In this document: in pieces, positions 1 to 64,000 of the stretch
How positions within the stretch are numbered: position 1 is the stretch's first letter
Layout: every line of letters starts with the position of its first letter
Assembly (NCBI RefSeq): GCF_007845675.1
Contig: NZ_VOBR01000008.1
Coordinates: 62,001-126,000 of the forward strand
Direction: 5' to 3'
From: Lentzea tibetensis
GTDB taxonomy: Bacteria > Actinomycetota > Actinomycetes > Mycobacteriales > Pseudonocardiaceae
Length of the DNA: 64,000 nt
Notes under the pieces: model-generated
Database searches by the model: none
What the model was told of the DNA's origin: nothing
The model's input: only the letters and a program-made list of their open reading frames with translations
Position numbers and translations under genes: made by a program

Positions 1-265
1 GTGCGACGTGTTTCCGGGGGAGGATCCGGCTTCGCCGACCGCGATCTGCTGTTGGGCCAGATCGCTATCGTCCGAGGCTTGGGGTCGTTGCGCGGGAGGC
101 GGTCCTTTCCGTTCCGTGTTCGGCGGGTGCCCGTCCTGCTGTGTCGTCGAAGTGCGGGGTACGACGACGGTTGCCGGACTGGGCAGGTGGTGCGGCCGTG
201 CTGGGCACCGCATTCGGGGTTGTCGGGGAGAGTCCACTGCGACACCCAGCACGGCCGGGTCTACA
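1..265. other. Left-edge stretch with no recognised gene
   Basis: I see no convincing coding sequence here. Frames stay open on both strands because of GC content, but none shows a recognisable domain or a ribosome-binding site. It lies downstream of the leftward gene that ends at 266, so it would hold that gene's 3' untranslated region. Confidence 0.4.
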
Positions 266-889
266 TCAGACGGTCGCGACCAGCTCGGGGCTCACCGCGG
301 TGTGCAGCGCCTCGACCAGTGCGTCCTGCACGACGCGCGCGTCCGGCAGGTCGCGGCCGCAGATCTGCGGCTTGACTCGCCAGTGCACGACGCCGTGCGC
401 CATCGGGGTGGGGGGAAGCGGGATGTACTCGCCCTGTGCGTAGTGGCGCACGTCTTCGTGGGCGCTGAGCTCGGTGTTGAGGACGTCACCCGACGCCACC
501 AGGAACATCCAGCGGCCGGACGGCGTCGCCGCGATCGGCACCGGGATGCCCATGTTGCGCAGTGCGACCGCGGCGCGGCGGCCGAGGTCGGTGCCGACCT
601 CGATCGCGTCGACGCTGTGGCCGGTGGCGACCAGCAGGCTGTACGAACGGCCGGCCCACCAGGTCGCGACCTGCTCGGGACGGGTGCCGATCCGCTCCTG
701 CCAGTCGTGGTGCACCGGGACGGGACCGGACGCGTCGAGGCCGTCGCGGCCCGCCCACATCGTCTCGCCCGCGGCGGAGACCGTCGGATAGGTGCCTGGC
801 AGCACAGGCCATCCGCGCCACGCGAGGCTCACGGCCTCTGCACGCAGCTCGATGCGGAAGGCCCCGCGCCAACTATCCGACCACTCCAT
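266..889 (-). CDS. Prim-pol-like domain protein, probably catalytically degenerate
   Basis: About 207 residues. The start at 889 is preceded by GGAGG at a good distance, so I prefer it to the longer frame. The pattern GWPVLPG near residue 24, a central ATPSG and the overall length recall the N-terminal bifunctional primase/polymerase (prim-pol) domain. The acidic DxD of active prim-pols is absent: the equivalent strand reads VDAIEV, and the TPSGG-H-YF motif has decayed to ATPSGRWMFLV. An intact relative lies in the mobile element at 53224-54147. A DNA-binding or regulatory role is possible but is only inference. Two identical palindromes sit upstream at 927-959. Confidence 0.6.
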   Translation of the reverse strand: MEWSDSWRGAFRIELRAEAVSLAWRGWPVLPGTYPTVSAAGETMWAGRDGLDASGPVPVHHDWQERIGTRPEQVATWWAGRSYSLLVATGHSVDAIEVGTDLGRRAAVALRNMGIPVPIAATPSGRWMFLVASGDVLNTELSAHEDVRHYAQGEYIPLPPTPMAHGVVHWRVKPQICGRDLPDARVVQDALVEALHTAVSPELVATV

Positions 890-926
890 CTTCGTTCGCC
901 TCCGTGATCTGCTCGACACCTGTTCG

Positions 927-959
927 GACACCGTGTCGGTTTTCGTAGGACACCGTGTC
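927..959. promoter_or_regulatory. Pair of identical 11-bp palindromes upstream of the prim-pol-like gene
   Basis: GACACCGTGTC occurs at 927-937 and again at 949-959. The centre-to-centre distance is 22 bp, two turns of B-DNA, so two dimers would bind the same face. They lie 38 to 70 bp upstream of the start at 889 and most likely form an operator. The cognate regulator is unknown. Confidence 0.45.
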
Positions 960-1085
960 GGTGCCGCCACTACAACTAACGACACCAGGGGCAAGCGAAG
1001 TAACCCTCGCTCGACAACTGGTAGCTACGGGACGGCGAACGCCCTTCGCTTGACCGGGCAACTGAACTGTTGGCGTTTGGTTCGA

Positions 1086-1493
1086 TCACCGTTCAGCATG
1101 TCCGGACCCCGATGTGAGTCCGCTCACCGTTGGCAGACGACCGCTCGTCGTGCCCCAAACGTCCTGATCTTCGGCCGGACCTGCCTTCGACCGTGCGCTC
1201 ACCGGGCCGAACGGCGTATCGGCTGACGCCCGGATGAGCACGTCCCAACCGCTCACCTGGCACTCGTCGAGCCGCGCACGGTTCCGTTCTGCGACTCGTC
1301 TTGCCTGGTCACAGGCACTCTGTTCGCCGTCGATCAGGTGCACTGCGCCGGCCAGCGCCGCCAGATCGGCCGCACCTGTCACCCGGTGCCGGGTGATGAC
1401 CGCTGACCCGAACTGGATGCCGGCACCAACAAGGACGAGCAGGACGGCGACCATCGCGATACCGCTCACCGTGGCCGAACCCCGGTCGTTCAT
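1086..1493 (-). CDS. Rv3654c-type pilus-associated protein (TadE/TadG-like helical secretion protein)
   Basis: 135 residues. It opens with MNDRGSATVSG followed by a hydrophobic helix (about residues 11-34), the layout of pseudopilin-like TadE/TadG proteins with a short basic leader. The rest is an alanine-rich extracytoplasmic part with two cysteines (about 61 and 78). The ATG at 1493 overlaps the stop of the upstream TadE-like gene (ATGA), indicating translational coupling. It is the last gene of the leftward tad operon and matches the position of M. tuberculosis Rv3654c. Confidence 0.75.
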   Translation of the reverse strand: MNDRGSATVSGIAMVAVLLVLVGAGIQFGSAVITRHRVTGAADLAALAGAVHLIDGEQSACDQARRVAERNRARLDECQVSGWDVLIRASADTPFGPVSARSKAGPAEDQDVWGTTSGRLPTVSGLTSGSGHAER

Positions 1494-1810
1494 CCCGGCT
1501 CCAGCACGGCGAACGCCTCCGCGCCGACCCGGACGCCGGGCAGCGGACTCCGCCCGCGGACCTCGACGCGCACCGCGCCGCCTTCGTCGTGGACGGTCAG
1601 CTCGGCGTTCGGCGCGATCCGCTTGCCTGCCGCGAGCGCCTGGTCCCGTTCGCCGCGGGCGACGAGCCTCGCGGCCTCGCGGGCGGCGTCGGTGCAGCGC
1701 AGCTGACCGATCATCGTGCCGACACCGGCCGCGGCCACCGCCAGGACCATGAGCAACGCGCACACCGCGATGGCCGCCTCGACGGTGGCCGCACCCCGGT
1801 CGTCGCTCAC
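1490..1810 (-). CDS. TadE-like pilus assembly protein
   Basis: 106 residues. The N-terminus MSDDRGAATVEAAIA leads into a hydrophobic helix (about 10-35), with the Glu typical of type IV/Flp pilin-like leaders (ATVEAA). The remainder is a small exported domain. It is probably a minor pseudopilin inserted by the Tad system. The GTG start overlaps the stop of the preceding DUF4244 gene (GTGA). Position and size match Rv3655c. Confidence 0.75.
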   Translation of the reverse strand: MSDDRGAATVEAAIAVCALLMVLAVAAAGVGTMIGQLRCTDAAREAARLVARGERDQALAAGKRIAPNAELTVHDEGGAVRVEVRGRSPLPGVRVGAEAFAVLEPG

Positions 1811-1962
1811 CCGATCGACAGCGCGCCCTGCACGAGCTGCGCGATCTTGGCCTGCACGGCGTCGCTGCTCAGCACGACGTACAAGGTGGCCGCGAGCGCC
1901 GCGGCCGCCACCGTGCCGAGTGCGTATTCGATCGTCGACATCCCACTGTCGTCTTTCAGCAT
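1807..1962 (-). CDS. DUF4244 family small pilin-like protein
   Basis: 51 residues: a short charged leader ending in GMSTIEYALG, then one transmembrane helix and a short tail. The TxEYA motif after a glycine is typical of Flp-type prepilins, so this is the best candidate for the major pilin of the locus (position of Rv3656c). The start at 1962 has a purine-rich ribosome site (aaggac), and the gene begins 11 bp after tadC. Confidence 0.75.
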   Translation of the reverse strand: MLKDDSGMSTIEYALGTVAAAALAATLYVVLSSDAVQAKIAQLVQGALSIG

Positions 1963-1973
1963 CTTCTTCGTCC

Positions 1974-2504
1974 TTACTGTTCGAGGAACTTGGTCGCGAG
2001 CCCGAGCACGACCGGCAGCACGCCGACGCACACGAACGCGGGCAGGAAACACAGTGCGAGCGGCCCCGCCACCAGCACCGCCGCCCGCTGCGCGCGGGCC
2101 TCGCTCTCGTCGCGAGCGTCGGCCCGGACCCGGCAGGCGAGCTCGGTCACGGCACCGGCCAGCGCGGTGCCGGAGCGGGCCGTGCGGCGGGCGGCAACCG
2201 CGAGCGGTTCGGTGTCGGGGTTCTCGGCCGCTGACGCCCACGCCTGCGCGGGGTCGGCGCCGAGGGCGAGCAGCTCGGCGACTCGGGTCAGCGCCGGATC
2301 GCCCGTCGCCCTGATCGCTGTCGGAACTGGGAGGCCCGCGCGCAGGCAGGCGGCCAGCAGGTCCCAGTTCGCCGCTCGTTGGAACGGCGCGTTGCTCTCG
2401 GCTCGCGCGCGAGGTGGATCGTGGTCGCGCCTGCGGAGCCTGGTGACAGCGAGCGGTCTCGTCGGCGCGATGAGGAGTGCGAGCGCCAGCAGAAGGAACG
2501 TCAT
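1974..2504 (-). CDS. tadC: TadC-like type II secretion F family membrane protein
   Basis: 176 residues. After a basic N-terminal region it carries the T2SSF-type helical domain (RAGLPVPTAIRATGD, then GADPAQAW) and a C-terminal membrane hairpin (about 143-172). Such proteins form the inner-membrane platform on which the TadA ATPase acts. The ATG at 2504 overlaps the stop of the last mini-ORF (ATGA). Its first 56 codons are the source of the amplified units found at 2501-3257. Position matches Rv3657c. Confidence 0.8.
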   Translation of the reverse strand: MTFLLLALALLIAPTRPLAVTRLRRRDHDPPRARAESNAPFQRAANWDLLAACLRAGLPVPTAIRATGDPALTRVAELLALGADPAQAWASAAENPDTEPLAVAARRTARSGTALAGAVTELACRVRADARDESEARAQRAAVLVAGPLALCFLPAFVCVGVLPVVLGLATKFLEQ

Positions 2505-2713
2505 GACAGCACCGCCTGGGTGGTGATCCGAGTCGTCCACAGGCTCGCGCGCGGACAGACGGCCAGCAGGTCCCAGCTCACCGCCTGTTGGAACGGCGCG
2601 CTGCACTCCGCCCACGCGCGGGGCAGATCGTTGTTGCGCTTCCGAAGTCTGGTGATCGCAGAAGGTCTCGTCGGCGCGACCAGCAGCACGAGCGCCAGCA
2701 GAACGAACGTCAT
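2501..2713 (-). CDS. Mini-ORF 3: tadC 5' part fused to tadB 3' end
   Basis: 70 residues. Residues 1-56 resemble the N-terminus of TadC (MTFVLLALVLLVAPTRP, then a basic stretch and SWDLLAVCPRA); the last 14 (SLWTTRITTQAVLS) resemble the C-terminus of TadB. Start and stop overlap the neighbouring frames as ATGA, so coupling is kept from tadB to tadC. It would make a small membrane peptide without the platform domain. Whether it is functional or a recombination by-product cannot be told from sequence. Confidence 0.5.
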   Translation of the reverse strand: MTFVLLALVLLVAPTRPSAITRLRKRNNDLPRAWAECSAPFQQAVSWDLLAVCPRASLWTTRITTQAVLS

Positions 2714-3045
2714 GACAACACCACCTGACTGTTGATCCGAGTCGTCCAGAGCAGGCACGCGGCCAGCAAGTCCCAGGTCGCCGCCCGCTGGAACGGCGCA
2801 TCGCTCTCGGCTCGCGTGCGGGGTGGATCGTGGTCGCGCCTGCGGAGCCTGGTGACCGCGAGCGGTCTCGTCGGCGCAACCAGGAGCGCCAACAGCAGGT
2901 CCCAGTTCGCCGCCCGTTGGGGCGATGCGCTGCACTCCGCATGCGCTCGGGGCGGATCCTGCTCGCGCTTCCGGGGTCTGGTGATCAGGAACGGTCTCGT
3001 GCGGGCAACTAGGGGCGCGAGTGCCAGCAGACGGAACGTCGTCAT
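2710..3045 (-). CDS. Mini-ORF 2: tadC/tadB hybrid with an internal duplication
   Basis: 111 residues. It has the same architecture as its neighbours, but the TadC-like segment is present twice (LLALAPLVARTRP near residue 6 and LLALLVAPTRP near 51), followed by the TadB-like tail CLLWTTRINSQVVLS. It therefore holds 1.5 repeat units (333 bp instead of about 213). Its ATG overlaps the previous stop and its stop overlaps the next ATG. Frame and both junctions are intact despite the rearrangement. Confidence 0.5.
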   Translation of the reverse strand: MTTFRLLALAPLVARTRPFLITRPRKREQDPPRAHAECSASPQRAANWDLLLALLVAPTRPLAVTRLRRRDHDPPRTRAESDAPFQRAATWDLLAACLLWTTRINSQVVLS

Positions 3046-3257
3046 GGGAGTACCACCTGACTGTTGATCCGAGTCGTCCAGAGCAGGCACGCGCGCAGGC
3101 ACGCGGCCAGCAAGTCCCAGGTCGCCGCCCGCGGGAACGGCGCGTTGCACTCGGCCTGCGCGCGAGGTGGATCGTGGTCGCGCTTGGGGAGTCTGGTGAT
3201 TGCGGGCGGCCTTGTTGGCGCGACCAGGAGTGTGAGTGCCAGTAAGAGGAGCGTCAT
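3042..3257 (-). CDS. Mini-ORF 1: tadC 5' part fused to tadB 3' end
   Basis: 71 residues: MTLLLLALTLLVAPTRPP, a basic linker, ATWDLLAACLRA, then LLWTTRINSQVVLP. The first part copies the TadC N-terminus and the end copies the TadB C-terminus. The ATG overlaps the tadB stop at 3254-3256. It is the unit nearest tadB and the least rearranged copy. Confidence 0.5.
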   Translation of the reverse strand: MTLLLLALTLLVAPTRPPAITRLPKRDHDPPRAQAECNAPFPRAATWDLLAACLRACLLWTTRINSQVVLP

Positions 3258-4039
3258 GGCAGTACTGCCTGGCTGGTGATGTGGGTTGTCCAGAGCAGGC
3301 CTGTGCAGGTGAGCAGGGCACCCAGCACCAGCAGCACCTGGCCCGGTGTCGTGGCGGTGAGGACGTGCAGGGGGTGGGCGCCGCTGAGTTGGCCGAGTAG
3401 GAGGCCGAACACCGGGAGTGCGGCCAGCACCGCTGCGCTGGCTCTCGGGCCGGCCAGCTTGGCGTCGGTCTGCTTGGCGAACGCGGTGCGTTGGGTCAGG
3501 TCGTCGCGCACCGCATCTAGTGCCTCGGCCAGCGGCACGCCCAGGTCGGTGGAGACGTGCCAGGCTCTCGCCAGTTGCGGCAGGGCGGTGTGCAGTTGCG
3601 GGTGGTCGGCGGCCATCGCGGTGAGGGTGTTGTGCACGTCGCCGCCCAGTCGTGCGGTGGCCGCTATCGCCTTGAACACCTGCCGGGCGGGTTCTGGGCA
3701 GTCCTGTGCCGCGGACTCGGCGGCTCCCGCCGCGTGCGCTCCCGCTCGCAGTTCGTCCACCACGGCGGCCAGACCGGTGGTCAGCGACTCCGTCGCAGTC
3801 AGGCGGTTTCGTTGCTTCGCACGGGTTTTCGCCACGCGGATGGTGGTCAGGGTCAGGAGTGTTCCCGCTGTCAACGCGCCCACTCCGGCCAGCCACCATG
3901 CCGTAGCCGCCGCCAGTGGCACCAGAAATACTTGTGGGACAACTAGGTTGGCGCGCTGGGGCCTCTTGCGCAGGCGATCGACAGGTGCCCTGTTCGGCCA
4001 GACCAGGAGGGCGGCCGCAGCCAGGATCGCGCTCAGCAC
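3254..4039 (-). CDS. tadB: TadB-like type II secretion F family membrane protein
   Basis: 261 residues from a GTG at 4039 that overlaps the tadA stop. There is an N-terminal hydrophobic segment, a membrane pair (about 35-65), the T2SSF cytoplasmic domain with GVPLAEALDAVRDDL, and a C-terminal pair of helices (about 200-250) ending LLWTTHITSQAVLP. It is the partner platform protein to TadC in the Tad secretion machine. Position matches Rv3658c. Its last 15 codons were copied into the downstream repeat units. Confidence 0.8.
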   Translation of the reverse strand: MLSAILAAAALLVWPNRAPVDRLRKRPQRANLVVPQVFLVPLAAATAWWLAGVGALTAGTLLTLTTIRVAKTRAKQRNRLTATESLTTGLAAVVDELRAGAHAAGAAESAAQDCPEPARQVFKAIAATARLGGDVHNTLTAMAADHPQLHTALPQLARAWHVSTDLGVPLAEALDAVRDDLTQRTAFAKQTDAKLAGPRASAAVLAALPVFGLLLGQLSGAHPLHVLTATTPGQVLLVLGALLTCTGLLWTTHITSQAVLP

Positions 4040-5154
4040 AGCAGTTCCTTGAGCTGCTGCCCGGCTTCCTGCCAGCCGTCCGGGCGCCACGCCGGGATCA
4101 CGCGGTTGTCCGGTCCGAACACGCCGATCTCGGCGAGCTTGCGAGTGCCGTCCGGGGCGCGGCGCATGTGCAGCACCAGGTGGAGCGCGGCGCCCAGTTG
4201 GCTGTGCAGCGCTTGCCGGTCGAGTCCGCCCAGTGCTGCCAGTGCTTCGAGCCTCGCGGGTACTTCGGCAGGCGAGTTGGCGTGGAGCGTTCCCGCGCCG
4301 CCGTCGTGGCCGGTGTTCAGCGCGGACAGCAGTTCGCACACCTCGGCTCCCCTGACCTCGCCGACCACGATGCGGTCCGGGCGCATGCGCAGGGCTTGGC
4401 GCACCAATTCGCGGACCGTGATCTCCCCCGCGCCCTCGACGTTCGGCGGGCGGGCGACGAGGCGGACGAACTGCGGGTGGTCCGGCCTGAGCTCGCCGGC
4501 GTCCTCCACGCACACGATTCGTTGTTCGCGTGGCACGCAGCCGAGGAGCGCGCCCAGCAGTGACGTCTTGCCCGAACCTGTGCCGCCGACCACGAGGAAA
4601 GCCAGGCGGGCCAGCACGATCCGGCGCAGCAGGTGGGCCGTCGGCTTGTCGAACGTGCCCAGTGCGCGGAGGGTGTCGAGGTTGTGGACGGCGGGGCGGA
4701 GCACGCGCAGGGACAGGCACGTGCCGTCTGGCGCGACCGGCGGGAGGACCGCGTGGAGGCGGACTCCGCTGCCGGGGAGCCAGCCGTCCACGCACGGCGA
4801 GGCTTCGTCGAGGCGGCGGCCCGCCGACACCGCCAGGCGCTGGGCGAGGCGGCGGACCGCGGCGTCGTCGGGGAACGTGATCGCGGTGCGGTGCAAGCCG
4901 TTTCGGCCGTCCACCCAGACCTGGTCCGGCGCGGTGACGAGCACGTCCGTGGTGTGCGGGTTGTGGAGCAGTGGTTCCAGTGGGCCCGCGCCCACGAACT
5001 CCTGGCGGAGGATGTGCAGTGCCTCCAACACGTCTGCGTCCGCCAGCACGCCGCCGGACTCGCTGCGGACCGCTTTGGCCACTGCCGCCGGGGTTATCTC
5101 CGAGCCGTCGCCTGCGAGGCGTTGCCGCACCCGGTCGACCAACGGCGTGGTCAT
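4033..5154 (-). CDS. tadA: TadA/CpaF-type secretion ATPase
   Basis: 373 residues from the ATG at 5154. It has an N-terminal helical domain and a hexameric ATPase core with Walker A GGTGSGKT, an Asp box near VCVEDAGELR, Walker B-like RIVVGEVRGAE and the His box TLHANSP. It powers pilin polymerisation with TadB/TadC. The start overlaps the stop of the small upstream gene. Orthologue position: Rv3659c. Confidence 0.88.
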   Translation of the reverse strand: MTTPLVDRVRQRLAGDGSEITPAAVAKAVRSESGGVLADADVLEALHILRQEFVGAGPLEPLLHNPHTTDVLVTAPDQVWVDGRNGLHRTAITFPDDAAVRRLAQRLAVSAGRRLDEASPCVDGWLPGSGVRLHAVLPPVAPDGTCLSLRVLRPAVHNLDTLRALGTFDKPTAHLLRRIVLARLAFLVVGGTGSGKTSLLGALLGCVPREQRIVCVEDAGELRPDHPQFVRLVARPPNVEGAGEITVRELVRQALRMRPDRIVVGEVRGAEVCELLSALNTGHDGGAGTLHANSPAEVPARLEALAALGGLDRQALHSQLGAALHLVLHMRRAPDGTRKLAEIGVFGPDNRVIPAWRPDGWQEAGQQLKELLC

Positions 5155-5363
5155 GAGCCGCACCCCACCGGGAAGGCGGCCACCGTGCCGGGGAAACGTT
5201 GGCGCGCAACGGCATGCGGACCGCACAGCGCGCCGATGCCTTGTTCAGCGAAGTCGGCCGCGCGGTGCGTGCCGGCGGGGAGTTGGCACGCCTCGCGAGG
5301 TGTCGGCGGATCGAGTTCGGCGGCGGTGGAGTGGTGCGGAGCGCTGGGCGATGAGGGTGTCAT
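5151..5363 (-). CDS. Small unknown protein between ssd and tadA
   Basis: 70 residues, proline- and alanine-rich at the N-terminus, with three cysteines (CQLP, LCGPH and GCGS at the end). No domain is recognised. Its ATG overlaps the ssd stop and its stop overlaps the tadA start, so coupling supports that it is translated. No helix long enough to span the membrane is seen. Confidence 0.55.
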   Translation of the reverse strand: MTPSSPSAPHHSTAAELDPPTPREACQLPAGTHRAADFAEQGIGALCGPHAVARQRFPGTVAAFPVGCGS

Positions 5364-6493
5364 GCGTTCAGCTCCTTCAGGATGGCGCGGGCCGCGGCGG
5401 CCAGTGGGCCGTGGTTGGAGTTGGGGAAGGCGCCGCGGTCGAGTGCCGCGGCCAGGCCCGGCTCCGGGCGCATCTGGGTCAGCAGGGGGATGCCGACGAC
5501 CTCGGCGACCTGGTCGGCGCGCAGGCCTCCTGGGGCCGGGCCGCGGACCACCAGGCGGAGGTTCGCCGCGAGGGTGTGGACGCGGTCGGCCACGCGTTTG
5601 GCTGCTGCGGTCGCGGGGGGGGCGGGGCGGGGGCCCCCCAGACCCCCGGGAGAGCGCCGCCCCCCGCGGGGGCGGGTGGGGCCGGGGGCGGCCCGGCTTT
5701 GGGGGGCGGGGGTCGCGCGGACCTCGGCCGGGACCACGAGCACGGCGAGGTCCGCGCGACCCAGAGCGGTGTCGGCGGGAGGGGTCGGGTGGCGGGGCAG
5801 GTCGCACACGACGGTGCAGCCACCTCGCCTTCCCGCGTCGAGCACCGCTGCGACGGCCTGCGGTTCGGGGCCCGGACCGTCGCGGTCGCAGGAGAGGACG
5901 GTGAGCTTTCCCCTTGCGGGCAGGGCTGTCCGGAGTGCGGAGAGCTGGATTCGGCCGCCGCTCACCTGCACGGCCGGCCAGCGGGCGCCGGACGCCTCTT
6001 CCGCGCCCAGGGTGAGATCGATGCCGCCGCCGAGCGGGTCGCAGTCGACCAGCAGGCCTTCGGACTCGGACGCGGCCACGGCTCTGGCTATCGACGCGGC
6101 CAGCACCGAGGCTCCCGCGCCGCCGCGACCGCCGAGCACGGCGAGCACCCGGCCCGTTTCGACCGGCGGGCCTTCGCGCACGTCGGTCAAAGCGGTGACC
6201 AGTGCCCGGTCCTCCAAGGGGAGTTCGAGCACCCGTTCCACGCCGAGGCGCACGGACTCGTCCCACGGTGGATCGCCGCCGTGCACGACGAACACGCCTG
6301 AGCGGCGCGGGAGTTCCGCCGAGAGGCAGGCGCGCACACCGTGTGCGTCGAGCAGCACGAGCGGGGCGGTGTGCCACAGCGGGCGGAGCGCGGACACGTC
6401 CGGCACGCGGACGAGATCGCAGTCGGCCGCCGCCATCAGGCGGAGCAGATCGTCGAGGAGCGTTGTGTCTGCCAGGAGGGCGGTGGGGGTCAT
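5360..6493 (-). CDS. ssd: Septum-site-determining / CpaE-like protein Ssd
   Basis: 377 residues from the ATG at 6493. The N-terminal third is a receiver-like domain; the middle is a MinD/CpaE-type ATPase with a degenerate P-loop (GGRGGAGASVLA) and the switch VDCDPLGGGIDLTLG. In Tad clusters this protein is thought to localise the machine; in mycobacteria Ssd affects septation. Between VRAT and AAAKRVADR there is an in-frame insertion of about 34 residues rich in Pro/Arg/Gly, encoded by a GC palindrome (5609-5717) that breaks the usual sequence. First gene of the tad operon. Confidence 0.8.
   Translation of the reverse strand: MTPTALLADTTLLDDLLRLMAAADCDLVRVPDVSALRPLWHTAPLVLLDAHGVRACLSAELPRRSGVFVVHGGDPPWDESVRLGVERVLELPLEDRALVTALTDVREGPPVETGRVLAVLGGRGGAGASVLAASIARAVAASESEGLLVDCDPLGGGIDLTLGAEEASGARWPAVQVSGGRIQLSALRTALPARGKLTVLSCDRDGPGPEPQAVAAVLDAGRRGGCTVVCDLPRHPTPPADTALGRADLAVLVVPAEVRATPAPQSRAAPGPTRPRGGRRSPGGLGGPRPAPPATAAAKRVADRVHTLAANLRLVVRGPAPGGLRADQVAEVVGIPLLTQMRPEPGLAAALDRGAFPNSNHGPLAAAARAILKELNA
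5609..5717. repeat. In-frame 102-bp GC palindrome inserted in ssd
   Basis: The sequence between two direct copies of ggtcgcg (5609-5615 and 5711-5717) is almost pure G/C runs with inverted symmetry (for example ggggcccccc near 5631-5639 and cccccgcggggg near 5661-5672). The distance between the repeats is 102 bp, so the frame is kept. Removing it restores a normal VRATAAAKRV. It resembles a small mobile palindrome with a 7-bp target duplication. Confidence 0.5.
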
Positions 6494-6704
6494 GGGTCGA
6501 CCGTGGCGGGTGGTGATGAAGGACACAACGTGGTGATGATCGAGATGTGGACAAATCGACTGCTGTGGACAAGTCGCGATCTTCGACATCGTGAGACGAC
6601 GAATTGTCACAGCTGTGCGAGAAGATGAGGGGTTGTGCTCCAGAAGGCCGGAAAGGCGAGCACAGGTGTGCGGAAAGAGATCCGCGATCTGACCCCGGAC
6701 ATGG

Positions 6705-6740
6705 GACGACCCCCGCCAGGGGGGAGGGACGGGGGTCGTC
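6705..6740. terminator. Perfect 11-bp hairpin in a divergent intergenic region
   Basis: GACGACCCCCG at 6705-6715 pairs exactly with 6730-6740 around a 14-nt loop. No T run follows. Its place between divergent genes is unusual for a terminator, so a small transcript ending here or an RNA-level regulatory element is possible. Confidence 0.45.
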
Positions 6741-6743
6741 AAT

Positions 6744-6772
6744 GGTTCAGTCCCGGGGGGTCGGACTGAACC
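6744..6772. terminator. Second hairpin, 3 bp after the first
   Basis: GGTTCAGTCC at 6744-6753 pairs with GGACTGAACC at 6763-6772 around a 9-nt G-rich loop. Together with the preceding hairpin it forms a tandem stem-loop unit of 68 bp. Confidence 0.4.
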
Positions 6773-7016
6773 CGTCCGTCGAACCGGACCCTCCTACTGT
6801 ATCCCCATGCGCCAGGGTCGTGCGCGCCTTCTGTTCTAGTGACACGCCAAGATTCGGTAACCAAGTGCGGCAACGGATTCGTACAGTGGCGAACTGACGC
6901 CCGAATGGCCCAACGGACACCGACAGCCGCGCACTCGGCGGACAACTTTCACGATTTCGTACACCTGCGAACTGTCAGCCCGACGGGTCCGCCGGACCAC
7001 CACCTAAGCTGGATCC

Positions 7017-7844
7017 GTGACCGATCGAGGCGGCCAGTCCGCACCAGGAACCCGGATCGCCGCATTCTTCGATCTCGACAAGACGGTGATCGCGAAGTCG
7101 AGCACGCTGGCGTTCAGCAGGCCCTTCTTCCAGGAGGGCTTGATCAATCGCCGCGCGGTGCTCAAGAGCGCCTACGCGCAGTTCGTCTTCATGCTCGCCG
7201 GTGCCGACGCCGACCAGATGGACCGCATGCGGTCGCACATCACGGCGTTGTGCGCGGGCTGGGACGTCGAGCAGGTCCGCAGCATCGTCGACGAGACGCT
7301 GCACGACATCGTGGATCCGTTGGTCTACAAGGAGGCCACCCAGCTCATCACCGACCACAAGGCAGAGGGCCACGACGTCGTCGTGGTCAGCGCCTCCGGT
7401 GAGGAGCTCGTCTCCCCCATCGCCAGCATGGTCGGCGCCACGCACAGCGTCGGCACGAAGATGGTGGTGAGCGACGGCCGGTACTCGGGCGAGATCGACT
7501 TCTACTGCGCAGCCGAGAACAAGGCGGTCGCGATCAAGGAGCTCGCCGAGAAGCACGACTACGACCTGACGCGGTGCTACGCGTACTCGGACTCGGTCAC
7601 CGACCTGCCGCTGCTGGAGGCCGTCGGCCATCCGACGGTCGTCAACCCAGACCGCGGCCTGCGCAAGATCGCCGCACAGCGCGGATGGCCGGTCCTCACG
7701 TTCTCCGACCCGGTGTCGCTGCGCGCCCGAATCCCCACCCCGTCGGGCACCGCGGTGGCGGTCACGGCCATCGGTCTGGGTGCCGCCGCGGCCGCCGGCG
7801 TCGCCTGGTACGGCCTGCGCCGCAAGCGCAACAAAAGTCAATAG
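7017..7844 (+). CDS. HAD-IB family hydrolase (SerB/CicA-like)
   Basis: 275 residues, GTG start. HAD motif I is FFDLDKT (about 18-24), motif II VVVSAS (about 122-127), and motif III/IV AYSDSVTDLP. Between them lies a small helical cap. A C-terminal hydrophobic helix (about 243-266) followed by RRKRNK suggests membrane attachment. Substrate unknown; relatives are annotated as phosphoserine-phosphatase-like. Position matches Rv3661, diverging from ssd. Confidence 0.85.
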   Translation: MTDRGGQSAPGTRIAAFFDLDKTVIAKSSTLAFSRPFFQEGLINRRAVLKSAYAQFVFMLAGADADQMDRMRSHITALCAGWDVEQVRSIVDETLHDIVDPLVYKEATQLITDHKAEGHDVVVVSASGEELVSPIASMVGATHSVGTKMVVSDGRYSGEIDFYCAAENKAVAIKELAEKHDYDLTRCYAYSDSVTDLPLLEAVGHPTVVNPDRGLRKIAAQRGWPVLTFSDPVSLRARIPTPSGTAVAVTAIGLGAAAAAGVAWYGLRRKRNKSQ

Positions 7845-8035
7845 CCGAGTGTCATGTTTAGACGGTCGGTACCCCTACGCGTGAGTAGCGTCAACGCGGC
7901 GCACACGTGGTGTCCGCGTGGGTGTCCCAAGTCGCCCCGACGGCGGTACCGACCATGTGCGCCAACAGAAATAGCGCGCAAGATACGCCGCTTTCACTAC
8001 TGAACGTGGCTTGACCGGTGCACCCGTCCGAGCCC

Positions 8036-8064
8036 TTGCTGTGACCGCCGACACGCACTACAAA
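8036..8064 (+). promoter_or_regulatory. Sigma70-type promoter for the Ms1-like RNA
   Basis: TTGCTG at 8036-8041 and TACAAA at 8059-8064 with a 17-bp spacer give a good housekeeping-type promoter, predicting a start near 8071. A second possible -35 (ttgacc, 8011) has no good -10 partner. Confidence 0.5.
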
Positions 8065-8070
8065 TGGAGG

Positions 8071-8310
8071 TGCAGACCTCCGGTCGGCCAGGGACCAGAC
8101 GAAGAGAAGTCAGGATCCACCCCGGCAGAGCTCTGTGCGCGGACTTCGAGTACCCACGCGCAGCACGCCGCGGGAGGCTTGTCGTCTAGGGCCTGCGTAC
8201 CGGGACGCCGGACGCCGAGGCCAGGGTTGTACGACACGAGTTGCACGCTTGGTAACTCGAAAGCCCGCGCTGAAGACGGCGGACCCATTCGTGGGTCCGC
8301 CGTCTGCTTG
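8071..8310 (+). ncRNA. Probable Ms1/MTS2823-type small RNA
   Basis: No protein is visible between 7845 and 8414, but the region ends in a very strong hairpin (8274-8305) far too distant to serve the HAD gene. In M. tuberculosis the abundant small RNA MTS2823 (the Ms1 RNA, which binds RNA polymerase core) lies directly downstream of Rv3661, the orthologue of the gene ending at 7844, as I recall it. Synteny, a good promoter at 8036-8064 and the terminator together support an Ms1-like RNA of roughly 240 nt. The exact ends and fold are not established. Confidence 0.55.
8274..8305 (+). terminator. 14-bp perfect hairpin with TTCG tetraloop
   Basis: AGACGGCGGACCCA (8274-8287) pairs perfectly with 8292-8305 around a TTCG loop, followed by gcttgtgtgg. 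It is a strong intrinsic terminator and most likely the 3' end of the small RNA. Confidence 0.8.
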
Positions 8311-8414
8311 TGTGGGAAAAACCCAGCACAATGCCCCCGTTGACCCGCCGCCAGTGACGTGAGTAACTTGCGAACCACGCCAGTTACCGGTGGGAAGATC
8401 ACGGGAGGCTGCAG

Positions 8415-10097
8415 GTGCGGAAACTCGCTGTCGCTCTGGTCGTGTGCACCTCGGCAGCTCTCGCTCCACCTGCCGAGGCCGACGCGGCCACGAGCGCGCT
8501 CCAACGCATGTCGCTCGAGGAGAAAGTCGGGCAGCTCTTCGTCACGTGGGTGCACGGGCAGAGTGCGAACGAACCAAACCCGAACAATATTCGGGACTTC
8601 GGCGTGAGCACCGCCGCCGAAGTCGTGAAGAAGTTCCACGTCGGCGGCGTCATCTACTTCAACAACGCCACCCGCGACAACGTCGACACCCCGAAACAGA
8701 TCGCGGCACTGTCCAACGGCCTCCAAAAGGCGAGCCGAATTCCGCTCGCCATCTCGACCGACCAGGAGATGGGTCTCGTCACCCGCATCGGTCCACCCGC
8801 AACGCAGTTCCCCGGCAACATGGCGCTCGGCGCGGGCCGTTCGACGAAGAACGCCGAGGAAGCCGCCCGCATCACCGCGACCGAACTGCGCGCGATGGGC
8901 ATCAACCAGGACTTCGCGCCGGACGCCGACGTCAACTCCAACCCGGCGAACCCCGTCATCGGCGTACGCAGCTACTCGAGCGACCCGAAGCTCGCGGCCG
9001 AACTGGTCGCGGCCCAGGTCAAGGGCTACGAGCAGAAGATGTTCTCGCCGAACGCGGTGGCCGCGACGGCCAAGCACTTCCCCGGTCACGGCGACACCAA
9101 GGACGACAGCCACACCTCGCTCCCGGTCGTGAACCGCACCGTCGAGGAGTGGCGCAAGATCGACGCACCGCCGTTCAAGGCCGCCATCCGGGCGGGCGTC
9201 GACTCGATCATGACCGCGCACATCCAGACGCCGAAGATCGACCCGACAGGCGAGCCGTCGACGCTGTCCCACCGCGTCGTCACCGGCCTGCTCCGCGAGG
9301 AACTGCGCTACGACGGCGTGATCATCACCGACGCGCTGGAGATGGCGGGCGTGCGGAAGCTGCACACGGACGCCGAGATCCCCGTGCTGGCACTGAAAGC
9401 GGGCGTCGACCAGCTGCTCATGCCGGTCGACCTCAACCTGGCGATCAACAGCGTCGTCGCGGCGGTCCGCAGCGGCGAGCTCACCGAACGCCGCATCGAC
9501 CAGAGCGTGTTCCGCGTGCTGAAGATGAAGTTCCTGCGCGGCATCCTGTCCGCCGGCCCGGTCGACGAGAACGTCGTGGTCGGCACGAAGCCGCACCTCG
9601 AAGCAGCACAACGCATCGCCGATCGCACCATCACCGCGGTCCGCAACGACGGCAACGTCCTCCCGTTCCAACCGAAGAAGGCACTCGTCGTCGGCACCAG
9701 CGACGTCCCGGCGACCGCGCTCGCCACCAGGCTCAACGCGGCCAAGCAGGTCACCGCGGTGAACCCGACGGCCGCTCAGATACAAGCGGCGGTCAACGCG
9801 GCCACCGACTCCGACGCGATCGTCGTCCTCACCAACGGGCTCACCCAAGCGACGCGCCCCGGTCAGAAGGAACTGCTGAACCGCCTGCTGGCCACCGGAA
9901 AACCCGTCGTCGCGGTCGCCACGGGCGTCCCGTACGACGTCGCGCACAACGCACCCGTCTGGCTCGCCACGTACTCCACGACCGGCCCCGGCATCGAGGC
10001 ACTGGCCAAAGTCCTGCTGGGCCAGGCGAAACCACAGGGCAAGCTCCCCGTGGACGTGCCGGGCGCCTACCCCTTCGGCCACGGACTGAGCTGGTGA
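8415..10097 (+). CDS. nagZ: Secreted beta-N-acetylglucosaminidase, glycoside hydrolase family 3 (NagZ type)
   Basis: 560 residues, GTG start with a signal peptide (about 1-25, ending AEADA). The GH3 barrel carries the NagZ signature KHFPGHGDTKDDSH (about 222-235), whose Asp-His dyad is the general acid/base, and ITDALEMAG with the nucleophile Asp. A second domain follows, as in B. subtilis NagZ (two-domain, secreted) rather than the short E. coli enzyme. It releases GlcNAc from muropeptides. The stop overlaps the possible GTG of namZ, so the two are coupled. Confidence 0.88.
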   Translation: MRKLAVALVVCTSAALAPPAEADAATSALQRMSLEEKVGQLFVTWVHGQSANEPNPNNIRDFGVSTAAEVVKKFHVGGVIYFNNATRDNVDTPKQIAALSNGLQKASRIPLAISTDQEMGLVTRIGPPATQFPGNMALGAGRSTKNAEEAARITATELRAMGINQDFAPDADVNSNPANPVIGVRSYSSDPKLAAELVAAQVKGYEQKMFSPNAVAATAKHFPGHGDTKDDSHTSLPVVNRTVEEWRKIDAPPFKAAIRAGVDSIMTAHIQTPKIDPTGEPSTLSHRVVTGLLREELRYDGVIITDALEMAGVRKLHTDAEIPVLALKAGVDQLLMPVDLNLAINSVVAAVRSGELTERRIDQSVFRVLKMKFLRGILSAGPVDENVVVGTKPHLEAAQRIADRTITAVRNDGNVLPFQPKKALVVGTSDVPATALATRLNAAKQVTAVNPTAAQIQAAVNAATDSDAIVVLTNGLTQATRPGQKELLNRLLATGKPVVAVATGVPYDVAHNAPVWLATYSTTGPGIEALAKVLLGQAKPQGKLPVDVPGAYPFGHGLSW

Positions 10098-10099
10098 CC

Positions 10100-11329
10100 A
10101 TGGACCGCAGACAGCTGCTCACCGCGGGAGCGCTCGCAGTTCCCGCACTCGCGATCACCGGCACCGCACAGGCGAGCCGAGGAGTCACCACCGGCGCCGA
10201 ACAACTCGCCAAGGACGGCTGGAGCAGGCTCAAGGGCCGCAAGGTCGGCGTGCTCACCAACCCCACCGGGACGCTGAAAGACCAGACCCACATCGTCGAC
10301 TCGATGGTCGCCGCCGGAGTGCGCCCGCAGGCCGTTTTCGGCCCGGAGCACGGTTTCCGCGGCACCGCGCAGGCCGGCGGCTCGGAGGGCGACTACCTCG
10401 ACCCGCGCACCCAGCTCCCGGTCTACGACGCGTACGGCGCCAACGCCACGAAGCTCGCAGGCATGGTCACCAAGGCGGGCGTCGACACCGTCGTCTTCGA
10501 CATCGCGGACGTCGGCGCGCGCTTCTACACCTACATCTGGTCGATGTACACGGCGATGCAGGCAGCCGCGATCACCAAGGCGGGTTTCGTCGTGCTGGAC
10601 CGCCCGAACCCGGTCGGCGGCACCGCGAAGGGCCCGCAGCTCGACCCCGCGTACGCGACAGGTGTGGGCAAGAAACCCGTTGTGCAGCAACACGGCATGA
10701 CCATCGGCGAGCTCGCACGGTTCTACAACCAGGAGTTCCTGCCGACCGACGGCGGCGCGGTGCAGCAGCTCGAGGTCGTCAACGTCCGGGGCTGGCGGCG
10801 CGACCAGCTCGACACCGGCCTGCCGTGGATCCCGCCGAGCCCCAACATGCCCACCCAGGACACCGCGCTCGTCTACCCCGGCACGTGCCTGTTCGAGGGC
10901 ACGGTGTTCTCCGAGGGACGCGGCACCACGCGCCCGTTCGAGACGATCGGCGCGCCGGACCTGGACTGGCGCTGGGCCGAGAAGCTGAACTCGCTGGACC
11001 TCGAGGGCGTCCGCTTCCGCGAGACGTACTTCGCGCCGACGTTCAACAAGTTCCAGGGCAAGACCTGCGGCGGCGTCGCGCTCCAGGTCACCGACCCGCA
11101 CGCATTCGACGCCGTCCGCGCGGGCGTCGCCATGATCGTCACCGCGAAAGCCCTGTACCCGAACCTCTTCGCGTGGCGACCGGACAACTGGATCGACAAG
11201 CTCAGCGGCTCGGACCGGCTGCGCAAGATGGTCGACACCGGTGCGAGCACCGACGACGTCGTCAACGCGTGGCAGGACGAGCTCAAGCAGTTCCGCCGCA
11301 CCCGCCTGCCCTACCTGCGCTACCGGTGA
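10100..11329 (+). CDS. namZ: Exo-beta-N-acetylmuramidase NamZ (DUF1343), Tat-exported
   Basis: 409 residues from ATG 10100; a GTG two codons upstream (10094) overlapping the nagZ stop is an alternative start. The leader MDRRQLLTAGALAVPAL is a twin-arginine signal. The DUF1343 fold is recognised by VGVLTNPTG, FGPEHGFRG with the conserved Glu, and a Pro-rich SPNMPT segment. NamZ removes MurNAc from the non-reducing ends of glycan and works in sequence with NagZ. The nagZ-namZ-amiE order parallels the B. subtilis muropeptide-recovery cluster. Confidence 0.88.
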   Translation: MDRRQLLTAGALAVPALAITGTAQASRGVTTGAEQLAKDGWSRLKGRKVGVLTNPTGTLKDQTHIVDSMVAAGVRPQAVFGPEHGFRGTAQAGGSEGDYLDPRTQLPVYDAYGANATKLAGMVTKAGVDTVVFDIADVGARFYTYIWSMYTAMQAAAITKAGFVVLDRPNPVGGTAKGPQLDPAYATGVGKKPVVQQHGMTIGELARFYNQEFLPTDGGAVQQLEVVNVRGWRRDQLDTGLPWIPPSPNMPTQDTALVYPGTCLFEGTVFSEGRGTTRPFETIGAPDLDWRWAEKLNSLDLEGVRFRETYFAPTFNKFQGKTCGGVALQVTDPHAFDAVRAGVAMIVTAKALYPNLFAWRPDNWIDKLSGSDRLRKMVDTGASTDDVVNAWQDELKQFRRTRLPYLRYR

Positions 11330-11336
11330 GGACCCG

Positions 11337-12938
11337 ATGCGAATCCCTGCACTCGCCGCACTGTCAGCCGTCCTGCTCGTGACCGCCCCCGCCAGCGCCG
11401 ACACCGCGACCGGCCGCTTCGACCGCCCGCAGCAGGGCTTCGCCGCGCCGAACACGGTGCTGCACAAGGCGGTCCCGGACAGCGTCGGGCTGGACCCGAA
11501 GCCGATCGACGACGCGCTGCGGCAGATCCAGAACTACACGCGCACCCAGCCGCGTCCGTTGTTCTCCGGCGCGGTCACGATGCTCGTGCACGACGGCGCG
11601 ATCGTCACGCACGACGCGACCGGCTGGGCGGTGCGCTACGCCAACGCCACCACCGAGCTGCCGGAAGCCCAGCGCGTCCCGATGGCGCCCGACACGATCT
11701 TCGACATGGCGTCGATCTCGAAGCTGTTCACGTCGATCGCCGTGATGCGCGAGGTCGAGGCGGGCCGGGTCGACATCGACCAGCCGGTGTCGCGCTACCT
11801 GCCGGAGTTCGGCGTCAACGGCAAGGCGGACATCACCGTCAAGCAGCTGCTGACCCACACGTCCGGCCTGGAGCCGTTCATCCCGCTGTGGAAGCTGTAC
11901 CCGGACGTGCCGTCGCGCATCAAGGCCGTGATGGACGTGAAGCCGAAGTCCACGCCCGGCACCACCTACGTGTACTCGGACCTGAACCTGATCACGCTGG
12001 GAGAGCTGGTCAAGCGGGTCAGCGGCAAGCCGCTCGACGTGCTGGTGCGCGAGGGCGTCACGCAGCCGCTGACCATGAAGGACACCGGCTACAACCCGCC
12101 GGCGAGCAAGCTGGACCGCATCGCGGCCACGGAGTTCCAGTCGAACCCGAACCGCGGCATCGTGCGCGGCTCGGTGCACGACGAGAACGCGTGGTCGCTC
12201 GGCGGCGTCGCGGGCCACGCGGGTGTCTTCTCGACGGCGAACGACCTCGCCAAGCTCGGCCAGGCCGTGCTGAACGGCGGAACGCACGCGGGACAACGGA
12301 TCCTGAGCCGCCAGTCGGTCGAGCTGATGCTCACGAACTTCAACCACCAGTTCCCCGACAACGCCCACGGTCTCGGGTTCGAGCTCGACCAGCGCTGGTA
12401 CATGGGCCAGCTGGCCTCACCGGGAACGGCCGGGCACACCGGGTTCACCGGCACGTCGCTGGTGATCGACCGGGCGTCGCGCTCGATCGCGATCCTGCTG
12501 ACCAACCGCGTCCACCCGAGCCGCGACTGGGGCACGATCAACCCGGCCCGCCGGGTCGCGGCCGACGGGCTCGCCAAGGCGCTCGCGGTGAAGGCACCCG
12601 GCGGCGGCTACTCGTTCACGCCGACGCGCTCCGGCGGCACGCTCAGCACCCCGGACCTGCCCGCGCACGCCAAGAAGATCGAGTTCGACGCGCTCGTCGA
12701 CCTCGAGCCGGGCGACGAGGTCGTCGTGGGCGACAAGACCCTGCAGGGGTACGGGAAACGCCGCTGGCAGCACGTCGTCATCGACACCACCGCGCCGAAG
12801 CTGACCTTCACCTACACGAAGACGGGCCAGTACGGCGGGCGCGGCGTGTTCGTCGCGAACCTGCGGATCACCGATCACACCGGCCTGCTGTACGACGGCG
12901 ACCCGATCGCGGACGGCTGGTCAGCAGTGCTCCGCTAA
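11337..12938 (+). CDS. Serine hydrolase of the beta-lactamase/AmiE-like family, exported
   Basis: 533 residues from ATG 11337, with tgagga just upstream and a signal peptide ending near PASADT. The class C/PBP-like fold is seen from the SxxK motif SISK (about 123-126), the YSDLN motif, and the HTG triad element in AGHTGFTG. In B. subtilis the equivalent gene in the nagZ-namZ cluster is AmiE, an N-acetylmuramoyl-L-alanine amidase; that role is likely here. A C-terminal beta-rich domain of about 120 residues follows the hydrolase. It overlaps the convergent pdxR-like gene by 18 bp. Confidence 0.75.
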   Translation: MRIPALAALSAVLLVTAPASADTATGRFDRPQQGFAAPNTVLHKAVPDSVGLDPKPIDDALRQIQNYTRTQPRPLFSGAVTMLVHDGAIVTHDATGWAVRYANATTELPEAQRVPMAPDTIFDMASISKLFTSIAVMREVEAGRVDIDQPVSRYLPEFGVNGKADITVKQLLTHTSGLEPFIPLWKLYPDVPSRIKAVMDVKPKSTPGTTYVYSDLNLITLGELVKRVSGKPLDVLVREGVTQPLTMKDTGYNPPASKLDRIAATEFQSNPNRGIVRGSVHDENAWSLGGVAGHAGVFSTANDLAKLGQAVLNGGTHAGQRILSRQSVELMLTNFNHQFPDNAHGLGFELDQRWYMGQLASPGTAGHTGFTGTSLVIDRASRSIAILLTNRVHPSRDWGTINPARRVAADGLAKALAVKAPGGGYSFTPTRSGGTLSTPDLPAHAKKIEFDALVDLEPGDEVVVGDKTLQGYGKRRWQHVVIDTTAPKLTFTYTKTGQYGGRGVFVANLRITDHTGLLYDGDPIADGWSAVLR

Positions 12939-14285
12939 CACCCTGCGCAGCAACGGCAGCGCCCGCGGGAACGCGGGCGCGCCGAAGCTCAGCACCACGC
13001 CGTCGCGATCCCACGGCACGTCCGGGTGGCGGAACTCGCCGAGGCCGACCACGCCGACGCCCACCTCCAGCGCCGCGTCGAGCACGCGCCGCTCACCACC
13101 GGGCGGAAGCTCCAGCACCGCGTGCAGGCCTGCGGGGATGCCGGGCACGCGCAGGTGCGGCTGGAGCGCGGACACCAGCTGGTCGCGCCGCTCCCGGTAG
13201 TGCTGCCGCATCCGCCGGACGTGCGTGTCGTACGCACCGCTCGCGACGAAGTCCGCCATGGTCAGCTGGTCGAGCGCACTGGCGTACTGCTCGCGGTCGC
13301 CCTTCTCCGCGACCGCGGCGTCGACCAGGTGACCGGGCAGCACCATCCAGCCCATCCGCAGCGCGGGCGACAACGACTTGCTGGCCGACCCCAGGTACAC
13401 CACCCGCTCGGGGTCGAGGCCCTGCACCGCGCCGACCGGGTCGCGGTCGTAGCGGAACTCACCGTCGTAGTCGTCCTCCAGCACCAGCCCGTCGACCGAC
13501 CGCGCCCACTCCACCGCCGCGGCGCGCCGCCACGGGTGCAGCGGACCTCCGAGCGGGAACTGGTGCGCGGGCGTCAGCAGCGCGGCCGCCACGTCCGGGA
13601 GCTCCTCGACGCGCATCCCCGCTTCGTCGACCCGCACCGGCACGGTCGACGACAGCAGCCCGCGGTGGAAGTCGAGTCCGTACGACTCGACCGCGAACGG
13701 CCCCGGCAGCAGCGTGTTCAGCAACCGCAACGAGTGCGCGGTGCCGGACACGATCACGATCCGCTCCGGGTCGGCCCGCACGCCGCGCGCCCGTGCGAGG
13801 TACTCGGCGAGCGCGACGCGCAGCTCGATCCGGCCGCGCGGGTCGCCGGGCCCGAACGCGTCGGTCGGCGCGGCCGTGAGCGCCCGCCGCGCGGACCTGA
13901 GCCACGCCGTCCTCGGGAACAGCGCGATGTCCGGTGTCGACGGCGTCAGGTCGAGCACGGCAGGCGCCGCGACCGCCGGGCGTGCGGGTGAAGCGGGCGG
14001 GCGCACCCGTTGCGCGACGCGGGTTCCCGAGCCGTGCCGCGCGGTCAGCCAGCCCTCGGCCACCAGCTCGTCGTAGGCGGCGGCCACGGTGTTGCGCGCG
14101 ATCCCCAGATCCAGCGCCAGCGCCCGTGACGAGGGCAGCCGCGTGCCCGGTGCGAGCCGGGCGGACCGGATGGCCTCGCGCAACGACCGCGTCAGCCGGG
14201 CCCGCACACCGCCTGGTCCGGACACGTCCAGGTAGAAGTCGCTGCCGAAAGTGGCCCAAGATTCCACGCTGCAAGTGCACCACAT
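12921..14285 (-). CDS. MocR/PdxR-type regulator (GntR HTH fused to class I aminotransferase domain)
   Basis: 454 residues. The GntR-type winged helix covers about 25-90 (LPSSRALALDLGIARNTVAAAY), followed by an aminotransferase-like domain with the PLP-binding lysine in YLGSASKSLSP. MocR proteins sense PLP or related ligands. No pdxST genes are nearby, so the target may be the divergent AhpD-like gene 32 bp away. The start at 14285 lies inside an inverted repeat; a GTG at 14267 is an alternative. Confidence 0.82.
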   Translation of the reverse strand: MWCTCSVESWATFGSDFYLDVSGPGGVRARLTRSLREAIRSARLAPGTRLPSSRALALDLGIARNTVAAAYDELVAEGWLTARHGSGTRVAQRVRPPASPARPAVAAPAVLDLTPSTPDIALFPRTAWLRSARRALTAAPTDAFGPGDPRGRIELRVALAEYLARARGVRADPERIVIVSGTAHSLRLLNTLLPGPFAVESYGLDFHRGLLSSTVPVRVDEAGMRVEELPDVAAALLTPAHQFPLGGPLHPWRRAAAVEWARSVDGLVLEDDYDGEFRYDRDPVGAVQGLDPERVVYLGSASKSLSPALRMGWMVLPGHLVDAAVAEKGDREQYASALDQLTMADFVASGAYDTHVRRMRQHYRERRDQLVSALQPHLRVPGIPAGLHAVLELPPGGERRVLDAALEVGVGVVGLGEFRHPDVPWDRDGVVLSFGAPAFPRALPLLRRVLAEHC

Positions 14286-14296
14286 GTTGGGCCACT
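14250..14296. promoter_or_regulatory. Inverted repeat over the pdxR-like/AhpD-like divergent start region
   Basis: AGTGGCCCAA (14250-14259) and TTGGGCCACT (14287-14296) form a perfect 10-bp inverted repeat with a 27-bp spacer. It covers the start codon of the MocR gene and lies 22 bp before the AhpD-like gene. Widely spaced repeats of this kind fit MocR dimers. Confidence 0.5.
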
Positions 14297-14317
14297 CACC
14301 GGCATAGCGTTCTTCTC

Positions 14318-14758
14318 ATGACACGCATGGACCTCGCCAAGAACGCCAAGGACTTCTACCGCGCCATGATCGCGCTCGACACCGCCGCGAGCGCGGGCGT
14401 CGACCCGGTGCTCGCCGAGCTCGTCAAGATCAGGGCGAGCCAAATCAACCACTGCGCGTACTGCCTGAACATGCACACCGTCGACGCCAGGAACGCGGGC
14501 GAGACCGAGGCGCGGATCTACCTGCTGAGCGCGTGGGAGGAGGCGGGCGACGTCTACACCGAACGGGAGAAAGCGGCGCTGCGGCTCACCGAATCGGTGA
14601 CGGTGCTGACGGACGGCTTCGTGCCCGACGAGGTGTATGCGGAGGCGGCCAAGCAGTTCGACGACCACGAGCTCGCGCAGCTCATCGCGTTGATCATCAC
14701 CATCAACGCGTGGAACCGAATCGCGGTCAGCACGAGGAAGACTCCCAACGTCCGGTGA
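14318..14758 (+). CDS. AhpD-like carboxymuconolactone decarboxylase family protein
   Basis: 146 residues. The all-helical AhpD fold is recognised by HCAYCLNMHT (about 46-55), whose CxxC pair is the redox centre, preceded by ELVKIRASQIN. Likely an alkylhydroperoxidase-type thiol peroxidase partner. The gene diverges from the MocR regulator and shares its operator. Confidence 0.85.
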   Translation: MTRMDLAKNAKDFYRAMIALDTAASAGVDPVLAELVKIRASQINHCAYCLNMHTVDARNAGETEARIYLLSAWEEAGDVYTEREKAALRLTESVTVLTDGFVPDEVYAEAAKQFDDHELAQLIALIITINAWNRIAVSTRKTPNVR

Positions 14759-14840
14759 CCTTCTGTCGACACGCCGTGAGGAAATGTCCCCATCGGGGTG
14801 ACTTTGGGACACAGTTGGGGTGAGTTCCGCCCACTGTCCG

Positions 14841-14869
14841 TTGACCCCCAGGGTGGCGGTTAGTAAGTT
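14841..14869 (+). promoter_or_regulatory. Promoter of murR, probably giving a leaderless mRNA
   Basis: TTGACC (14841-14846), a 17-bp spacer and TAAGTT (14864-14869) predict a transcription start at about 14876, which is the GTG start codon itself. Leaderless mRNAs are common in actinomycetes. The region just upstream (14786-14830) is rich in gtcccc/ggggtga motifs that could serve as operator. Confidence 0.5.
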
Positions 14870-14875
14870 TCCCAC

Positions 14876-15796
14876 GTGTCCACAGAATCCAGTGCCGAGT
14901 CCAGCCCCCTGGTGAAGATCCGGTCGCTGCTGCCGGGCCTCGCCCGTGCGGAGCAGCGGGTGGCGAAGGTGGTGCTCGAGAACCCCGGCACGGTTGCTCA
15001 CCGCAGCATCACCGAGGTCGCCGAGCAGGCTGGCACGAGTGAGACGACGGTGACGCGCTTCTGCAAGGCGATCGGCGTCGGCGGCTACCCGGAGCTGCGC
15101 ATCGCGCTCGCCGCCGACACGGCCCGCAGCGCCGCCCGTTCCAACCAGGACATGGGCGGCGACATCGGCCCCGGCGACGACCTGCGCCAGGTCGTCGGCA
15201 AGGTCGCGTTCGCCGACGCCCGCGCGGTCGAGGAGACGGCCGAGCAGCTCGACGTCGAGTCGCTGCAGAAGGTCGTCGACGCGATCGCCGGCGCGCGGCG
15301 GGTCGACGCCTACGGGTTCGGCGCGAGTGCGTTCGTCGCGTTCGACCTGCAGCAGAAGCTGCACCGCATCGGCCGCACCTGCTTCGCGTGGAACGACACG
15401 CACGTCGCGCTGACGTCGGCCGCCGTGCTGACCAGCGAGGACGTCGCGGTCGGCATCTCGCACACCGGCTCGACCGCGGAGACCGTCGAGGCGCTGCGGA
15501 TCGCGCGCGAGCACGGTGCGACGACGGTGGCGCTGACGAACTTCCCGCGGTCACCGATCACCGAGGTCGCGGACCACGTGCTGACCACGGCCGCGCGCGA
15601 GACGACGTTCCGCTCCGGTGCGATGGCCAGCAGGATCGCGCAGCTCACGGTCATCGACTGCCTGTTCATCGGCGTCGCGCAGCGGCACGTCGACTCGGCG
15701 AAGACGGCGCTCGAGGCCACCTACTCCGCGGTGTCCGGGCACCGGCTCGGCGCGAGACCGGATGGAAGGCGCCGACAGCGGGAGAGCAGTAAATGA
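14876..15796 (+). CDS. murR: RpiR-family regulator (MurR-like)
   Basis: 306 residues. N-terminal RpiR HTH (about 20-75: SITEVAEQAGTSETTVTRFCKAIG), then a SIS sugar-phosphate-binding domain (about 125-270) with ISHTGSTAETVEAL. The stop overlaps the ATG of murQ (ATGA). MurR represses murQ and is released by MurNAc-6-phosphate in E. coli; the pairing suggests the same here. Confidence 0.82.
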   Translation: MSTESSAESSPLVKIRSLLPGLARAEQRVAKVVLENPGTVAHRSITEVAEQAGTSETTVTRFCKAIGVGGYPELRIALAADTARSAARSNQDMGGDIGPGDDLRQVVGKVAFADARAVEETAEQLDVESLQKVVDAIAGARRVDAYGFGASAFVAFDLQQKLHRIGRTCFAWNDTHVALTSAAVLTSEDVAVGISHTGSTAETVEALRIAREHGATTVALTNFPRSPITEVADHVLTTAARETTFRSGAMASRIAQLTVIDCLFIGVAQRHVDSAKTALEATYSAVSGHRLGARPDGRRRQRESSK

Positions 15797-16704
15797 CCTC
15801 CCCCCGGAACGGTGTGGCGGTGCGCGTGGAGTCTCCGACAGAACAGCGGAACCCGCGGACCGTCGACATCGACCGGGTGTCCACGCTGGAAGTGCTCAGA
15901 CTGATCAACGACGAGGACAGCACGGTGCCCGCCGCGGTCGCGGCGGTGCTGCCGGAGCTGGCCCGCGCGGTCGACCTCGCGGTCGCCGCACTGCGGTCCG
16001 GCGGCCGCGTGCACTACGTCGGAGCAGGCACGTCCGGCAGGCTCGCGACGCTCGACGCGGCGGAGCTGGTGCCGACGTTCAACACACCGCCGGACTGGTT
16101 CCTCGCGCACCACGCGGGCGGGTCCGAGGCGCTGGTGCGGGCGATGGAGGACGTCGAGGACCACTCCGGCGCCACCCAGATCCGCACGGCCGCGACGGCC
16201 GATGACGTCGTGCTCGGCATCACCGCGTCCGGGCGCACGCCGTTCGTGATCGGCGCGCTGGAAGAGGCCCGTTCGATGGGCGCGCGGACCGTGCTCGTGT
16301 CGAACAACGCGACCGTGCCGACCGAGGTGGACGTGCTGGTCGCGTTGGACACCGGGCCGGAGGCGATCGCGGGCTCCACCCGGATGAAGGCCGGTTCGTC
16401 GCAGAAGCTGGTGCTCACCGCGTTCTCGTCGGCCGTGATGATCAAGCTCGGCCGGACGTACTCGAACCTCATGGTCAGCATGCGCGCGACGAACGCGAAG
16501 CTGCGCGGCCGGACCGTGCGGATACTGGGCGAGGCGACCGGGCTCGGCGAGCAGGAGTGCCTGCAGGCGCTGGCCGAGGCGAGCGGTGACCTGAAGGTGG
16601 CGCTCGTGCACCTGCTGTCCGGCGCGCCGACCGCCCGTGCCGCCGAGGCGCTGACCTCGTCGAACGGCCACGTGCGCAACGCTCTGGTCGCGCTAGCCGG
16701 GTAG
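15793..16704 (+). CDS. murQ: N-acetylmuramic acid 6-phosphate etherase MurQ
   Basis: 303 residues. SIS-domain etherase with the signature VHYVGAGTSGRLATLDAAEL (about 74-93), the catalytic Glu region MEDVEDH, and GPEAIAGSTRMKAGSSQK (about 195-212). It cleaves the lactyl ether of MurNAc-6-P to GlcNAc-6-P. No MurP phosphotransferase or MurNAc kinase is visible nearby, so the phosphorylated substrate must come from elsewhere. It overlaps the convergent lrp gene by 12 bp. Confidence 0.93.
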   Translation: MTSPRNGVAVRVESPTEQRNPRTVDIDRVSTLEVLRLINDEDSTVPAAVAAVLPELARAVDLAVAALRSGGRVHYVGAGTSGRLATLDAAELVPTFNTPPDWFLAHHAGGSEALVRAMEDVEDHSGATQIRTAATADDVVLGITASGRTPFVIGALEEARSMGARTVLVSNNATVPTEVDVLVALDTGPEAIAGSTRMKAGSSQKLVLTAFSSAVMIKLGRTYSNLMVSMRATNAKLRGRTVRILGEATGLGEQECLQALAEASGDLKVALVHLLSGAPTARAAEALTSSNGHVRNALVALAG

Positions 16705-17133
16705 CACGGGGCGCCACGGGATCGGCGTCGACAGCACCATCGCGCTGGACGTCTCGCCGTGGCTGCCGAGCCGCACCAGCAGGCGTTCCAGCTCCTGGAT
16801 CGACGTGGCGGCGACCTTGACGACCGAGCAGATGTCGCCGGTCAGCCGCACCACCTCGACGACCTCGGGGCAGTCGTCCAGCAGCTCGGGGTGCACGGTG
16901 ATGCACCGCGGGCCGTAGCACTTCATCCGCACCAGCGCGACGACCGGCCGTCCCACCGCGGTCGGGTCGACAGTCGCGCGGTAGCCCGTGATGACGCCCG
17001 TGTTCTCCAGCCTGCGGACCCGTTGCGCGACCGTCGGCGGCGACACGTGCACGCGGCGCGCGAGCTCGTTGTACGACAGCCTCGCGTCCTCCTGGAGCGC
17101 CTCGAGGAGTGCGTGGTCGATCTCGTCCAACAT
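16693..17133 (-). CDS. Lrp/AsnC-family regulator
   Basis: 146 residues from ATG 17133. N-terminal AsnC HTH (about 5-50: LSYNELARRVHVSPPTVAQRV), C-terminal RAM/ligand domain with LTGDICSVVKV. Divergent from kynA-kynU, so it likely responds to tryptophan or kynurenine and controls that operon. Confidence 0.88.
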   Translation of the reverse strand: MLDEIDHALLEALQEDARLSYNELARRVHVSPPTVAQRVRRLENTGVITGYRATVDPTAVGRPVVALVRMKCYGPRCITVHPELLDDCPEVVEVVRLTGDICSVVKVAATSIQELERLLVRLGSHGETSSAMVLSTPIPWRPVLPG

Positions 17134-17163
17134 GAACGCAAAGCTAGTCACGAAACTGCTTTG

Positions 17164-17180
17164 CGAACGTGAAAAGTTCG
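17164..17180. promoter_or_regulatory. Candidate Lrp operator between lrp and kynA
   Basis: CGAAC-N7-GTTCG (17164-17168 and 17176-17180) forms an inverted repeat with an AT-rich centre, typical of Lrp/AsnC sites. It lies 31 bp upstream of lrp and 60 bp upstream of kynA. Confidence 0.45.
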
Positions 17181-17239
17181 ATGCCGTTCCTAGTTCATCA
17201 CCCATTCAGGCGAGCGTCGAATTGGCAGATGATTACCCC

Positions 17240-18061
17240 ATGACTTGCCCCATGTCTGAGACGCCGAAGCTCGACTTCGGCGGCACGACGCCTTACGAGG
17301 ACTACTCGCACGCCTCGGTGCTGCACACGCTGCAGCAGCAGTGGTCGAAGGACCCGCGCGAGATGTCGTTCCTGGTGATCACCCAGGTCATGGAGCTGTA
17401 CTTCGGCCTGCTGTGCTTCGAGTGGCGCCAGGCGCAGACCGAGCTGCGCGGCGACGACCTGCGCGCGGCCGTCCGCACGCTGCGCCGGTCCGACCTGCAC
17501 ATGCAGGCCCTGTCCGCCGCGTGGCGCCCGATCGCGCGCATGACGCCCACCGAGTTCAACTCGTTCCGCGACGCGCTCGGCGAGGGGTCGGGCTTCCAGT
17601 CCGGCAAGTACCGCGAGATGGAGTTCCTGCTCGGCGAGAAGTCCCGGTCGATGCTCGTGCCGCACCGCGCGGTGCCCGCGATGCACGACCGGCTGGAGCA
17701 GTCGCTCGGCGAGCCGTCGCTGTACGACGACGTGCTGGGCGCGTTGTCCCGCGCCGGGTTCGCGATTCCCGCCGCCGTGCTGGAGCGCGACCTGAGCCAG
17801 GCTTACGAGCCGTCGGCCGACGTCGAGCAGGTGTGGGCGGAGATCTACCGCGGCACCGATCGCGACCTGCTGGAGCTCGGCGAGGCGCTGACCGACATCG
17901 CCGAGGAGTTCGCGCGCTGGCGCTACGACCACCTGCTCGCGACGCGCCGTTCGATGGGCTCGAAGGTCGGCACCGGCGGTTCGGCAGGCGTCGCGTGGCT
18001 GGAGAAGCGCACCCAACGAGCTGTGTTCCCGGAACTGTGGACCGCGAGGAGTTTTGTGTGA
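17240..18061 (+). CDS. kynA: Tryptophan 2,3-dioxygenase
   Basis: 273 residues from ATG 17240; ATG 17252 (MSETPKLDF) is equally plausible, as neither has a clear ribosome site and a -10-like gatgat near 17230 would give a leaderless message. Recognised by TPYEDYSHASVLHTLQ, FLVITQVMELYFGL, FQSGKYREMEFLLG and the C-terminal GTGGSAGVAWL. Heme enzyme opening the indole ring of tryptophan to N-formylkynurenine. Coupled to kynU by a GTGA overlap. Confidence 0.93.
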   Translation: MTCPMSETPKLDFGGTTPYEDYSHASVLHTLQQQWSKDPREMSFLVITQVMELYFGLLCFEWRQAQTELRGDDLRAAVRTLRRSDLHMQALSAAWRPIARMTPTEFNSFRDALGEGSGFQSGKYREMEFLLGEKSRSMLVPHRAVPAMHDRLEQSLGEPSLYDDVLGALSRAGFAIPAAVLERDLSQAYEPSADVEQVWAEIYRGTDRDLLELGEALTDIAEEFARWRYDHLLATRRSMGSKVGTGGSAGVAWLEKRTQRAVFPELWTARSFV

Positions 18062-19164
18062 GGCGCGAGCTGTTCGACCTGGACGACGACGTCATCTACC
18101 TGGACGGCAACTCGCTCGGCGCTCCCCCGCGTGCGGTGGCGGCGCGGGTGGCCGAGGTCGTGCGGGTGCAGTGGGGCCGCCGGCTGATCCGGTCGTGGTC
18201 CGAGGGCTGGTGGGAGGCTCCGCAGCGGATCGGTGACCGGATCGCGCGCCTCGTCGGTGCCGCGCCCGGCCAGGTCGTGGTCGGCGACTCCACCTCGGTC
18301 AACATCTTCAAGGCGATGATGGCGGCCGTGCGCGGGTCGTCCGGTGGCGAGATCGTCGTGGACGCCGGGACGTTCCCGACGGACGGGTACATCGCGTCCT
18401 CGGTGGCTTCGCTGACCGGGCTGCGGATCCGTGCCGCGTCTCCGTCCTCTTTGGACTTGTCCGAGGACACCGCCGTGGTGCTGCTCAACCACGTCGACTA
18501 CCGGACCGGCGAGCTGTACGACATGGCCCGGCTGACCGAGGAGGCGCACGCCGTCGGCGCCCGGATCGTCTGGGACCTGTGCCACAGCGTCGGCGTGCTG
18601 CCCATCGAGCTGGACGCACTGGGCGTCGACCTCGCGGTCGGGTGCACCTACAAGTTCCTGAACGGCGGGCCGGGGTCGCCCGCCTTCATCTACGTGCCGA
18701 CGGCCGGGCAGGCGTCGTTCGAGAACCCGCTGTCCGGGTGGCACGGGCACGCCGCGCCGTTCGCGATGGAACCTTCGTACACGCCGGATCCCGGCGTCGT
18801 GCGGGCTCGGGTCGGTACGCCGGACATCCTGTCGATGCTGGCACTGGACGCCGCGCTGGACGTGTGGGACGACGTCGACCTCGGCGAGCTGAGGACGCGC
18901 GGACTCGAGCTGACCGCGTTGTTCCGCCAGCAGGTGGAGAAGCTCACCTCGCTGGAGGTGATCACGCCTGACTCGGAGTGGCGCGGGAACCAGATCTCCG
19001 TGCGCTGCCCCGACGCCGCGCGGGTCATGGACGAGCTGATCGCGCGGAACGTGATCGGCGACCACCGGCCGCCGGACGTGCTGCGGTTCGGGTTCGCCCC
19101 GCTCTACGTCCGCGACGAGGACGCCGTGCGCGCGGCGGAGGTCCTCGCCGAGATCACCCGGTGA
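18058..19164 (+). CDS. kynU: Kynureninase
   Basis: 368 residues from GTG 18058 overlapping the kynA stop. PLP-dependent fold type I: YLDGNSLGAPP near the N-terminus, GDSTSVNIFK phosphate-binding loop, and the PLP lysine in CTYKFLNGGPGS (about 202). Converts kynurenine to anthranilate plus alanine. No kynB formamidase is seen in the window. Confidence 0.92.
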   Translation: MRRELFDLDDDVIYLDGNSLGAPPRAVAARVAEVVRVQWGRRLIRSWSEGWWEAPQRIGDRIARLVGAAPGQVVVGDSTSVNIFKAMMAAVRGSSGGEIVVDAGTFPTDGYIASSVASLTGLRIRAASPSSLDLSEDTAVVLLNHVDYRTGELYDMARLTEEAHAVGARIVWDLCHSVGVLPIELDALGVDLAVGCTYKFLNGGPGSPAFIYVPTAGQASFENPLSGWHGHAAPFAMEPSYTPDPGVVRARVGTPDILSMLALDAALDVWDDVDLGELRTRGLELTALFRQQVEKLTSLEVITPDSEWRGNQISVRCPDAARVMDELIARNVIGDHRPPDVLRFGFAPLYVRDEDAVRAAEVLAEITR

Positions 19165-19921
19165 GTGCGGCGTCCGCGATGCTCTTCGCCTCGCGGGCGC
19201 CCGCTTCCAGCGCGGAGCAGACGAAGAGGATCCACTCGCGCACGCCTTCGGGCGTGCCGGTGGTGAACGCGACGGCGGCCGCGTCGTACTCGGCCTGACG
19301 GCGCAGGCACGACACCTCGGGCACGCCGAGCCCCTTGGGGTCGAGGCCGGTCGAGAGCGAGGCCAGCCGTGCCGCGGCCCGAGCGACGACCCCGTTCGCC
19401 ACCTCGAACGGGGTCAGGGTCAGCAGCTCGCCGTGCACCACGGCGACCAGCAGGGGTGCCGGCGCGGAGCTGCCTCCGGTGACCAGCGACCCGAGCATGC
19501 TCAGCCGTTCCGACACCCCGAGCGCCTCGCGCGGACGTCCGAGCGCCGACGACTGACCGGACGCGATCGCCGCGCGCTCCTCGGCGGAAACCAGGTCGGC
19601 GGCGGCCAGCACGTGCAGCCGGGCCAGCGCCTGCAACGGCGCGCGCTGCCACGTGGACACCAAGCCGCCCAACGCTTCCGCCACCCGCAACGACCCGGCC
19701 AGCACCGGATCCGACACCGCGCCGTCAGCGGGAATCTCGGTCGGTCCGCCCTCCAGAGCGGCGGACGCGCGGGCCGCGCGCACCGACGCCTCGGCGGCGG
19801 TGGTGGCCCATCCGCGCAAGTTCACCCGATGGCGGTGCACCTGGAAGACGGCGTCCCGCGCGGTGGCGACGGCATCGGCCACGTCGTGGAGGTCGAGCAG
19901 CGGAGCGAGCGGATCGGTCAC
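19154..19921 (-). CDS. Conserved actinobacterial protein with Fic/DOC N-terminal-like region
   Basis: 255 residues, mostly helical. The segment ARASAALEGGPTEIP resembles the inhibitory-helix region that precedes Fic domains, but the catalytic HPFxxGNG motif is missing, so an AMPylase activity is unlikely. It ends within the last codons of kynU (convergent overlap of 11 bp) and lies upstream of acs in the opposite direction. Function unknown. Confidence 0.6.
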   Translation of the reverse strand: MTDPLAPLLDLHDVADAVATARDAVFQVHRHRVNLRGWATTAAEASVRAARASAALEGGPTEIPADGAVSDPVLAGSLRVAEALGGLVSTWQRAPLQALARLHVLAAADLVSAEERAAIASGQSSALGRPREALGVSERLSMLGSLVTGGSSAPAPLLVAVVHGELLTLTPFEVANGVVARAAARLASLSTGLDPKGLGVPEVSCLRRQAEYDAAAVAFTTGTPEGVREWILFVCSALEAGAREAKSIADAALTG

Positions 19922-20022
19922 GGTGGCGCACAGTACCTGACCAGGTGAAACGAGTGACCCAGCTCACGAAGGCAGCCGCTGGGCGCAGCAAGTTGCACGT
20001 TCAACGCGGCGGACGTGCGAAT

Positions 20023-20044
20023 ACCCGACAAATCGGGTTACACA
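20023..20044 (+). promoter_or_regulatory. Possible operator/-10 region upstream of acs
   Basis: ACCCGA (20023-20028) and TCGGGT (20033-20038) form a short inverted repeat, directly followed by a TACACA -10-like sequence (20039-20044). The remaining 258-bp gap before acs shows no gene. Confidence 0.3.
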
Positions 20045-20179
20045 ATGACAGCCGTGTTTCCGCCGACCCTCGATTGGTCTGAACCTTTCGGGGGAGGAGC
20101 CTGTTGGAAGTGAACTGGCTCGCACTACGGTCAGTACCCGCATCCATAGCGGTCTGGATTCTCCAGGAGGTCTCGCACC

Positions 20180-22162
20180 ATGTCCCAGTCGCAAGGCCAG
20201 GGCCCGGCCCTGGACAACCTGCTCACCGAGAGCAGGACGTTCCCGCCCAGTGAGGATTTCGCTGCGCAGGCCAACGCGAAGCCGGAGCTGTACGAGGAGG
20301 CCAAGGCCGACCGCGAGGCGTTCTGGGCCAAGCAGGCGGAACGGCTGCACTGGGACACCAAGTGGTCGCAGGTGCTCGACTGGTCGGACGCCCCGTTCGC
20401 GAAGTGGTTCGTCGGCGGCAAGCTGAACGTCGCGTACAACTGCGTCGACCGGCACGTCGAGTCCGGTCACGGCGAGCAGGTCGCCATCCACTGGGAGGGC
20501 GAGCCCGGCGACAGCCGCGCCATCACCTACGCCGAGCTGCAGCGCGAGGTCTCCAAGGCCGCGAACGCACTGGCGTCACTGGGTGTCGGCGCCGAGGACC
20601 GCGTCGCGATCTACATGCCCATGATCCCCGAGGCGATCTTCTCGATGCTCGCCTGCGCGCGGCTCGGCGCGATGCACAGCGTCGTGTTCGGCGGTTTCTC
20701 CGCCGAGGCGCTGCGCACCCGCATCGAGGACTCCTCGTGCAAGCTCGTGATCACGACCGACGGCCAGTACCGCCGCGGCAACCCGTTCCCGCTGAAGCCC
20801 GCGGTGGACGAGGCGGTCGCGAACGCCGACTGCGTCGAGAAGGTCCTCGTCGTCAAGCGCACCGACAGCGACGTCGAGTGGAACGACCGCGACGTGTGGT
20901 GGCACGAGCTCGTCGACAGCCAGTCCGACCAGCACACGCCGGAGGCGTTCGACTCCGAGCACCCGCTGTTCATCCTCTACACGTCCGGCACGACGGGGAA
21001 GCCGAAGGGCATCCTGCACACGTCCGGCGGCTACCTGACGCAGGCGTCGTACACGCACCACAACGTGTTCGACCTCAAGCCGGAGACCGACGTCTACTGG
21101 TGCACCGCGGACATCGGCTGGGTCACCGGCCACAGCTACATCGTCTACGGCCCGCTGTCGAACCGCGTGACGCAGGTCGTCTACGAAGGCACGCCCAACA
21201 CGCCGCACGAGGGCCGCCACTGGGAGATCGTGCAGAAGTACGGCGTCTCGATCTACTACACGGCGCCGACGCTGATCCGCACGTTCATGAAGTGGGGCGC
21301 GGACATCCCCGCCAAGTACGACCTGTCGTCGCTGCGCGTGCTGGGTTCGGTCGGCGAGCCGATCAACCCCGAGGCGTGGATCTGGTATCGCGAGAACGTC
21401 GGTGGCGGCAAGGCGCCGATCGTGGACACGTGGTGGCAGACCGAGACCGGCGCGATCATGATCTCGCCGCTGCCCGGTGTCGTCTCGACCAAGCCCGGTT
21501 CGGCGCAGCGCCCGCTGCCCGGCATCGGCGCGAAGGTCGTCAACGACGAGGGTGTCGAGGTCCCCGCGGGTGGCGGTGGCTACCTGGTGCTCGACGAGCC
21601 GTGGCCGTCGATGCTGCGCGGCATCTGGGGCGACGAGGAGCGCTACCGCGACACGTACTGGTCGCGTTTCGCCGACCAGGGCTTCTACTTCGCCGGTGAC
21701 GGTGCGAAGTACGACGACGACGGCGACATCTGGCTGCTCGGCCGGGTCGACGACGTGATGAACGTGTCCGGTCACCGCATCTCGACGACCGAGGTCGAGT
21801 CGGCGCTGGTGTCGCACCCGACCGTCGCCGAGGCGGCCGTCGTCGGCGCGTCCGACGAGACGACCGGCCAGGGCATCGTCGCGTTCGTGATCCTGCGCGG
21901 TGGCGCGGGTGCCGACGCGGGTGGCGCGGACGCGATCAAGGCGCTGCGCGACCACGTCGCCAAGGAGATCGGCCCGATCGCGAAGCCGCGGCAGATCATG
22001 GTCGTGCCCGAGCTGCCGAAGACGCGCTCCGGCAAGATCATGCGCCGCCTGCTGCGCGACGTGGCGGAGAACCGCCAGGTCGGCGACGTGACGACGCTGG
22101 CGGACTCGTCAGTCATGGACCTCATCTCGGCGGGCCTGCAGTCGGGCAAGTCCGAAGACTGA
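20180..22162 (+). CDS. acs: Acetyl-CoA synthetase
   Basis: 660 residues. ANL-superfamily enzyme with AMP-binding motif YTSGTTGKPKG (about 269), TWWQTETGAIM (about 417), and the C-terminal PKTRSGKIMRR containing the lysine that is reversibly acetylated in Acs. Full length for the family. It makes acetyl-CoA from acetate. A gaggtctc ribosome region precedes the ATG. Position matches Rv3667. Confidence 0.96.
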   Translation: MSQSQGQGPALDNLLTESRTFPPSEDFAAQANAKPELYEEAKADREAFWAKQAERLHWDTKWSQVLDWSDAPFAKWFVGGKLNVAYNCVDRHVESGHGEQVAIHWEGEPGDSRAITYAELQREVSKAANALASLGVGAEDRVAIYMPMIPEAIFSMLACARLGAMHSVVFGGFSAEALRTRIEDSSCKLVITTDGQYRRGNPFPLKPAVDEAVANADCVEKVLVVKRTDSDVEWNDRDVWWHELVDSQSDQHTPEAFDSEHPLFILYTSGTTGKPKGILHTSGGYLTQASYTHHNVFDLKPETDVYWCTADIGWVTGHSYIVYGPLSNRVTQVVYEGTPNTPHEGRHWEIVQKYGVSIYYTAPTLIRTFMKWGADIPAKYDLSSLRVLGSVGEPINPEAWIWYRENVGGGKAPIVDTWWQTETGAIMISPLPGVVSTKPGSAQRPLPGIGAKVVNDEGVEVPAGGGGYLVLDEPWPSMLRGIWGDEERYRDTYWSRFADQGFYFAGDGAKYDDDGDIWLLGRVDDVMNVSGHRISTTEVESALVSHPTVAEAAVVGASDETTGQGIVAFVILRGGAGADAGGADAIKALRDHVAKEIGPIAKPRQIMVVPELPKTRSGKIMRRLLRDVAENRQVGDVTTLADSSVMDLISAGLQSGKSED

Positions 22163-22180
22163 GAATTCGTTAGCAATACG

Positions 22181-22208
22181 AAAGGGAGTCGCTCCGGCGG
22201 CTCCCCTT
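22181..22208 (+). terminator. Hairpin after acs
   Basis: aaagggagtc at 22181-22190 pairs, with G-U pairs, with ggctcccctt ending at 22208. It lies 18 bp after the acs stop and before nhaA. It is a modest terminator without a T run. Confidence 0.45.
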
Positions 22209-22296
22209 CGCGTTAGGATTCCGTCTTGGTGAGCCGGGAAGTCTGGTCGGCACGAGGATTCGTGGTACCCGCCGACCGCTCCGGAGTTGATCGCCC

Positions 22297-23460
22297 TTGT
22301 CGCGCAAGCCGTCCGTCGCAGAGTTCGCCCGCTACCTGCGCACCGAGACCGTCGGCGGCACGATCCTGCTCGCCGCCACGGCCGTCGCGCTGATCTGGGC
22401 CAACTCCCCGCTGTCCGGCGCCTACTTCGGACTCCGCGATCTGCACCTCGGTCCGCTGACGACAGGGGTGTGGGCCAAGGACGGCCTGCTCGCCATCTTC
22501 TTCTTCGTCGCGGGGCTGGAGCTCAAGCGCGAGCTGGTCGTCGGCGAGCTGTCGGACGTCCGCGCGGCGGCGTTGCCGGTGATCGCGGCGATCGGCGGCA
22601 TGGTCGTGCCCGCGCTGATCGCGCTGGGCATCGGCTGGGGCCAGCCCGGTATCGAACGCGCGTGGGCGATCCCGGTCGCGACGGACATCGCGTTCGCGCT
22701 GGGCGTGCTCGCGCTGACCGCGTCCGGGCTGCCGTCGAGTCTGCGGGTGTTCCTGCTGTCGCTCGCGGTCGTCGACGACCTCGGCGCGATCGTCGTGATC
22801 GCGGTGCTGTTCACCTCGACGTTCAACCTGCTCGCCGCGGGTGCGGCCGCGGTGTTGCTGGCCGCGTACTGGTTCTTGCAGCACAAACGGGTCCGCTCGC
22901 CGTTCCTCTACGTCCCGATCGCGCTGGCGACGTGGTGGTTCGTGCACGAGAGCGGCATCCACGCGACCATCGCCGGTGTCGCGCTGGCGCTGCTGACCAG
23001 GGTGCGGCGCGACCCGCACGAGCCCGAGGCGCCCGCGCTGCGCATGGAGCACCTGCTCCAGCCGTGGTCCGCCGGCCTGGCCGTGCCGGTGTTCGCGCTG
23101 TTCGCGGCGGGTGTGCCGGTGAACGGCGACGCGCTCGTGGAGGTGTTCCACGACAAGATCGCCATCGGAGTGATCGCCGGACTGATCGTCGGCAAGCTGG
23201 TCGGCATCGTCGGGGCGTCCGCGCTGGCCGTGTGGTTCCGGCTCGCGGTGTGGCCGTCCGGCGCCGGACCGCGCGACATCGTCGCCGTCGCGATGCTCGG
23301 CGGCGTGGGATTCACGGTCAGTCTGCTGATCGCCGACCTGTCGCTTCAGGACTCGGATGCCGCGAAGGCCGCCGTGCTCATCGCGTCGATGACCGCCTCG
23401 CTGCTCGCCGCGGTGTTGCTCATTCGCCGCAGCCGGGCGCATGGCACGATGTCCGGGTGA
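22297..23460 (+). CDS. nhaA: Na+/H+ antiporter NhaA
   Basis: 387 residues, TTG start with ccggag 10 bp upstream. About 11-12 membrane helices. The NhaA signature FLLSLAVVDDLGAIVVIA carries the adjacent Asp pair (about 149-150) that binds ions; FFFVAGLELKRE and IATDIAFALG are also typical. Exports Na+ in exchange for protons. Coupled to the next gene by a GTGA overlap. Confidence 0.93.
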   Translation: MSRKPSVAEFARYLRTETVGGTILLAATAVALIWANSPLSGAYFGLRDLHLGPLTTGVWAKDGLLAIFFFVAGLELKRELVVGELSDVRAAALPVIAAIGGMVVPALIALGIGWGQPGIERAWAIPVATDIAFALGVLALTASGLPSSLRVFLLSLAVVDDLGAIVVIAVLFTSTFNLLAAGAAAVLLAAYWFLQHKRVRSPFLYVPIALATWWFVHESGIHATIAGVALALLTRVRRDPHEPEAPALRMEHLLQPWSAGLAVPVFALFAAGVPVNGDALVEVFHDKIAIGVIAGLIVGKLVGIVGASALAVWFRLAVWPSGAGPRDIVAVAMLGGVGFTVSLLIADLSLQDSDAAKAAVLIASMTASLLAAVLLIRRSRAHGTMSG

Positions 23461-23897
23461 CCATCAGGGAGCAGCACGTTCCGTCGATTCCGCTGACCGC
23501 AGACGACCCGACGGCAGAGCAGTCCATCGGCGGCCTGGTCCGCGATGCGACGGCCCACGTGTCGACTCTGGTCAGAGCAGAGGTCGAGCTCGCGAAGGGC
23601 GAGATCAAGGCCGAGGTGAAGAAGGGCCTGCAGGGCAGCGTCTACTTCATCGCCGCGCTGGCCATCGTCTGCTTCAGCCTGTTCTTCCTCTTCATGTCGC
23701 TCGCGTTCATCCCGTACTCCTTCGGGTGGCCACTGTGGACGGGCTTCGCGATCGTCACGTTCCTCATGCTGGTCAGCGCCGGTCTGCTCGGCTTCCTCGG
23801 CTACCGCAGGTTCCGCAAGATCCGCGCACCCCAGCGGACGATCGAGTCGGCCAAGGACACGATGGCCGCGCTGCGACACCGGGGCGACGACAACTGA
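23457..23897 (+). CDS. Phage-holin-family (DUF1469-like) membrane protein
   Basis: 146 residues from GTG 23457. An N-terminal soluble segment with LVRDATAHVSTLVRAEVELAKGE (about 26-48), a pattern shared by PF07332 proteins, then two membrane helices (about 60-85 and 92-115) and a basic tail. Position matches Rv3669. Not evidence of a phage; the family is chromosomal in actinomycetes. Confidence 0.8.
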   Translation: MTIREQHVPSIPLTADDPTAEQSIGGLVRDATAHVSTLVRAEVELAKGEIKAEVKKGLQGSVYFIAALAIVCFSLFFLFMSLAFIPYSFGWPLWTGFAIVTFLMLVSAGLLGFLGYRRFRKIRAPQRTIESAKDTMAALRHRGDDN

Positions 23898-23902
23898 GCC
23901 GC

Positions 23903-24802
23903 GTGCCCGACCCGTCCGTGGTCCGGGTGCCCGGACCCTGGACGCACCGCGACGTGTCGGCGAACGGCATCCGCCTGCACGTCGCCGAACTGGGCGACGG
24001 GCCGCTCGTGCTGCTGCTGCACGGGTTCCCCGAGTTCTGGTGGTCGTGGCGCCACCAGCTGACCTCGCTCGCGGACGCCGGCTACCGCGCGGTCGCGGTC
24101 GACCTGCGCGGCTACGGCGACTCGGACAAACCACCGCGCGGCTACGACGGGTTCACCCTGGCCGGTGACGTCGCGGGTCTGGTCCGCGCGCTCGGCGCCA
24201 CCCGCGCCCACCTCGTCGGGCACGCGTGGGGCGGGCTGCTCGCGTGGACCGTCGGCGCGATGCACCCGCGCGTCGTCTCGTCCGTGACGGCGATGTCCGC
24301 ACCGCACCCGCTCGCGCTGCGCCGGTCCGTGTGGCGCAAGCCCCGCGTCTCCGGCTACGTGTTCCGCTTCCAGCTGCCGCTCTACCCCGAACGCTGGCTG
24401 ACCGGCGAGAACGCCGCGACCGTCGCCCGGCTGCTGCACGCCTGGTCCGGCCCCAAGTGGCGGTCGGCGCCCGAGTTCGACGAGGTCATCCGCCGCAACC
24501 GGCAGGCGATGATGGTGCCGGGCGTCGCGCACTGCGCGATGGAGTACTACCGGTGGGCGCTGCGGTCGCAGCTGCGCAGCGACGGACGGCGCTTCGTCGA
24601 GGCGCTGACCCGCAGGCTCGAGATGCCGGTGCTCCAGGTGCACGGCGCGCTCGACCCGGTGATGCTCGAGCAGACCGCGCGCGCCTCGCAGGAGTGGGCG
24701 GACTCGGAGTTCCGCTGCCTGCCCGAGGTGGGGCACTTCCCGAACCAGGAAGCACCGCACACCACGAGCCGCATCCTCGCCGAGTTCCTGGCGAAGGCCT
24801 AG
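23903..24802 (+). CDS. ephE: Alpha/beta hydrolase, EphE-like, nucleophile position altered
   Basis: 299 residues from GTG 23903. Epoxide-hydrolase-like: oxyanion motif HGFPEFWWSWRHQ (about 35-47), GYGDSDKP, and a C-terminal catalytic His in VGHFPNQEAP, with Asp in GALDPV. The nucleophile elbow reads GHAWGG (about 106-111) where active epoxide hydrolases have GHDWGG, so the Asp nucleophile is replaced by Ala. It may be non-hydrolytic or use another residue. Position matches Rv3670. Confidence 0.78.
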   Translation: MPDPSVVRVPGPWTHRDVSANGIRLHVAELGDGPLVLLLHGFPEFWWSWRHQLTSLADAGYRAVAVDLRGYGDSDKPPRGYDGFTLAGDVAGLVRALGATRAHLVGHAWGGLLAWTVGAMHPRVVSSVTAMSAPHPLALRRSVWRKPRVSGYVFRFQLPLYPERWLTGENAATVARLLHAWSGPKWRSAPEFDEVIRRNRQAMMVPGVAHCAMEYYRWALRSQLRSDGRRFVEALTRRLEMPVLQVHGALDPVMLEQTARASQEWADSEFRCLPEVGHFPNQEAPHTTSRILAEFLAKA

Positions 24803-26283
24803 GCGCACGCAACCTGCCGCAGCACCCCCGTCAGCTCGGCGACCGGGTCCGCGGGCAGGTCGTTCGAACGCCATGCGACGTACCCGTCCGGCCTGATCAG
24901 CGACGCGCCCCGCGCCGTCACGCCGAACGTCTCCGCGAACCGGTCACCGACCCGCTCGCACCGGATCCCGGCCTCGGCCGCGGCACCGGTCCACTCCGCG
25001 GTCTCGGCGAGCAGCACCCAGCCGCGCTGGAACAGGTCCAAAGTGGACCGTCCGTCGGCCAGCCACAGGTGCGGCGCGCGCGTGCCCGGCTGCCCCGCCC
25101 ACTCGTCCGGCCTGCGCGCGGGTGGCAGGTCGTCGCCCGCGCCGATGACGGACGCGGAGCGGTAGAGGATCCCGAAGCCCATCGCCTGGTCGTCGATGAT
25201 CGGCGCGTCCTCGACGGGGCCGTCCGGGTCGTGGCCGTCGCTGCGGGCGAAGATCTGCTGGTGGCAGAGCCACGCGACCGGCTTGCGCTCGGGCTCGTAG
25301 GTGTCCAGCAACGCAGGCCCTGACTCGCCGGACAGCACGGCGGCGAGCTTCCACGCGAGGTTGTGCGCGTCCTCGATGCCGGTGTTCGCGCCGTAGCCGC
25401 CGCGGCTCGGCGGCAACGTGTGCGCGGCGTCGCCCGCGAGGAAGATCCGGTCGCGCCGGTAGGAGTCCGCGATGGCCGCGGTCACCTCCCAGCGCCCGGT
25501 CGTGATGATCTCGACGTCGAGGTCCTCCCGCCCGATGGCCCGGTTCACGACGTGCCGCAACGTCTCCTCGTCCTGCGGGGTGCTGTCGTCGACCATCAGC
25601 ACCCAGCGGCCGTCGCCGTAGGTGGTGAGGAAACCGACGTCGGTGACGAACTGCCCGACGCCCTCCTCCAGGTGCTGCTGCAGCGGCGCGCGGAACAGCA
25701 CGCTGCGCGCGGTGTGCAGGTGCCCGCGGCCGCCGCGGCCGATGCCGAGCTCCTCCCGCACCGGGCTGCGATGGCCGTCCGCCGCGACCAGGTACTTCGC
25801 CCTGACCTGGTACTCGGCGCCGTCGCTGCCGCGCACCACCGCCGTGACGCCGTCGTCGTCCTGCTCGAACGACCGCAGCTCGGTGCTGAGCCGGATGTCC
25901 GCGCCCAGCTCGCGGGCCTTGTCGCGCAGGATCGGTTCCATCCGGTCCTGCGCGAGCCCGGCGCCGGCGCACGGCGAGCACTCGACGGTCGGCGCGGGCG
26001 CCTCCGGTGACCAGTGCAGCTCCTCGAACCACTGCCCGGCCAGGCTCTCCGCACGCACCCGCCGCACCGACACGCCTTTCAGCGGTGGCGGGATGTCCGG
26101 CTCCAACCCGACCGCCCGCAACAGCTCGACCGTGCGCGCCGTGTACCCGATCGCGCGCGGATGCGCCGAGCTGCCCGGATACCGCTCGACCAGCACGGTC
26201 GGCACCCCGCGCCAAGCCAGGAACAACGCCGCCGACAGCCCCACCAGGCCGCCGCCCACCACCAGAACATCCGTTTCCCGCAC
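24799..26283 (-). CDS. FAD-dependent aromatic-ring monooxygenase
   Basis: 494 residues. GxGxxG dinucleotide motif VVGGGLVGLSAALFL (about 8-22), the DG motif YLVAADGHRSPVR (about 164-176) and the second FAD motif IFLAGDAAHTLPPSRGGYGANTGIEDA (here quoted in part: GDAAHTLPP) place it in the PHBH/MhpA-like class. A C-terminal thioredoxin-like domain, as in polyketide hydroxylases, follows. Substrate unknown. An operator-like palindrome sits directly upstream (26295-26327), but no regulator gene is adjacent. Convergent with ephE, 4-bp overlap. Confidence 0.85.
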   Translation of the reverse strand: MRETDVLVVGGGLVGLSAALFLAWRGVPTVLVERYPGSSAHPRAIGYTARTVELLRAVGLEPDIPPPLKGVSVRRVRAESLAGQWFEELHWSPEAPAPTVECSPCAGAGLAQDRMEPILRDKARELGADIRLSTELRSFEQDDDGVTAVVRGSDGAEYQVRAKYLVAADGHRSPVREELGIGRGGRGHLHTARSVLFRAPLQQHLEEGVGQFVTDVGFLTTYGDGRWVLMVDDSTPQDEETLRHVVNRAIGREDLDVEIITTGRWEVTAAIADSYRRDRIFLAGDAAHTLPPSRGGYGANTGIEDAHNLAWKLAAVLSGESGPALLDTYEPERKPVAWLCHQQIFARSDGHDPDGPVEDAPIIDDQAMGFGILYRSASVIGAGDDLPPARRPDEWAGQPGTRAPHLWLADGRSTLDLFQRGWVLLAETAEWTGAAAEAGIRCERVGDRFAETFGVTARGASLIRPDGYVAWRSNDLPADPVAELTGVLRQVACA

Positions 26284-26294
26284 GTCAGCCCCTT

Positions 26295-26327
26295 CGATAC
26301 ACTGTATTTTTACGATACAGCGTATCG
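26295..26327. promoter_or_regulatory. TetR-type operator upstream of the monooxygenase
   Basis: cgatac (26295-26300) and gtatcg (26322-26327) bound an AT-rich, internally repeated sequence with two copies of cgatacastgta-type half-sites (26295-26306 and 26313-26327). It is much more AT-rich than its surroundings. The regulator is not within the window's neighbourhood. Confidence 0.5.
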
Positions 26328-26392
26328 ACCGCGCGAGGCACGTCGTTTTCGGTGTTGATCTGGGACCGGAGCGGCAGCGCCGCCCGTCTCAG

Positions 26393-27580
26393 CTAGGAGG
26401 CGCACCCCTGGGTCGACGCGCGGCGGACCATCGTCGGCGCCTTCTGCACCACCGACTGGACCTGCTGCGCGGTCAGCACGAACCCGGTCTCCTGGTCGTC
26501 GACCGCGGCACCGAACACGACACCCATGACCCGGCCCTGCGGGTCGACCAGCGGACCACCCGAGTTACCGCTGCGCACCTTGGCGCGCACCGTGTAGACG
26601 TCACGGGTGACGGTCTGCGCGTCGTAGATGTCCGGGCCGCGCAGCAGCGGGATCCGCTCCCGGATGCGCGCCTCGGACGGGGTGTACGGCCCGTCCAGCG
26701 GGTAGCCGAGCACGATGCCGTCCTCGCCCTGCTGGATCTCGTCGGTGCGGAACTGCAGCGGCTGCGCGTCCAGGTCCGGCACGGCCAGGATGGCCACGTC
26801 GAGCTGCGCGTCGTAGTGGACGACCGTGGCGTCGAACTGGCCGCGGCCGACCTCGACGGTCACCTCGTTGGTGCCCGCGACGACGTGCGCGTTGGTCATC
26901 ACGCGCTCGGGGGAGATCACGAAACCGGTGCCCTCCAGCGCCCTGGAGCACGACGGCGCGCGGCCGCGGACCTTCAGCACGCTGGTCTGCAGCTTCTTCA
27001 CCACCGGCGAACCGGCGAGCTGCGGGTTGGGCGGGCCGACGTCCTTGAGCGGGGTGCGGTTGAACGGGTCCATCGCGGCGGGGAAGCCGGAGACGTCGAA
27101 GAGCTTCTGCAGGTCCTGCGACAGCTTGCGGGCGGCCACCGGCATGGTGTCGTCGACGGTCTCGAGGATCACCGACTGGTTCAGCGCCTTGGCCAGGTCC
27201 GGCAGGCCGGCGACCGAGGTCAGCGGCAGGGCGATCATCCACGCCACGATGAAGACGACGCCGCCCTGAACGACGGCGCCGAGCGCGTTGTCCGCGCCGC
27301 GCAGAGGGGACGCGTTGACCTTCGCCTTGACGGTTCTGCCGATGTAGACGCCGATGGTCTCGCCGAGCGCCACCAGCAGCACCACGATGCCGACCGCGAA
27401 GACGACCTTGGTGACGACGTTCTCGAACTGCGAAACGAGCAGCGGGGCGATCTGGGTGCCGAGGATCAGGCCGACGAGCACGCCCACGAACGCGGGCAGC
27501 GCGACGACCATGCCCTGCCTGGCGCCCGACACCGCCGCGACGACGGCGAGGCCCAGTACGAGCAGGTCAACCCAGTTCAA
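26393..27580 (-). CDS. marP: Membrane-anchored trypsin-like serine protease MarP
   Basis: 395 residues. Four N-terminal helices (CvpA-like, about 1-125), then a chymotrypsin-fold protease with His232 (TNAHVVAG), Asp261 (DAQLDVAIL) and Ser340 (SGNSGGPL). Cys211 and Cys393 occupy the positions of the regulatory disulfide of the mycobacterial enzyme. MarP maintains pH homeostasis in acid by cleaving a cell-wall hydrolase in mycobacteria. Orthologue of Rv3671c. Confidence 0.93.
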   Translation of the reverse strand: MNWVDLLVLGLAVVAAVSGARQGMVVALPAFVGVLVGLILGTQIAPLLVSQFENVVTKVVFAVGIVVLLVALGETIGVYIGRTVKAKVNASPLRGADNALGAVVQGGVVFIVAWMIALPLTSVAGLPDLAKALNQSVILETVDDTMPVAARKLSQDLQKLFDVSGFPAAMDPFNRTPLKDVGPPNPQLAGSPVVKKLQTSVLKVRGRAPSCSRALEGTGFVISPERVMTNAHVVAGTNEVTVEVGRGQFDATVVHYDAQLDVAILAVPDLDAQPLQFRTDEIQQGEDGIVLGYPLDGPYTPSEARIRERIPLLRGPDIYDAQTVTRDVYTVRAKVRSGNSGGPLVDPQGRVMGVVFGAAVDDQETGFVLTAQQVQSVVQKAPTMVRRASTQGCAS

Positions 27581-28239
27581 CCGATACCTCCGCCTCGCTG
27601 TGTAGCGCGCAACGCTAGTTCAAGGTCGCGCACATCTGTCGCATCCCACGGCTGTTCCCAGCCGCCGAGTGCGAGCAAGCCGTTGAGCAGGCCCGCGGTG
27701 AAGCCCCACACCAGCATGCCCGGTGCGGCGAAGGCAGCTCCGACGTATCCCGCAGTGTGTCGGACCCGGAATCGGTTGGCCGGGTCGGCAAGGTGCGCGA
27801 TAGGCACACGAGCGACCGCCGCCGTTTCGGCTGGGTCCACTGGCGTGACGGGGTTCGGCTGTTCCCAATGGGCGAGCACTGGCGTGACCACGAACCCCGA
27901 CACCGGCACGTAGAGCTCCGGCAGAAGGGCAACTGGTCTCACTCCTGCCTCAAGTACACCGGTCTCCTCGTAAGCCTCGCGTAATGCGGTGGCCACCGGG
28001 CCGTCGTCCGAGGGATCCGATGCGCCGCCGGGGAACGCGACCTGGCCGGGGTGCGAGCCGAGCGTGTCCGCCCTGCGCAGCAACAACACGTCCGGGCCGT
28101 CGACGCCCTCGCCGAACAGCATCAGCACGGCGGCGCGCCTGCCGACGCCGGGCTGCGGCGGGGACATGCGGGTGAACGCGGCCGGGTCGATGTCCTCGGT
28201 CGCCTTGACGAGCCGTTCCATCCACTCGGGCAAGCTCAT
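27577..28239 (-). CDS. NUDIX hydrolase, CoA-pyrophosphatase type
   Basis: 220 residues from ATG 28239. The NUDIX box is GGASDPSDDGPVATALREAYEETGV (in short, GGA...REAYEETG, about 71-95), preceded by the CoA-type LLLRRADTLGSHPGQVAFPGG pattern (SHPGQVAFPGG visible at 62-72). Likely cleaves CoA or related diphosphates. ATGA overlaps with the TlpA-like gene upstream and with marP downstream show one coupled operon. Matches Rv3672c. Confidence 0.87.
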   Translation of the reverse strand: MSLPEWMERLVKATEDIDPAAFTRMSPPQPGVGRRAAVLMLFGEGVDGPDVLLLRRADTLGSHPGQVAFPGGASDPSDDGPVATALREAYEETGVLEAGVRPVALLPELYVPVSGFVVTPVLAHWEQPNPVTPVDPAETAAVARVPIAHLADPANRFRVRHTAGYVGAAFAAPGMLVWGFTAGLLNGLLALGGWEQPWDATDVRDLELALRATQRGGGIG

Positions 28240-28799
28240 CGGACCGCCTCCCCCACCTGCTCCGGTGACGTGAACACCAGCGGGTTCGTCACCTGCCGCG
28301 CCGTGCCGTCCGGGCTGATCACGTAGCTCGACGGCAACGACTTCGGCGCTTTCAGCTGCCTGCGCAGGTCGTCCCGCTCGTCGAAGACGGACGGCAGCTT
28401 GACGCCGAGCTTCGCGAGCAGTTCGAGCCCGTCGCCCTCCCTGCTCTCCACGAGCACCGGCACCACCGGCACCGCGCCGGGCTGCTGGGCGTAGGAGTCG
28501 AGCACGCGCAGCTCTCCCTGGCACGGGACGCACCACGTCGCCCAGAAGTTGATCAGGATCGGCCCGTTCAGCGCGAGGCCCGTCCGGGTGCCGTCGCCGA
28601 GGCACGTCACCTGGACACCACCTTCCGCACCGGGCAAGCAGGGCCGCAGCGACGCCTGGTGGCGCAGCGCGGCGAGGTCCTGCGTAGGACGTGCCGGTGA
28701 CGCGGGGGGTTGCCCCTCCTGTTCGCGCGGCCACAGAGCGACCACGCCCGCCACTGCGAGCACGAGTACTACTACGAGCCAGCGCGTACGGGTGTTCAC
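28236..28799 (-). CDS. TlpA/ResA-like membrane-tethered thioredoxin
   Basis: 187 residues. N-terminal anchor (about 7-22), then a thioredoxin fold with the redox motif [11 protein letters not shown] (CxxC at about 89-92) and the cis-Pro region SLPSSYVI. Two further cysteines (LRPCLP and VTCLG) could form a structural disulfide. Extracytoplasmic thiol oxidoreductase. Start overlaps nth stop. Matches Rv3673c. Confidence 0.87.
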
Positions 28800-29557
28800 C
28801 CGACCTTCTCACCGGCCCGAACCCGCTCGGCCAACACGAGCAGGTGGTCCTTCTCCTCGCCCTTGACGAGCTTCGCGGCCTTGACCGGATCCTCGGGGCC
28901 GGTGCCGAACGACGGGCAGTCCGGAGCGAGCAGGCAGGCCCCGCACGCTGGGGTTTTGGCGTGGCAGACGCGGCGGCCGTGGAAGATGATCCAGTGCGAC
29001 GCCATGGTCCAGTCGCGCTTCTCGATGATCGCGCCGATCTCGTGCTCGACCTTGACCGGGTCTTCCTCCGCGGTCCAGTTCCAGCGCCGGACGAGCCTGC
29101 CGAAGTGGGTGTCGACTGTGATGCCGGGCACACCGAACGCGTTGCCCAGAACCACGTTGGCCGTCTTGCGTCCTACACCGGGGAGCTTCACCAGCTCCTC
29201 GAGCTTTCCAGGAACTTCCCCGTTGTGGCGCTCGACCAGCGCCGCACCGAGACCCATCAGAGACGTCGTCTTGTTCCGGTAGAAACCGGTCGGGCGAATC
29301 ATCTCTTCCAACTCAATCCGGTCGGCGCCGGCGTAGTCGGCGGCCGTCGGGTACTTGGCGAAGAGCGCGGGGGTGACCTCGTTGACCTTTTTGTCGGTGC
29401 ACTGCGCTGACAGCACGACCGCGACGATCAGTTCGAGCGGGTTCGTGAAGTCCAGCTCGCAGTGCGCGTCGGGGTAGCCCTCCGCCAACGTGCGCACCAT
29501 CCGACGGGCCCTGCGGACCAGACCGATCTTGGTTTCGGGCTTCTTGGCTCGGGGCAC
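28796..29557 (-). CDS. nth: Endonuclease III
   Basis: 253 residues. Helix-hairpin-helix [14 protein letters not shown] with the catalytic Lys, VDTHFGRL with the catalytic Asp, and the [4Fe-4S] ligand motif beginning [20 protein letters not shown] glycosylase/AP lyase removing oxidised pyrimidines. First gene of the leftward nth-tlpA-nudix-marP operon. Matches Rv3674c. Confidence 0.94.
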
Positions 29558-29635
29558 GTAACAAGCCTAGTCAACACGCCGACAACACCCCCTGACGCGT
29601 CATCGAATCCCTCATGCGCGAGGATGCGGAGCATC

Positions 29636-29887
29636 ATGACTGCCTGGTTCGTCATCGCCGTACCGATCGTGATCATGTTCTTCGCGCTCTTCATGGAGCG
29701 CGTGGAAGCGAGACTCCGGCACGTCGCCGTGCAGGAGGACGAGGTCGAGGAGTTCCTGGAGTCCGCCCGTCCCGACGAGGTCAGGGCGCTCTACGGACAC
29801 GGCATCGGTCGCGCTCTCGAGCTGTTCCGCCTGCGCAGGCTGGGTGGCCGCGCCCGCAACCTGAAGAAGCAGCGCGTTCGCTCGTGA
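29636..29887 (+). CDS. Small single-pass membrane protein (Rv3675-like)
   Basis: 83 residues: an N-terminal membrane helix (about 3-20), an acidic segment VQEDEVEEFLES and a basic C-terminus with LRRLGGRARNLKKQR. Likely a small membrane protein with a cytoplasmic tail. It is divergent from nth and followed by crp, exactly as Rv3675 lies between nth and crp. Confidence 0.78.
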   Translation: MTAWFVIAVPIVIMFFALFMERVEARLRHVAVQEDEVEEFLESARPDEVRALYGHGIGRALELFRLRRLGGRARNLKKQRVRS

Positions 29888-30064
29888 CCTAGACTGCCCG
29901 GTTGGGCTACTGGATCGAAAAAGCGTCGTATTCCTAGTAAGACGGCGAGCCGGTCAGCGATCCACTACACAGCCCTTAGACTGCACGGCAGTGATCGGCG
30001 GCACGGCGCTGACTCCACCAAAGACGGTGGTAGGCGTGCCGTCGCGTCGATTAGGAGGGATGAG

Positions 30065-30739
30065 GTGGACGAGACCCTGGCCCGCGCGGGCATCTTCCAG
30101 GGGGTTGAACCGGCTGCAGCGGAGGCCCTGGCACAGACGCTGGAGTCCGTTGAGTTCCCGCGCGGTCACGTGATCTTCGCGGAGGGTGAGCCGGGCGACC
30201 GCCTGTACATCATTCAGTCCGGCAAGGTGAAGATCGGCCGGAAGTCTCCGGACGGCCGCGAGAACCTGTTGGGGATCTTCGGACCCTCCGACATGTTCGG
30301 TGAGCTGTCGATCTTCGATCCCGGTCCTCGCACGTCCACCGCGACCACGGTGACCGAGGTGCGCGCGGTGTCGATGGACCGGCCCGCGTTGCGGCAGTGG
30401 ATCACCAACCGGCCGGAGATCGCGGAGCAGCTGCTGCGCGCTCTGGCCAGGAGGCTGCGCCGGACGAACTCCATGCTGGCCGACCTGATCTTCACGGACG
30501 TGCCCGGTCGCGTCGCCAAGGCGTTGCTGCAGCTCGCGCAGCGCTTCGGCTCGCAGGAGGCCGGTCTGCTCCGCGTCACGCACGACCTGACGCAGGAGGA
30601 GATCGCGCAGTTCGTCGGCGCGTCGCGTGAGACCGTCAACAAGGCGCTGGCCGACTTCGCACACCGCGGTTGGCTGCGTCTCGAAGGCAAGAGCGTGCTG
30701 ATCCTGGACCCCGAGCGACTGGCTCGCCGGGCCCGGTAG
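30065..30739 (+). CDS. crp: Crp/Fnr-family cAMP-responsive regulator
   Basis: 224 residues, GTG start with aggaggg 6 bp upstream. Cyclic-nucleotide-binding beta roll (about 15-115; [18 protein letters not shown] is the phosphate-binding cassette) and a C-terminal winged helix (about 160-215; [18 protein letters not shown]). Global regulator equivalent to Rv3676/Crp. Ends at a strong terminator. Confidence 0.93.
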
Positions 30740-30754
30740 GACTGGTTCGTACAG

Positions 30755-30796
30755 CAAAGGCCGGGCGCCGCCCCCGACGCGGCGCACCGGCCTTTG
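30755..30796 (+). terminator. Terminator of crp
   Basis: caaaggccgg (30755-30764) pairs with ccggcctttg (30787-30796); an inner stem gcgccgc/gcggcgc extends it, and tttgttgtg follows. It starts 15 bp after the crp stop. Confidence 0.8.
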
Positions 30797-31072
30797 TTGT
30801 GCACGGCCCATCCCCCGACGGACCGTGCCTCCATCCCTCTGGCGCGTTAGGCCCCGACCCTCATGCCAGAGGTTGGTTCGGTGGATGAGTCAACTTTCGC
30901 ATGACTCCACCACCTCCGCTCAAGTCCTTTCACCCTCAAGGACCCCGTGTCCTGGGCTTTCGTTGCATGTTTCACCCGGTCATCCCATTACCGTGACCAA
31001 ATCGCAATGTGGTGACCGATCACACCGACAATTTAGTGGTACTCCCGTACCAACTCTGACAGACTGGTACAC
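30797..31072. other. Intergenic region before the MFS transporter
   Basis: 276 bp with no gene seen. It is lower in GC than average and contains cacccg/ttcaccc runs and, at its right end, an operator-like palindrome listed separately. Confidence 0.5.
31037..31070 (+). promoter_or_regulatory. TGGTAC-N4-GTACCA palindrome plus extra half-site before the MFS gene
   Basis: TGGTAC (31037-31042) and GTACCA (31047-31052) form a perfect palindrome; a third TGGTAC lies at 31065-31070, just before the ATG at 31073. The close placement suggests repressor control of the transporter. Confidence 0.45.
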
Positions 31073-32320
31073 ATGTCCCACTCCGCCCGCATCTCCGACT
31101 ACCGCGCCGCACTGACCACTCCCGGAATGCGCGGCCCCGTCGTCGCGTCGCTGCTCGCCCGCCTGCCGATCGCCATGGTCGGGCTGTCGATGCTGCTCTA
31201 CGTCGAACGCGTCACCGGCTCGTTCGCGTCCGCTGGTCTGGTGTCCGCCGCCGCGCTGGTCGGTGTCGCGTCGGGCGCGATCGTGCAGGGCAGGTTGATC
31301 GACCGCTTCGGCCCGACCCGTCCGCTGCTCGGCACCGTCGGACTGTTCTCGCTGTTCGTCGCGGTGTCCGTCCTGGCCGTGGAGTCCGGCGCGCCAGTGC
31401 TGGTGCTGATCGCGCTGGCGTTCGGCGTCGGCTTCACCGAGCCGATGGTCGGTGCCGCTTCGCGTGCCCTGTGGGAGCGGATGGTGCCCGTCGGCCCGAC
31501 CCGCATGGCCGGGTACGCCTACGAGGCGATCAGCATGGAGGTGTTCTTCGTGCTCGGGCCGGGTCTGGCCGGCGTGCTGATCGCGCTGCCGTGGGCCGGG
31601 ACCGGTGTGGTCGTCGGTGCGGCGATGATGGTCGTCGGCGCGGTGTGGTTCGCGCTGAACCCGGTGGTCCGCGCGTGGGGTCCCGCGCCCGCTCGTCCGG
31701 CGTCGCTGCTCGGCGCGTTCGCGTCGCCCGGCATGCGCACGGTGGCGCTGGCCGCACTCGGCTTCGGTGTGACCATCGGTTTCGTCGAAGTCGCGGTGCC
31801 CGCGTTCGCCACGGCTCTCGGTGAGCGTTCGATGGGCGGCCTGCTGCTGTCGCTGTGGTCGATCAGCTCGGTGATCTTCGGCGTGCTGTACGGCATGCGC
31901 CCGTGGCCGCGCCCGATGCACCTGCGCCTGCCGGTGCTGCTGGGCGGGTTCGGCCTGCTGGCGCTGCTGCTCGCGGTGCCGGTCACCCTGATCGGCCTCT
32001 CCATGGCGCTGCTGGTCGTCGGCGTGCTGATCACGCCGCAGTCGACCGCGCACTCGGCGGCGATCGAGCAGGTCACGCCGTCCGGCACGGCTGCGGAGGC
32101 GTTCGGCTGGGTGATCACCTCGGTGACCATCGGTCTTGCTCTCGGCCAGGCCGTGAGCGGCCAGCTGGTCGAGCACTTCGGCACCCGCCCGGCGTTCCTG
32201 GCGGCCGGTGTCGCCGGAATGCTGATCGCCGTTCTCGTGTGGATCTTCCGGGCCACCGTTCGCCGAGGTGTGCCCGCGGATCTGCCGCGCCGCGAGGAGC
32301 TGGAGCTCGTCACCGGCTGA
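31073..32320 (+). CDS. Major facilitator superfamily transporter
   Basis: 415 residues with about 12 hydrophobic helices and the intracellular-loop motif GRLIDRFGPTRPLLG (about 76-91). Likely an efflux permease of the small DHA1-like type; substrate unknown. The ATG follows an operator-like repeat directly, leaving no ribosome site, so the message may be leaderless. Confidence 0.82.
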   Translation: MSHSARISDYRAALTTPGMRGPVVASLLARLPIAMVGLSMLLYVERVTGSFASAGLVSAAALVGVASGAIVQGRLIDRFGPTRPLLGTVGLFSLFVAVSVLAVESGAPVLVLIALAFGVGFTEPMVGAASRALWERMVPVGPTRMAGYAYEAISMEVFFVLGPGLAGVLIALPWAGTGVVVGAAMMVVGAVWFALNPVVRAWGPAPARPASLLGAFASPGMRTVALAALGFGVTIGFVEVAVPAFATALGERSMGGLLLSLWSISSVIFGVLYGMRPWPRPMHLRLPVLLGGFGLLALLLAVPVTLIGLSMALLVVGVLITPQSTAHSAAIEQVTPSGTAAEAFGWVITSVTIGLALGQAVSGQLVEHFGTRPAFLAAGVAGMLIAVLVWIFRATVRRGVPADLPRREELELVTG

Positions 32321-32410
32321 GACGGAGCGCTTCCCCTCCGTTAAGCGTGTCGTTACCTTCCCGGGACATGGCGCCCGAAATTGTCAGACCCCGTGGCTAG
32401 CTTGACCCCC

Positions 32411-33496
32411 ATGGATCTGACCGCCCCCACGGCCTCGCTGGCCGGCGCCGCAGCCGAGGTCGCCCGGCTGCTGCCGACACGCGTCCACGACCCCGTTCTC
32501 GCAGGCCTGCTCCTGTCGGCCGCCGAGAACGGGGTCGCCGTGTCCGGGGCCGGCGCTGTGCTGCGGCGTTCCGCTTCGGTGCACGCGGATGGGGTGGTCC
32601 TGGTGCCCGCGAAGCCGCTGGCATCGACCCTGCAGTCGCTGGAAGACCCTTCGGTGCGGCTCGTGGTCGAGGGCTCCCGGCTGGCGGTGCGCACGCCGTC
32701 AGCCCGCTTCGCGCTGCCGCTGCTGGACGTCGCTTCCCATCCGGGCACGCCCTTGTTACCCCCGTTGTGCGGGCACGTCTCAGCCGCTGCGCTGTCGGCC
32801 GCTGTGGTGCCGGTGGCGTCCGCGGCCTCGCGGGACGACGCGTTCCCGATCTTCACCGGCCTGCGCGTCCAGTCCGTCGGCCCGGTGCTGCACCTGATCG
32901 CCACGGACCGGTACCGCATGGCCTACGCGACCCTGCCGTGGGAACCGGCTTCGCCCCTCGACCTCTTGGTTCCCGCCGCGGCTCTGGCCGACCTGGTCCG
33001 CCAGACCTCAGGCCGGGTAGCACTGCACGCCTCAGCAGACCGCATCGGTCTGGCCTGGGCAGACGACTCGATCACCACAGCACTCTTGGCCGCACCGTTC
33101 CCGGACGACCGGGCACGCAGACTCCTGGAGGCAGTCATCGACAGCACCGTGCTCGTGGACGCAGACGCGCTGGCCCGCGCCGTCCGCCGCGCGACCCCCT
33201 ACGCGGGCCCGCACGGCTCGGTGACCCTCCAGGTCGACGACTCGGAACTGCGCGTACGCGGCTCGGACCCCCAGTCCGGCGAGTCCGAGGAGTCGGTGAA
33301 AGCCACCGTCGACGGCAACCACATCACCAAGACCTTCCAGGCCCGCTACCTGTCCGACGCCCTGCACGCCTTCACCGGCCGCCGCGTGGAACTCCGCATC
33401 CAGGACGGCCTCCGCTCCACCGTGCTCACCTCCCCACCCGATGACGACGGCGTGGAGCTCACCTACCTCGTGGTGCCGATGCGCTCAGTGGCGTGA
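32411..33496 (+). CDS. DNA polymerase III beta-clamp paralogue (DnaN-like)
   Basis: 361 residues from ATG 32411. Three repeated clamp folds can be followed; AFPIFTGLRVQSVGPVLHLIATDRYRMAYATLPW (in short FTGLRV and ATDRYRMA, about 148-180) is the middle-domain signature of DnaN, and the protein ends YLVVPMR as DnaN ends YLLMPVR. The housekeeping dnaN normally lies by dnaA; no dnaA is here, so this is a second clamp-like protein. It could be a repair-specific clamp or a regulator. Stop codon lies in a 17-bp palindrome. Confidence 0.78.
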   Translation: MDLTAPTASLAGAAAEVARLLPTRVHDPVLAGLLLSAAENGVAVSGAGAVLRRSASVHADGVVLVPAKPLASTLQSLEDPSVRLVVEGSRLAVRTPSARFALPLLDVASHPGTPLLPPLCGHVSAAALSAAVVPVASAASRDDAFPIFTGLRVQSVGPVLHLIATDRYRMAYATLPWEPASPLDLLVPAAALADLVRQTSGRVALHASADRIGLAWADDSITTALLAAPFPDDRARRLLEAVIDSTVLVDADALARAVRRATPYAGPHGSVTLQVDDSELRVRGSDPQSGESEESVKATVDGNHITKTFQARYLSDALHAFTGRRVELRIQDGLRSTVLTSPPDDDGVELTYLVVPMRSVA

Positions 33497-33509
33497 ACGG
33501 GCCGTTCAC
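33493..33509. repeat. 17-bp palindrome, dispersed copy 1
   Basis: GTGAACGGGCCGTTCAC, a perfect palindrome overlapping the stop codon of the clamp-like gene. A near-identical copy lies at 38483-38499, also just after a rightward gene. Confidence 0.6.
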
Positions 33510-33650
33510 GGCGGTTGGGTTGTCCCGCTCCGCGCTGTTCTGCGCTCTTGTGTAGAAAACGGCGCGGCCGGCCGCTCGCTCGTCGGCCTCGCCGGCCTGG
33601 TCTCGGCAGCTTGGTCTCGGCCTCGCTGGCTCGATCTGGGCCTTGTCGGC

Positions 33651-33750
33651 TTGGTCCAGGCGAAGTCGGCTTGGTCCAGGCGAAGTCGGGTTGGTCCAGG
33701 CGAAGTCGGGTTGGTCCAGGCGAAGTCGGGTTGGTCCAGGCGAAGTCGCG
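33651..33750. repeat. 20-bp minisatellite, five adjacent copies
   Basis: The unit ttggtccaggcgaagtcggg is repeated five times almost without change (33651, 33671, 33691, 33711, 33731). Degenerate copies (ttggtgcgggccacgtcggg and similar) extend it on both sides, roughly 33590-33930. The unit length is not a multiple of three. Confidence 0.9.
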
Positions 33751-34226
33751 TTGGTGCGGGCCACGTCGGGCTCGGCCGGCTTGGTCTCGGTCTCGCTGGC
33801 TCGATCTGGGTCTCGCCTGGCTTGGTCCAGGCGACGTCAGGTTGGGTGCGGGACACGTCCGGCTCGGCCTGGGCGTCGTCGGCTCGGGCCAGGCGACGTC
33901 AGCTCGGTCTGGGTGTCGTCCCGTTGGTTCGGGGCGTCGCTCAGATGGTCTGACTTTGTCCCGATTGCGGGTGTTCGGCGCTCCCGCGAAGAGGAGGCGG
34001 GGCGCGGCGGCGGACGGGTTCGGGCGGCGGACCGGGCGAGGTTGCATCAGCCCCGGCAGCCCGGCACTCCGGGTGCTGATCGCCGCGACGGCAGAGCAGG
34101 CGGCGGACCTGCGGTGGGCACGCCGCCCGGCCCACGGACCCGGCCGACGCCACGGCAGCGCCTGGCCGCGGAACGTGCGCGGCAGTGCCAAGGCGCGGGA
34201 AGTGCGGCGCACGACCGCGCAGCACG

Positions 34227-34416
34227 GCACGGCGGTAGCCAGTGCGAAGGGCACGGCCCACGGCCGCAGGAGACACGGCACGCTGCTGCGGGAAGTACGG
34301 CGCACGGCCGCGTGCAGCGCGGCACGGCGGTAATCAGTGCGAAGGGCACGGTCCACGGCCGCGGTAGGCACGGCACGCTGCTGCGGGAGGTGCGGCGCGC
34401 GAGCCGGGCGGTGCGG
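34227..34416. repeat. 95-bp tandem duplication
   Basis: Two copies, 34227-34321 and 34322-34416, both starting gcacggcggta and containing cagtgcgaagggcacgg and cacggcacgctgctgcggga. They differ at scattered positions, so the duplication is not recent. Confidence 0.7.
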
Positions 34417-34529
34417 ACACCCACACCGCCCGTCGGCGCGAAAGCCCGGCCCGGCACTGGCCATGCGAAGCGAGGTACCGGCGGCGCGCCGCACAACACG
34501 GCGGAGCTTGGGAAGCGCAGTGCTCCCGT

Positions 34530-35567
34530 TCACACCACCGAGTCGCCGGCCAGCCCGCGCAACGTCTCGAGCAGCGCGGCCCGCGCCTCCCGGCTGAGCG
34601 CGCGGTACGGCCGCGCAGCCACCCGGTCGGTGGAAGCCTCGATCCGCATCCGCACCGGGTCGTCATCGCGCAACGCCCGCACACCCTCGATGCTCAGCCC
34701 CTCGGCCTGCCAGGCCGCCGCGTGCGCGTCGGCCCGGTGGTACCGCAGCGCCCTGAGCTGGTCGAACAACCGTGCACCCGGCGTCTCGCCGGTCACCGCC
34801 GCGGAGAACGGGTGGTCGACCGCGATGTCCAGCGACGGGGCGTCCGGCCACATCGCGTCGGCGGCGGCCGCGTGGTGGGCGTTGATCTCCGCGAGGAACG
34901 GCACGGCGTGTTCGGTCGGCGCGACGACGTCGGTGACGGTGATCCACCCCTCGCGGGCCAGTTCGAGCAGGCCGAGGTCGCGCTGCTCGGCGTGGTAGCG
35001 GTGCACGGCGCACACGACGTCCAGTGGTGCGGGCAGCAGGCTCGCCACGTCCGCGAGCACCCACAGGTGCGGTGGGCGGATTCGCGGGCGGGCTGAGCTG
35101 CGGTGCACGGCGGGCACGAGCCGGTTCAGCTCGACCGCCACCAGCGACGCGGTGAGGCAGGCATCGGCGGCGTCGAGTGCGAGCGCGGTCGACGAGACGA
35201 GCGACGGATCGCCGCCCTCGCGGAGTTCGGCCGCGAGCGTGAAGTGTTCGACGGCGCGGACCCAGTTGCCCTGGTCGTAGAAGCACTTGCCCCAGTGCTG
35301 GTGCACGTAGCCGGTCAGCTCGCCGCTGTCGAGGCAGCGTGCGAACTCCTGGTGGGCCTCGTCGAACCGGCCCTGCCACTGGAGGGTGTGCGCGAGCCGG
35401 ATGCGCGTCGCGACGGTCGGGTCGATCTCCATCGCTTTGAGCAGGGCGTATTCGGACATGTCCAGTTCGCGCAGCATGCGTGCCGCGACGCCGATGCGCG
35501 TCCACGCCTCGTGCGGCGACACCGGGGAGTCGTGCAGGCTCTCCGGGTCGACGTCGAACGGGATCAC
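34530..35567 (-). CDS. Tetratricopeptide-repeat protein of unknown role
   Basis: 345 residues from GTG 35567, which overlaps the stop of the oxidoreductase gene. Residues about 20-130 form TPR-like helices (MLRELDMSEYALLKAMEID, RFDEAHQEFARCL, NWVRAVEHFTLAAEL). The second half has the pattern HLWVLADVASLLPAPLDVVCAVHRYH and is not recognised. Translationally coupled to the Gfo/Idh gene, so it may act with it. Confidence 0.65.
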   Translation of the reverse strand: MIPFDVDPESLHDSPVSPHEAWTRIGVAARMLRELDMSEYALLKAMEIDPTVATRIRLAHTLQWQGRFDEAHQEFARCLDSGELTGYVHQHWGKCFYDQGNWVRAVEHFTLAAELREGGDPSLVSSTALALDAADACLTASLVAVELNRLVPAVHRSSARPRIRPPHLWVLADVASLLPAPLDVVCAVHRYHAEQRDLGLLELAREGWITVTDVVAPTEHAVPFLAEINAHHAAAADAMWPDAPSLDIAVDHPFSAAVTGETPGARLFDQLRALRYHRADAHAAAWQAEGLSIEGVRALRDDDPVRMRIEASTDRVAARPYRALSREARAALLETLRGLAGDSVV

Positions 35568-36454
35568 GCGCCTGCCTTGCGACGCGCCAGGTCGAGCACG
35601 CGCTGCAGGTGGAGGCCGCGGTGGACGTCGCACTCGTGCGTGGTCGTGCCGCTGTGCACCATCGCGACGAAGTCGTCGAGCAGGTTCGTGTAGCACTCCA
35701 ACGCGGTCGTGTCGCGGCTGGACAGCGTGCGGTGGCCGTGCTCGCCGAACACGGTGAAGTCCGCGAACGGCGGCTGCATCGGCAGGTTCAGCGACAGCGA
35801 CACGGTGCTCGTCGCACCGCCGGAGTGCTGCAGGATCACCTGCCACAGGCCGGTGGCGTTGCGGTGCGCGGCGATGACGTCGGTGATCTGGCCGAGCGCC
35901 GCGTCGAGCAAGTCGAACGCGTGCGGGCCGATGTCGTCCAGCGCACCGCGGTCGTGTCGCCACGGCGAGTTCGAGAACGGGCCGTCCAGCAGGGCGCCCG
36001 CGAGCCAGCGGGCGTCCGCGCCCGTCCAGCCGCCGGTGCGGTGCAGCTGCTTGAGCAGCTCCTTGGTCTCCGGCGCGTAGCGGCGGGTCAGCACGACGAG
36101 CGATGCGACGCCCGACTCCTCGACCGCTGCGGCGAGGCGTTCGGCGACGTCCACGGTGGCCGCGATCGGCTTCTCCAGCACGACGTGCTTGCCCGCCTGC
36201 GCGGCCTGGATGGCCATTTCACCCTGCACGCCCGGTGGCACGCAGAACGCGACGGCGTCCACTGTGGACAGCATCTCGGCGTAGTCCTCGGCGACCGACG
36301 CGCCGTGCGCACCCGCCAGTTCGGCCGCGGCCTCCTGGCGGCGGGCCCACACCGCGGTCAGCCTGGTTCCGGGGTGGTTGGCGATGCCGGGCGCGTGCAC
36401 CATCTGTGCCCACGGCCCTGCTCCGACGAGTCCTACGCGCAGCTGTTCGTCCAC
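35564..36454 (-). CDS. Gfo/Idh/MocA-family NAD(P)-dependent oxidoreductase
   Basis: 296 residues from GTG 36454. Rossmann motif VGLVGAGPWAQMVHAPGI (about 7-24), the family EKP motif in VVLEKPIAATVDVAERLA (about 88) and a C-terminal sheet domain with DIGPHAFDLLDAAL, the catalytic His motif. Sugar or inositol dehydrogenase-like; substrate unknown. Confidence 0.85.
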   Translation of the reverse strand: MDEQLRVGLVGAGPWAQMVHAPGIANHPGTRLTAVWARRQEAAAELAGAHGASVAEDYAEMLSTVDAVAFCVPPGVQGEMAIQAAQAGKHVVLEKPIAATVDVAERLAAAVEESGVASLVVLTRRYAPETKELLKQLHRTGGWTGADARWLAGALLDGPFSNSPWRHDRGALDDIGPHAFDLLDAALGQITDVIAAHRNATGLWQVILQHSGGATSTVSLSLNLPMQPPFADFTVFGEHGHRTLSSRDTTALECYTNLLDDFVAMVHSGTTTHECDVHRGLHLQRVLDLARRKAGA

Positions 36455-36468
36455 GCGGACATCCTGCC

Positions 36469-36825
36469 TCAGGAGTAGCTGGCCTTGGGTACGAAGATCT
36501 CGCCGCCGCTGCGGAACTTCAGCCGCACGCCGTCGGGCGTGAACTCGTGCTCGGGCGCGTTGTCCCAGCCGTTCGGGATCGGCACCACGTGACCGCGGTC
36601 CTCGGACGGCCCCATCCACAGCTCGAAGCTCGTGCCGCCGACCGTCCGCTCGACCTTCTTGACGTAGAGACCCGGCCCCTGCGGGGACGGCGGGGTGCTG
36701 CTGACCAGCTCCCGGTCGGGCAGGAGCAGCAGGACGCCGGTCAGTCCGGTGAGCACCGTGCCCAGCACGACACCGACCAGCACCAGCAGGATTTTGACCA
36801 GGCAGCCCGAGACCTTGGTGACCAT
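36469..36825 (-). CDS. Small membrane-anchored protein of unknown function
   Basis: 118 residues: basic N-terminus, one membrane helix (about 9-36), then a predicted beta-rich outer domain (TVGGTSFELWMGPSEDRGH; HEFTPDGVRLKFRSGGEIFVP). No family recognised. It starts 40 bp from the divergent NUDIX gene. Confidence 0.65.
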   Translation of the reverse strand: MVTKVSGCLVKILLVLVGVVLGTVLTGLTGVLLLLPDRELVSSTPPSPQGPGLYVKKVERTVGGTSFELWMGPSEDRGHVVPIPNGWDNAPEHEFTPDGVRLKFRSGGEIFVPKASYS

Positions 36826-36864
36826 CGCTCCATCCTCGCGTGTCGGCGGTCGTAGGCTCGGAGA

Positions 36865-37659
36865 ATGCCCGAGGACATGACCTTGCCGGGAAACCTGGTA
36901 CCCGCTGAGCAGCCGGCCGAACCCGTCCTGCCGCGTGATGCCGTCACCGTCGTGCTGCTGCGCGACGGCGTGGAGGGCGTGGAGGCGTTCCTCCTCCGCC
37001 GCGTCACCGGCATGGCGTTCGCGGGCGGTATGACGGTGTTCCCCGGCGGCGGCGTCGACCGTCGCGACGCGGACACCGGGATCGCCTGGGCGGGTCCCGA
37101 GCCTGCCTGGTGGGGCCGCGTCTTCGACGTCGACCCGCCCACCGCGTCCGCTTTCGTGTGCGCGGCCGTGCGGGAGACGTTCGAGGAGTCCGGCGTCCTG
37201 CTGGCGGGCCCGGACGCGACGAGCGTCGTCGCCGACACCCGCCCGTTCGCCGACGCCAGGCAGGCGCTGGTGGACCGCGAGGTGTCGCTGGCCCAGTTCC
37301 TGGCCGAGGCCAAGCTGGTGCTGCGCGCGGACCTGCTGCGCCCGTGGAGCAACTGGGTGACCCCGGTCGGCGAGCCGCGACGCTACGACACCCGCTTCTT
37401 CATGGCCGCGCTGCCCGAGGGCCAGATCGCCGACGGCGAGACCACCGAGGCCTCGCACAGCGCCTGGCAGCGCCCCGCGGACGCCATCGCCGACGCTCGC
37501 GCGGGCAAGCACATGCTCATGCCGCCCACCATGCTCACCCTCGCCGACGTGGGTGAGCTCGGCTCCGTCGACAAGGTGATGACCGCGGAGCGTTCGGTCG
37601 AGAAGATCATTCCGAAGCTGGTCCGCGACGGCGACGTGGTGCGGGTGGTGCTGCCGTGA
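36865..37659 (+). CDS. NUDIX-fold hydrolase
   Basis: 264 residues. The NUDIX box is extended: FPGGGVDRRDAD and, after about 30 residues, CAAVRETFEESGVLL carry the GG and REx2EE parts, as in NUDT19-like proteins. Diphosphatase of unknown substrate. GTGA overlap with the MBL gene indicates coupling. Confidence 0.83.
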   Translation: MPEDMTLPGNLVPAEQPAEPVLPRDAVTVVLLRDGVEGVEAFLLRRVTGMAFAGGMTVFPGGGVDRRDADTGIAWAGPEPAWWGRVFDVDPPTASAFVCAAVRETFEESGVLLAGPDATSVVADTRPFADARQALVDREVSLAQFLAEAKLVLRADLLRPWSNWVTPVGEPRRYDTRFFMAALPEGQIADGETTEASHSAWQRPADAIADARAGKHMLMPPTMLTLADVGELGSVDKVMTAERSVEKIIPKLVRDGDVVRVVLP

Positions 37660-38465
37660 GCGGCAGTCCGCTGATCGGCGCCCGCGCCGGCCACCCGCTC
37701 TACGGCGAGCTGCGCCAGGTGACCCCGCACGCCGCCGTCGTGCTCGCGGACAACCCGTCGCCGATGACGCTCGACGGCACCAACACGTGGGTCCTGCGCG
37801 CCCCGGACGCGGCGTCCTGCGTCGTGGTCGACCCCGGCCCGGACGACGAGGCGCACCTCCGCCGCGTCGCGGCCTGCGGCCCGGTGGACGAAGTGCTGCT
37901 CACCCACGGCCATCCCGACCACTCCGCGGGCGCACGCCGTTTCGCCGAACTGGTCGGTGCTCCGGTGCGTGCGCTCGACCCCGCTCACCGGCTCGGGTCG
38001 GAGGGACTCGCGGGCGGCGACGTGATCGCTCGCGCGGGGCTCGAGATCCGGGTGCTGGGCACGCCTGGGCACACGGCCGACTCGCTGTGCTTCGTCATCG
38101 GCGACGAGGCCGTGCTGACCGGCGACACCGTGCTCGGGCGCGGGACGACGATCGTCGCCCATCCCGACGGCAGGCTCGCCGACTACTTCGAGTCGCTGCG
38201 CGTGCTGGCCGACCTGCCGCCGGGGACAGCGGTCCTGCCCGGTCACGGGCCTGAGCTGGCCGATGCCGGTGAGGCCGCGCGGGCGTACCTGGCCCACCGG
38301 ACGCAGCGGTTGGAGCAGGTGCGGGCCGCGGTCGCGGGGCTCGGTGGGGTGGCGACGCCCCGGCAGGTCGTCGAGATCGTGTACGCCGATGTGGACCGGG
38401 TGCTCTGGCCTGCCGCCGAGTGGTCGGTGCGGGCGCAGCTCGAGTACCTCCGCACACACGCCTGA
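37656..38465 (+). CDS. Metallo-beta-lactamase-fold hydrolase (LACTB2-like)
   Basis: 269 residues, GTG start. Metal ligands THGHPDHSAG (about 87-96), GTPGHTADS (His), LTGDTVLG (Asp) and PGHGPEL (His). A C-terminal winged-helix-like tail (about 215-269) is typical of LACTB2-type proteins, which are often RNases. Synteny with Rv3677c, although that gene points the other way in M. tuberculosis. Confidence 0.85.
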   Translation: MSGSPLIGARAGHPLYGELRQVTPHAAVVLADNPSPMTLDGTNTWVLRAPDAASCVVVDPGPDDEAHLRRVAACGPVDEVLLTHGHPDHSAGARRFAELVGAPVRALDPAHRLGSEGLAGGDVIARAGLEIRVLGTPGHTADSLCFVIGDEAVLTGDTVLGRGTTIVAHPDGRLADYFESLRVLADLPPGTAVLPGHGPELADAGEAARAYLAHRTQRLEQVRAAVAGLGGVATPRQVVEIVYADVDRVLWPAAEWSVRAQLEYLRTHA

Positions 38466-38482
38466 TCAGGCGAACTCGCCGC

Positions 38483-38499
38483 GTCAACGGGCCGTTCAC
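38483..38499. repeat. 17-bp palindrome, dispersed copy 2
   Basis: GTCAACGGGCCGTTCAC, one change from the copy at 33493-33509. It lies 18 bp after the MBL gene. Both copies follow rightward genes and are followed by gcgctc-rich sequence. Confidence 0.55.
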
Positions 38500-38554
38500 G
38501 CGCCCAGAACGCGTTCAGCGCGCCGAAATTGTCGGTGTGAGCTGGGAGAATCAA

Positions 38555-38587
38555 AACAGGGGTCCCCTAGGGCGGGGGACCCCTGTT
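38555..38587. terminator. Bidirectional terminator between the MBL gene and the convergent gene
   Basis: aacaggggtcccc (38555-38567) pairs perfectly with ggggacccctgtt (38575-38587), loop of 7 nt, with aaa on the left and ttgc on the right. It serves the two convergent genes. Confidence 0.82.
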
Positions 38588-38616
38588 GCAGCATGCGGGT
38601 CGAACGAACGCGAGCC

Positions 38617-39819
38617 TCAGCCGGCGGGCGGGAACGGCGGGTGCCCGTTGTTGGCACCGCCGAAGGCGCTCTGCCGAGCGCTGGACCGGTCGATCTGCCA
38701 CCGCCCGGTGTCGGTCGCCTTGGCACCGGACTGCTCGCGCTGCGCCAGCTCCTCGTGCAACTGCTGCAGGAGGGCCCGCTCGCGCTCGCTCAGGTTCGCG
38801 TCGACCGACGAAGGCTCGCCCGGCGACTCGGCCAGTGCGGCCTGCAGTGCGGCCAGCTCGTCCGGCTTCAGCTCGGTGGTCACCTCGGCCCGCGTGGGCG
38901 GCTCCGGGGTGGGTGAGTCGACGACCTCAGCGGGCTCGTCCGGGGACGTGGCCACCGGGATGCGCTTCACCGGCTTCGGCGGGTAGGGCTGCGCCCCGTC
39001 GAAGGAACGGGAACGTCGTGAGCCGGTGCTCTCTGCTGGCTCCGGCGCCGGTGTCGGCTCGGCCACCGGCGCCGGAGCGGGAAGCTCGTCCGACTGGTCG
39101 AACCAGGTCGTGGGTGCCCCCGGTGCGTCGCCACGGGGCGGCGGGGAGGACGTGGCGGGAGCGACGGGAGCCCTGACCGGGGCCTGAGCCACCGGAGCGG
39201 GCGCGGTGTGAGTGGGCGCGCCGACGGAGAGCGCGCGGGCGGAGGTCATCGCGGACGCGTGGTACTCGCCGAGCTGGGTGCCGACGGTGACGACCTCGAT
39301 CGACGCGCGGACGCCCGCACGGCGCAGCACGCAGTCGATGCGGTAGGCCGTGGCGGGCGCGAAGCCCTTGGGGCCGATGTCGACCAGCACCACGCGCTGC
39401 GGGAGCGGGCCGGGCGTGGCACCGGCGGGCGACGAGCGCCACACGCAGCGCACGTCGCGGATGTCCGGCAGCACCGAGATGGCCTGCGAGAGTGCGTCGG
39501 AGACGCCGGCGAACGGGTCCGTCTCGGACGTGAAGCGGTGCCGGATGTGCGGCAGCACCTCGACGACCGGCAGCCGGTCGGCGAGGGACGGGTTCGAGCG
39601 GACCTCGCTCAGCAGGTGCACCAGCGCCGAACGTTCGTCCGGCAGCACCGGGATGCGGCCTGCGAGCAGCGTGCCGACCAGCAGCTCGACCGCGCGGTCG
39701 AGCTCTCCCACGGCCAGGAACTCACGCGCTTGCGACAGCGCGTCGTCATCGACGCGACCCGCCATCGCCAGCAGGAGATCGTGTAAACGGACCGGCAGAC
39801 CGACGCCGTCGCTCGTCAC
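38617..39819 (-). CDS. Actinobacterial protein of unknown function, Pro-rich centre
   Basis: 400 residues. The N-terminal ~190 residues form a folded domain (MAGRVDDDALSQAREFLAVGELDRAVELL; CVWRSSPAGATPGPLPQRVVLVDIG), followed by a Pro/Ala-rich linker (about 200-300) and a C-terminal helical segment (ANLSERERALLQQLHEELAQRE). No enzymatic motif. The next gene upstream is similar in its N-terminal layout, so the two may be paralogues or partners. Confidence 0.65.
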   Translation of the reverse strand: MTSDGVGLPVRLHDLLLAMAGRVDDDALSQAREFLAVGELDRAVELLVGTLLAGRIPVLPDERSALVHLLSEVRSNPSLADRLPVVEVLPHIRHRFTSETDPFAGVSDALSQAISVLPDIRDVRCVWRSSPAGATPGPLPQRVVLVDIGPKGFAPATAYRIDCVLRRAGVRASIEVVTVGTQLGEYHASAMTSARALSVGAPTHTAPAPVAQAPVRAPVAPATSSPPPRGDAPGAPTTWFDQSDELPAPAPVAEPTPAPEPAESTGSRRSRSFDGAQPYPPKPVKRIPVATSPDEPAEVVDSPTPEPPTRAEVTTELKPDELAALQAALAESPGEPSSVDANLSERERALLQQLHEELAQREQSGAKATDTGRWQIDRSSARQSAFGGANNGHPPFPPAG

Positions 39820-39830
39820 GCCAACTCTCC

Positions 39831-40433
39831 TTAACTGAGCACGAGGTGCTCATCGGACTCGGCGCCGGCGCACACCAGCTCCGAAGCCGCCAACGCCGCC
39901 CGGTGGTAGGGCGGAAGGTCCATTCCAGACGACATGACCTCGACGCAGGGAGCGTTCTCCCCCAGCGCCCTCAGCACCCGCTGCAGCTCACCGGTCAGCC
40001 GGGCGTGGCCGGTGGTGGCGGCGACCAGGATGACGCGCCTGGCGGCGCCCTGTCCGACACGCCAGCACGAGCGGACCTCACCGACACCGTGCCGGCCTCG
40101 CAGCGTCGCACCGAGCACAACGGTCGCGGAATCCCCCATGGACACCCGATCAGGTGATTCCGCTGTGAAGGTGTAGTCGGTGGGCGGCAGTTCGTCCAGT
40201 CCCTTGACCGAACTGATCGAACCCGGATCGGCCCCATAGGGGACGAGCGCGTCGTGCAGAAGGCCTAGTTCAAGATCGGTCAAAGGGACGCGGTCGTGCA
40301 GCAAAGTCCGTGGCAGCGACCGCGCGAGCACGGGGTACGCGTCCGACGCCGCCCAGTCGCGGTAGCGCCAGAGCAGGTCGTCGGGCAGCCGGCCCGCCAG
40401 GCGGAACAGCAACTCGTGACACGTGTCCGACAT
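39831..40433 (-). CDS. Unknown protein related in layout to its downstream neighbour
   Basis: 200 residues from ATG 40433. It shares with the 38617-39819 protein the pattern LLFRLAGRLPDDLLWRYRDW ... GDSATVVLGATLRGRHGVGEVRSCWRVGQGAARRVILVAA (compare SCWRVGQG with CVWRSSPAG), suggesting common origin. No catalytic motif. Eleven bp separate it from the next gene. Confidence 0.62.
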   Translation of the reverse strand: MSDTCHELLFRLAGRLPDDLLWRYRDWAASDAYPVLARSLPRTLLHDRVPLTDLELGLLHDALVPYGADPGSISSVKGLDELPPTDYTFTAESPDRVSMGDSATVVLGATLRGRHGVGEVRSCWRVGQGAARRVILVAATTGHARLTGELQRVLRALGENAPCVEVMSSGMDLPPYHRAALAASELVCAGAESDEHLVLS

Positions 40434-40434
40434 C

Positions 40435-40887
40435 TCACACCTCGACGATGAGCTCGATCTCCACGGGCGAACCGATCGGCAACTCTGCCACGCCAACGGC
40501 AGAACGCGCGTGCTTTCCGGCATCTCCGAAGACCTCACCCAGCAGCTCGGAGGCGCCGTTGACGACGGCGGGCTGCCCGGTGAACCCCTCTGCGGAGGCG
40601 ACGAAACCGACGACCTTCACGATCCGGACGATCGAGTCGATGCCCACGACCGAGTCGACCGCGGCGAGCGCGTTCAGCACGGACACGCGCGCGAGGTCCT
40701 TGGCCTCTTCGGGGCTGACCTCGGCACCGACCTTGCCGGTCGCGACGAGCGTGCCTTCGACGAACGGCAGCTGGCCGGACGTGTAGACGTGGGAGCCGGA
40801 GCGCACGGCGGGCACGTAGGCGGCCAGCGGAGCAGCGACACCCGGCAGTTCGATCCCCAGCTCGGCGAGGCGCGCTGACCAGCTCAT
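40435..40887 (-). CDS. RidA family protein (YjgF/YER057c)
   Basis: 150 residues, slightly longer than the usual 130. RidA-fold motifs: VYTSGQLPFVEG (about 34-45) and ELPIGSPVEIELIV at the C-terminus, but the catalytic Arg of true RidA is not in the usual RxxVGVAxLP context (here ARSAVGVAELP, Arg at about 128 is present). Deaminates reactive imines in RidA proper. ATGA overlap with the DUF4177 gene. Matches Rv3678c. Confidence 0.85.
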   Translation of the reverse strand: MSWSARLAELGIELPGVAAPLAAYVPAVRSGSHVYTSGQLPFVEGTLVATGKVGAEVSPEEAKDLARVSVLNALAAVDSVVGIDSIVRIVKVVGFVASAEGFTGQPAVVNGASELLGEVFGDAGKHARSAVGVAELPIGSPVEIELIVEV

Positions 40888-41039
40888 GACTTCGCCCGCT
40901 TCAGATAGGCGACGTGCTGCTCGCCCGTCGGGTTGGCCAGCACCGTGACCAGCTCCCAGCCGTCGTCGCCCCACTGGTCCAGGATCTGCTTCGTGGCGTG
41001 GATCAACAACGGAACGGTCGCGTACTCCCACTTCGTCAT
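40884..41039 (-). CDS. DUF4177-type small protein
   Basis: 51 residues, beginning MTKWEYATVPLLIHATKQIL and containing WGDDGWELVTVL, the aromatic signature of DUF4177. Its stop overlaps the ATG of the RidA gene, so the pair is coupled. Function unknown; commonly next to ridA in actinomycetes. Confidence 0.75.
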   Translation of the reverse strand: MTKWEYATVPLLIHATKQILDQWGDDGWELVTVLANPTGEQHVAYLKRAKS

Positions 41040-41092
41040 GGCGCGGAGCCTAACCTCTGCCCAGAACGCCCTGTTCCGGCTACCTTGATCAC

Positions 41093-41344
41093 ATGGAGAC
41101 CTGGCGGATCGTCGCCACCAGCCTCTTCGGCGTCGGTGGGTTGATCATGGTGCTCGTCGCCATGGCCCAGGTGCGGGACCGCCAGCACTCCAGCCACGTG
41201 GAGGTGGTCCGCGCCGGGCTCATCGGCCTGCTGGTCGTCGGCGTGGTCGTGGTCAACATCGCGACGTGGCTGCCGAGCGTCGTCGCGTGGGGTCTCGTGG
41301 CCGCGACCGCTTTGGCCGTTTTCTTTCTCACCATGATGGATTGA
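41093..41344 (+). CDS. Small membrane protein
   Basis: 83 residues with three hydrophobic segments (about 5-24, 38-57, 61-80). No family recognised. It is divergent from the DUF4177 gene and 25 bp upstream of the ATPase pair, which may be one transcript. Confidence 0.65.
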   Translation: METWRIVATSLFGVGGLIMVLVAMAQVRDRQHSSHVEVVRAGLIGLLVVGVVVVNIATWLPSVVAWGLVAATALAVFFLTMMD

Positions 41345-41369
41345 CCGAAGCCGACATAGGCTGGCGAAC

Positions 41370-42362
41370 GTGACGTCGTGGACCGAGGAGCTGACTCGCG
41401 CTCGCCTGCACGTGGTCTCCGGCAAGGGCGGCACGGGGAAGACCACGGTGGCCGCCGCGCTCGCGCTCGCGCTGGCGACCGGTGGACGGCGGGTGCTGCT
41501 GATCGAGGTCGAGGGCAGGCAGGGCATCGCCCAGCTCTTCGACCGCGCGCCGCTGCCGTACTCCGAGGAGCGCATCGCGTCCGCGCCGGGCGGTGGTGAG
41601 GTGCACGCGCTGGCGATCGACGCCGAGGCGGCGCTGCTGGAGTACCTGGCGATGTTCTACAACCTGGGGTTCGCTGGCCGGACGCTGCGGAAGATGGGCG
41701 CGATCGAGTTCGCGACGACGCTCGCGCCGGGTCTGCGGGACGTGCTGCTCACCGGCAAGGTCAAGGAGTGCGTGAACCGCACCGGCGACGCGGGGCGGCA
41801 CAGCTACGACGCCGTCGTGCTGGACGCGCCGCCGACCGGCCGGGTCGTGAAGTTCCTGGACGTCACGAAGGCCATGGCGGACCTGGCGAAGGTCGGGCCG
41901 ATCAAGGGGCAGAGCGACGGCGTGGTGCGGCTGCTGCACTCCGGTGACACCGCGGTGCACCTGGTCGCGCTGCTGGAGGAGATGCCCGTGCGGGAGACGC
42001 TGGACGCGGTTCACGAGCTCGACGGCGCCGATCTGCGGCCGGGTGCCGTGATCGTCAACCGGGTGCGGCCGTCGCGGCTGCCCGTGCGGTCGGTCAAGGC
42101 CGCCGCGGCGGGCCGGGTCGACGACGTGCGGCTCAGGGCCGGGCTCGCGGCCGCCGGGCTGGACGTCGACGAGGACACGCTGGTGGGGTTGATCGACGAG
42201 ACGGTGGAGCACGCGATCCGGGTGCGCATGGAGGAGACGGCGAAGGAGCAGCTCGCCGAGTCCGACCTGCCGACCGTCGAACTGCCGGAGCTCACCGACG
42301 GCGTCGACCTGGCCGCGCTGTACGAACTGGCCGAGACGCTCGTGGCGGCGGGTGTGCGGTGA
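41370..42362 (+). CDS. Get3/ArsA-like ATPase, first of a pair
   Basis: 330 residues, GTG start. Deviant Walker [10 protein letters not shown] (about 18-26), switch region [16 protein letters not shown] (about 149), and long helical insert. Orthologue position Rv3679. Such actinobacterial pairs form a heteromeric complex; they are not arsenite pumps (no ArsB and no Cys triad). GTGA overlap with the second gene. Confidence 0.88.
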
Positions 42363-43480
42363 ACAGACTCGACATCGACCCGCTGATCGACGACCCGGCG
42401 ACGCGCGTGCTGGTGTGCTGCGGCTCCGGCGGCGTCGGCAAGACGACGACCGCGGCCGCGCTGGGCCTGCGCGCGGCGGAACGAGGACGTCGCACGGTCG
42501 TGCTGACGATCGACCCGGCCCGGCGGCTCGCGCAGTCGCTCGGCCTGCGGGAACTGGACAACCAGCCGCGCCAGGTGAACGTGGAGGGCTTCGAGCCCAA
42601 GGGCGAGCTGTTCGCGATGATGCTGGACATGCGTCGCACGTTCGACGACATGGTGCTGACGCACGCCGGCCGCGACCGGGCCGACCAGATCCTGTCGAAC
42701 CCCTTCTACCAGACCATTTCGTCGTCGTTCTCCGGCACGCAGGAGTACATGGCGATGGAGAAGCTCGGCCAGCTGGTGGCCGACGGGTCGTGGGACCTGA
42801 TCATCGTGGACACGCCGCCGAGCCGGTCGGCGCTGGACTTCCTCGACGCGCCGCAGCGACTGTCCACTGTGCTCGACGGCCGGTTCATCAAGATGCTGTC
42901 CGCGCCCGCGCGGGCGAGCGGCCGCGGCCTGTTGAAGCTGGTGGGCACGGGTTTCAACCTGTTCACCAAGGCGGTGTCTACTGTGGTCGGCGGGCAGCTG
43001 CTGCACGACGCGTCGACGTTCGTGCAGGCCTTCGACAGCATGTTCGGCGGTTTCCGCGAACGCGCGCAGCGCACGTACGAGCTGCTGCGCTCACCGGGAA
43101 CGGGGTTCCTGGTGGTCGCGGCGGCCGAGCCGGACGCGTTGCGCGAGGCGAGCTACTTCGTCGAACGGCTCAGCACCGAGGGCATGCCGTTGTGCGGGCT
43201 CGTCGCGAACCGCACGCATCCGATGCTGGCCGCGCTGCCCGCACCGAAGGCGCTCGCCGCGGCTGACGACCTCGACCGCGCTGGCGAGGCGCCGCTGGCG
43301 GCGGCCGTGCTGCGGTTGCACGCGGACCGGGCAGCTGTCGCCGAACGGGAGCGTCGACTGCTGGCCCGGTTCACCCGCGCGCATCCGGGGGTCTCACTCG
43401 TGGGCGTGCCCGCGTTGCCTGCCGACGTGCACGACCTGGAAGGTCTGCGCGAGATCGGTCACCGGCTCGCCGGAGAGTGA
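42359..43480 (+). CDS. Get3/ArsA-like ATPase, second of a pair
   Basis: 373 residues, GTG start. Walker [13 protein letters not shown] (about 21-32), the ATPase switch [18 protein letters not shown] (about 146-163) and [13 protein letters not shown], typical of the Rv3680 type. Coupled to the previous ATPase; presumably the two subunits act together. Confidence 0.88.
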
Positions 43481-43484
43481 GGGG

Positions 43485-43775
43485 TTATCCCACTCTGCTG
43501 TCTTCGAAGTGCTCGTTGCGCGCGTTCTCGAGCAGCTCGAACCAGGAATCGACATCCGGACGGCGACGCAGCAGAGCCCTACGCTCACGCTCCGTCATTC
43601 CGCCCCAGACGCCGAACTCGATCCGATTGTCGAGAGCTTCGGCGAGACACTCGGTGCGCACGGGACATCCGAGGCACACGAGCTTCGCTTTGCGCTGCTC
43701 CGCGCCTCGGACGAAGAGCTGATCTGGCTCCTCATCCCGGCACGAAGCGTTGATACGCCAATCCCCCTGATCCAT
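43485..43775 (-). CDS. whiB4: WhiB-family iron-sulfur regulator (WhiB4-like)
   Basis: 96 residues from ATG 43775, which has GGAG 8 bp upstream; a GTG three codons earlier is possible. [4Fe-4S] ligands C15 (ASCRDEE) and C38xxC41xxxxxC47 (CLGCPVRTEC), then GVWGG and a basic C-terminal tail RERRALLRRR. Redox-responsive transcription factor. Matches Rv3681c, divergent from ponA2. Confidence 0.92.
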   Translation of the reverse strand: MDQGDWRINASCRDEEPDQLFVRGAEQRKAKLVCLGCPVRTECLAEALDNRIEFGVWGGMTERERRALLRRRPDVDSWFELLENARNEHFEDSRVG

Positions 43776-43937
43776 ATCCCCCACTCCTCAGTGCTGTCCA
43801 ATTTCCTGAAATCCGCCACACCCCTGCCGCGGATGCCGTAGCGTCGGACGCCGACGGCCGCATTCATTGGACGTTGACGGACTGTAGAGCCTCCCGGTTC
43901 CATGTCCAACCCTGGGTTGCACACCCGTTACCTGTCT

Positions 43938-43953
43938 TGAGTACGCCTACTCA
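43938..43953. promoter_or_regulatory. TGAGTA-N4-TACTCA palindrome between whiB4 and ponA2
   Basis: A perfect palindrome with 6-bp arms, 63 bp upstream of ponA2 and 163 bp upstream of whiB4. It overlaps a tcttga -35-like sequence. It could be an operator for either gene. Confidence 0.4.
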
Positions 43954-44015
43954 TCCTGAGTGACGGGTCTTGCTGATCATCATCACCCATTCGTGTCACG
44001 CGTACGCTGACGCAC

Positions 44016-46466
44016 GTGCGAGTCAGGAATGGCGTGCTCAAGATGCTCGGCCTGTGCCTGCTGGCCGGGGTCCTCCTCGCCGGCATGCTGTTCCCGGTGG
44101 TCGGCGCGATGGGCCTCGTGTCCAACCGCGCGAGCGACACCGTGGACAGCATCTCGGCCGACCTCGTGACCACAGACCCACCGCTGATCACAACGGTCAC
44201 GGACAAGGACGGAGCGCCCATCGCGTACCTGTACGACCAGTACAGAGTCCTGACACCGCCCGAGAAGATCTCGCCGACCATGAAGGCGGCGCTGATCTCG
44301 GTCGAGGACAGGCGGTTCTACGAGCACCAGGGCGTCGACTGGAAGGGCACCTTCCGCGCGGCGGTGACGAACCAGGTCAGCGGCTCGGTGTCGCAGGGTG
44401 CGTCCACGCTGACCCAGCAGTACGTCAAGAACTACCTGGTGCACGTGGTCGCGCGGAACAACAAGGTCGAGCAGCAGAAGGCCCAGGAGCAGACGATCGC
44501 GCGCAAGATGCGCGAGGCCCGGATCTCGCTGCAGCTGGAGCGCAAGCTGGGCAAGGAGGAGATCCTCGCCCGCTACCTCAACGTGGTGCCTTTCGGTTCG
44601 ACCATCTACGGAATCGCCGCGGCTTCGCAGGCTTACTTCAACACGACTCCGGACAAGTTGACGGTGCCTCAGGCGGCAATGCTCGCCGGAATGGTGAACA
44701 GTCCGTCAGCACTCAACCCCGAAGAGTATCCGGACAAGGCTCTGGAACGTCGCAACAAAGTGATCGACAAGATGGTCGAGAACGACAAGCTTTCACGCGA
44801 CGCGGCAGAGGCGGCGAAGAAAGAAGGCCTCGGACTCGCGACACCGGTGCGCACGCCGCCCAACGGTTGCGTCGGTGCCGGACCGGAGAACGGGTTCTTC
44901 TGCTCGTACGTCGTGAACTACTTGCAGCGCGCGGGTTTCAGCGAGGAACAGCTGCGCACCAGCGGTTACGTCATTCAGACCACTTTGGACCGCGGCGTCA
45001 CCGCGGTCGCGAAGCAGGCCGCCGAGGGCCAGGCCGCGAAGAACGTCGACGGCATCGCGAACGCGATGGCGATCGTCAAGCCCGGCAAGGAGAGGCACGA
45101 CGTGCTGGCCCTCGTGGCCAACCGCGACTACGGCCTCAAGGCCGACCAGAACCAGACCACGTTCGACCTCCCGAGCGGCGTGGAGAACAAGTTCGGCGCG
45201 GGCTCGGTCTACAAGACGTTCACCGCTGCCGCCGCGATGGAGAAGGGCATGGGCATCGAGAACACGATGGCCACACCCAGCTCGTACGTGTCGAAGGTCT
45301 TCAAGGGCGGCGGCGCCAAGTGCCCCGGCACGGGTGAGCCGAACACCCGCTGGTACTGCCTCGGCAACGCGTCCAGCGGCTACCCGTCGTCGATGTCGCT
45401 CCAGACGGCGCTGCAGACCTCGCCGAACACCGGCTTCGTCATCCTCGAGGAGCACGTCGGCATGGACGCCGTCGTCGACATGGCCGGACGGCTCGGCATG
45501 CGCGAGACGATGGCGACGAACATCGCGGGCACCCGGCCGGACTCGAAAGCCAAGGACAAGCAGCTGCGGATCTCGCAGACCGAGTACTACAAGCAGAACG
45601 GCGGCAACGCGTCGTTCACGCTGTCGCCCGCACCGGTGTCGACGCTGGAGCTGGCGAACGTGGCGGCCACGATCATCAGCGGCGGCAAGTGGTGCCCGCC
45701 GACGCCGCTGATGAAGGTCCTGGACCGCAACGGCAAGCAGGTGCCGCTGAACGAGTCGCCGTGCGAGCAGGTCGTCGCCGAGGGCCTGGCGAACGGCCTC
45801 GCGGTCGGCATGAGCAAGGACGACCAGGGCAACGGCACGGCGGCCGCGGCGGCCCGCCAGTTCAAGTGGACCCGGCCGATGATCGCCAAGACGGGCACCA
45901 CCGAGGAGTACAAGTCCGCGGCGTTCATCGGCGCGACGCCGGACTTCGCGGGCGCGGTGCAGACGTTCAACGACGGCACCAACCCCCGGCCCATCTGCCT
46001 CGGCGCGCAGCCCCGGCTGTGCGGCAACGGCAACATCTTCGGCGGCACGATCCCGGCGAAGACGTGGTTCGACACCATGACGAAGGTGCACGGCGGCATG
46101 CCGGTGTCGCAGCTGCCGCCGATCGAGGACCGCTACCGCAAGGGCGGCAAGGAGATCCAGATCCCGGACGTCGTCGGCCGCAACGTCAACGACGCGACCG
46201 GGATCCTCGAGCGAGCCGGGTACAAGGTCAGCGTGCAGAACCACAACTCCGACCAGCCGAAGGGGACGGTCGTCAGCCAGACGCCGCGCGGCAACGCGTT
46301 GCGCGGCACCGTGGTCACGCTGCTGGTGAGCACGGGCTACCTGCCGCCGCCGGTGCCGACGGAGACGCAGGAGCCGGGGCAGCCGCCCGGTCAGCCGGGC
46401 GAACCCGGTCGCCCCGGTGAGCCGCCGCCGATCACGTTGCCGACGGATCCCGGCGAACCCAGATGA
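44016..46466 (+). CDS. ponA2: Class A penicillin-binding protein with one PASTA domain (PonA2-like)
   Basis: 816 residues, GTG start. Membrane helix (about 8-30); GT51 glycosyltransferase with VEDRRFYEHQGVD and QGASTLTQQYVKN (about 95-135); transpeptidase with SxxK in GAGSVYKTF (about 400), SPNTG as SxN and AKTGTTEEY; one PASTA domain (about 711-773, IPDVVGRNVNDATGILERAGY) and a Pro-rich tail. Polymerises and crosslinks peptidoglycan. Matches Rv3682. Confidence 0.93.
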   Translation: MRVRNGVLKMLGLCLLAGVLLAGMLFPVVGAMGLVSNRASDTVDSISADLVTTDPPLITTVTDKDGAPIAYLYDQYRVLTPPEKISPTMKAALISVEDRRFYEHQGVDWKGTFRAAVTNQVSGSVSQGASTLTQQYVKNYLVHVVARNNKVEQQKAQEQTIARKMREARISLQLERKLGKEEILARYLNVVPFGSTIYGIAAASQAYFNTTPDKLTVPQAAMLAGMVNSPSALNPEEYPDKALERRNKVIDKMVENDKLSRDAAEAAKKEGLGLATPVRTPPNGCVGAGPENGFFCSYVVNYLQRAGFSEEQLRTSGYVIQTTLDRGVTAVAKQAAEGQAAKNVDGIANAMAIVKPGKERHDVLALVANRDYGLKADQNQTTFDLPSGVENKFGAGSVYKTFTAAAAMEKGMGIENTMATPSSYVSKVFKGGGAKCPGTGEPNTRWYCLGNASSGYPSSMSLQTALQTSPNTGFVILEEHVGMDAVVDMAGRLGMRETMATNIAGTRPDSKAKDKQLRISQTEYYKQNGGNASFTLSPAPVSTLELANVAATIISGGKWCPPTPLMKVLDRNGKQVPLNESPCEQVVAEGLANGLAVGMSKDDQGNGTAAAAARQFKWTRPMIAKTGTTEEYKSAAFIGATPDFAGAVQTFNDGTNPRPICLGAQPRLCGNGNIFGGTIPAKTWFDTMTKVHGGMPVSQLPPIEDRYRKGGKEIQIPDVVGRNVNDATGILERAGYKVSVQNHNSDQPKGTVVSQTPRGNALRGTVVTLLVSTGYLPPPVPTETQEPGQPPGQPGEPGRPGEPPPITLPTDPGEPR

Positions 46467-46504
46467 CGAAGGGGCCACTCCCAGCGCGGGAGTGGCCCCT
46501 CGTC
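46465..46504 (+). terminator. Terminator of ponA2
   Basis: gacgaaggggccactccc pairs with gggagtggcccctcgtc with one bulged base, followed by gttt. It overlaps the stop codon and also serves the convergent gene ending at 46515. Confidence 0.82.
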
Positions 46505-46514
46505 GTTTCTGCCG

Positions 46515-46985
46515 TCAGGACGACAGCTTGGCCTTCACGGCGCCCGCGATGCGGCCACCTTCGGCGCGACCGGCCACCTTGCCGTTGACGATCTTCATGA
46601 CCTGCCCCATCTGACGCTGGCCGGGCTGCTCGCCGAGCTGCTCGGCGACCTCGGCCACCGCGGCGTCCACGATGGCCGTGAGCTCGGCGTCGTCGAGCTG
46701 GGCTGGCAGGTACGCCTCCAGCACCGCGCTCTCGTCCCGCTCGAGCTGGGCCTTCTCGTCCCGGCCCGCGTTCGCGAAGGCCTCGGCGGCCTCCTTGCGC
46801 TTCTTCACCTCGCGGGTCAGCACCTTGACGACCTCGTCGTCGGTGAGTTGGCGCGCGCTCTTGCCGGAGACCTCCTCGGTCGTCACGGCCGTGAGCGCCA
46901 TCCGCAGTGCGCCCGCGGTGATCGTCTCTCGGCTCTTGATGGCTGCGGTGAGGTCACTCTGCAGCCGGGTCTTCAGGTCAGCCAT
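46515..46985 (-). CDS. GatB/YqeY domain protein
   Basis: 156 residues, the normal length. YqeY fold: LKTRLQSDLTAAIKSRE at the N-terminus, EREEV-type helices and the C-terminal QMGQVMKIVNGKVAGRAEGG tRNA-binding-like hairpin (cut: QMGQVMKIVNGKV). Related to the tail domain of GatB. Role uncertain. Confidence 0.88.
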   Translation of the reverse strand: MADLKTRLQSDLTAAIKSRETITAGALRMALTAVTTEEVSGKSARQLTDDEVVKVLTREVKKRKEAAEAFANAGRDEKAQLERDESAVLEAYLPAQLDDAELTAIVDAAVAEVAEQLGEQPGQRQMGQVMKIVNGKVAGRAEGGRIAGAVKAKLSS

Positions 46986-47054
46986 GGGTGGGAACGGTAC
47001 CGCCCGCCCGACGCGGCGCCGATCGAGTTACCGGGGGTCCGTACCCTTGAGGCC

Positions 47055-48008
47055 GTGAACACGTTCGGCCGAGCCCTGCTAGCAACGACCGCCGTCGGCG
47101 CCGCGACCGTCGCTTACGCCGCCGGATACGAACGGACGCGGTGGACACTGCGCCAGGCGACCGTGCCGGTGCTCGCACCCGGCGCCAGGCCCATCCGCGT
47201 GCTGCACATCTCCGACCTGCACATGATGCCGGGCCAGAAGTCCAAGCAGCGCTGGGTGGCTTCGCTGGCCGAGCTCGAGCCGGACCTCGTCGTCAACACC
47301 GGCGACAACCTCGCGCACAAGCAGGCCGTACCCGCCGTGCTGCGCGCGCTGAACCCGCTGCTCGACAAGCCGGGCGTGTTCGTGTTCGGCAGCAACGACT
47401 ACTACGCGCCGCGCCTCAAGAACCCGGTGCGCTACCTGCTGCCGTCCGCCAAGACCAAGCGCGTCCACGGCATCACGCTCCCCTGGCGCGACCTGCGCGC
47501 CGGGATGATCGAGCGCGGCTGGCACGACCTCACCCACGTGCGCCGCACCATCGACGTCGCCGGTCAGTCCATCTTCATGGCCGGACTCGACGACCCGCAC
47601 CTCAAGCGCGACCGCTACGCCGACATCGCGGGCGCACCCGACCCGCGCGCCGCGCTGCGCCTCGGCGTCACCCACTCGCCCGAGCCGCGCGTGCTCGACC
47701 CGTTCGCGGCCGACGGCTACGACTTCGTCATGGCCGGGCACACGCACGGCGGGCAGCTGTGCATCCCCTTCTACGGGGCTCTCGTGACCAACTGCGAGTT
47801 GGACCGGTCTCGGGCCAAGGGTGTTTCGCGGTGGGGTTCCCACATGTGGCTGCACGTGTCCGCCGGGTTGGGCACCTCGCCGTACGCGCCCGTTCGGTTC
47901 GCATGCCCGCCTGAGGCTTCGTTGCTGACGTTGGTGCCGCGGGCCGTTGAGGCAGGTCAGGCCCGTGCTGAGGGGGCTGATTTCAAGTCGGATGCGGACG
48001 TCCTGTAG
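47055..48008 (+). CDS. Membrane-associated metallophosphoesterase
   Basis: 317 residues, GTG start; N-terminal hydrophobic segment (about 6-22). Phosphoesterase motifs HISDLH (about 49), NTGDN (about 77), GSNDY in place of GNHD, and GHTHGGQL (about 230). YkuE-like; may act on membrane lipids. Matches Rv3683. Last host gene before the tRNA. Confidence 0.87.
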
Positions 48009-48028
48009 AGTTCTCCTCGTTCCCAAAT

Positions 48029-48103
<75 letters not shown>

Positions 48104-48119
48104 AAAGATAAGTGCAGAT

Positions 48120-48263
48120 CAGGCCCCGTCCACAGTAGACATGGACGGGGCCTGATCTGTGTTTCCGGGCTCTCCTGGGAGAAATCTGGGAGAAGATCTT
48201 GAGTTTCGACTCCCAAACCCCTCCCCCGTCAGGCAGCCCGCAACAGCTTGTCAGGCGGCCCTG
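48120..48263. repeat. Remnant of an integrase 3' end and its terminator, copy 1
   Basis: About 80% identical to 49732-49873, the end of the present integrase gene. On the minus strand it still reads DKLLRAA and stop (compare DRLLWAA at the real integrase end). It begins with a hairpin, caggccccgtcc (48120-48131)/ggacggggcctg (48143-48154), which in copy 2 has a compensating base-pair change. It lies 17 bp after the tRNA. Confidence 0.7.
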
Positions 48264-48601
48264 CGGGGCCCGCTCGCGCACTGCGTTGAAGGCCGTTCCG
48301 GCAGGGCCAGGGCCCGGCTCCGCCAACCTCTGGCCCGCTGACGGCCACAGCGCGACGGTGTGCAGGAGTAGTACGGGTCGAGCCGCGGGGACCCTGATGT
48401 AATCGTGCGCCCTGAGCTGGACGACGTTGGCCCATTCAGCCAGCCGCCCCCGGAGACGACACCGGAGGTAGCCGAATGTCACAGGGGTCGAACGCTCCTG
48501 CCGAGAAGTATCGTTTGACCCTGTACTACAGCCCGCCCTAGCACCAACCTTCTGGTATCAGAGGCTCAGAGTGCGATACAGACGGGAAGGCACCGGGCCA
48601 C
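48264..48601. other. Accessory DNA between the integrase remnant and the STAS gene
   Basis: About 340 bp without a clear larger gene. It contains one tiny ORF with a good ribosome site (48476-48541, listed separately) and an inverted repeat acaggggtcgaacg/cgtttgaccctgt (about 48481-48523) that overlaps it. Confidence 0.45.
48476..48541 (+). CDS. Possible 21-residue peptide
   Basis: ATG at 48476 preceded by GGAGG with a 7-nt spacer; the peptide would be about MSQGSNAPAEKYRLTLYYSP plus one Pro, then TAG. The ribosome site is the only support. It lies 60 bp upstream of the STAS gene and could be a leader peptide. Confidence 0.3.
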   Translation: MSQGSNAPAEKYRLTLYYSPP

Positions 48602-48919
48602 ATGAACACGACCGTTCGGGTTCAAGGCGAGATCGACTTCTCGAGCTGCGAGCCGTTCAGGGCCGCGCTAGACGAAGCAGTTCGTCGAGGCGGCGACGTC
48701 ACCTTGGACTGTTCTGAACTCGCGTTCATAGGTGCCGCAGGCATGCACCTGGTTATCGGTGCCGCAAAAGCCCTCGAACCGAAACAGCTAGTAATCATCG
48801 ACGACGGATGGATTGCTCACATCGCCGACCTTCTGAACCTGTGCGACTTGTTCCCGAACATCACCATCACTCTCACGCCAGTTGGCCGAGCACGCCGCGC
48901 GTACAGAACCTCGGGTTAG
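48602..48919 (+). CDS. STAS-domain protein (anti-sigma-factor-antagonist-like)
   Basis: 105 residues. STAS fold: VRVQGEIDFSSCEPFRAALDEA, then TLDCSELAFIGAAGMHLVIGAAKAL. The regulatory serine in the family motif DSSG is replaced by Ala (GAAG, about 47-50), so phosphorylation switching is not expected. Located in the degenerate part of the element, with lower GC than the host genes. No partner kinase is visible. Confidence 0.75.
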   Translation: MNTTVRVQGEIDFSSCEPFRAALDEAVRRGGDVTLDCSELAFIGAAGMHLVIGAAKALEPKQLVIIDDGWIAHIADLLNLCDLFPNITITLTPVGRARRAYRTSG

Positions 48920-49010
48920 CAACCACCAGGTGTCCTCGCCGGGCGGGCAGGCCAACTGGATGGTGGATTCGGCCGGCATGTTCCGTACCAGCATGGGCCC
49001 GGTGCGTTAG

Positions 49011-49610
49011 CTAATTGCTCACGAAGTGGCTAACGAGGCGGGTGCCGTCCGCACCAGGCACGTTGATGCCAGTCAGCTCGGCACGAGCCGCCTCCCGCAC
49101 ACCAGTCAGGTTCGCACCACTGAGGTTGGCAGGGGGTAGCTGCACACCGGCCGTGTCCGCGCCGCCGCCGGAATCGGCGGGAGATGCGGTTTGGACAGAG
49201 CTGTCGATGTCACCGCCGCGCGGCTGGAGCTGATCGAGCTGGACCTGTTGCAGGGGCTGGGGCCCAGCCTGCTGCTGCGTCTCGGACTGTGCCACGGTTG
49301 CGGTTGTTGCCGAGGACACCAACTTCGCCGTGGTTTTGGCGCTGCTTGCCGTTGTGCCGGAGGTATGCACATAGTCGACGGCCGTCATGTCGCGAGAATC
49401 GAAGGGCGCCTGGACCATCAGGCCTGGTGTCGCCGGAGCCGCCATGTCCGGTGTGTCGGGTGACGGCGGCATGGAGGTCGATACCAGCGCCATCGACGCG
49501 AGCGCGCCGCCGCCCACCACGACGGCGGGCAGCATGCGGGACCAGTTCGGGATGTGCCACCACATGCGCAAGAACGCCGGTGGCGGGTCGTGTTGCTGAG
49601 CCAAGATCAC
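49011..49610 (-). CDS. Exported or membrane-anchored protein with pentapeptide-like tail
   Basis: 199 residues from GTG 49610 (other starts: TTG 49652, ATG 49565). Short N-terminal segment, one membrane helix (about 28-46), a long Thr/Ser/Gln-rich stretch, and at the end PANLSGANLTGVREAARAELTG, which has the A(N/D)LxG rhythm of pentapeptide repeats. Function unknown. Confidence 0.5.
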   Translation of the reverse strand: MILAQQHDPPPAFLRMWWHIPNWSRMLPAVVVGGGALASMALVSTSMPPSPDTPDMAAPATPGLMVQAPFDSRDMTAVDYVHTSGTTASSAKTTAKLVSSATTATVAQSETQQQAGPQPLQQVQLDQLQPRGGDIDSSVQTASPADSGGGADTAGVQLPPANLSGANLTGVREAARAELTGINVPGADGTRLVSHFVSN

Positions 49611-49652
49611 TCCAAGTGAACCGTGCGGCTGTCTGCTGCCTCGCAAGATCAA

Positions 49653-49840
49653 TCGTTGAGTTCCCGGCCAGCGTTATGAGGTCACGAAACGATCACCCCT
49701 TTGAGCGATGATCACGGCTTAGTGGCCACCTCAGGCCCTGTCCGCAGTAGACGCGGACAGGGCCTGATCTGTGTTTCCGGCCGTCCCTGGGAGAAATCCG
49801 GGAGACGAACTTGTGTTTCCGACCCGAAACCCCTACCCCA
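49653..49840. other. Region between the accessory genes and the integrase end
   Basis: About 190 bp. It holds the integrase terminator hairpin (49732-49766) and no copy of the tRNA 3' end that I can see, so an attachment site of the present element is not evident here. Confidence 0.45.
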
Positions 49841-49873
49841 TCAGGCTGCCCACAGCAGCCTGTCGAGGGCCTG
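49732..49873. repeat. Integrase 3' end and terminator, copy 2
   Basis: Hairpin caggccctgtcc (49732-49743)/ggacagggcctg (49755-49766) followed by sequence that covers the integrase stop codon. Matches 48120-48263 at about 80%, including a compensating C-G to T-A change in the stem. Confidence 0.75.
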
Positions 49874-51346
49874 CACAGGCGACGTTCGACACATCACCCG
49901 ACGCTCGGCTAGAGCGGTCTCCCAGACGTCCGTGAGGTCCTGCAGAAGGCGCTCCCGCATGCGGGACGTCACGTGGGTGTAGCGGCCTTGCACTGAGCCG
50001 TCCTCGTGCCCGATGCGTTCGTCGATCAGCTTGCTGGGCACGCCCAGTTCCACCAGGAGCGTCCTATGCGTGTGCCGCAGGCCGTGAGGTGTCAGCCCGT
50101 TTGCGATCGGCAGCCAGCACGAGTCTGCACGCCCCGGTGCATTCCTTCCTCGCACGGGGATACCCGGCCATGGATTGCCGATCACGGGCACAGGCCGCGC
50201 TGGTGATGGCGCCTTGCTCGGATACCACCCGGTGGCCGCGGGCCGAAACAACCACGTGGCGAACCCGTTGCGACGCCAGTGCGCCGCAAGCTGTGCCGGT
50301 GCCCCACCCCGTACGTAGCCAAGCTCCGCAATCGCGGCTTCGACGTCGGCCCTCGTTGCCGCCTTCACGGATTCTGCGCGATTGAGCACAGCCGACACGG
50401 TTCCAGTCGACACACCCGCAAGGCGGGCGACATCCACCACCTTCGGTCCAACCTTTCGAACGGAGCCGTTGGAAGCGCGGTGCCCGCTGAAGACGTAGCT
50501 ACGTTCATGACAGGAACAGAGACCGGTATCGCTGCACGCGATGTGTTGGATCAGCAATTGAGAGTGCCATTGCGGGATATCAATCGTCCTACGTGAGTCA
50601 TCCTTTGGAGGGCAACGGTGCAGCTCCCCCGTGTCGAGTTCATATAGCTGCCATTCGACACGAATGCTCGTCTCTCTGACGTATTCAGTCTCCAGTCCGA
50701 CAAGCTCCCCCCACCTCATACCCGTGAACCCCTTGGTTACAACGCCAACAAATTCGTCGTCTCGGCCCGACAACAACGCTGCCCGCTCGGCAAGGAGGAT
50801 GATCCCCAGGGCCGTTGTGACCACCTTCTCCGGCCCACGCTTTCGCGAGCGTCCGGCCCGCTTTCCCCGCCCGCGACGCTTGGTCGCCGGATTGGCATCA
50901 ACCAGACCCTCGTCAAACGCATCCTCCAAGATGAGGTGGAGAGTGCCACGCCAGGTCTTGATACTTGACTCGGCATAGCCCGCCGCACGTTCTGCCTTCT
51001 CCCAGGAGTTGACATCAGCGAGCTGGATGCTACGTAGCGGCACCTCTTCGAAGGTGGGCAGCAGGTGCTCCTCAATGTGCCTCCGATAATTTTGCATGGT
51101 CGATGCGGCAAGGTCCTGCTCTGCGTACCACCCGCTGACGTAGTCGCCAAACAGCACCTTATCCGGCGGCGCGACTCGTTTCCCGTTTCGAATCGCCGCC
51201 TCGGCTTCGTCAGCCGCTTTCTCGGCGTCACGCTTCTTGGAGAAGCGAATGACAACGCCGTCCTCGTCGGCTACGGTCCCGTACTTTCCCGGCGCAATCT
51301 TGTATCGGCCACGCCAGTAGGTTCCACGCTTCTCCGCATAGCCCAT
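49841..51346 (-). CDS. int: Tyrosine recombinase (integrase) with inserted LacI-type HTH
   Basis: 501 residues from ATG 51346 (GGAG 5 nt upstream). N-terminal arm-binding and SAM-like domains (about 65-150), catalytic domain with Arg211 (FTGMRWGEL), His421-x-x-Arg424 (HGLRHTH), His447 (IGHED) and Tyr457 (GRYTHV). Between the first Arg and the HxxR, at about 302-345, a LacI-type HTH is inserted (VVDVARLAGVSTGTVSAVLN). It should integrate the element into the tRNA-Pro gene. Strong similarity of its 3' end to the remnant at 48120. Confidence 0.9.
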   Translation of the reverse strand: MGYAEKRGTYWRGRYKIAPGKYGTVADEDGVVIRFSKKRDAEKAADEAEAAIRNGKRVAPPDKVLFGDYVSGWYAEQDLAASTMQNYRRHIEEHLLPTFEEVPLRSIQLADVNSWEKAERAAGYAESSIKTWRGTLHLILEDAFDEGLVDANPATKRRGRGKRAGRSRKRGPEKVVTTALGIILLAERAALLSGRDDEFVGVVTKGFTGMRWGELVGLETEYVRETSIRVEWQLYELDTGELHRCPPKDDSRRTIDIPQWHSQLLIQHIACSDTGLCSCHERSYVFSGHRASNGSVRKVGPKVVDVARLAGVSTGTVSAVLNRAESVKAATRADVEAAIAELGYVRGGAPAQLAAHWRRNGFATWLFRPAATGWYPSKAPSPARPVPVIGNPWPGIPVRGRNAPGRADSCWLPIANGLTPHGLRHTHRTLLVELGVPSKLIDERIGHEDGSVQGRYTHVTSRMRERLLQDLTDVWETALAERRVMCRTSPVQALDRLLWAA

Positions 51347-51410
51347 TTGCACTCCAAGCGAAGGAAGCGCCCGTCGCAGCCTTAGCTACGACGGGCGCCA
51401 GGTTTTTTCC

Positions 51411-51758
51411 TTAAGCAGCCGTTGACTGAGCCCGTGCATTTCGGGCGCGTTTCGGTGCACGCGCTTTCAGTCTCGTCGTTGGATTGGTTACACGAACTTC
51501 CCGCGCTTGCGCGAGCTGGTCATGATGGGCGGCGGGCACGACCAGTTCGACCGGGCGCCTCTCGAATATTGCGACGATTTCCGATACATGTTCATCCGTG
51601 AATAGGTACCGGCCGCCAATCCAGCTGAACGGAATTCGACGATTACGCGCTTGTTCTTTGATCCACCACTCTGAGCAGCCGAGACGCTTTGCGACGTCGC
51701 GCGGCCGGTGAAGGACCGAATCACTCGTAGGCCGGTCCATGGATACCTGCTTGGCCAT
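51411..51758 (-). CDS. xis: Excisionase-like HTH protein
   Basis: 115 residues from ATG 51758 with ggaggcacc upstream. MerR/excisionase-type HTH: HRPRDVAKRLGCSEWWIKEQARNRRIPFSWIGGRYLFTDEHV (cut: RDVAKRLGCSEWWIKEQ), then a basic C-terminal tail. Directs excision with Int. Lies 64 bp upstream of int in the same direction. Confidence 0.85.
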   Translation of the reverse strand: MAKQVSMDRPTSDSVLHRPRDVAKRLGCSEWWIKEQARNRRIPFSWIGGRYLFTDEHVSEIVAIFERRPVELVVPAAHHDQLAQAREVRVTNPTTRLKARAPKRARNARAQSTAA

Positions 51759-51777
51759 CGTGGTGCCTCCCCTGGAT

Positions 51778-51868
51778 GGGACAGGTGGGACAGCGCTGGG
51801 CGCGCACTGTCCCACCTGGTTTGTGCTGGTCAGGTGGCGTGGTCGGACAGGTGGGACAGGTGGGACAG
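51778..51868. repeat. Iteron-like ggacaggtgg repeats between xis and the RepA-like gene
   Basis: GGGACAGGTGGGACAG at 51778-51793, an inverted ctgtcccacctgg at 51808-51820, and GGACAGGTGGGACAGGTGGGACAG (24 bp; here 51845-51868) in direct orientation, period 10 bp. Such phased repeats are typical of replication-initiator or regulator sites. Confidence 0.55.
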
Positions 51869-51896
51869 CTCCGTGTTGGTCTCGGTCCCGTCTGGG

Positions 51897-52859
51897 TCAG
51901 AGCGGCACGAAGTACTGGCTGGTGGCGTTCTTGGTGAGTTGGTTCGCGTCGCACATGCGGGCGCAGGTGCGACGGACGTTGTCCGCGGTGACGCCGATGG
52001 CCGCGGCGATGTCTTTGGGTTGGCTGCCGGGGTGTTCGCGCAGGTAGCGCAGGATCAGGGCGCGGGTGTCTCCGACGGTGTGGTCGATGGCGGGGCCGTC
52101 GAGGATCGACCAGGCCCCGGTGGTGGGGTTGAAGGACAGGGCGTGGTCGGCTTCTTCGACGTCGCGGCCGGTGACGTGCAGGACGCCGTCTGCGTTGTTG
52201 CGGGCGCGTTCGAGCACGAGCACGGCGTCGGCTGCGCCTGCGATTCCGTTGGTGCCGGACACGGTGGCCAGGAAGTCCTCGTGCACGGCTTTGCGGACGT
52301 GGTGGACCAGCACCACGGCGATGCCGTAGTAGTCGGCCACCTTCTTGATGCGGGTCATGGCCGCGTAGTCCGCGTCATATTGCGGCACGTGGCCTTGCTC
52401 GGTTCCGCGGACTTTGGCGAACACGTCGATGACGACGAGTCGTGCGTTGCCGTTGCGGTGCAGCCACCCGGCGATGGCCCTGTCACCACCCTGTGGGAGT
52501 GGTGGGCAGTCCATTGCGAGGGTGAGCATCGGCGGCGCCGTTCCGATCTCCTTGAGCATCTTGCCCATGCGGTTCTGAAGGCGCCGTGGCGTGTCTTCCA
52601 GGGCCAGGTAGAGCACCGGGCCCGCGGCGATGTCGATCGACCCGAACGCCGGGCGGCCGGCCGCGATGTCGAGGCCCAGCCCGAGCGACATCCACGACTT
52701 GCCCACCTTCGGCGGACCGGCGAGCAGGGTGACGCCTTCGCACAGGACACCGGGGACGGCCCATTTCGGCGGCGGGAACTCGGCGGCCATGAGCCGATCG
52801 GCTGTCCACGTCTCGCCGAACAGGTTGGCGTTCTCTGCTGGCGGCTGCGGTTCTGTCAT
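51897..52859 (-). CDS. RepA-like hexameric AAA/RecA-fold ATPase
   Basis: 320 residues. Walker A GPPKVGKS (about 48-55), Walker B LVVIDVFAKV (about 141-150), VVLVHHVRKAVHEDFLATVSGTNGIAGAADAVLVLER (cut: VLVHHVRKA) typical of RSF1010 RepA-like helicases, and a C-terminal winged helix (about 260-315: KDIAAAIGVTADNVRRT). Likely helicase for element replication with the prim-pol protein. Confidence 0.82.
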   Translation of the reverse strand: MTEPQPPAENANLFGETWTADRLMAAEFPPPKWAVPGVLCEGVTLLAGPPKVGKSWMSLGLGLDIAAGRPAFGSIDIAAGPVLYLALEDTPRRLQNRMGKMLKEIGTAPPMLTLAMDCPPLPQGGDRAIAGWLHRNGNARLVVIDVFAKVRGTEQGHVPQYDADYAAMTRIKKVADYYGIAVVLVHHVRKAVHEDFLATVSGTNGIAGAADAVLVLERARNNADGVLHVTGRDVEEADHALSFNPTTGAWSILDGPAIDHTVGDTRALILRYLREHPGSQPKDIAAAIGVTADNVRRTCARMCDANQLTKNATSQYFVPL

Positions 52860-53227
52860 GACGTCACCTCCTTGTGGTGTATGCGGAAGGTCTGGATTCC
52901 GGCTTGCTCAGCGAGTACGGCGGTCTGCACGGAGCCGCGGGATTCCGGGTGCAGGAAGGCCACGCAGACGTCTGCTCCGAGCTGGACCATGTGCCGGTTG
53001 CGGCGCGGGCCCGCTGCCTTTCCGTGCTGTTTCCAGTCGGGCTGGTGTTCCTCGGTCGGCAGGCCCCAGCCGCGCCAAATGTGTGCGGCGATGCGGTCCG
53101 CTCCTCGGCAGCCGCCGTGCACGAGCACGGCTGTCGGGTAGCAGGCGCGGACAACGGCGAGCATTCGCCGAAGGCGGTGTACATCGGACCAGTCGCGGCT
53201 CCCGGTCACGAGCACGCGGCCGGTCAC
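52856..53227 (-). CDS. SLOG-family protein (YspA/DUF2493-like)
   Basis: 123 residues, GTG start. Rossmann-like SLOG fold: VLVTGSRDWSDVHRLRRML, VHGGCRGADRIA (about 37-48) and the pattern NRHMVQLGADVCVAF. SLOG proteins bind nucleotides such as ADP-ribose derivatives. GTGA overlap with the prim-pol gene and ATGA with the RepA-like gene, so it belongs to the replication operon. Confidence 0.8.
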   Translation of the reverse strand: MTGRVLVTGSRDWSDVHRLRRMLAVVRACYPTAVLVHGGCRGADRIAAHIWRGWGLPTEEHQPDWKQHGKAAGPRRNRHMVQLGADVCVAFLHPESRGSVQTAVLAEQAGIQTFRIHHKEVTS

Positions 53228-54147
53228 GCGGCCACCTTCCGCGGCCGTCGCGCGCCCGCTCGAAGACCGGAGGTGATGGTTCCTTCGGCCTTGAAGATCC
53301 GACTGGGGTTGACGGCGATGTATCCGGCCGCTGCGTGCATGAGCACGTCCCGCACCTCCTGTTCGGTGAGTTCTCCCCCGGCCACGAGTTGCCCGAGGTT
53401 CTGCGCGGCCATGTAGAGCGCGCCGTTGCGCTCCCCGGATGCCGCGCCTTCGACACGGGCGACCTCAGCGGCGATCGCCGCGGCCAGGTACCGGCCGCGT
53501 TTGCCCGGCGCCTGCAACCGGGCAGGCGGGACCGGCGGACGCGACGGAGCCGGACGCAGCCGCTCAGCCAGCCACGCAGGCAGGTCGACCACCGGCAGGT
53601 CCTCGGTCACCTGGTAGGTCCGGCCGTGCACGACCGATCCGGCCGCGACGACGTACCCGCCGTGTGCGCGGGTGTCGATGTGCCAGCCCAACCGGCCCTG
53701 GGTGTTGCGGTACTCGAGTTCTGCGGGCGCGGTGAAGTACAGGTGCAGCCCGCCGGACGGCGTGGCCACGGTCCGGGTCGGCGGCAAGGTGTTGCCGCTG
53801 TCGTTGGCGAGCATCGCGAGGACTTCGCTCCCGTGCGCGACGCCGTCCAGGTCCGTCCCGGCCGGCCGGACGTCACCGGGCTTGGCGGCGTCCAGGTCCA
53901 CCACGACGAGTCCGGCGGGGCCGGTGGCCAGCCCGATGTTGTAGGGCCCGTGGGTCCAGCAGCGTCGGATGCGGTCGGGGTCGGTGGTGGCGCGCCGCTC
54001 CCAGTCCCGCACCTCAGGGGCTTTGCCGCCGGGCACGAGCGGAAAGACCGGCCAGCCGCGTGCGGCGGCAGCCAGCGCAGCGTCCAGCAGTGGGTTGTCC
54101 GGGTCCTCGTCCGGCGTGCCGATCAGGGTGGTGGTGTGGCTGGTCAT
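53224..54147 (-). CDS. Bifunctional DNA primase/polymerase (RepPP type replicase)
   Basis: 307 residues from ATG 54147. Prim-pol fold with GWPVFPLVPGGKAP (about 29-42), catalytic acidic pair in VVVDLDAAKPGD (DLD about 80-82) and TPSGGLHLYFTAP. The C-terminal half has helices with RYLAAAIAAEVARVEGA, a PriCT-like region. Prim-pol is one of three replicase classes of AICEs. A conserved hairpin module precedes it (54207-54251). Confidence 0.85.
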   Translation of the reverse strand: MTSHTTTLIGTPDEDPDNPLLDAALAAAARGWPVFPLVPGGKAPEVRDWERRATTDPDRIRRCWTHGPYNIGLATGPAGLVVVDLDAAKPGDVRPAGTDLDGVAHGSEVLAMLANDSGNTLPPTRTVATPSGGLHLYFTAPAELEYRNTQGRLGWHIDTRAHGGYVVAAGSVVHGRTYQVTEDLPVVDLPAWLAERLRPAPSRPPVPPARLQAPGKRGRYLAAAIAAEVARVEGAASGERNGALYMAAQNLGQLVAGGELTEQEVRDVLMHAAAGYIAVNPSRIFKAEGTITSGLRAGARRPRKVAA

Positions 54148-54206
54148 CGTTTTCTCCCATGTGGACGGTGGTCGTGCACGGGGTTGAGTTCTCCTGGTGG
54201 GAACCA

Positions 54207-54251
54207 GCGCCGGGGACGGATGGTCACGTCCCCGGCGCGAGCAGCACGGGG
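54207..54251 (-). promoter_or_regulatory. Hairpin module C, upstream of prim-pol
   Basis: gcgccggggac (54207-54217) pairs perfectly with gtccccggcgc (54228-54238). The loop and 3' arm carry GTCACGTCC (54223-54231). The flank gagcagcac matches modules A and B. Confidence 0.65.
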
Positions 54252-54254
54252 TGT

Positions 54255-55832
54255 TCAGGCGAGGACTGCGGCGAGACGCCCGGCGAGCCATTGGGCGACG
54301 TTGGATGAGACGGCGTTTCCGGCCTGCATGGTCTGTTCGGCGATGTTGCCGGTGACCGCGTAGGTGTCGGGGAAGCGTTGGGCGCGCAGCTGCTCGCGGG
54401 GTCGCAGCATGCGGTAGCGGCAGTCATCGACGTCGACCGCGGCGCGGAGCATGCCGTGTTGCTCGCGGGTGGCCACGGTGGACAGCGGCTGATCGGTGCG
54501 GTGTGGTTTCGCTCCCTTGCGGTAGGGGACGACCAGGGCGTGGTGGTCTCGGGTGGTGACCGTGCCGAACGGGTCGCCGATGGTCTTGGCGGAGTGGCGG
54601 GGATCGAGGTTCCCGCCGTAGTTCTTGACGTAGAAGGCGTTCTCCGCGCCGGGCGGCACGGTGAGCCCGTGGTGGTTGCCCCCAGCGGACACCGTCGTCA
54701 GCGGAGCGTTCACGTCGGTGGCGGTGGCGTGGTTGCGCAGCACGGTGACGAACGGCGCACACAGCAGCGCGTCGTTCTCCCGCATGGTCCGCGCGGGCAT
54801 CGGATGCGCGGGGCTGGTCGGGTCCGTGCGCCAAGTACCACCGGACGGCACGAGACAGCCCGGTGTGGCCAGCCCGTCCCCGATCTTCACAGTGCGGGTG
54901 TGCAGCGGCGCGGCACCGACCGGGTAGGCGCGGCCGTCGTCCCCACCGTGGGTGACCGTGACCATGGTCGGTTCGCCGAACATCGACAGCCCGACCTGGA
55001 TCCGCCGCATGGTGGACGCGGCCAGCGGCCGGGACCGGTCGCCGATGCGCTCGCCGAGATCGGTCCAGTCGATCGCGGCGGCGGCCGGCAGCACGAACGG
55101 CTCCACCAGGGCGTGACGGCACCCGCTGTTGGGACAGCGGTAGTCGTACTGCTGCCGGTACTTGCCGACCGTCCGGCCACGAGCACGCCGCCACGACTGC
55201 ACCGCCCGCACCTGCTGCCCGCACTCCCCGCACCACGCGAGCGGCGTGGGGGTGACGTCGGGAAGCGGGATGCCCTCACGCGTGAACGTCATGTAGAGCC
55301 GGTCGCGCCACTGCGGGGCGTGCGGGTTGGTGTCGTCGCCGACGTGCGCGGAGCTGACGCTGGTGAACTGAACGTTGTAGCCCAGCAGCTTCATGCCGCC
55401 GATCCACCAGTCGAACAGCTCCCAGTCGGTGGCGACGTCGACCACGTTCTCCACCAGCACCGCGCGGTAGCGGTGCACCTCGGTAGCGCGGATGACGTCC
55501 ATGAACGTGGCGCGGGTCCGCTCGAACCCGGCCCGCGCCACCGGTCCCTGCTCCAGCAGATCGAGCTGCGCGGTCTGCCGTTTTCGGCCGCCGGCCGGGC
55601 TGATCTCGGTGCAGATCGGCGAGGCCCACAGCACGTCGGTGCGCGGCAAGCGCCGCATGTCGTAGTTCGAGACGTCCGCGCACAGGTGCTCCGCGCCGGG
55701 GAAGTTCGCGGCGTGCGTCTCGATCGCTCGTGGCCAGTGGTTCGCGGCCAGCTTGAGCTCGAACCCCGCGGCGGACAGTCCGATCGAGGAACCGCCCGCG
55801 CCACAGAAGATGTCGGTGAAGGTCAGCGTCAT
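54255..55832 (-). CDS. DNA cytosine-5 methyltransferase
   Basis: 525 residues from ATG 55832. Motif I DIFCGAGGSSIGL (about 7-19), motif IV SPICTEISPAGG with catalytic Cys74 (SPIC in place of PCQ), VI ENV (about 128-130), VIII QWRDRL and X QAGNAVSSNVAQWL. A zinc-ribbon-like CGECG...CPNSGC sits in the target-recognition region. No restriction enzyme follows, so it is likely a self-marking or anti-restriction methylase, or part of a modification pair with the next gene. Confidence 0.88.
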   Translation of the reverse strand: MTLTFTDIFCGAGGSSIGLSAAGFELKLAANHWPRAIETHAANFPGAEHLCADVSNYDMRRLPRTDVLWASPICTEISPAGGRKRQTAQLDLLEQGPVARAGFERTRATFMDVIRATEVHRYRAVLVENVVDVATDWELFDWWIGGMKLLGYNVQFTSVSSAHVGDDTNPHAPQWRDRLYMTFTREGIPLPDVTPTPLAWCGECGQQVRAVQSWRRARGRTVGKYRQQYDYRCPNSGCRHALVEPFVLPAAAAIDWTDLGERIGDRSRPLAASTMRRIQVGLSMFGEPTMVTVTHGGDDGRAYPVGAAPLHTRTVKIGDGLATPGCLVPSGGTWRTDPTSPAHPMPARTMRENDALLCAPFVTVLRNHATATDVNAPLTTVSAGGNHHGLTVPPGAENAFYVKNYGGNLDPRHSAKTIGDPFGTVTTRDHHALVVPYRKGAKPHRTDQPLSTVATREQHGMLRAAVDVDDCRYRMLRPREQLRAQRFPDTYAVTGNIAEQTMQAGNAVSSNVAQWLAGRLAAVLA

Positions 55833-55870
55833 TGCCGTAGAGGCCTTTCTGGACGGTGAACAGGTGAGGA

Positions 55871-55927
55871 CTCGCGCCAGGAACGGGGTTGTCACGTCCC
55901 TGGCGCGAGCAGTGCGGATACCGCTAC
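55871..55927 (-). promoter_or_regulatory. Hairpin module B, upstream of the methyltransferase
   Basis: ctcgcgccagg (55871-55881) pairs with cctggcgcgag (55899-55909); GTCACGTCC is at 55891-55899; then cagtgcggataccgctac, nearly identical to module A. The stem differs from A at three pairs, each with compensation. Confidence 0.7.
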
Positions 55928-55953
55928 TGCAGGCCTGGTGGAGTGTGGTGCGG

Positions 55954-56793
55954 TCATGCTGCGTCTCCGATCTCGTCGAACAGCCCCAGTTGCCACGGCA
56001 TGGGTCGCGTGTGGTCGTTGAGGAGTCGGGCACGCCACTGGAGTGCGTAGGGCAGGCAGTTGGCGCAGTTCTTGCCACCGCGCGGATGGACCGTTCCGCA
56101 GACAGGCCGCCCGATACGGCGGGCGTCTTCGGACCACGCGAGCGAGTCAGCGGAGTAGGCCAGATCGCCGTACAAACGCAGACCCAAGGTCTTCGCCCCG
56201 AAGACGTGCACGCGGGTGATGCCCCGGCGGTGCAGGGCGCGGAGGATGTCGAGTACTTCCCTGGTGCCCTGCCTGCGGCATACCGACCCCAAGCACACGA
56301 GCGATTCCTGGGTGAGGTCGATCCCGGACCGCTCGTAGAGATCAGCGCACCGCAGGTACTCGTCCTTCTTGTACCCCTGCAACACCCGCCGCCACGGCAG
56401 GTCCGCATCGAGCATGGATAGCTCCACCGCGTTGTCCACCGTGAGCCGTTGGTGTTCTGGTACCGACAACTTGGTGCCGACGAAGTACAACCGCCCGGCC
56501 CAGCCACCGGAGATGACGATGGGCTCGCACATCCGGTCCTGCGGCGCGCACCACATCAACTGGCCGATCTCGTCGCGGTAGCGCCGCACCCGCGCCACGT
56601 ACTCCCGCGGCGGCACCGTCCAGTCGCCGAACTTCTGCAACTGGGTGAACCCACCGCTGTCCAGAGCCCACGGCGCAGCTGCGCGAGGCAGCGTCTTGCG
56701 GTCACGCAGCCGGGTGTCCGATACGAACAGCGGAACGCCCGCCCGCTCCAACGCCACAGGCTGGTGGAAGCCCAGAAGGAACTCAGTTCTCAT
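55954..56793 (-). CDS. TGT-fold protein, probable DpdA-like DNA (deazaguanine) transglycosylase
   Basis: 279 residues. Two tRNA-guanine-transglycosylase-like hallmarks: ALDSGGFTQLQKFG (D45) and, later, HVFGAKTLGLRLYGDLAYSADSLAWS (cut: SADSLAWS; D216 as nucleophile candidate). A zinc-site-like C232, H236, C243xxC246 (VCGTVHPRGGKNCANC) follows. It is shorter than bacterial Tgt (about 370) and resembles stand-alone phage/island DpdA proteins that exchange guanine in DNA for a 7-deazaguanine. No deazaguanine biosynthesis gene is in the window, so the host's would be needed. Confidence 0.68.
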   Translation of the reverse strand: MRTEFLLGFHQPVALERAGVPLFVSDTRLRDRKTLPRAAAPWALDSGGFTQLQKFGDWTVPPREYVARVRRYRDEIGQLMWCAPQDRMCEPIVISGGWAGRLYFVGTKLSVPEHQRLTVDNAVELSMLDADLPWRRVLQGYKKDEYLRCADLYERSGIDLTQESLVCLGSVCRRQGTREVLDILRALHRRGITRVHVFGAKTLGLRLYGDLAYSADSLAWSEDARRIGRPVCGTVHPRGGKNCANCLPYALQWRARLLNDHTRPMPWQLGLFDEIGDAA

Positions 56794-56831
56794 CGCGGTT
56801 CCTCCCGTGTGGACAGTGGGCGCGCTGGGAA

Positions 56832-56889
56832 CTCACGGCAGGAACGATGGATGTCACGTCCCTGCCGTGAGCAGTGCGGATGCCGCTAC
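56832..56889 (-). promoter_or_regulatory. Hairpin module A, upstream of the DpdA-like gene
   Basis: ctcacggcagg (56832-56842) pairs perfectly with cctgccgtgag (56861-56871); GTCACGTCC is at 56853-56861; then cagtgcggatgccgctac, which overlaps the stop of the preceding gene. Confidence 0.7.
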
Positions 56890-58043
56890 CGGACGCGGCG
56901 GCCGTTGACCCAGACACCGCCGTTGACGTGTCCGGCTTGGACGATCGAGTGGCCGTCGTCGTCGGTGATGACGACCGGTCCGGTGCTGTTGTTTCCTTGT
57001 GGCGCAGCGGTTTCCGCCGTACGGGTGGGCTGGTGGCGGTTGTGCTGCTGCAGGGGTGGCGGTGTCACGTCCTTGGGCTGGCCTGCGTTGTTGCCGATGG
57101 TGAAGCCCCCACCAGGGCCGAAGGTGATCCCGCCGTCGATGACGTCGGCCTGGATGCCGCGCATCTCGCCGCTGACGTGGTGCTGGATGCGGCCGTTGTC
57201 GAACGTGGTGGCGAGCTGTTGCGGCCGCCCATGCGGTGCGTCGCCTGCGGTGTTCATGGTGCGGCCACCGCTGACGGTGTTGCCGTTGCCTCGAACCACC
57301 TGCGCGGTGCTGCCGGACCGGTTCGGGTGGCCGCTGACGGTGTTGCCGTTGCCGATGACGACCTGCGAGTGCTGCGGCCGGTCGTGCTGGATGCCGTGGC
57401 TGGCCTGCCCGGTGCTGATGGCCGAACCGGTCACGTCCCCCGTTGGGACTGGTCGGCCGTTGACGATGTCGCCGCTGGATACGACATTGCCGCTGCCGCG
57501 CACGATGGCCCTGCCGATGCCGTGCCCCTGGTGGTCGCTCATGGTGATGCCGCCGTTGACCTGGCCTGCCTGCACGACCGTGCCGGAGGTGGTGCCGCTG
57601 AACCGGGTGACCACGACGTCACCACTCGCGGTGGACTTCCTGGTGGGCGGGGTTTCGCGCGGCAGGGCGGCGAGCCGGTCCAGTGCGGCGGCGTAGGCGG
57701 CGCCGTCGCCGTTGTCCAGCGCTGTCTTGCTGGCTTCGATGGCGGCGGCTCGTTCCCGCTGCACATCGGTCACGTCGCTGTCCTGGCCACCGTCGGGTGT
57801 CACGTCCCCGGTGTGTGCAGGCGTCTTGTCGTCGTGGCTGTTCACGGAGTTCTCCCTGTGGTGCTTGAGTTCGGCGTTCGCGGTGTCGAGCCGTTGCTGT
57901 GCTTGCGCGATGGCGGCGTCATCGCCCGCGCCGCGGGCGTTGCGCAGGGCGCGGCGTGCTCGGCTGCGTTGCTGTCGGGCGTTCTGGGTGGCGCGGCTGC
58001 TGGTGGCGCTGCCGGTGCAGCGGCGTCCGCCTGCACGGCACAT
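56886..58043 (-). CDS. Gly/Asn-rich repeat protein with VQAGxVxGG motifs
   Basis: 385 residues. The start MCRAGGRRCTGS is common in proteins of actinobacterial mobile elements. A helical basic region (about 15-65) is followed by low-complexity sequence with three copies of a VQAGQVNGGIT-like motif (about 157-167, ADVIDGGITFG 299-309, VQAGHVNGGVWV 368-379) and three GNGNTVSG-type repeats (about 181, 229 and 250). Such motifs resemble bacterial amyloid-signalling (RHIM-like) and beta-solenoid sequences. No enzyme domain. Four GTCACGTCC sites lie inside or at the start of this gene. Confidence 0.6.
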   Translation of the reverse strand: MCRAGGRRCTGSATSSRATQNARQQRSRARRALRNARGAGDDAAIAQAQQRLDTANAELKHHRENSVNSHDDKTPAHTGDVTPDGGQDSDVTDVQRERAAAIEASKTALDNGDGAAYAAALDRLAALPRETPPTRKSTASGDVVVTRFSGTTSGTVVQAGQVNGGITMSDHQGHGIGRAIVRGSGNVVSSGDIVNGRPVPTGDVTGSAISTGQASHGIQHDRPQHSQVVIGNGNTVSGHPNRSGSTAQVVRGNGNTVSGGRTMNTAGDAPHGRPQQLATTFDNGRIQHHVSGEMRGIQADVIDGGITFGPGGGFTIGNNAGQPKDVTPPPLQQHNRHQPTRTAETAAPQGNNSTGPVVITDDDGHSIVQAGHVNGGVWVNGRRVR

Positions 58044-58068
58044 GTCACGTCCCTTTCGTGAGCTGGGG

Positions 58069-58383
58069 TTATCGGTTGCGGCGGGTTCGGGTGCGGTGAC
58101 GGTGCAGCGCGTTGTAGATGGCTCGGCCGCGGCGCAGCTTCAGCCCGGTGGCTTTGCAGCGCTTGCAGAGCTGGACGCCGCGGAACAGGCCGCTGCTGAC
58201 GTGGCGTCCGCTGCCCTTGCAGGACGGGCACGGCCGGAACGGGAAGGCCCAGCAGGACCAGGCGTATCCGGCTGCGAGCAGCGTGAGCAGCAGCGTGGCG
58301 ACACCGGACGCAGGATGGTCACTGATCGTGACCGCTGTGAGTTCGAGGACGAGTGCGAACGTCAGGATTGTTCGGGGTGTCAA
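58069..58383 (-). CDS. Small membrane protein with zinc-ribbon (DnaJ-type CxxCxGxG)
   Basis: 104 residues: two hydrophobic segments (about 5-20 and 27-46), then CPSCKGSG and, after 14 residues, CKRCKATG, a pair of CxxCxxxG motifs as in DnaJ zinc fingers, and a basic tail RHRTRTRRNR. Frequent next to TraB-type genes in conjugative actinomycete elements, but its role is unknown. Confidence 0.65.
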   Translation of the reverse strand: MTPRTILTFALVLELTAVTISDHPASGVATLLLTLLAAGYAWSCWAFPFRPCPSCKGSGRHVSSGLFRGVQLCKRCKATGLKLRRGRAIYNALHRHRTRTRRNR

Positions 58384-58521
58384 AGGACCCCTCCGGGTTG
58401 TTTTGGGCGCGCGAGTCCGGCGCCGCTAGGTGCTAGGGCGCTGATCAGCGGGTATGTGGGTGTCTAGAGGGGGGCCTAGGTCTAGAGGGTGCAGGCTCTA
58501 GACCTAGGGCCGGTGCGGTAG
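58384..58521. other. Gap between traB-like gene and small zinc protein
   Basis: 138 bp, with a perfect inverted repeat (58475-58508) and further tctagag/ctaggtgctaggg sequence, but no gene. Confidence 0.5.
58475..58508 (-). terminator. 13-bp perfect inverted repeat just downstream of the traB-like gene
   Basis: CCTAGGTCTAGAG (58475-58487) and CTCTAGACCTAGG (58496-58508) with an 8-nt spacer. It is less GC-rich than the context. It may be a terminator or a transfer-locus (clt-like) site. Confidence 0.5.
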
Positions 58522-60780
58522 CTAGCCGCGCTTGCGCTTTCCGTCACGCTCGGTGAGAGCGTCGGCGATGTGGGTGCGTTCGACACCCATGCGGTTGGCG
58601 CCCTTCCCGGTCGCGGGGTCGGTGCCCCAGACCTGTTTGGTGCTGATGCTGAACGGCTTGAGCGCCGCGGCCAGCTGGGTGGCCTTGGCCGCGCCGTTGG
58701 ACAGCTCGCCCCACGCCGCGTAGGCCGCGGGGCGCAGCTCCACCAGTGCGTCCACAAGGGACTCCGACCACGCCTTGTCCCTGCTGCCGAACACGTTGAG
58801 CAGGTCGCTCAGCAGCGTGTCCGCGGCCTCCACGTCGTCCACCGCGGCGTCCAGACCGGCCGCGTAGCCGGTGAGCCTGCCCGCGGTGACGCGGACAGCC
58901 CGGCACCGGGCCACGATCTTCTCGGCGCTGGGTGCGTCGATGTACACGCACTTGACCGTCTTGGTCTCGTCCGTGACGCCCTTGAGCAGCCCGATTCCCT
59001 TGTCCGTGAAGGAGAACGTGGTGGCGCGCTCACCGTTGCGGTAGGACGAGGTGCCCAACACCATGTCGTTGGGCACCTGCCCGGCCACCTTGAGGCAGAA
59101 CCTCAGGATCGCGTTGTCGCTGATCGGCGTGGGGATGGACTTGGAGTCCGGCCGCTGCGTGGCCAGCACCAGCACGATCCCGGTCGCCGGACCACGCTTC
59201 ACCAGGTCCGTGCAGATCTCCTCGAACTCCTTGCCGTAGTCAGGGTGCTCGAACCACACCTGGCACTCGTCCACCCCCACCACGACCGGATGTAGGCCCA
59301 GCGACTTCTTCGACGCCAGCTCCGTAGTCACCTTCGACTCCGGGCACAGGTCCTTCGGCAGTTCCCGGATCACCTTGGTACGGCGGCGCATCTCGTCGCG
59401 CAGCGCGCGCAGGTCCGCCAGCGCGTACTCGAGGTCCTCCGGATCGTCACCGGCCCGGTAGCGGTAGCTGACCGGCTCCAGCGGGGACAGGTCACCGGTT
59501 CCCTTGAGGTCGAAGGTGTGCAGCTCCGAGCGCGGGTCCATCGCGGCGATGAGCAGCAGCTCCCGCAGCGTGAACGTCTTGCCCATCCGCGGGACCGCGC
59601 CGATGATGCCGGCCACGTACATGAGCGTGAGCGACACCCACCCGCCGCGGACGTCCGTGCCGAACGGCTGCGGTTTGAACAGGTCGATCTTCTCGCCCTT
59701 GCGCAACGCCCACGCGGGCTGACGGGCCTTGCTCATGTCCTGGTCGCCTACCCACAGCACCAACCGTCCAGGGTGGACATCCGGGCGTCCCTCAGGCCAC
59801 ACGCACCCGAGCGGCCTGCCCAGACCGGACGCCAGCTTGTCCCGCTTGTCCAGCACCTCCGCCGCCGTGACGCCCGCGGGCAGGTCGACCTCGGCACGCC
59901 AGCCGGGGCCGTCGCGGGTGATCGGCGCGGTGAACCCGATCGCCCGCGCGTTCTTCGACATGGCCTGGTTGATCCCCGCGATACCCAGCACCATCAGGGC
60001 CTTCTCCACCACGTCGGAGGTGAGCTTCTGCAACTGCGCACCGACCACGGCACGAGACGTGACGGGCTGGTCAGCAGGGGTGCCGTACTTGCCCAGCGCC
60101 GCGGCCATGAGCGCGCCACCGGCCCACAGGATCCATGAGGGCACGAGGTCCGGCACGGACATCAGCACGATCACACCGACCGTGACCGCGACCAGCACGG
60201 CACCGGTCACGATCAGCCGCGTGCGGACACGGGCGTCACGCTGGTGCGACAGCTTGAGGTACATCTCGGCGTCCTGCCGCATCGCCGCACCGGAGCGCAC
60301 CGGGCGGCCTTCCATGTCTAACACCCAACGGCCGGTGGCCGCGGCGAGCATCAACGCCCCCAGCGGTGACCGCACAGCGAGCTTGAGTGCGTAGAGCGGG
60401 ACGCGGACGCCGTGGTAGGCGGTGGTGTGCGCGTAGTGCTTACCCACCCACACCGCGGTGGCGCGCGCTTCCTGCGCGGTCTTGAGGTAGTCCGGCACGA
60501 TCGGCAGGCGCTCGGTCTCGCGCAGCCGCCGCACCCAGTGCACGGAGTCGCCACCGGGCTGGTCGACCAGCGTCACCGACCCGGTCACGTCCCCCGCACC
60601 GGTCTCGTCGACCAGTTCAGCGTCAATGACCGGCGGCGCCACCTCGATCTCGGCACGCGGGTCCGCGTCGAGCTGCTGCTCGGGTGCGGGCTGGGGCCGC
60701 AGGTGCACCACGTTGTCCGTCACGCTGGCGTCTCCTCCGGTCGACTCGGCGGGGGTGGGGTGGTTCTCGGTCGTGGTCAT
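58522..60780 (-). CDS. FtsK/SpoIIIE-type DNA translocase (TraB-like, conjugative)
   Basis: 752 residues from ATG 60780 (AGGAGG 7 nt upstream; GTG 60783 is possible). Two membrane helices (about 188-230), then the motor: Walker A GAVPRMGKTFT (about 395-405), Walker B VVVGVDECQVWF (about 500), ATQRPDSKSIPT (about 553) typical of FtsK. The C-terminal domain has a winged-helix-like end. TraB proteins move double-stranded DNA between mycelia by binding repeated 8-bp sites, so an associated repeat is expected. Confidence 0.86.
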   Translation of the reverse strand: MTTTENHPTPAESTGGDASVTDNVVHLRPQPAPEQQLDADPRAEIEVAPPVIDAELVDETGAGDVTGSVTLVDQPGGDSVHWVRRLRETERLPIVPDYLKTAQEARATAVWVGKHYAHTTAYHGVRVPLYALKLAVRSPLGALMLAAATGRWVLDMEGRPVRSGAAMRQDAEMYLKLSHQRDARVRTRLIVTGAVLVAVTVGVIVLMSVPDLVPSWILWAGGALMAAALGKYGTPADQPVTSRAVVGAQLQKLTSDVVEKALMVLGIAGINQAMSKNARAIGFTAPITRDGPGWRAEVDLPAGVTAAEVLDKRDKLASGLGRPLGCVWPEGRPDVHPGRLVLWVGDQDMSKARQPAWALRKGEKIDLFKPQPFGTDVRGGWVSLTLMYVAGIIGAVPRMGKTFTLRELLLIAAMDPRSELHTFDLKGTGDLSPLEPVSYRYRAGDDPEDLEYALADLRALRDEMRRRTKVIRELPKDLCPESKVTTELASKKSLGLHPVVVGVDECQVWFEHPDYGKEFEEICTDLVKRGPATGIVLVLATQRPDSKSIPTPISDNAILRFCLKVAGQVPNDMVLGTSSYRNGERATTFSFTDKGIGLLKGVTDETKTVKCVYIDAPSAEKIVARCRAVRVTAGRLTGYAAGLDAAVDDVEAADTLLSDLLNVFGSRDKAWSESLVDALVELRPAAYAAWGELSNGAAKATQLAAALKPFSISTKQVWGTDPATGKGANRMGVERTHIADALTERDGKRKRG

Positions 60781-61940
60781 CACGCGGCCTCCTTCCTGAT
60801 CAGGTCACGCACATCGCTGGCGGTCTCAGACGCGCCCTTGAACATCGCGCGGATCGCGCTGGCCGACGGCCGCGCGGGCAACTCCCCCGCGGCGACGGCG
60901 GACCGCACCTTGATCAGCAGCTGGGCCGTCTTCTCGGGCAGTTGTGCCTGTACGATCCCGGTTTCCGACTCGTCGGCAGGCACCTCGGACACGGTGTCCA
61001 CGGTCGGCGGCGCGGCGATGCCGGCCGACTCGAGCACGGGCACGGTCACCGGCAGGATCACGCCGCCCACGATGACCAGCCCGCCGTTGCGGGCGGCCTC
61101 ACGATCGGCCTTGTGCTGGTGGCGCACGATGACCCGCGCCAGCGACCGGTCACGCCGTGACGAGTCCGGGCCGACGCCGTAGCGGTCGGTCCACGCCGCC
61201 GTCCACGCCTGATCCGCCGTGATACCGGCGCCGCGTGCGGCGGCGATGCTCGCAGCCGCCCACGACAGCCGCGGGAACCGCACCCGACGCCACGCCGCCC
61301 GACGCAGCTCCGCACTCGTCCTGCCCTCCACCGCCGCCCGGTCCACCGTGGACCGGATGTGGTGCAGCAGCACACCCAGCAACGACATTGCGGCCAGCGC
61401 AACACCCGCCACCGGCCCGTAGTCCGTGGTGGCGTGACCGAGCTGGATCCCTGCGGCGATACCGGACAGCAGCCACATCCACGTCAGCAGCGACCCGATC
61501 GGCGCACCCCTACGGGCGCGGCGGTGCGCCTCGAACGCGCACACCCACGCCCCCGCCTCCACCGCCAGCGGGAACAACCATGACCAGCCTGCGGGCACGT
61601 GCAACGTGGTGACGGCGAACGCTTGCTGAGCCCGCCATGCCAGCGTGATCGGCGCGACGATGACCGCTGCCCACAGCGCCGACAACAGCCAGTCCGGCAC
61701 CCGCGCCAGCGCACGCGACAGCTGCGCGGACCGCTCCGCACGAGCAGCACGACGATCCGCGCGGCGGCGGGCGGCGCGGCGCTCCGCCAACTCGTCCGCG
61801 GCCAGCTCGTGCTCACGCTGGACCTGGAACAGCCTCAGCGCGGTCTCGGCACGCTGCGCCTCCGCTGCGGCCTTGTGCTGCTCCGCCATCGCCGCGGCCA
61901 TCGTCCGCTCCGCGCGGCCGGTGTAGAAGGTGGTGCTCAT
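60780..61940 (-). CDS. DUF2637-like membrane protein, SpdB-like
   Basis: 386 residues. An Ala-rich coiled N-terminus (about 12-75), five hydrophobic segments (about 83-210) and a soluble C-terminal half with a HTH-like AWTAAWTDRYGVGPD. It is common beside TraB in AICEs and probably takes part in intramycelial spread. 1-bp overlap with the translocase (TGATG). Confidence 0.72.
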   Translation of the reverse strand: MSTTFYTGRAERTMAAAMAEQHKAAAEAQRAETALRLFQVQREHELAADELAERRAARRRADRRAARAERSAQLSRALARVPDWLLSALWAAVIVAPITLAWRAQQAFAVTTLHVPAGWSWLFPLAVEAGAWVCAFEAHRRARRGAPIGSLLTWMWLLSGIAAGIQLGHATTDYGPVAGVALAAMSLLGVLLHHIRSTVDRAAVEGRTSAELRRAAWRRVRFPRLSWAAASIAAARGAGITADQAWTAAWTDRYGVGPDSSRRDRSLARVIVRHQHKADREAARNGGLVIVGGVILPVTVPVLESAGIAAPPTVDTVSEVPADESETGIVQAQLPEKTAQLLIKVRSAVAAGELPARPSASAIRAMFKGASETASDVRDLIRKEAA

Positions 61941-62215
61941 GCCACGGTCTCCTTACTGGCGTGGGCAAAGCGGTGCCCACCGGCAACCGCGGGACGATGC
62001 GTGCTCAGCACGCGGGACAGAACGAGCACGGTCGGCAGAGCCATGACCGCGAACACGGTGATCTGCACTGCGGCGCTGTCCTCGGCCGCCTGCACGATCA
62101 GCCACTGGGCGACACCGACACCGGCCGCGGTCAGCAGCAGCTTCCACAGCAACACCACAGCGGCGAGCGCCAGCACGAGCCCGACCAGCAGCACGGGCCA
62201 CGGAATCGCGGTCAT
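61937..62215 (-). CDS. Small two-helix membrane protein
   Basis: 92 residues from ATG 62215; hydrophobic segments about 6-30 and 47-66. Coupled to the DUF2637-like gene by ATGA. Function unknown; probably another transfer-associated membrane protein. Confidence 0.65.
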   Translation of the reverse strand: MTAIPWPVLLVGLVLALAAVVLLWKLLLTAAGVGVAQWLIVQAAEDSAAVQITVFAVMALPTVLVLSRVLSTHRPAVAGGHRFAHASKETVA

Positions 62216-62505
62216 CGTCCGGCCTCCCCGTCCTGGCAGACCCGACGCGCGGCAGCCGTCGCCCGCGAGTCCCACGGCGGCTTGACGTCGAACGGTTCTC
62301 CGTTGGCATCGCACTTCGCGGAGAAGTACGGAACGGGCTCCCCGTCGACGGTGACGCCCTCACCCCACACCTCGTCGACCGCGGGCGGCACAGGAGCAGC
62401 AGTCACCGGGTCGTCGCCGGTCCGGGCGGTCTGCGGGACGCAGCCAGCGAGCAGCACGGCCGCGGCGAGACCGAGCAACGCGGCACGGATGGCGAAGTGG
62501 TTCAT
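62212..62505 (-). CDS. Small lipoprotein
   Basis: 97 residues; signal peptide with lipobox LLAGC (Cys at about 22). The mature part is Pro-rich and holds two more cysteines (KCDANG, RVCQDG) likely forming a disulfide. Coupled by ATGA with both neighbours. Function unknown. Confidence 0.68.
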   Translation of the reverse strand: MNHFAIRAALLGLAAAVLLAGCVPQTARTGDDPVTAAPVPPAVDEVWGEGVTVDGEPVPYFSAKCDANGEPFDVKPPWDSRATAAARRVCQDGEAGR

Positions 62506-62762
62506 CGTCCGGTCTCCTTGTCTCGCAACGACTGCGCGGACTGGGCAGCGACGCGGGCGAACTCGCGCGCCTGGTCGAACTCGGGATGGTCAGGGTCGGT
62601 GGTGATCGGTTGCAACAACTCGGACTTGAGGTCGAACCACTCGGCCAGCTCGGAGATCGGAGCCTCGACATCGGGCATGTGTCTCGTCCAGGCGGAGAGG
62701 ACTTCGGCGAGCGACGGCGGCGGCTGGTCTGCAGTGCCGTCGGCAGGTGGTGTGGTGGACAC
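62502..62762 (-). CDS. Small acidic protein of unknown function
   Basis: 86 residues, soluble, helical (SLAEVLSAWTRHMPDVEAPISELAEWFDLKSELL). No domain recognised. Its stop overlaps the lipoprotein start. Confidence 0.58.
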   Translation of the reverse strand: MSTTPPADGTADQPPPSLAEVLSAWTRHMPDVEAPISELAEWFDLKSELLQPITTDPDHPEFDQAREFARVAAQSAQSLRDKETGR

Positions 62763-62857
62763 TGGTGTGGCCCTTTCGGTCTGGTGATCGATCGGGTGTT
62801 GGGCCCGAACCGGCGGGGGTCTTCTTGGTCGGAGTCAGTCGCCGGTTCGGGGCACAG

Positions 62858-63037
62858 CTAGCCGCGCCACTGCGGCACGGGACGCGGTTCCTGGGGGCAC
62901 TTCTCGCGGTAGGTGCCGCAGTGCACGCGGGTCATCTGGCCGGTGCCATACCGGTCGATGAGCACGGTCATCAGGCCGCAGTTGAGGCGGCAGTTCGTCG
63001 CGGTGTGGTCCAGGACTCGGGCGAAGGTGGCGGTCAT
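62858..63037 (-). CDS. Small Cys-rich protein
   Basis: 59 residues with four cysteines (C16, C20, C40, C47) in a context (NCRLNCGL, HCGTYREKC) suggesting a zinc site. TGATG overlap with the upstream gene supports translation. Confidence 0.52.
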   Translation of the reverse strand: MTATFARVLDHTATNCRLNCGLMTVLIDRYGTGQMTRVHCGTYREKCPQEPRPVPQWRG

Positions 63038-63486
63038 CAGGTCACGACCTGCTCGGTGCTGGCGTCCAGCGCAGCGAACATCGCTTCGGCGTCGTCGAAC
63101 ACCTCGAATGCCGTGGCGATCACCGCGGGCGTGGCCTCGATCGGGCCGCGGCCGAAGTCGGTGTCCAGCAACGTGGCCAGCTCGTAGGCGTCGCGGTGGG
63201 TGAGGTGGTGCCACACCCGCACCGCGCGCCCGTTGACCCGCGTGGCCGCGCTGACGTCGACGTGGATGTCGTGCTCGGTGAGCGTGACGCACGTGCCCAG
63301 CACGTCCGCCCACAGCGCCACCGCGCGGACCTTCTCCCGCCAGCCGGTGCTGGACAACTGGAGCTCCAGTTCCGGGCCGTGGCCGTAGCTGTAAATGGAC
63401 ACTCGGCACGGTTGCGGCGCGTTCGCCTTCACTCCCTCGCGCAGCACGAGCCCGGCGATGTCGTTGAGTTCCAGCAGGTGTTCCAT
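63037..63486 (-). CDS. Unknown mobile-element protein
   Basis: 149 residues from ATG 63486 (GGAGG 7 nt upstream). Beta-rich middle with RVSIYSYGHGPELELQLSSTGW, then HHLTHRDAYELATLLDTDFG. No family recognised, though similar proteins are frequent in this class of elements. Confidence 0.58.
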   Translation of the reverse strand: MEHLLELNDIAGLVLREGVKANAPQPCRVSIYSYGHGPELELQLSSTGWREKVRAVALWADVLGTCVTLTEHDIHVDVSAATRVNGRAVRVWHHLTHRDAYELATLLDTDFGRGPIEATPAVIATAFEVFDDAEAMFAALDASTEQVVT

Positions 63487-63920
63487 CACGCAGCCTCCAT
63501 CACGTCGTTGTTCTCGTTGGCTTCAAAGCAGGGCCAGCACTGGCGAGTGCTGGTCGGCAGCACATAGAGCGGGTCTTTGCCGCAGGTGCGGCAGATACGG
63601 CGGGCCAGGTTCGCTTTGGCCAGTGCGGTCCACTTCGCGGGTGTCATCGGCCGGATCGGTGCGGCGTTCTCGATCAGGTACAGCGACGCGAACCACGTCT
63701 TCTTGGACCGGTTGTGCCGCCCGTAGAGCACCGCGACCGGGTCGAACCCGTTGGGGCGCAAGTCCATCGCGCGGAGTTGACGCCGTGTGGCGAGCAGGCT
63801 GCGCGGTGCGCAGTGGTAGGCCAGCAGCGGCAGCCCCTCGTACAGGCCGTTCGTGTACTGCTGCGCGTCTGACCACGGCACGGTGGCGAGCTGCAACGGC
63901 GGGAACGTCCGGCCGGCCAT
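63486..63920 (-). CDS. RRQRL-motif zinc-binding-type protein
   Basis: 144 residues from ATG 63920. TRRQLRAMDLRPNG (about 45) is a variant of the RRQRL motif; the C-terminus has CRTCG (about 110) and CWPCF (about 129) as a probable zinc site. The RRQRL family occurs in actinobacterial integrative elements; function unknown. Confidence 0.62.
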   Translation of the reverse strand: MAGRTFPPLQLATVPWSDAQQYTNGLYEGLPLLAYHCAPRSLLATRRQLRAMDLRPNGFDPVAVLYGRHNRSKKTWFASLYLIENAAPIRPMTPAKWTALAKANLARRICRTCGKDPLYVLPTSTRQCWPCFEANENNDVMEAA

Positions 63921-63921
63921 C

Positions 63922-64000
63922 TCACGACACCGCCTCACACAGCAGGCTGCGCACCTCGCCCAGCGCATGCCCAGCAAGCTGCCGCGCCCGGTCAGCCTCC
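63922..64000 (-). CDS. Partial gene at the right edge
   Basis: The last 25 codons of a leftward gene, ending EVRSLLCEAVS and TGA at 63922-63924, one base before the next gene's ATG at 63920. The rest lies beyond the window. No identification is possible. Confidence 0.45.
   Translation of the reverse strand, partial: EADRARQLAGHALGEVRSLLCEAVS

Follow-up and report, generated by a model that had tools for sequence, protein, structure and literature searches.

A DpdA-family gene on a tRNA-Pro integrative element of Lentzea tibetensis is a candidate for conditional DNA self-modification

DpdA proteins are TGT-like enzymes associated with 7-deazaguanines in DNA and are known, e.g., from bacterial Dpd islands that combine DpdA to DpdD with QueC, QueD, QueE, and FolE2. 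Among actinobacteriophages, those of the Rosebush type carry QueC, QueD, QueE, and FolE along with their DpdA, and Rosebush DNA contains preQ0 at ca. 28% of its guanines according to the available part of the published survey (PMC6884629). Other mycobacteriophages encode DpdA alone; for one of these, Orion, the same part of that survey gives 7-deazaguanine as absent, describes Mycobacterium hosts as lacking the 7-deazaguanine pathway, suggests host supply or uptake as the source of precursor for singleton enzymes, and finds that YhhQ correlates with none of the phage groups (PMC6884629). Another singleton, gp20 of mycobacteriophage Newman, matches the families PF23859 and phrog_1279. The Orion enzyme presumably belongs to PF23859 too, as we take Orion to be a B1 phage like Newman. 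Where singletons that lack preQ0 genes obtain their precursor had so far not been assigned. Prim-Pol AICEs are mobile elements with a tRNA att site, a tyrosine integrase, a Prim-Pol protein, and an FtsK-like transfer protein that are described as transferring in double-stranded form, and the available main text of their survey contains none of the terms queuine, tRNA-guanine, or ribosyltransferase (PMC3218068).

The window studied here is a stretch of 64,000 nucleotides from L. tibetensis in which the gene of a C5-cytosine methylase (P0001) adjoins that of a DpdA-family protein (P0002). Both reside on an integrative element of ca. 25 kb and AICE type in a tRNA-Pro gene (Table 1). The mobile-element location given in the preliminary description was thus borne out by an AICE backbone and an exact 44-bp direct repeat, the two copies of which lie 25.3 kb apart. 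The integrase matches PF00589 with 40.1 bits (cut-off 27.1) and the Prim-Pol protein matches PF09250 with 168.3 bits (cut-off 22.8). The tRNA att site, integrase, and Prim-Pol protein are shared with the Prim-Pol AICEs (PMC3218068), as would be the FtsK-like transfer protein, which scores below the PF01580 cut-off; the L. tibetensis element differs by the DpdA gene as an extra component. No restriction genes were recognized among the window proteins scanned, in line with the initial description. The element extends past the window, however, and its distal part encodes a NACHT protein of 1263 aa as well as a PycTM effector-like protein.

Table 1. Features of the tRNA-Pro element in window numbering.
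Feature	Position	Strand	Basis or remark
tRNA-Pro (CGG), integration target	48029..48103	+	
44-bp att repeat, copy 1	48060..48103	+	at tRNA-Pro 3' end
Tyrosine integrase with internal LacI-type HTH stretch (residues 307-347)	49841..51352	-	profile match
Probable excisionase	51411..51815	-	HTH_17, 22.6 bits, under curated cut-off of 27
AAA_25 ATPase, putative replication role	51897..52859	-	profile match
YspA/cpYpsA-related SLOG-family protein	52856..53227	-	profile match
Prim-Pol replication protein	53224..54147	-	preferred start 54147; first ATG of ORF 54291
Hairpin, GACGTGAC in loop	54206..54238	-	upstream of Prim-Pol preferred start
C5-cytosine DNA methyltransferase P0001, 525 aa, phage-type (phrog_116)	54255..55832	-	ORF with ATG, profiles
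Hairpin, GACGTGAC in loop	55871..55909	-	upstream of methylase gene
DpdA-family (PF23859) transglycosylase P0002, 279 aa	55954..56793	-	intact ORF, Pfam, PHROG, predicted structure
Hairpin, GACGTGAC in loop	56832..56871	-	upstream of DpdA gene
385-aa protein	56886..58043	-	no Pfam match; several GACGTGAC copies within gene
FtsK-like transfer protein (TraB-like)	58522..60783	-	PF01580, 21.3 bits, under cut-off of 24
Putative membrane/Spd-like protein of transfer module	60780..61940	-	no Pfam match
44-bp att repeat, copy 2	73326-73369		beyond window; contig C88 135326-135369

That P0002 is a DpdA-like stand-alone protein with DSGGF (residues 45-49) and SADS (residues 214-217) was confirmed, with profile matches in Pfam (PF23859, E 1.6e-73, 247.6 bits, cut-off 27) and PHROG (phrog_1279, E 9e-75). 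The presumed zinc site is present as a Cys/His cluster, though its spacing (C232-x3-H236-x6-C243-x2-C246) is not literally the CxHxxC first given for it, and C232 is kept in only 11 of the 156 PF23859 relatives scored at that column. With the mycobacteriophage singletons, P0002 shares PF23859/phrog_1279 at ca. 46-51% identity among the full-length matches listed, and the Newman DpdA resembles it further in having no adjoining preQ0 genes. The two differ in setting, with the Newman gene in the phage structural region and P0002 among the replication and transfer genes of an integrative conjugative element. The Rosebush type, for which we used Ares gp2 as a proxy, likewise has a TGT-like DpdA, there in an actinobacteriophage, but Ares gp2 belongs to phrog_7068/887 without a PF23859 match and has no significant similarity to P0002 (BLASTP E 0.33). 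Bacterial Dpd islands share a TGT-like DNA enzyme and the 7-deazaguanine theme, and they co-occur with element-borne PF23859 in Pseudonocardiaceae. The DpdA of an example island (L274, with PADLOC matches to DpdA, DpdB, DpdC, and DpdD) is of another family (PADLOC DpdA, E 5e-184), whereas P0002 matches neither this profile nor any other PADLOC family with E values up to 0.01, and unlike in the Dpd island no DpdB or restriction part was recognized beside the element's DpdA.

The activity, substrate, timing, and purpose of P0002 are what we infer here. The protein probably swaps DNA guanine for a modified guanine, i.e., it would exchange the base for a 7-deazaguanine such as preQ0, with Asp45 and Asp216 filling what we take to be the catalytic roles of TGT enzymes alongside the Cys/His zinc site. 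As an accessory gene of the AICE replication and transfer module, it would act on the element after excision or on newly entered double-stranded DNA, and the adjoining C5-methylase would provide a separate protective modification. The element would make no precursor and instead rely on a cell that produces or imports one, for instance a host whose chromosome holds a Dpd modification-restriction island, where the base swap would make the element resemble self. In L. tibetensis the enzyme would probably be idle unless preQ0 is salvaged, and it may work only once the element reaches other hosts. We give this account, in which P0002 is a conditional self-modification gene of the AICE that draws its precursor from other hosts, about an even chance of being right.

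Precursor supply is the weak point of the DNA-modification reading. The host search for deazaguanine synthesis genes suggested in the preliminary description was negative for QueC and TGT in the L. tibetensis genome (G000; draft, 98.74% complete), as TGT had no match and both QueC hits are asparagine synthases. Queuosine or preQ0 synthesis by this host was therefore rejected and, with these searches negative, the host is unlikely to make the modified guanine unaided. Two PTPS hits have no recognized QueE or QueC within 1.5 kb on either side, and, as for the element, a VUT transporter is found neither in the window nor at locus L042. The missing QueC and TGT would also fit a passenger gene, i.e., a biochemically genuine DpdA that is functionless in a lineage without precursor, kept by recent transfer only and beginning to drift. 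This alternative, which we regard as unlikely but still worth weighing, has a precedent in Orion with no modification in the published account as far as available (PMC6884629), and P0002 departs from the family consensus at R87 (W in 90%) and C167 (G in 97%). Against it, the frame is open and P0002 retains D45, D86, and D216, as does every one of the 157 relatives compared. Its four departures at conserved columns (median 1) are matched or exceeded in 29 of 158 sequences, so that P0002 is no clear outlier. The gene is under purifying selection as an average over lineage pairs, with dN/dS of 0.20 and 0.21 against relatives at 77% and 72% identity, respectively, values that are means over both lineages and would hide a recent relaxation in the P0002 lineage alone.

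For a broader view we collected 160 loci (80 genome and 80 viral; the best 80 of 186 and the best 80 of 253 confirmed relatives), in which a simple gene finder called the DpdA gene at 79 of 80 genome and 70 of 80 viral loci; the family tree is a quick rather than careful FastTree of 138 rows. Some order-sample loci and genome-contig loci come from the same genomes (e.g., L086/L165 and L088/L168). Within this best-80 genome set, an AICE backbone surrounds the PF23859 DpdA at 45 of 79 scored loci, counting contigs that end early as misses, and FtsK-like homologues lie within eight genes of it at 43 of 79. A VUT transporter-like gene is located within 2.5 kb of DpdA at 35 of the 160 best-match loci (12/80 genome, 23/80 viral) and at none of the 45 AICE-type loci. 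It lies upstream on the same strand in all 37 scored pairs, with a 4-base overlap in 26; these pairs were drawn from 209 loci, not counting L087, where the two form one frame, L088, L168, and L218, where no DpdA was called, and L253, which is without a PF23859 DpdA. PF02592 was confirmed in all four DpdA-linked transporter proteins tested (L352, L156, L208, and L167), and QueC and QueD are encoded within four genes of DpdA at L189 and L212, joined by QueE at L189. The 7-deazaguanine theme of the initial description thus holds at the family level, where transporter genes, QueC/D/E neighbors, and host Dpd islands tie PF23859 to 7-deazaguanine supply. The same observations argue against a DNA transglycosylase that inserts a base other than 7-deazaguanine. 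Such an enzyme would account for singletons whose hosts lack preQ0 (as published for Mycobacterium in the part of the survey at hand; PMC6884629) and for the presence of the family in 399 phage records, of which 391 have names that start with Mycobacterium, yet we consider it improbable given the transporter and QueC/D/E neighbors and the island co-occurrence.

This co-occurrence is seen in Pseudonocardiaceae, where a QueC-linked DpdB+DpdC island was found in 11 genomes and 10 of these carry PF23859 (2.45 expected, Fisher p 1.8e-6; class set post hoc, genus uncontrolled). Only genomes with both DpdB and DpdC inside the ca. 1.5-kb flanks of QueC entered the island count, and QueC loci of the family sample were examined in the best-scoring 30 of 69 QueC genomes. 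The island genomes are spread over five genera, and we expect shared ancestry to account for part of the signal; genus-adjusted hand estimates with guessed genus sizes give expectations of ca. 6 islands against 10 seen and ca. 11 canonical QueC genomes against 15 seen. Canonical QueC (E below 1e-70, a threshold chosen after the data were seen) occurs together with DpdA in 15 genomes of the family sample (5.3 expected), of which only 5 are without DpdB/C (2.9 expected, p 0.14). All QueC hits together are a mixture of several types; the others co-occur with DpdA in 19 genomes (10 expected, p 0.001), or in 13 (8.0 expected, p 0.04) once linked genomes, i.e., those with DpdA and QueC at most 120 kb apart on the same contig, are subtracted. 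Seven of the linked genomes have a non-canonical QueC 43-68 kb away, and G578 has a canonical QueC at 95 kb inside a Dpd island. The order sample has 8 genomes with both DpdA and QueC against an expectation of 1.9 (p 0.0002), and in only three of them (G014, G150, and G204) are QueD, QueE, and FolE2 encoded beside QueC. Streptomyces by itself shows a weak link between DpdA and islands, with 3 co-occurrences where 1.1 are expected (p 0.09; search centre not counted). QueC is found in 6 of 18 Streptomyces hosts of AICE DpdA chosen by record title, compared with 23 of the 168 Streptomyces genomes sampled (p 0.04).

Among AICE hosts, QueC, QueD, and QueE are all present in 15 of 40 genomes, which stand for 41 of the 45 loci less L133; judging by record titles, the four remaining loci come from organisms already on the list. 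For the hosts of the ten nearest loci, the three genes are present in four of nine checked and missing in five. As the 40 named hosts overlap the family sample, the two tests are not independent, e.g., QueC coordinates in G397, G398, G404, and G407 equal those in G483, G480, G442, and G479.

A wider form of the self-modification account would cover all element-borne PF23859 DpdAs, whether they stand alone, as in AICEs, or belong to a VUT-DpdA cassette elsewhere, as salvage-based enzymes that use borrowed preQ0 to disguise double-stranded DNA from restriction. We put it forward tentatively and with more doubt than confidence. If true, mobile elements that conjugate or infect could get past restriction by Dpd and other systems with preQ0 that is taken up or borrowed, notably from hosts whose Dpd island makes it, and singleton DpdAs would be conditional rather than dead. 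In the best-match sets, ca. one-fifth of the loci examined have a transporter-like gene in a tight operon with DpdA of the PF23859 singleton family, and within a single bacterial family PF23859 is also linked to Dpd-island hosts. The predicted activity would extend DNA 7-deazaguanine chemistry beyond phages and defense islands to integrative conjugative elements.

The methyltransferase next to DpdA is real, with a PF00145 match (E 3e-30, 106.1 bits, cut-off 22), a TIGR00675 dcm score of 87.7 under its cut-off of 100.65, and intact catalytic motifs (motif I, PxC, and ENV). Its SPIC motif (motif IV, residues 70-73), first described as atypical, is not: SPxC is normal among relatives, with S70, P71, and C73 invariant across 22 aligned sequences, and because the motif X Asn (GNAV) is also kept, SPIC was rejected as a mark of unusual chemistry. 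The cytosine carboxymethyltransferase CmoX, a C5-cytosine enzyme of phages, likewise has an SPxC motif, yet according to the available part of its description (PMC12783734) this motif reads SPPC and motif X has Arg at the Asn position, neither of which is found in P0001. With SPIC rather than SPPC and the Asn retained, P0001 is expected to use SAM. The proposed pairing of methylase and DpdA was not upheld, and we regard a functional pair hypermodifying common sites as very unlikely. The genes are neighbors in the L. tibetensis element and at L036/L098 (one genome), L076, and L160, but adjacency occurs at only 2 of 79 scored genome and 1 of 70 viral loci of the best-80 sets, the nearest relatives (L093 and L094) have no methylase beside DpdA, and both genes are separately hairpin-flanked in the L. 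tibetensis element. A coupled modification system was therefore rejected on this unconserved adjacency, and the neighborhood is incidental.

The structure model of P0002 (pLDDT 91.5) has a TGT superfamily fold at distant similarity, since its Foldseek matches have TM-scores of 0.39-0.60 and rmsd of 6 or more. The top match is the DNA preQ0 insertase DpdA (7ui4, E 1.5e-7), followed by tRNA TGTs and phosphoenolpyruvate mutases that score alike at ca. 2e-4. To our knowledge no PF23859 member has been tested biochemically, and we found none with proven activity. A transglycosylase acting on tRNA or other RNA, as the database name "queuine tRNA-ribosyltransferase" would have it, agrees with the TGT-like fold and the PHROG and phage-record names but has the slightest chance of all: the tRNA TGT profile PF01702 leaves P0002 unmatched at E up to 0.01 with PF23859 as the sole family found, no TGT was recognized in the host genome, the best match among solved structures is a DNA enzyme, and DpdA genes sit in replication and transfer modules.

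The two open reading frames that the preliminary description had paired, for a C5-cytosine methyltransferase (P0001) and a DpdA-like protein (P0002), were both recovered at those positions (see table), and no protein of the host genome other than P0002 matches PF23859. It contains the DSGGF and SADS motifs noted before; of the proposed zinc site the Cys/His cluster stands, with its spacing now read as C-x3-H-x6-C-x2-C. In the family, H236 (96%), C243 (85%) and C246 (98%) of this cluster are conserved, C232 occurs in only 11/156 sequences, and D45, D86 and D216 are invariant in 157/157 relatives. The AlphaFold2 model, built from 48 sequences of the window and the fetched loci (pLDDT 91.5), found the DNA preQ0 insertase DpdA (7ui4, E 1.5e-7) as top Foldseek match, followed from about 2e-4 by TGT structures and phosphoenolpyruvate mutase barrels; a sequence search against solved structures gave nothing below E 0.5. 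Selection on the protein is seen in dN/dS values of 0.20 and 0.21 against its relatives at L093 and L094, respectively. P0002 departs from the family at some conserved positions (R87, C167, R136, V197, A14), but 29 of 158 sequences equal or surpass its departure count.

Features of the element and of related loci (window numbering, except where a locus is named)
Feature	Position	Strand	Details
tRNA-Pro(CGG) 3' end	48060-48103		44-bp repeat
Second repeat copy	73326-73369		exact; beyond window
Tyrosine integrase	49841-51352
Hairpin upstream of Prim-Pol	54206-54238		GACGTGAC at loop start; 10-14 paired bases across the three hairpins
Hairpin upstream of methylase	55871-55909		as above
Hairpin upstream of DpdA	56832-56871		as above
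GGGACGTGAC copies	54223-60593	-	transfer-gene strand
C5-methyltransferase (P0001)	54255-55832	-	PF00145 3e-30; phrog_116 3e-60
DpdA-like ORF (P0002)	55954-56793	-	279 aa; PF23859 'DpdA' 1.6e-73; phrog_1279 9e-75
NACHT protein gene	L042:5654-9445		distal element
PycTM effector-like gene	L042:1252-1731		distal element
Region with closest methylase relative, viral contig	L253:2998-6185

Both genes lie in a group that is entirely on the minus strand; its other members encode an integrase, a probable excisionase, an AAA_25 ATPase, a SLOG protein, a Prim-Pol, an FtsK-like transfer protein, a Spd-like protein and one protein that matches nothing in Pfam. The 3' end of the tRNA gene recurs as an exact repeat at the other end, and the element is thus ca. 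25.3 kb long. Among the proteins encoded beyond the window are one with a NACHT domain, one resembling PycTM and one of the phosphotransferase family. This is the architecture of the Prim-Pol actinomycete integrative and conjugative element (AICE) in the available text of PMC3218068, although the FtsK profile score of the transfer protein is under the curated cut-off. The integrase carries a LacI-type helix-turn-helix (PF00356, E 1e-14; residues about 307-347) between other domain matches, and the 1263-aa NACHT protein, located in a lower-G+C stretch, has a weak N-terminal PDC-S73 match.

Among the best 80 of 186 relatives confirmed in the genomes of 84,980 species, 45 of the 79 loci with a DpdA call have an AICE backbone, defined as homologues of two or all three of Prim-Pol, the TraB-like protein and the integrase within eight genes, and the methylase adjoins DpdA in 2/79 (within eight genes in 4/79). 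DpdA is therefore a recurring accessory of AICE replication and transfer modules, and its adjacency to the methylase, first noted as a candidate DNA-modification pair, is incidental. At L093 (Saccharothrix; DpdA 77% identical), the order is TraB, Prim-Pol, DpdA, AAA_25, small gene and integrase, with 4-base overlaps between DpdA and both flanking genes. Genes for tRNA-Tyr, Pro, Ser, Val or Thr lie close by in six related loci scanned; none was seen at L091. DpdA is also present in 56 plasmid records, with "hypothetical protein" at the match in 29 of the 30 listed. None of the open-access PMC papers listed has, judging by title and abstract start, an AICE-borne DpdA as its subject. By eye, the C-terminal half of P0001 has several PLxTVxTRxxHxLV-type repeats, possibly tandem target-recognition units, after a zinc-ribbon-like CxxC...CxxxxC segment. 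On the viral contig L253, which has the closest relative found in the methylase search, three genes come after the methylase: one for a 142-aa protein, a VUT gene, and one for a 220-aa phrog_15826 protein that contains an ADNGRF motif and might be another TGT-like enzyme.

The DpdA of phage Newman falls into PF23859, while Ares gp2, the DpdA of a Rosebush-genus phage, belongs elsewhere (phrog_7068/887 rather than phrog_1279, no PF23859 match, no significant similarity to P0002); the family name of P0002 therefore rests on homology, no tested member having been found. Newman and Orion are presumably both B1 phages. In the available text of PMC9584339, a DpdA-like gene is the sole preQ0 gene of six B1 mycobacteriophages, and in that of PMC6884629 DpdA-only phages form the largest group of the study. 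Two of them were measured there in all: Orion DNA contained none of five 7-deazaguanines, and Salmonella phage 7-11 had some dADG (about 0.02% of G). The same source gives preQ0 in Rosebush DNA as ~28% of G.

The family is linked to 7-deazaguanine by its neighbors. DpdA has a gene of the transporter-like VUT family (PF02592, YhhQ-like) no more than 2.5 kb away in 12/80 genome loci and 23/80 viral loci, but in 0/45 AICE-type loci. All 38 VUT matches in DpdA-called loci (3717 called genes, 209 loci) are at most two genes from DpdA, and VUT is upstream on the same strand in 37/37 scored pairs, 26 of them with a 4-base overlap; the VUT proteins of five loci and that of L274 were checked for PF02592, which was confirmed in the four that adjoin PF23859. 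In L189 and L212, QueC and QueD (in L189 also QueE) are encoded at most four genes away from DpdA, and a VUT-DpdA arrangement on an Embleya plasmid is annotated "queuosine salvage". In a quick tree, the VUT-linked proteins partly mix with the AICE-type ones (13 and 14 changes; in 500 shuffles, no count as low was obtained for either type), and two VUT-linked proteins fall within a well-supported 22-row set around P0002. E. coli YhhQ is known to carry preQ0 (cited in PMC6884629 and PMC11888242), and the DpdA-linked VUT proteins may do so too. According to PMC11888242, about 9% of dpd islands include YhhQ. In L087, one called frame spans VUT and DpdA, which may not be a real fusion because a frameshift is suspected nearby.

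The proposed search of the host for deazaguanine synthesis genes came back negative for QueC and TGT: TGT (PF01702) has no match, the two QueC matches sit within asparagine synthases (read from translations), and neither QueE nor QueC was recognized within 1.5 kb on each side of the two PTPS matches, one of which adjoins, by reading, a GTP cyclohydrolase II-like gene. Elsewhere, in post hoc and mutually overlapping tests without control for genus, PF23859 is found in 87 and QueC in 69 of 391 genomes labeled Pseudonocardiaceae from the titles of shared genomes, and both in 34 versus 15.4 expected. The association is strongest with Dpd islands: PF23859 is present in 10 of the 11 genomes with an island, against an expectation of 2.45 given all 391 genomes (Fisher p 1.8e-6). 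An island was counted where QueC adjoins DpdB and DpdC, among the 30 QueC genomes with loci examined; PADLOC matches identify the one in L274, and the others are identified by similarity to it. PF23859 and island QueC are at least 0.99 Mb apart in G150, G490, G519 and G579, 95 kb apart in G578, and on separate contigs in G684 and the remaining four of the ten. Among 169 Streptomyces genomes, 3 island genomes carry PF23859 versus 1.1 expected, with the search center excluded (p 0.09). The 40 AICE-DpdA host genomes include 17 with QueC, 15 with QueC, QueD and QueE, and 7 with a Dpd island, among them the host of L093, the nearest relative. Across the ten nearest loci (L093-L102, L101 left out), hosts of L093, L094, L099 and L102 have all three Que proteins, those of L095 and L096 QueC without the other two, and those of L097, L098 and L100 no QueC at 1e-15.

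We see an even chance that P0002 exchanges bases in the DNA of its own element whenever the cell can offer preQ0 or a related compound, and that it is probably idle in this host. Direct results cover its family, fold, conserved residues and selection, the anatomy of the element, the absence of QueC and TGT matches of the proper kind from the host, and the neighbors of the family. We infer its chemistry, substrate, timing and advantage as follows: it would swap a base in element DNA once such a precursor is present, and the element could then pass Dpd or other restriction.

In ten loci (L046-L048, L279, L320-L325), a QueC with YxQxHxxE, VPxRN and YPDC motifs adjoins a reverse-transcriptase-like protein and mostly also a SUMF1-like one (all by eye), with DUF6884 in addition in L279. 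Non-canonical QueC lies 43-68 kb from PF23859 DpdA in 7 genomes, with a reverse-transcriptase neighbor in the four of these with loci fetched (L297, L320, L323, L325).

The window holds 7 copies of the repeat GGGACGTGAC, where 0.58 would be expected, and all of them are inside the element. Its 8-mer GACGTGAC is found on the traB strand 5 times in L097, 4 times in L084 and 0-2 times in each of 19 other AICE loci; other 8-mers in the element are over-represented to the same degree. The repeat may serve as a recognition site (clt) for TraB; according to PMC9513070, no such repeat has been described for pSAM2. Three copies of GACGTGAC open hairpin loops, which have no Rfam match at E up to 0.1 and whose arms vary in sequence with pairing kept.
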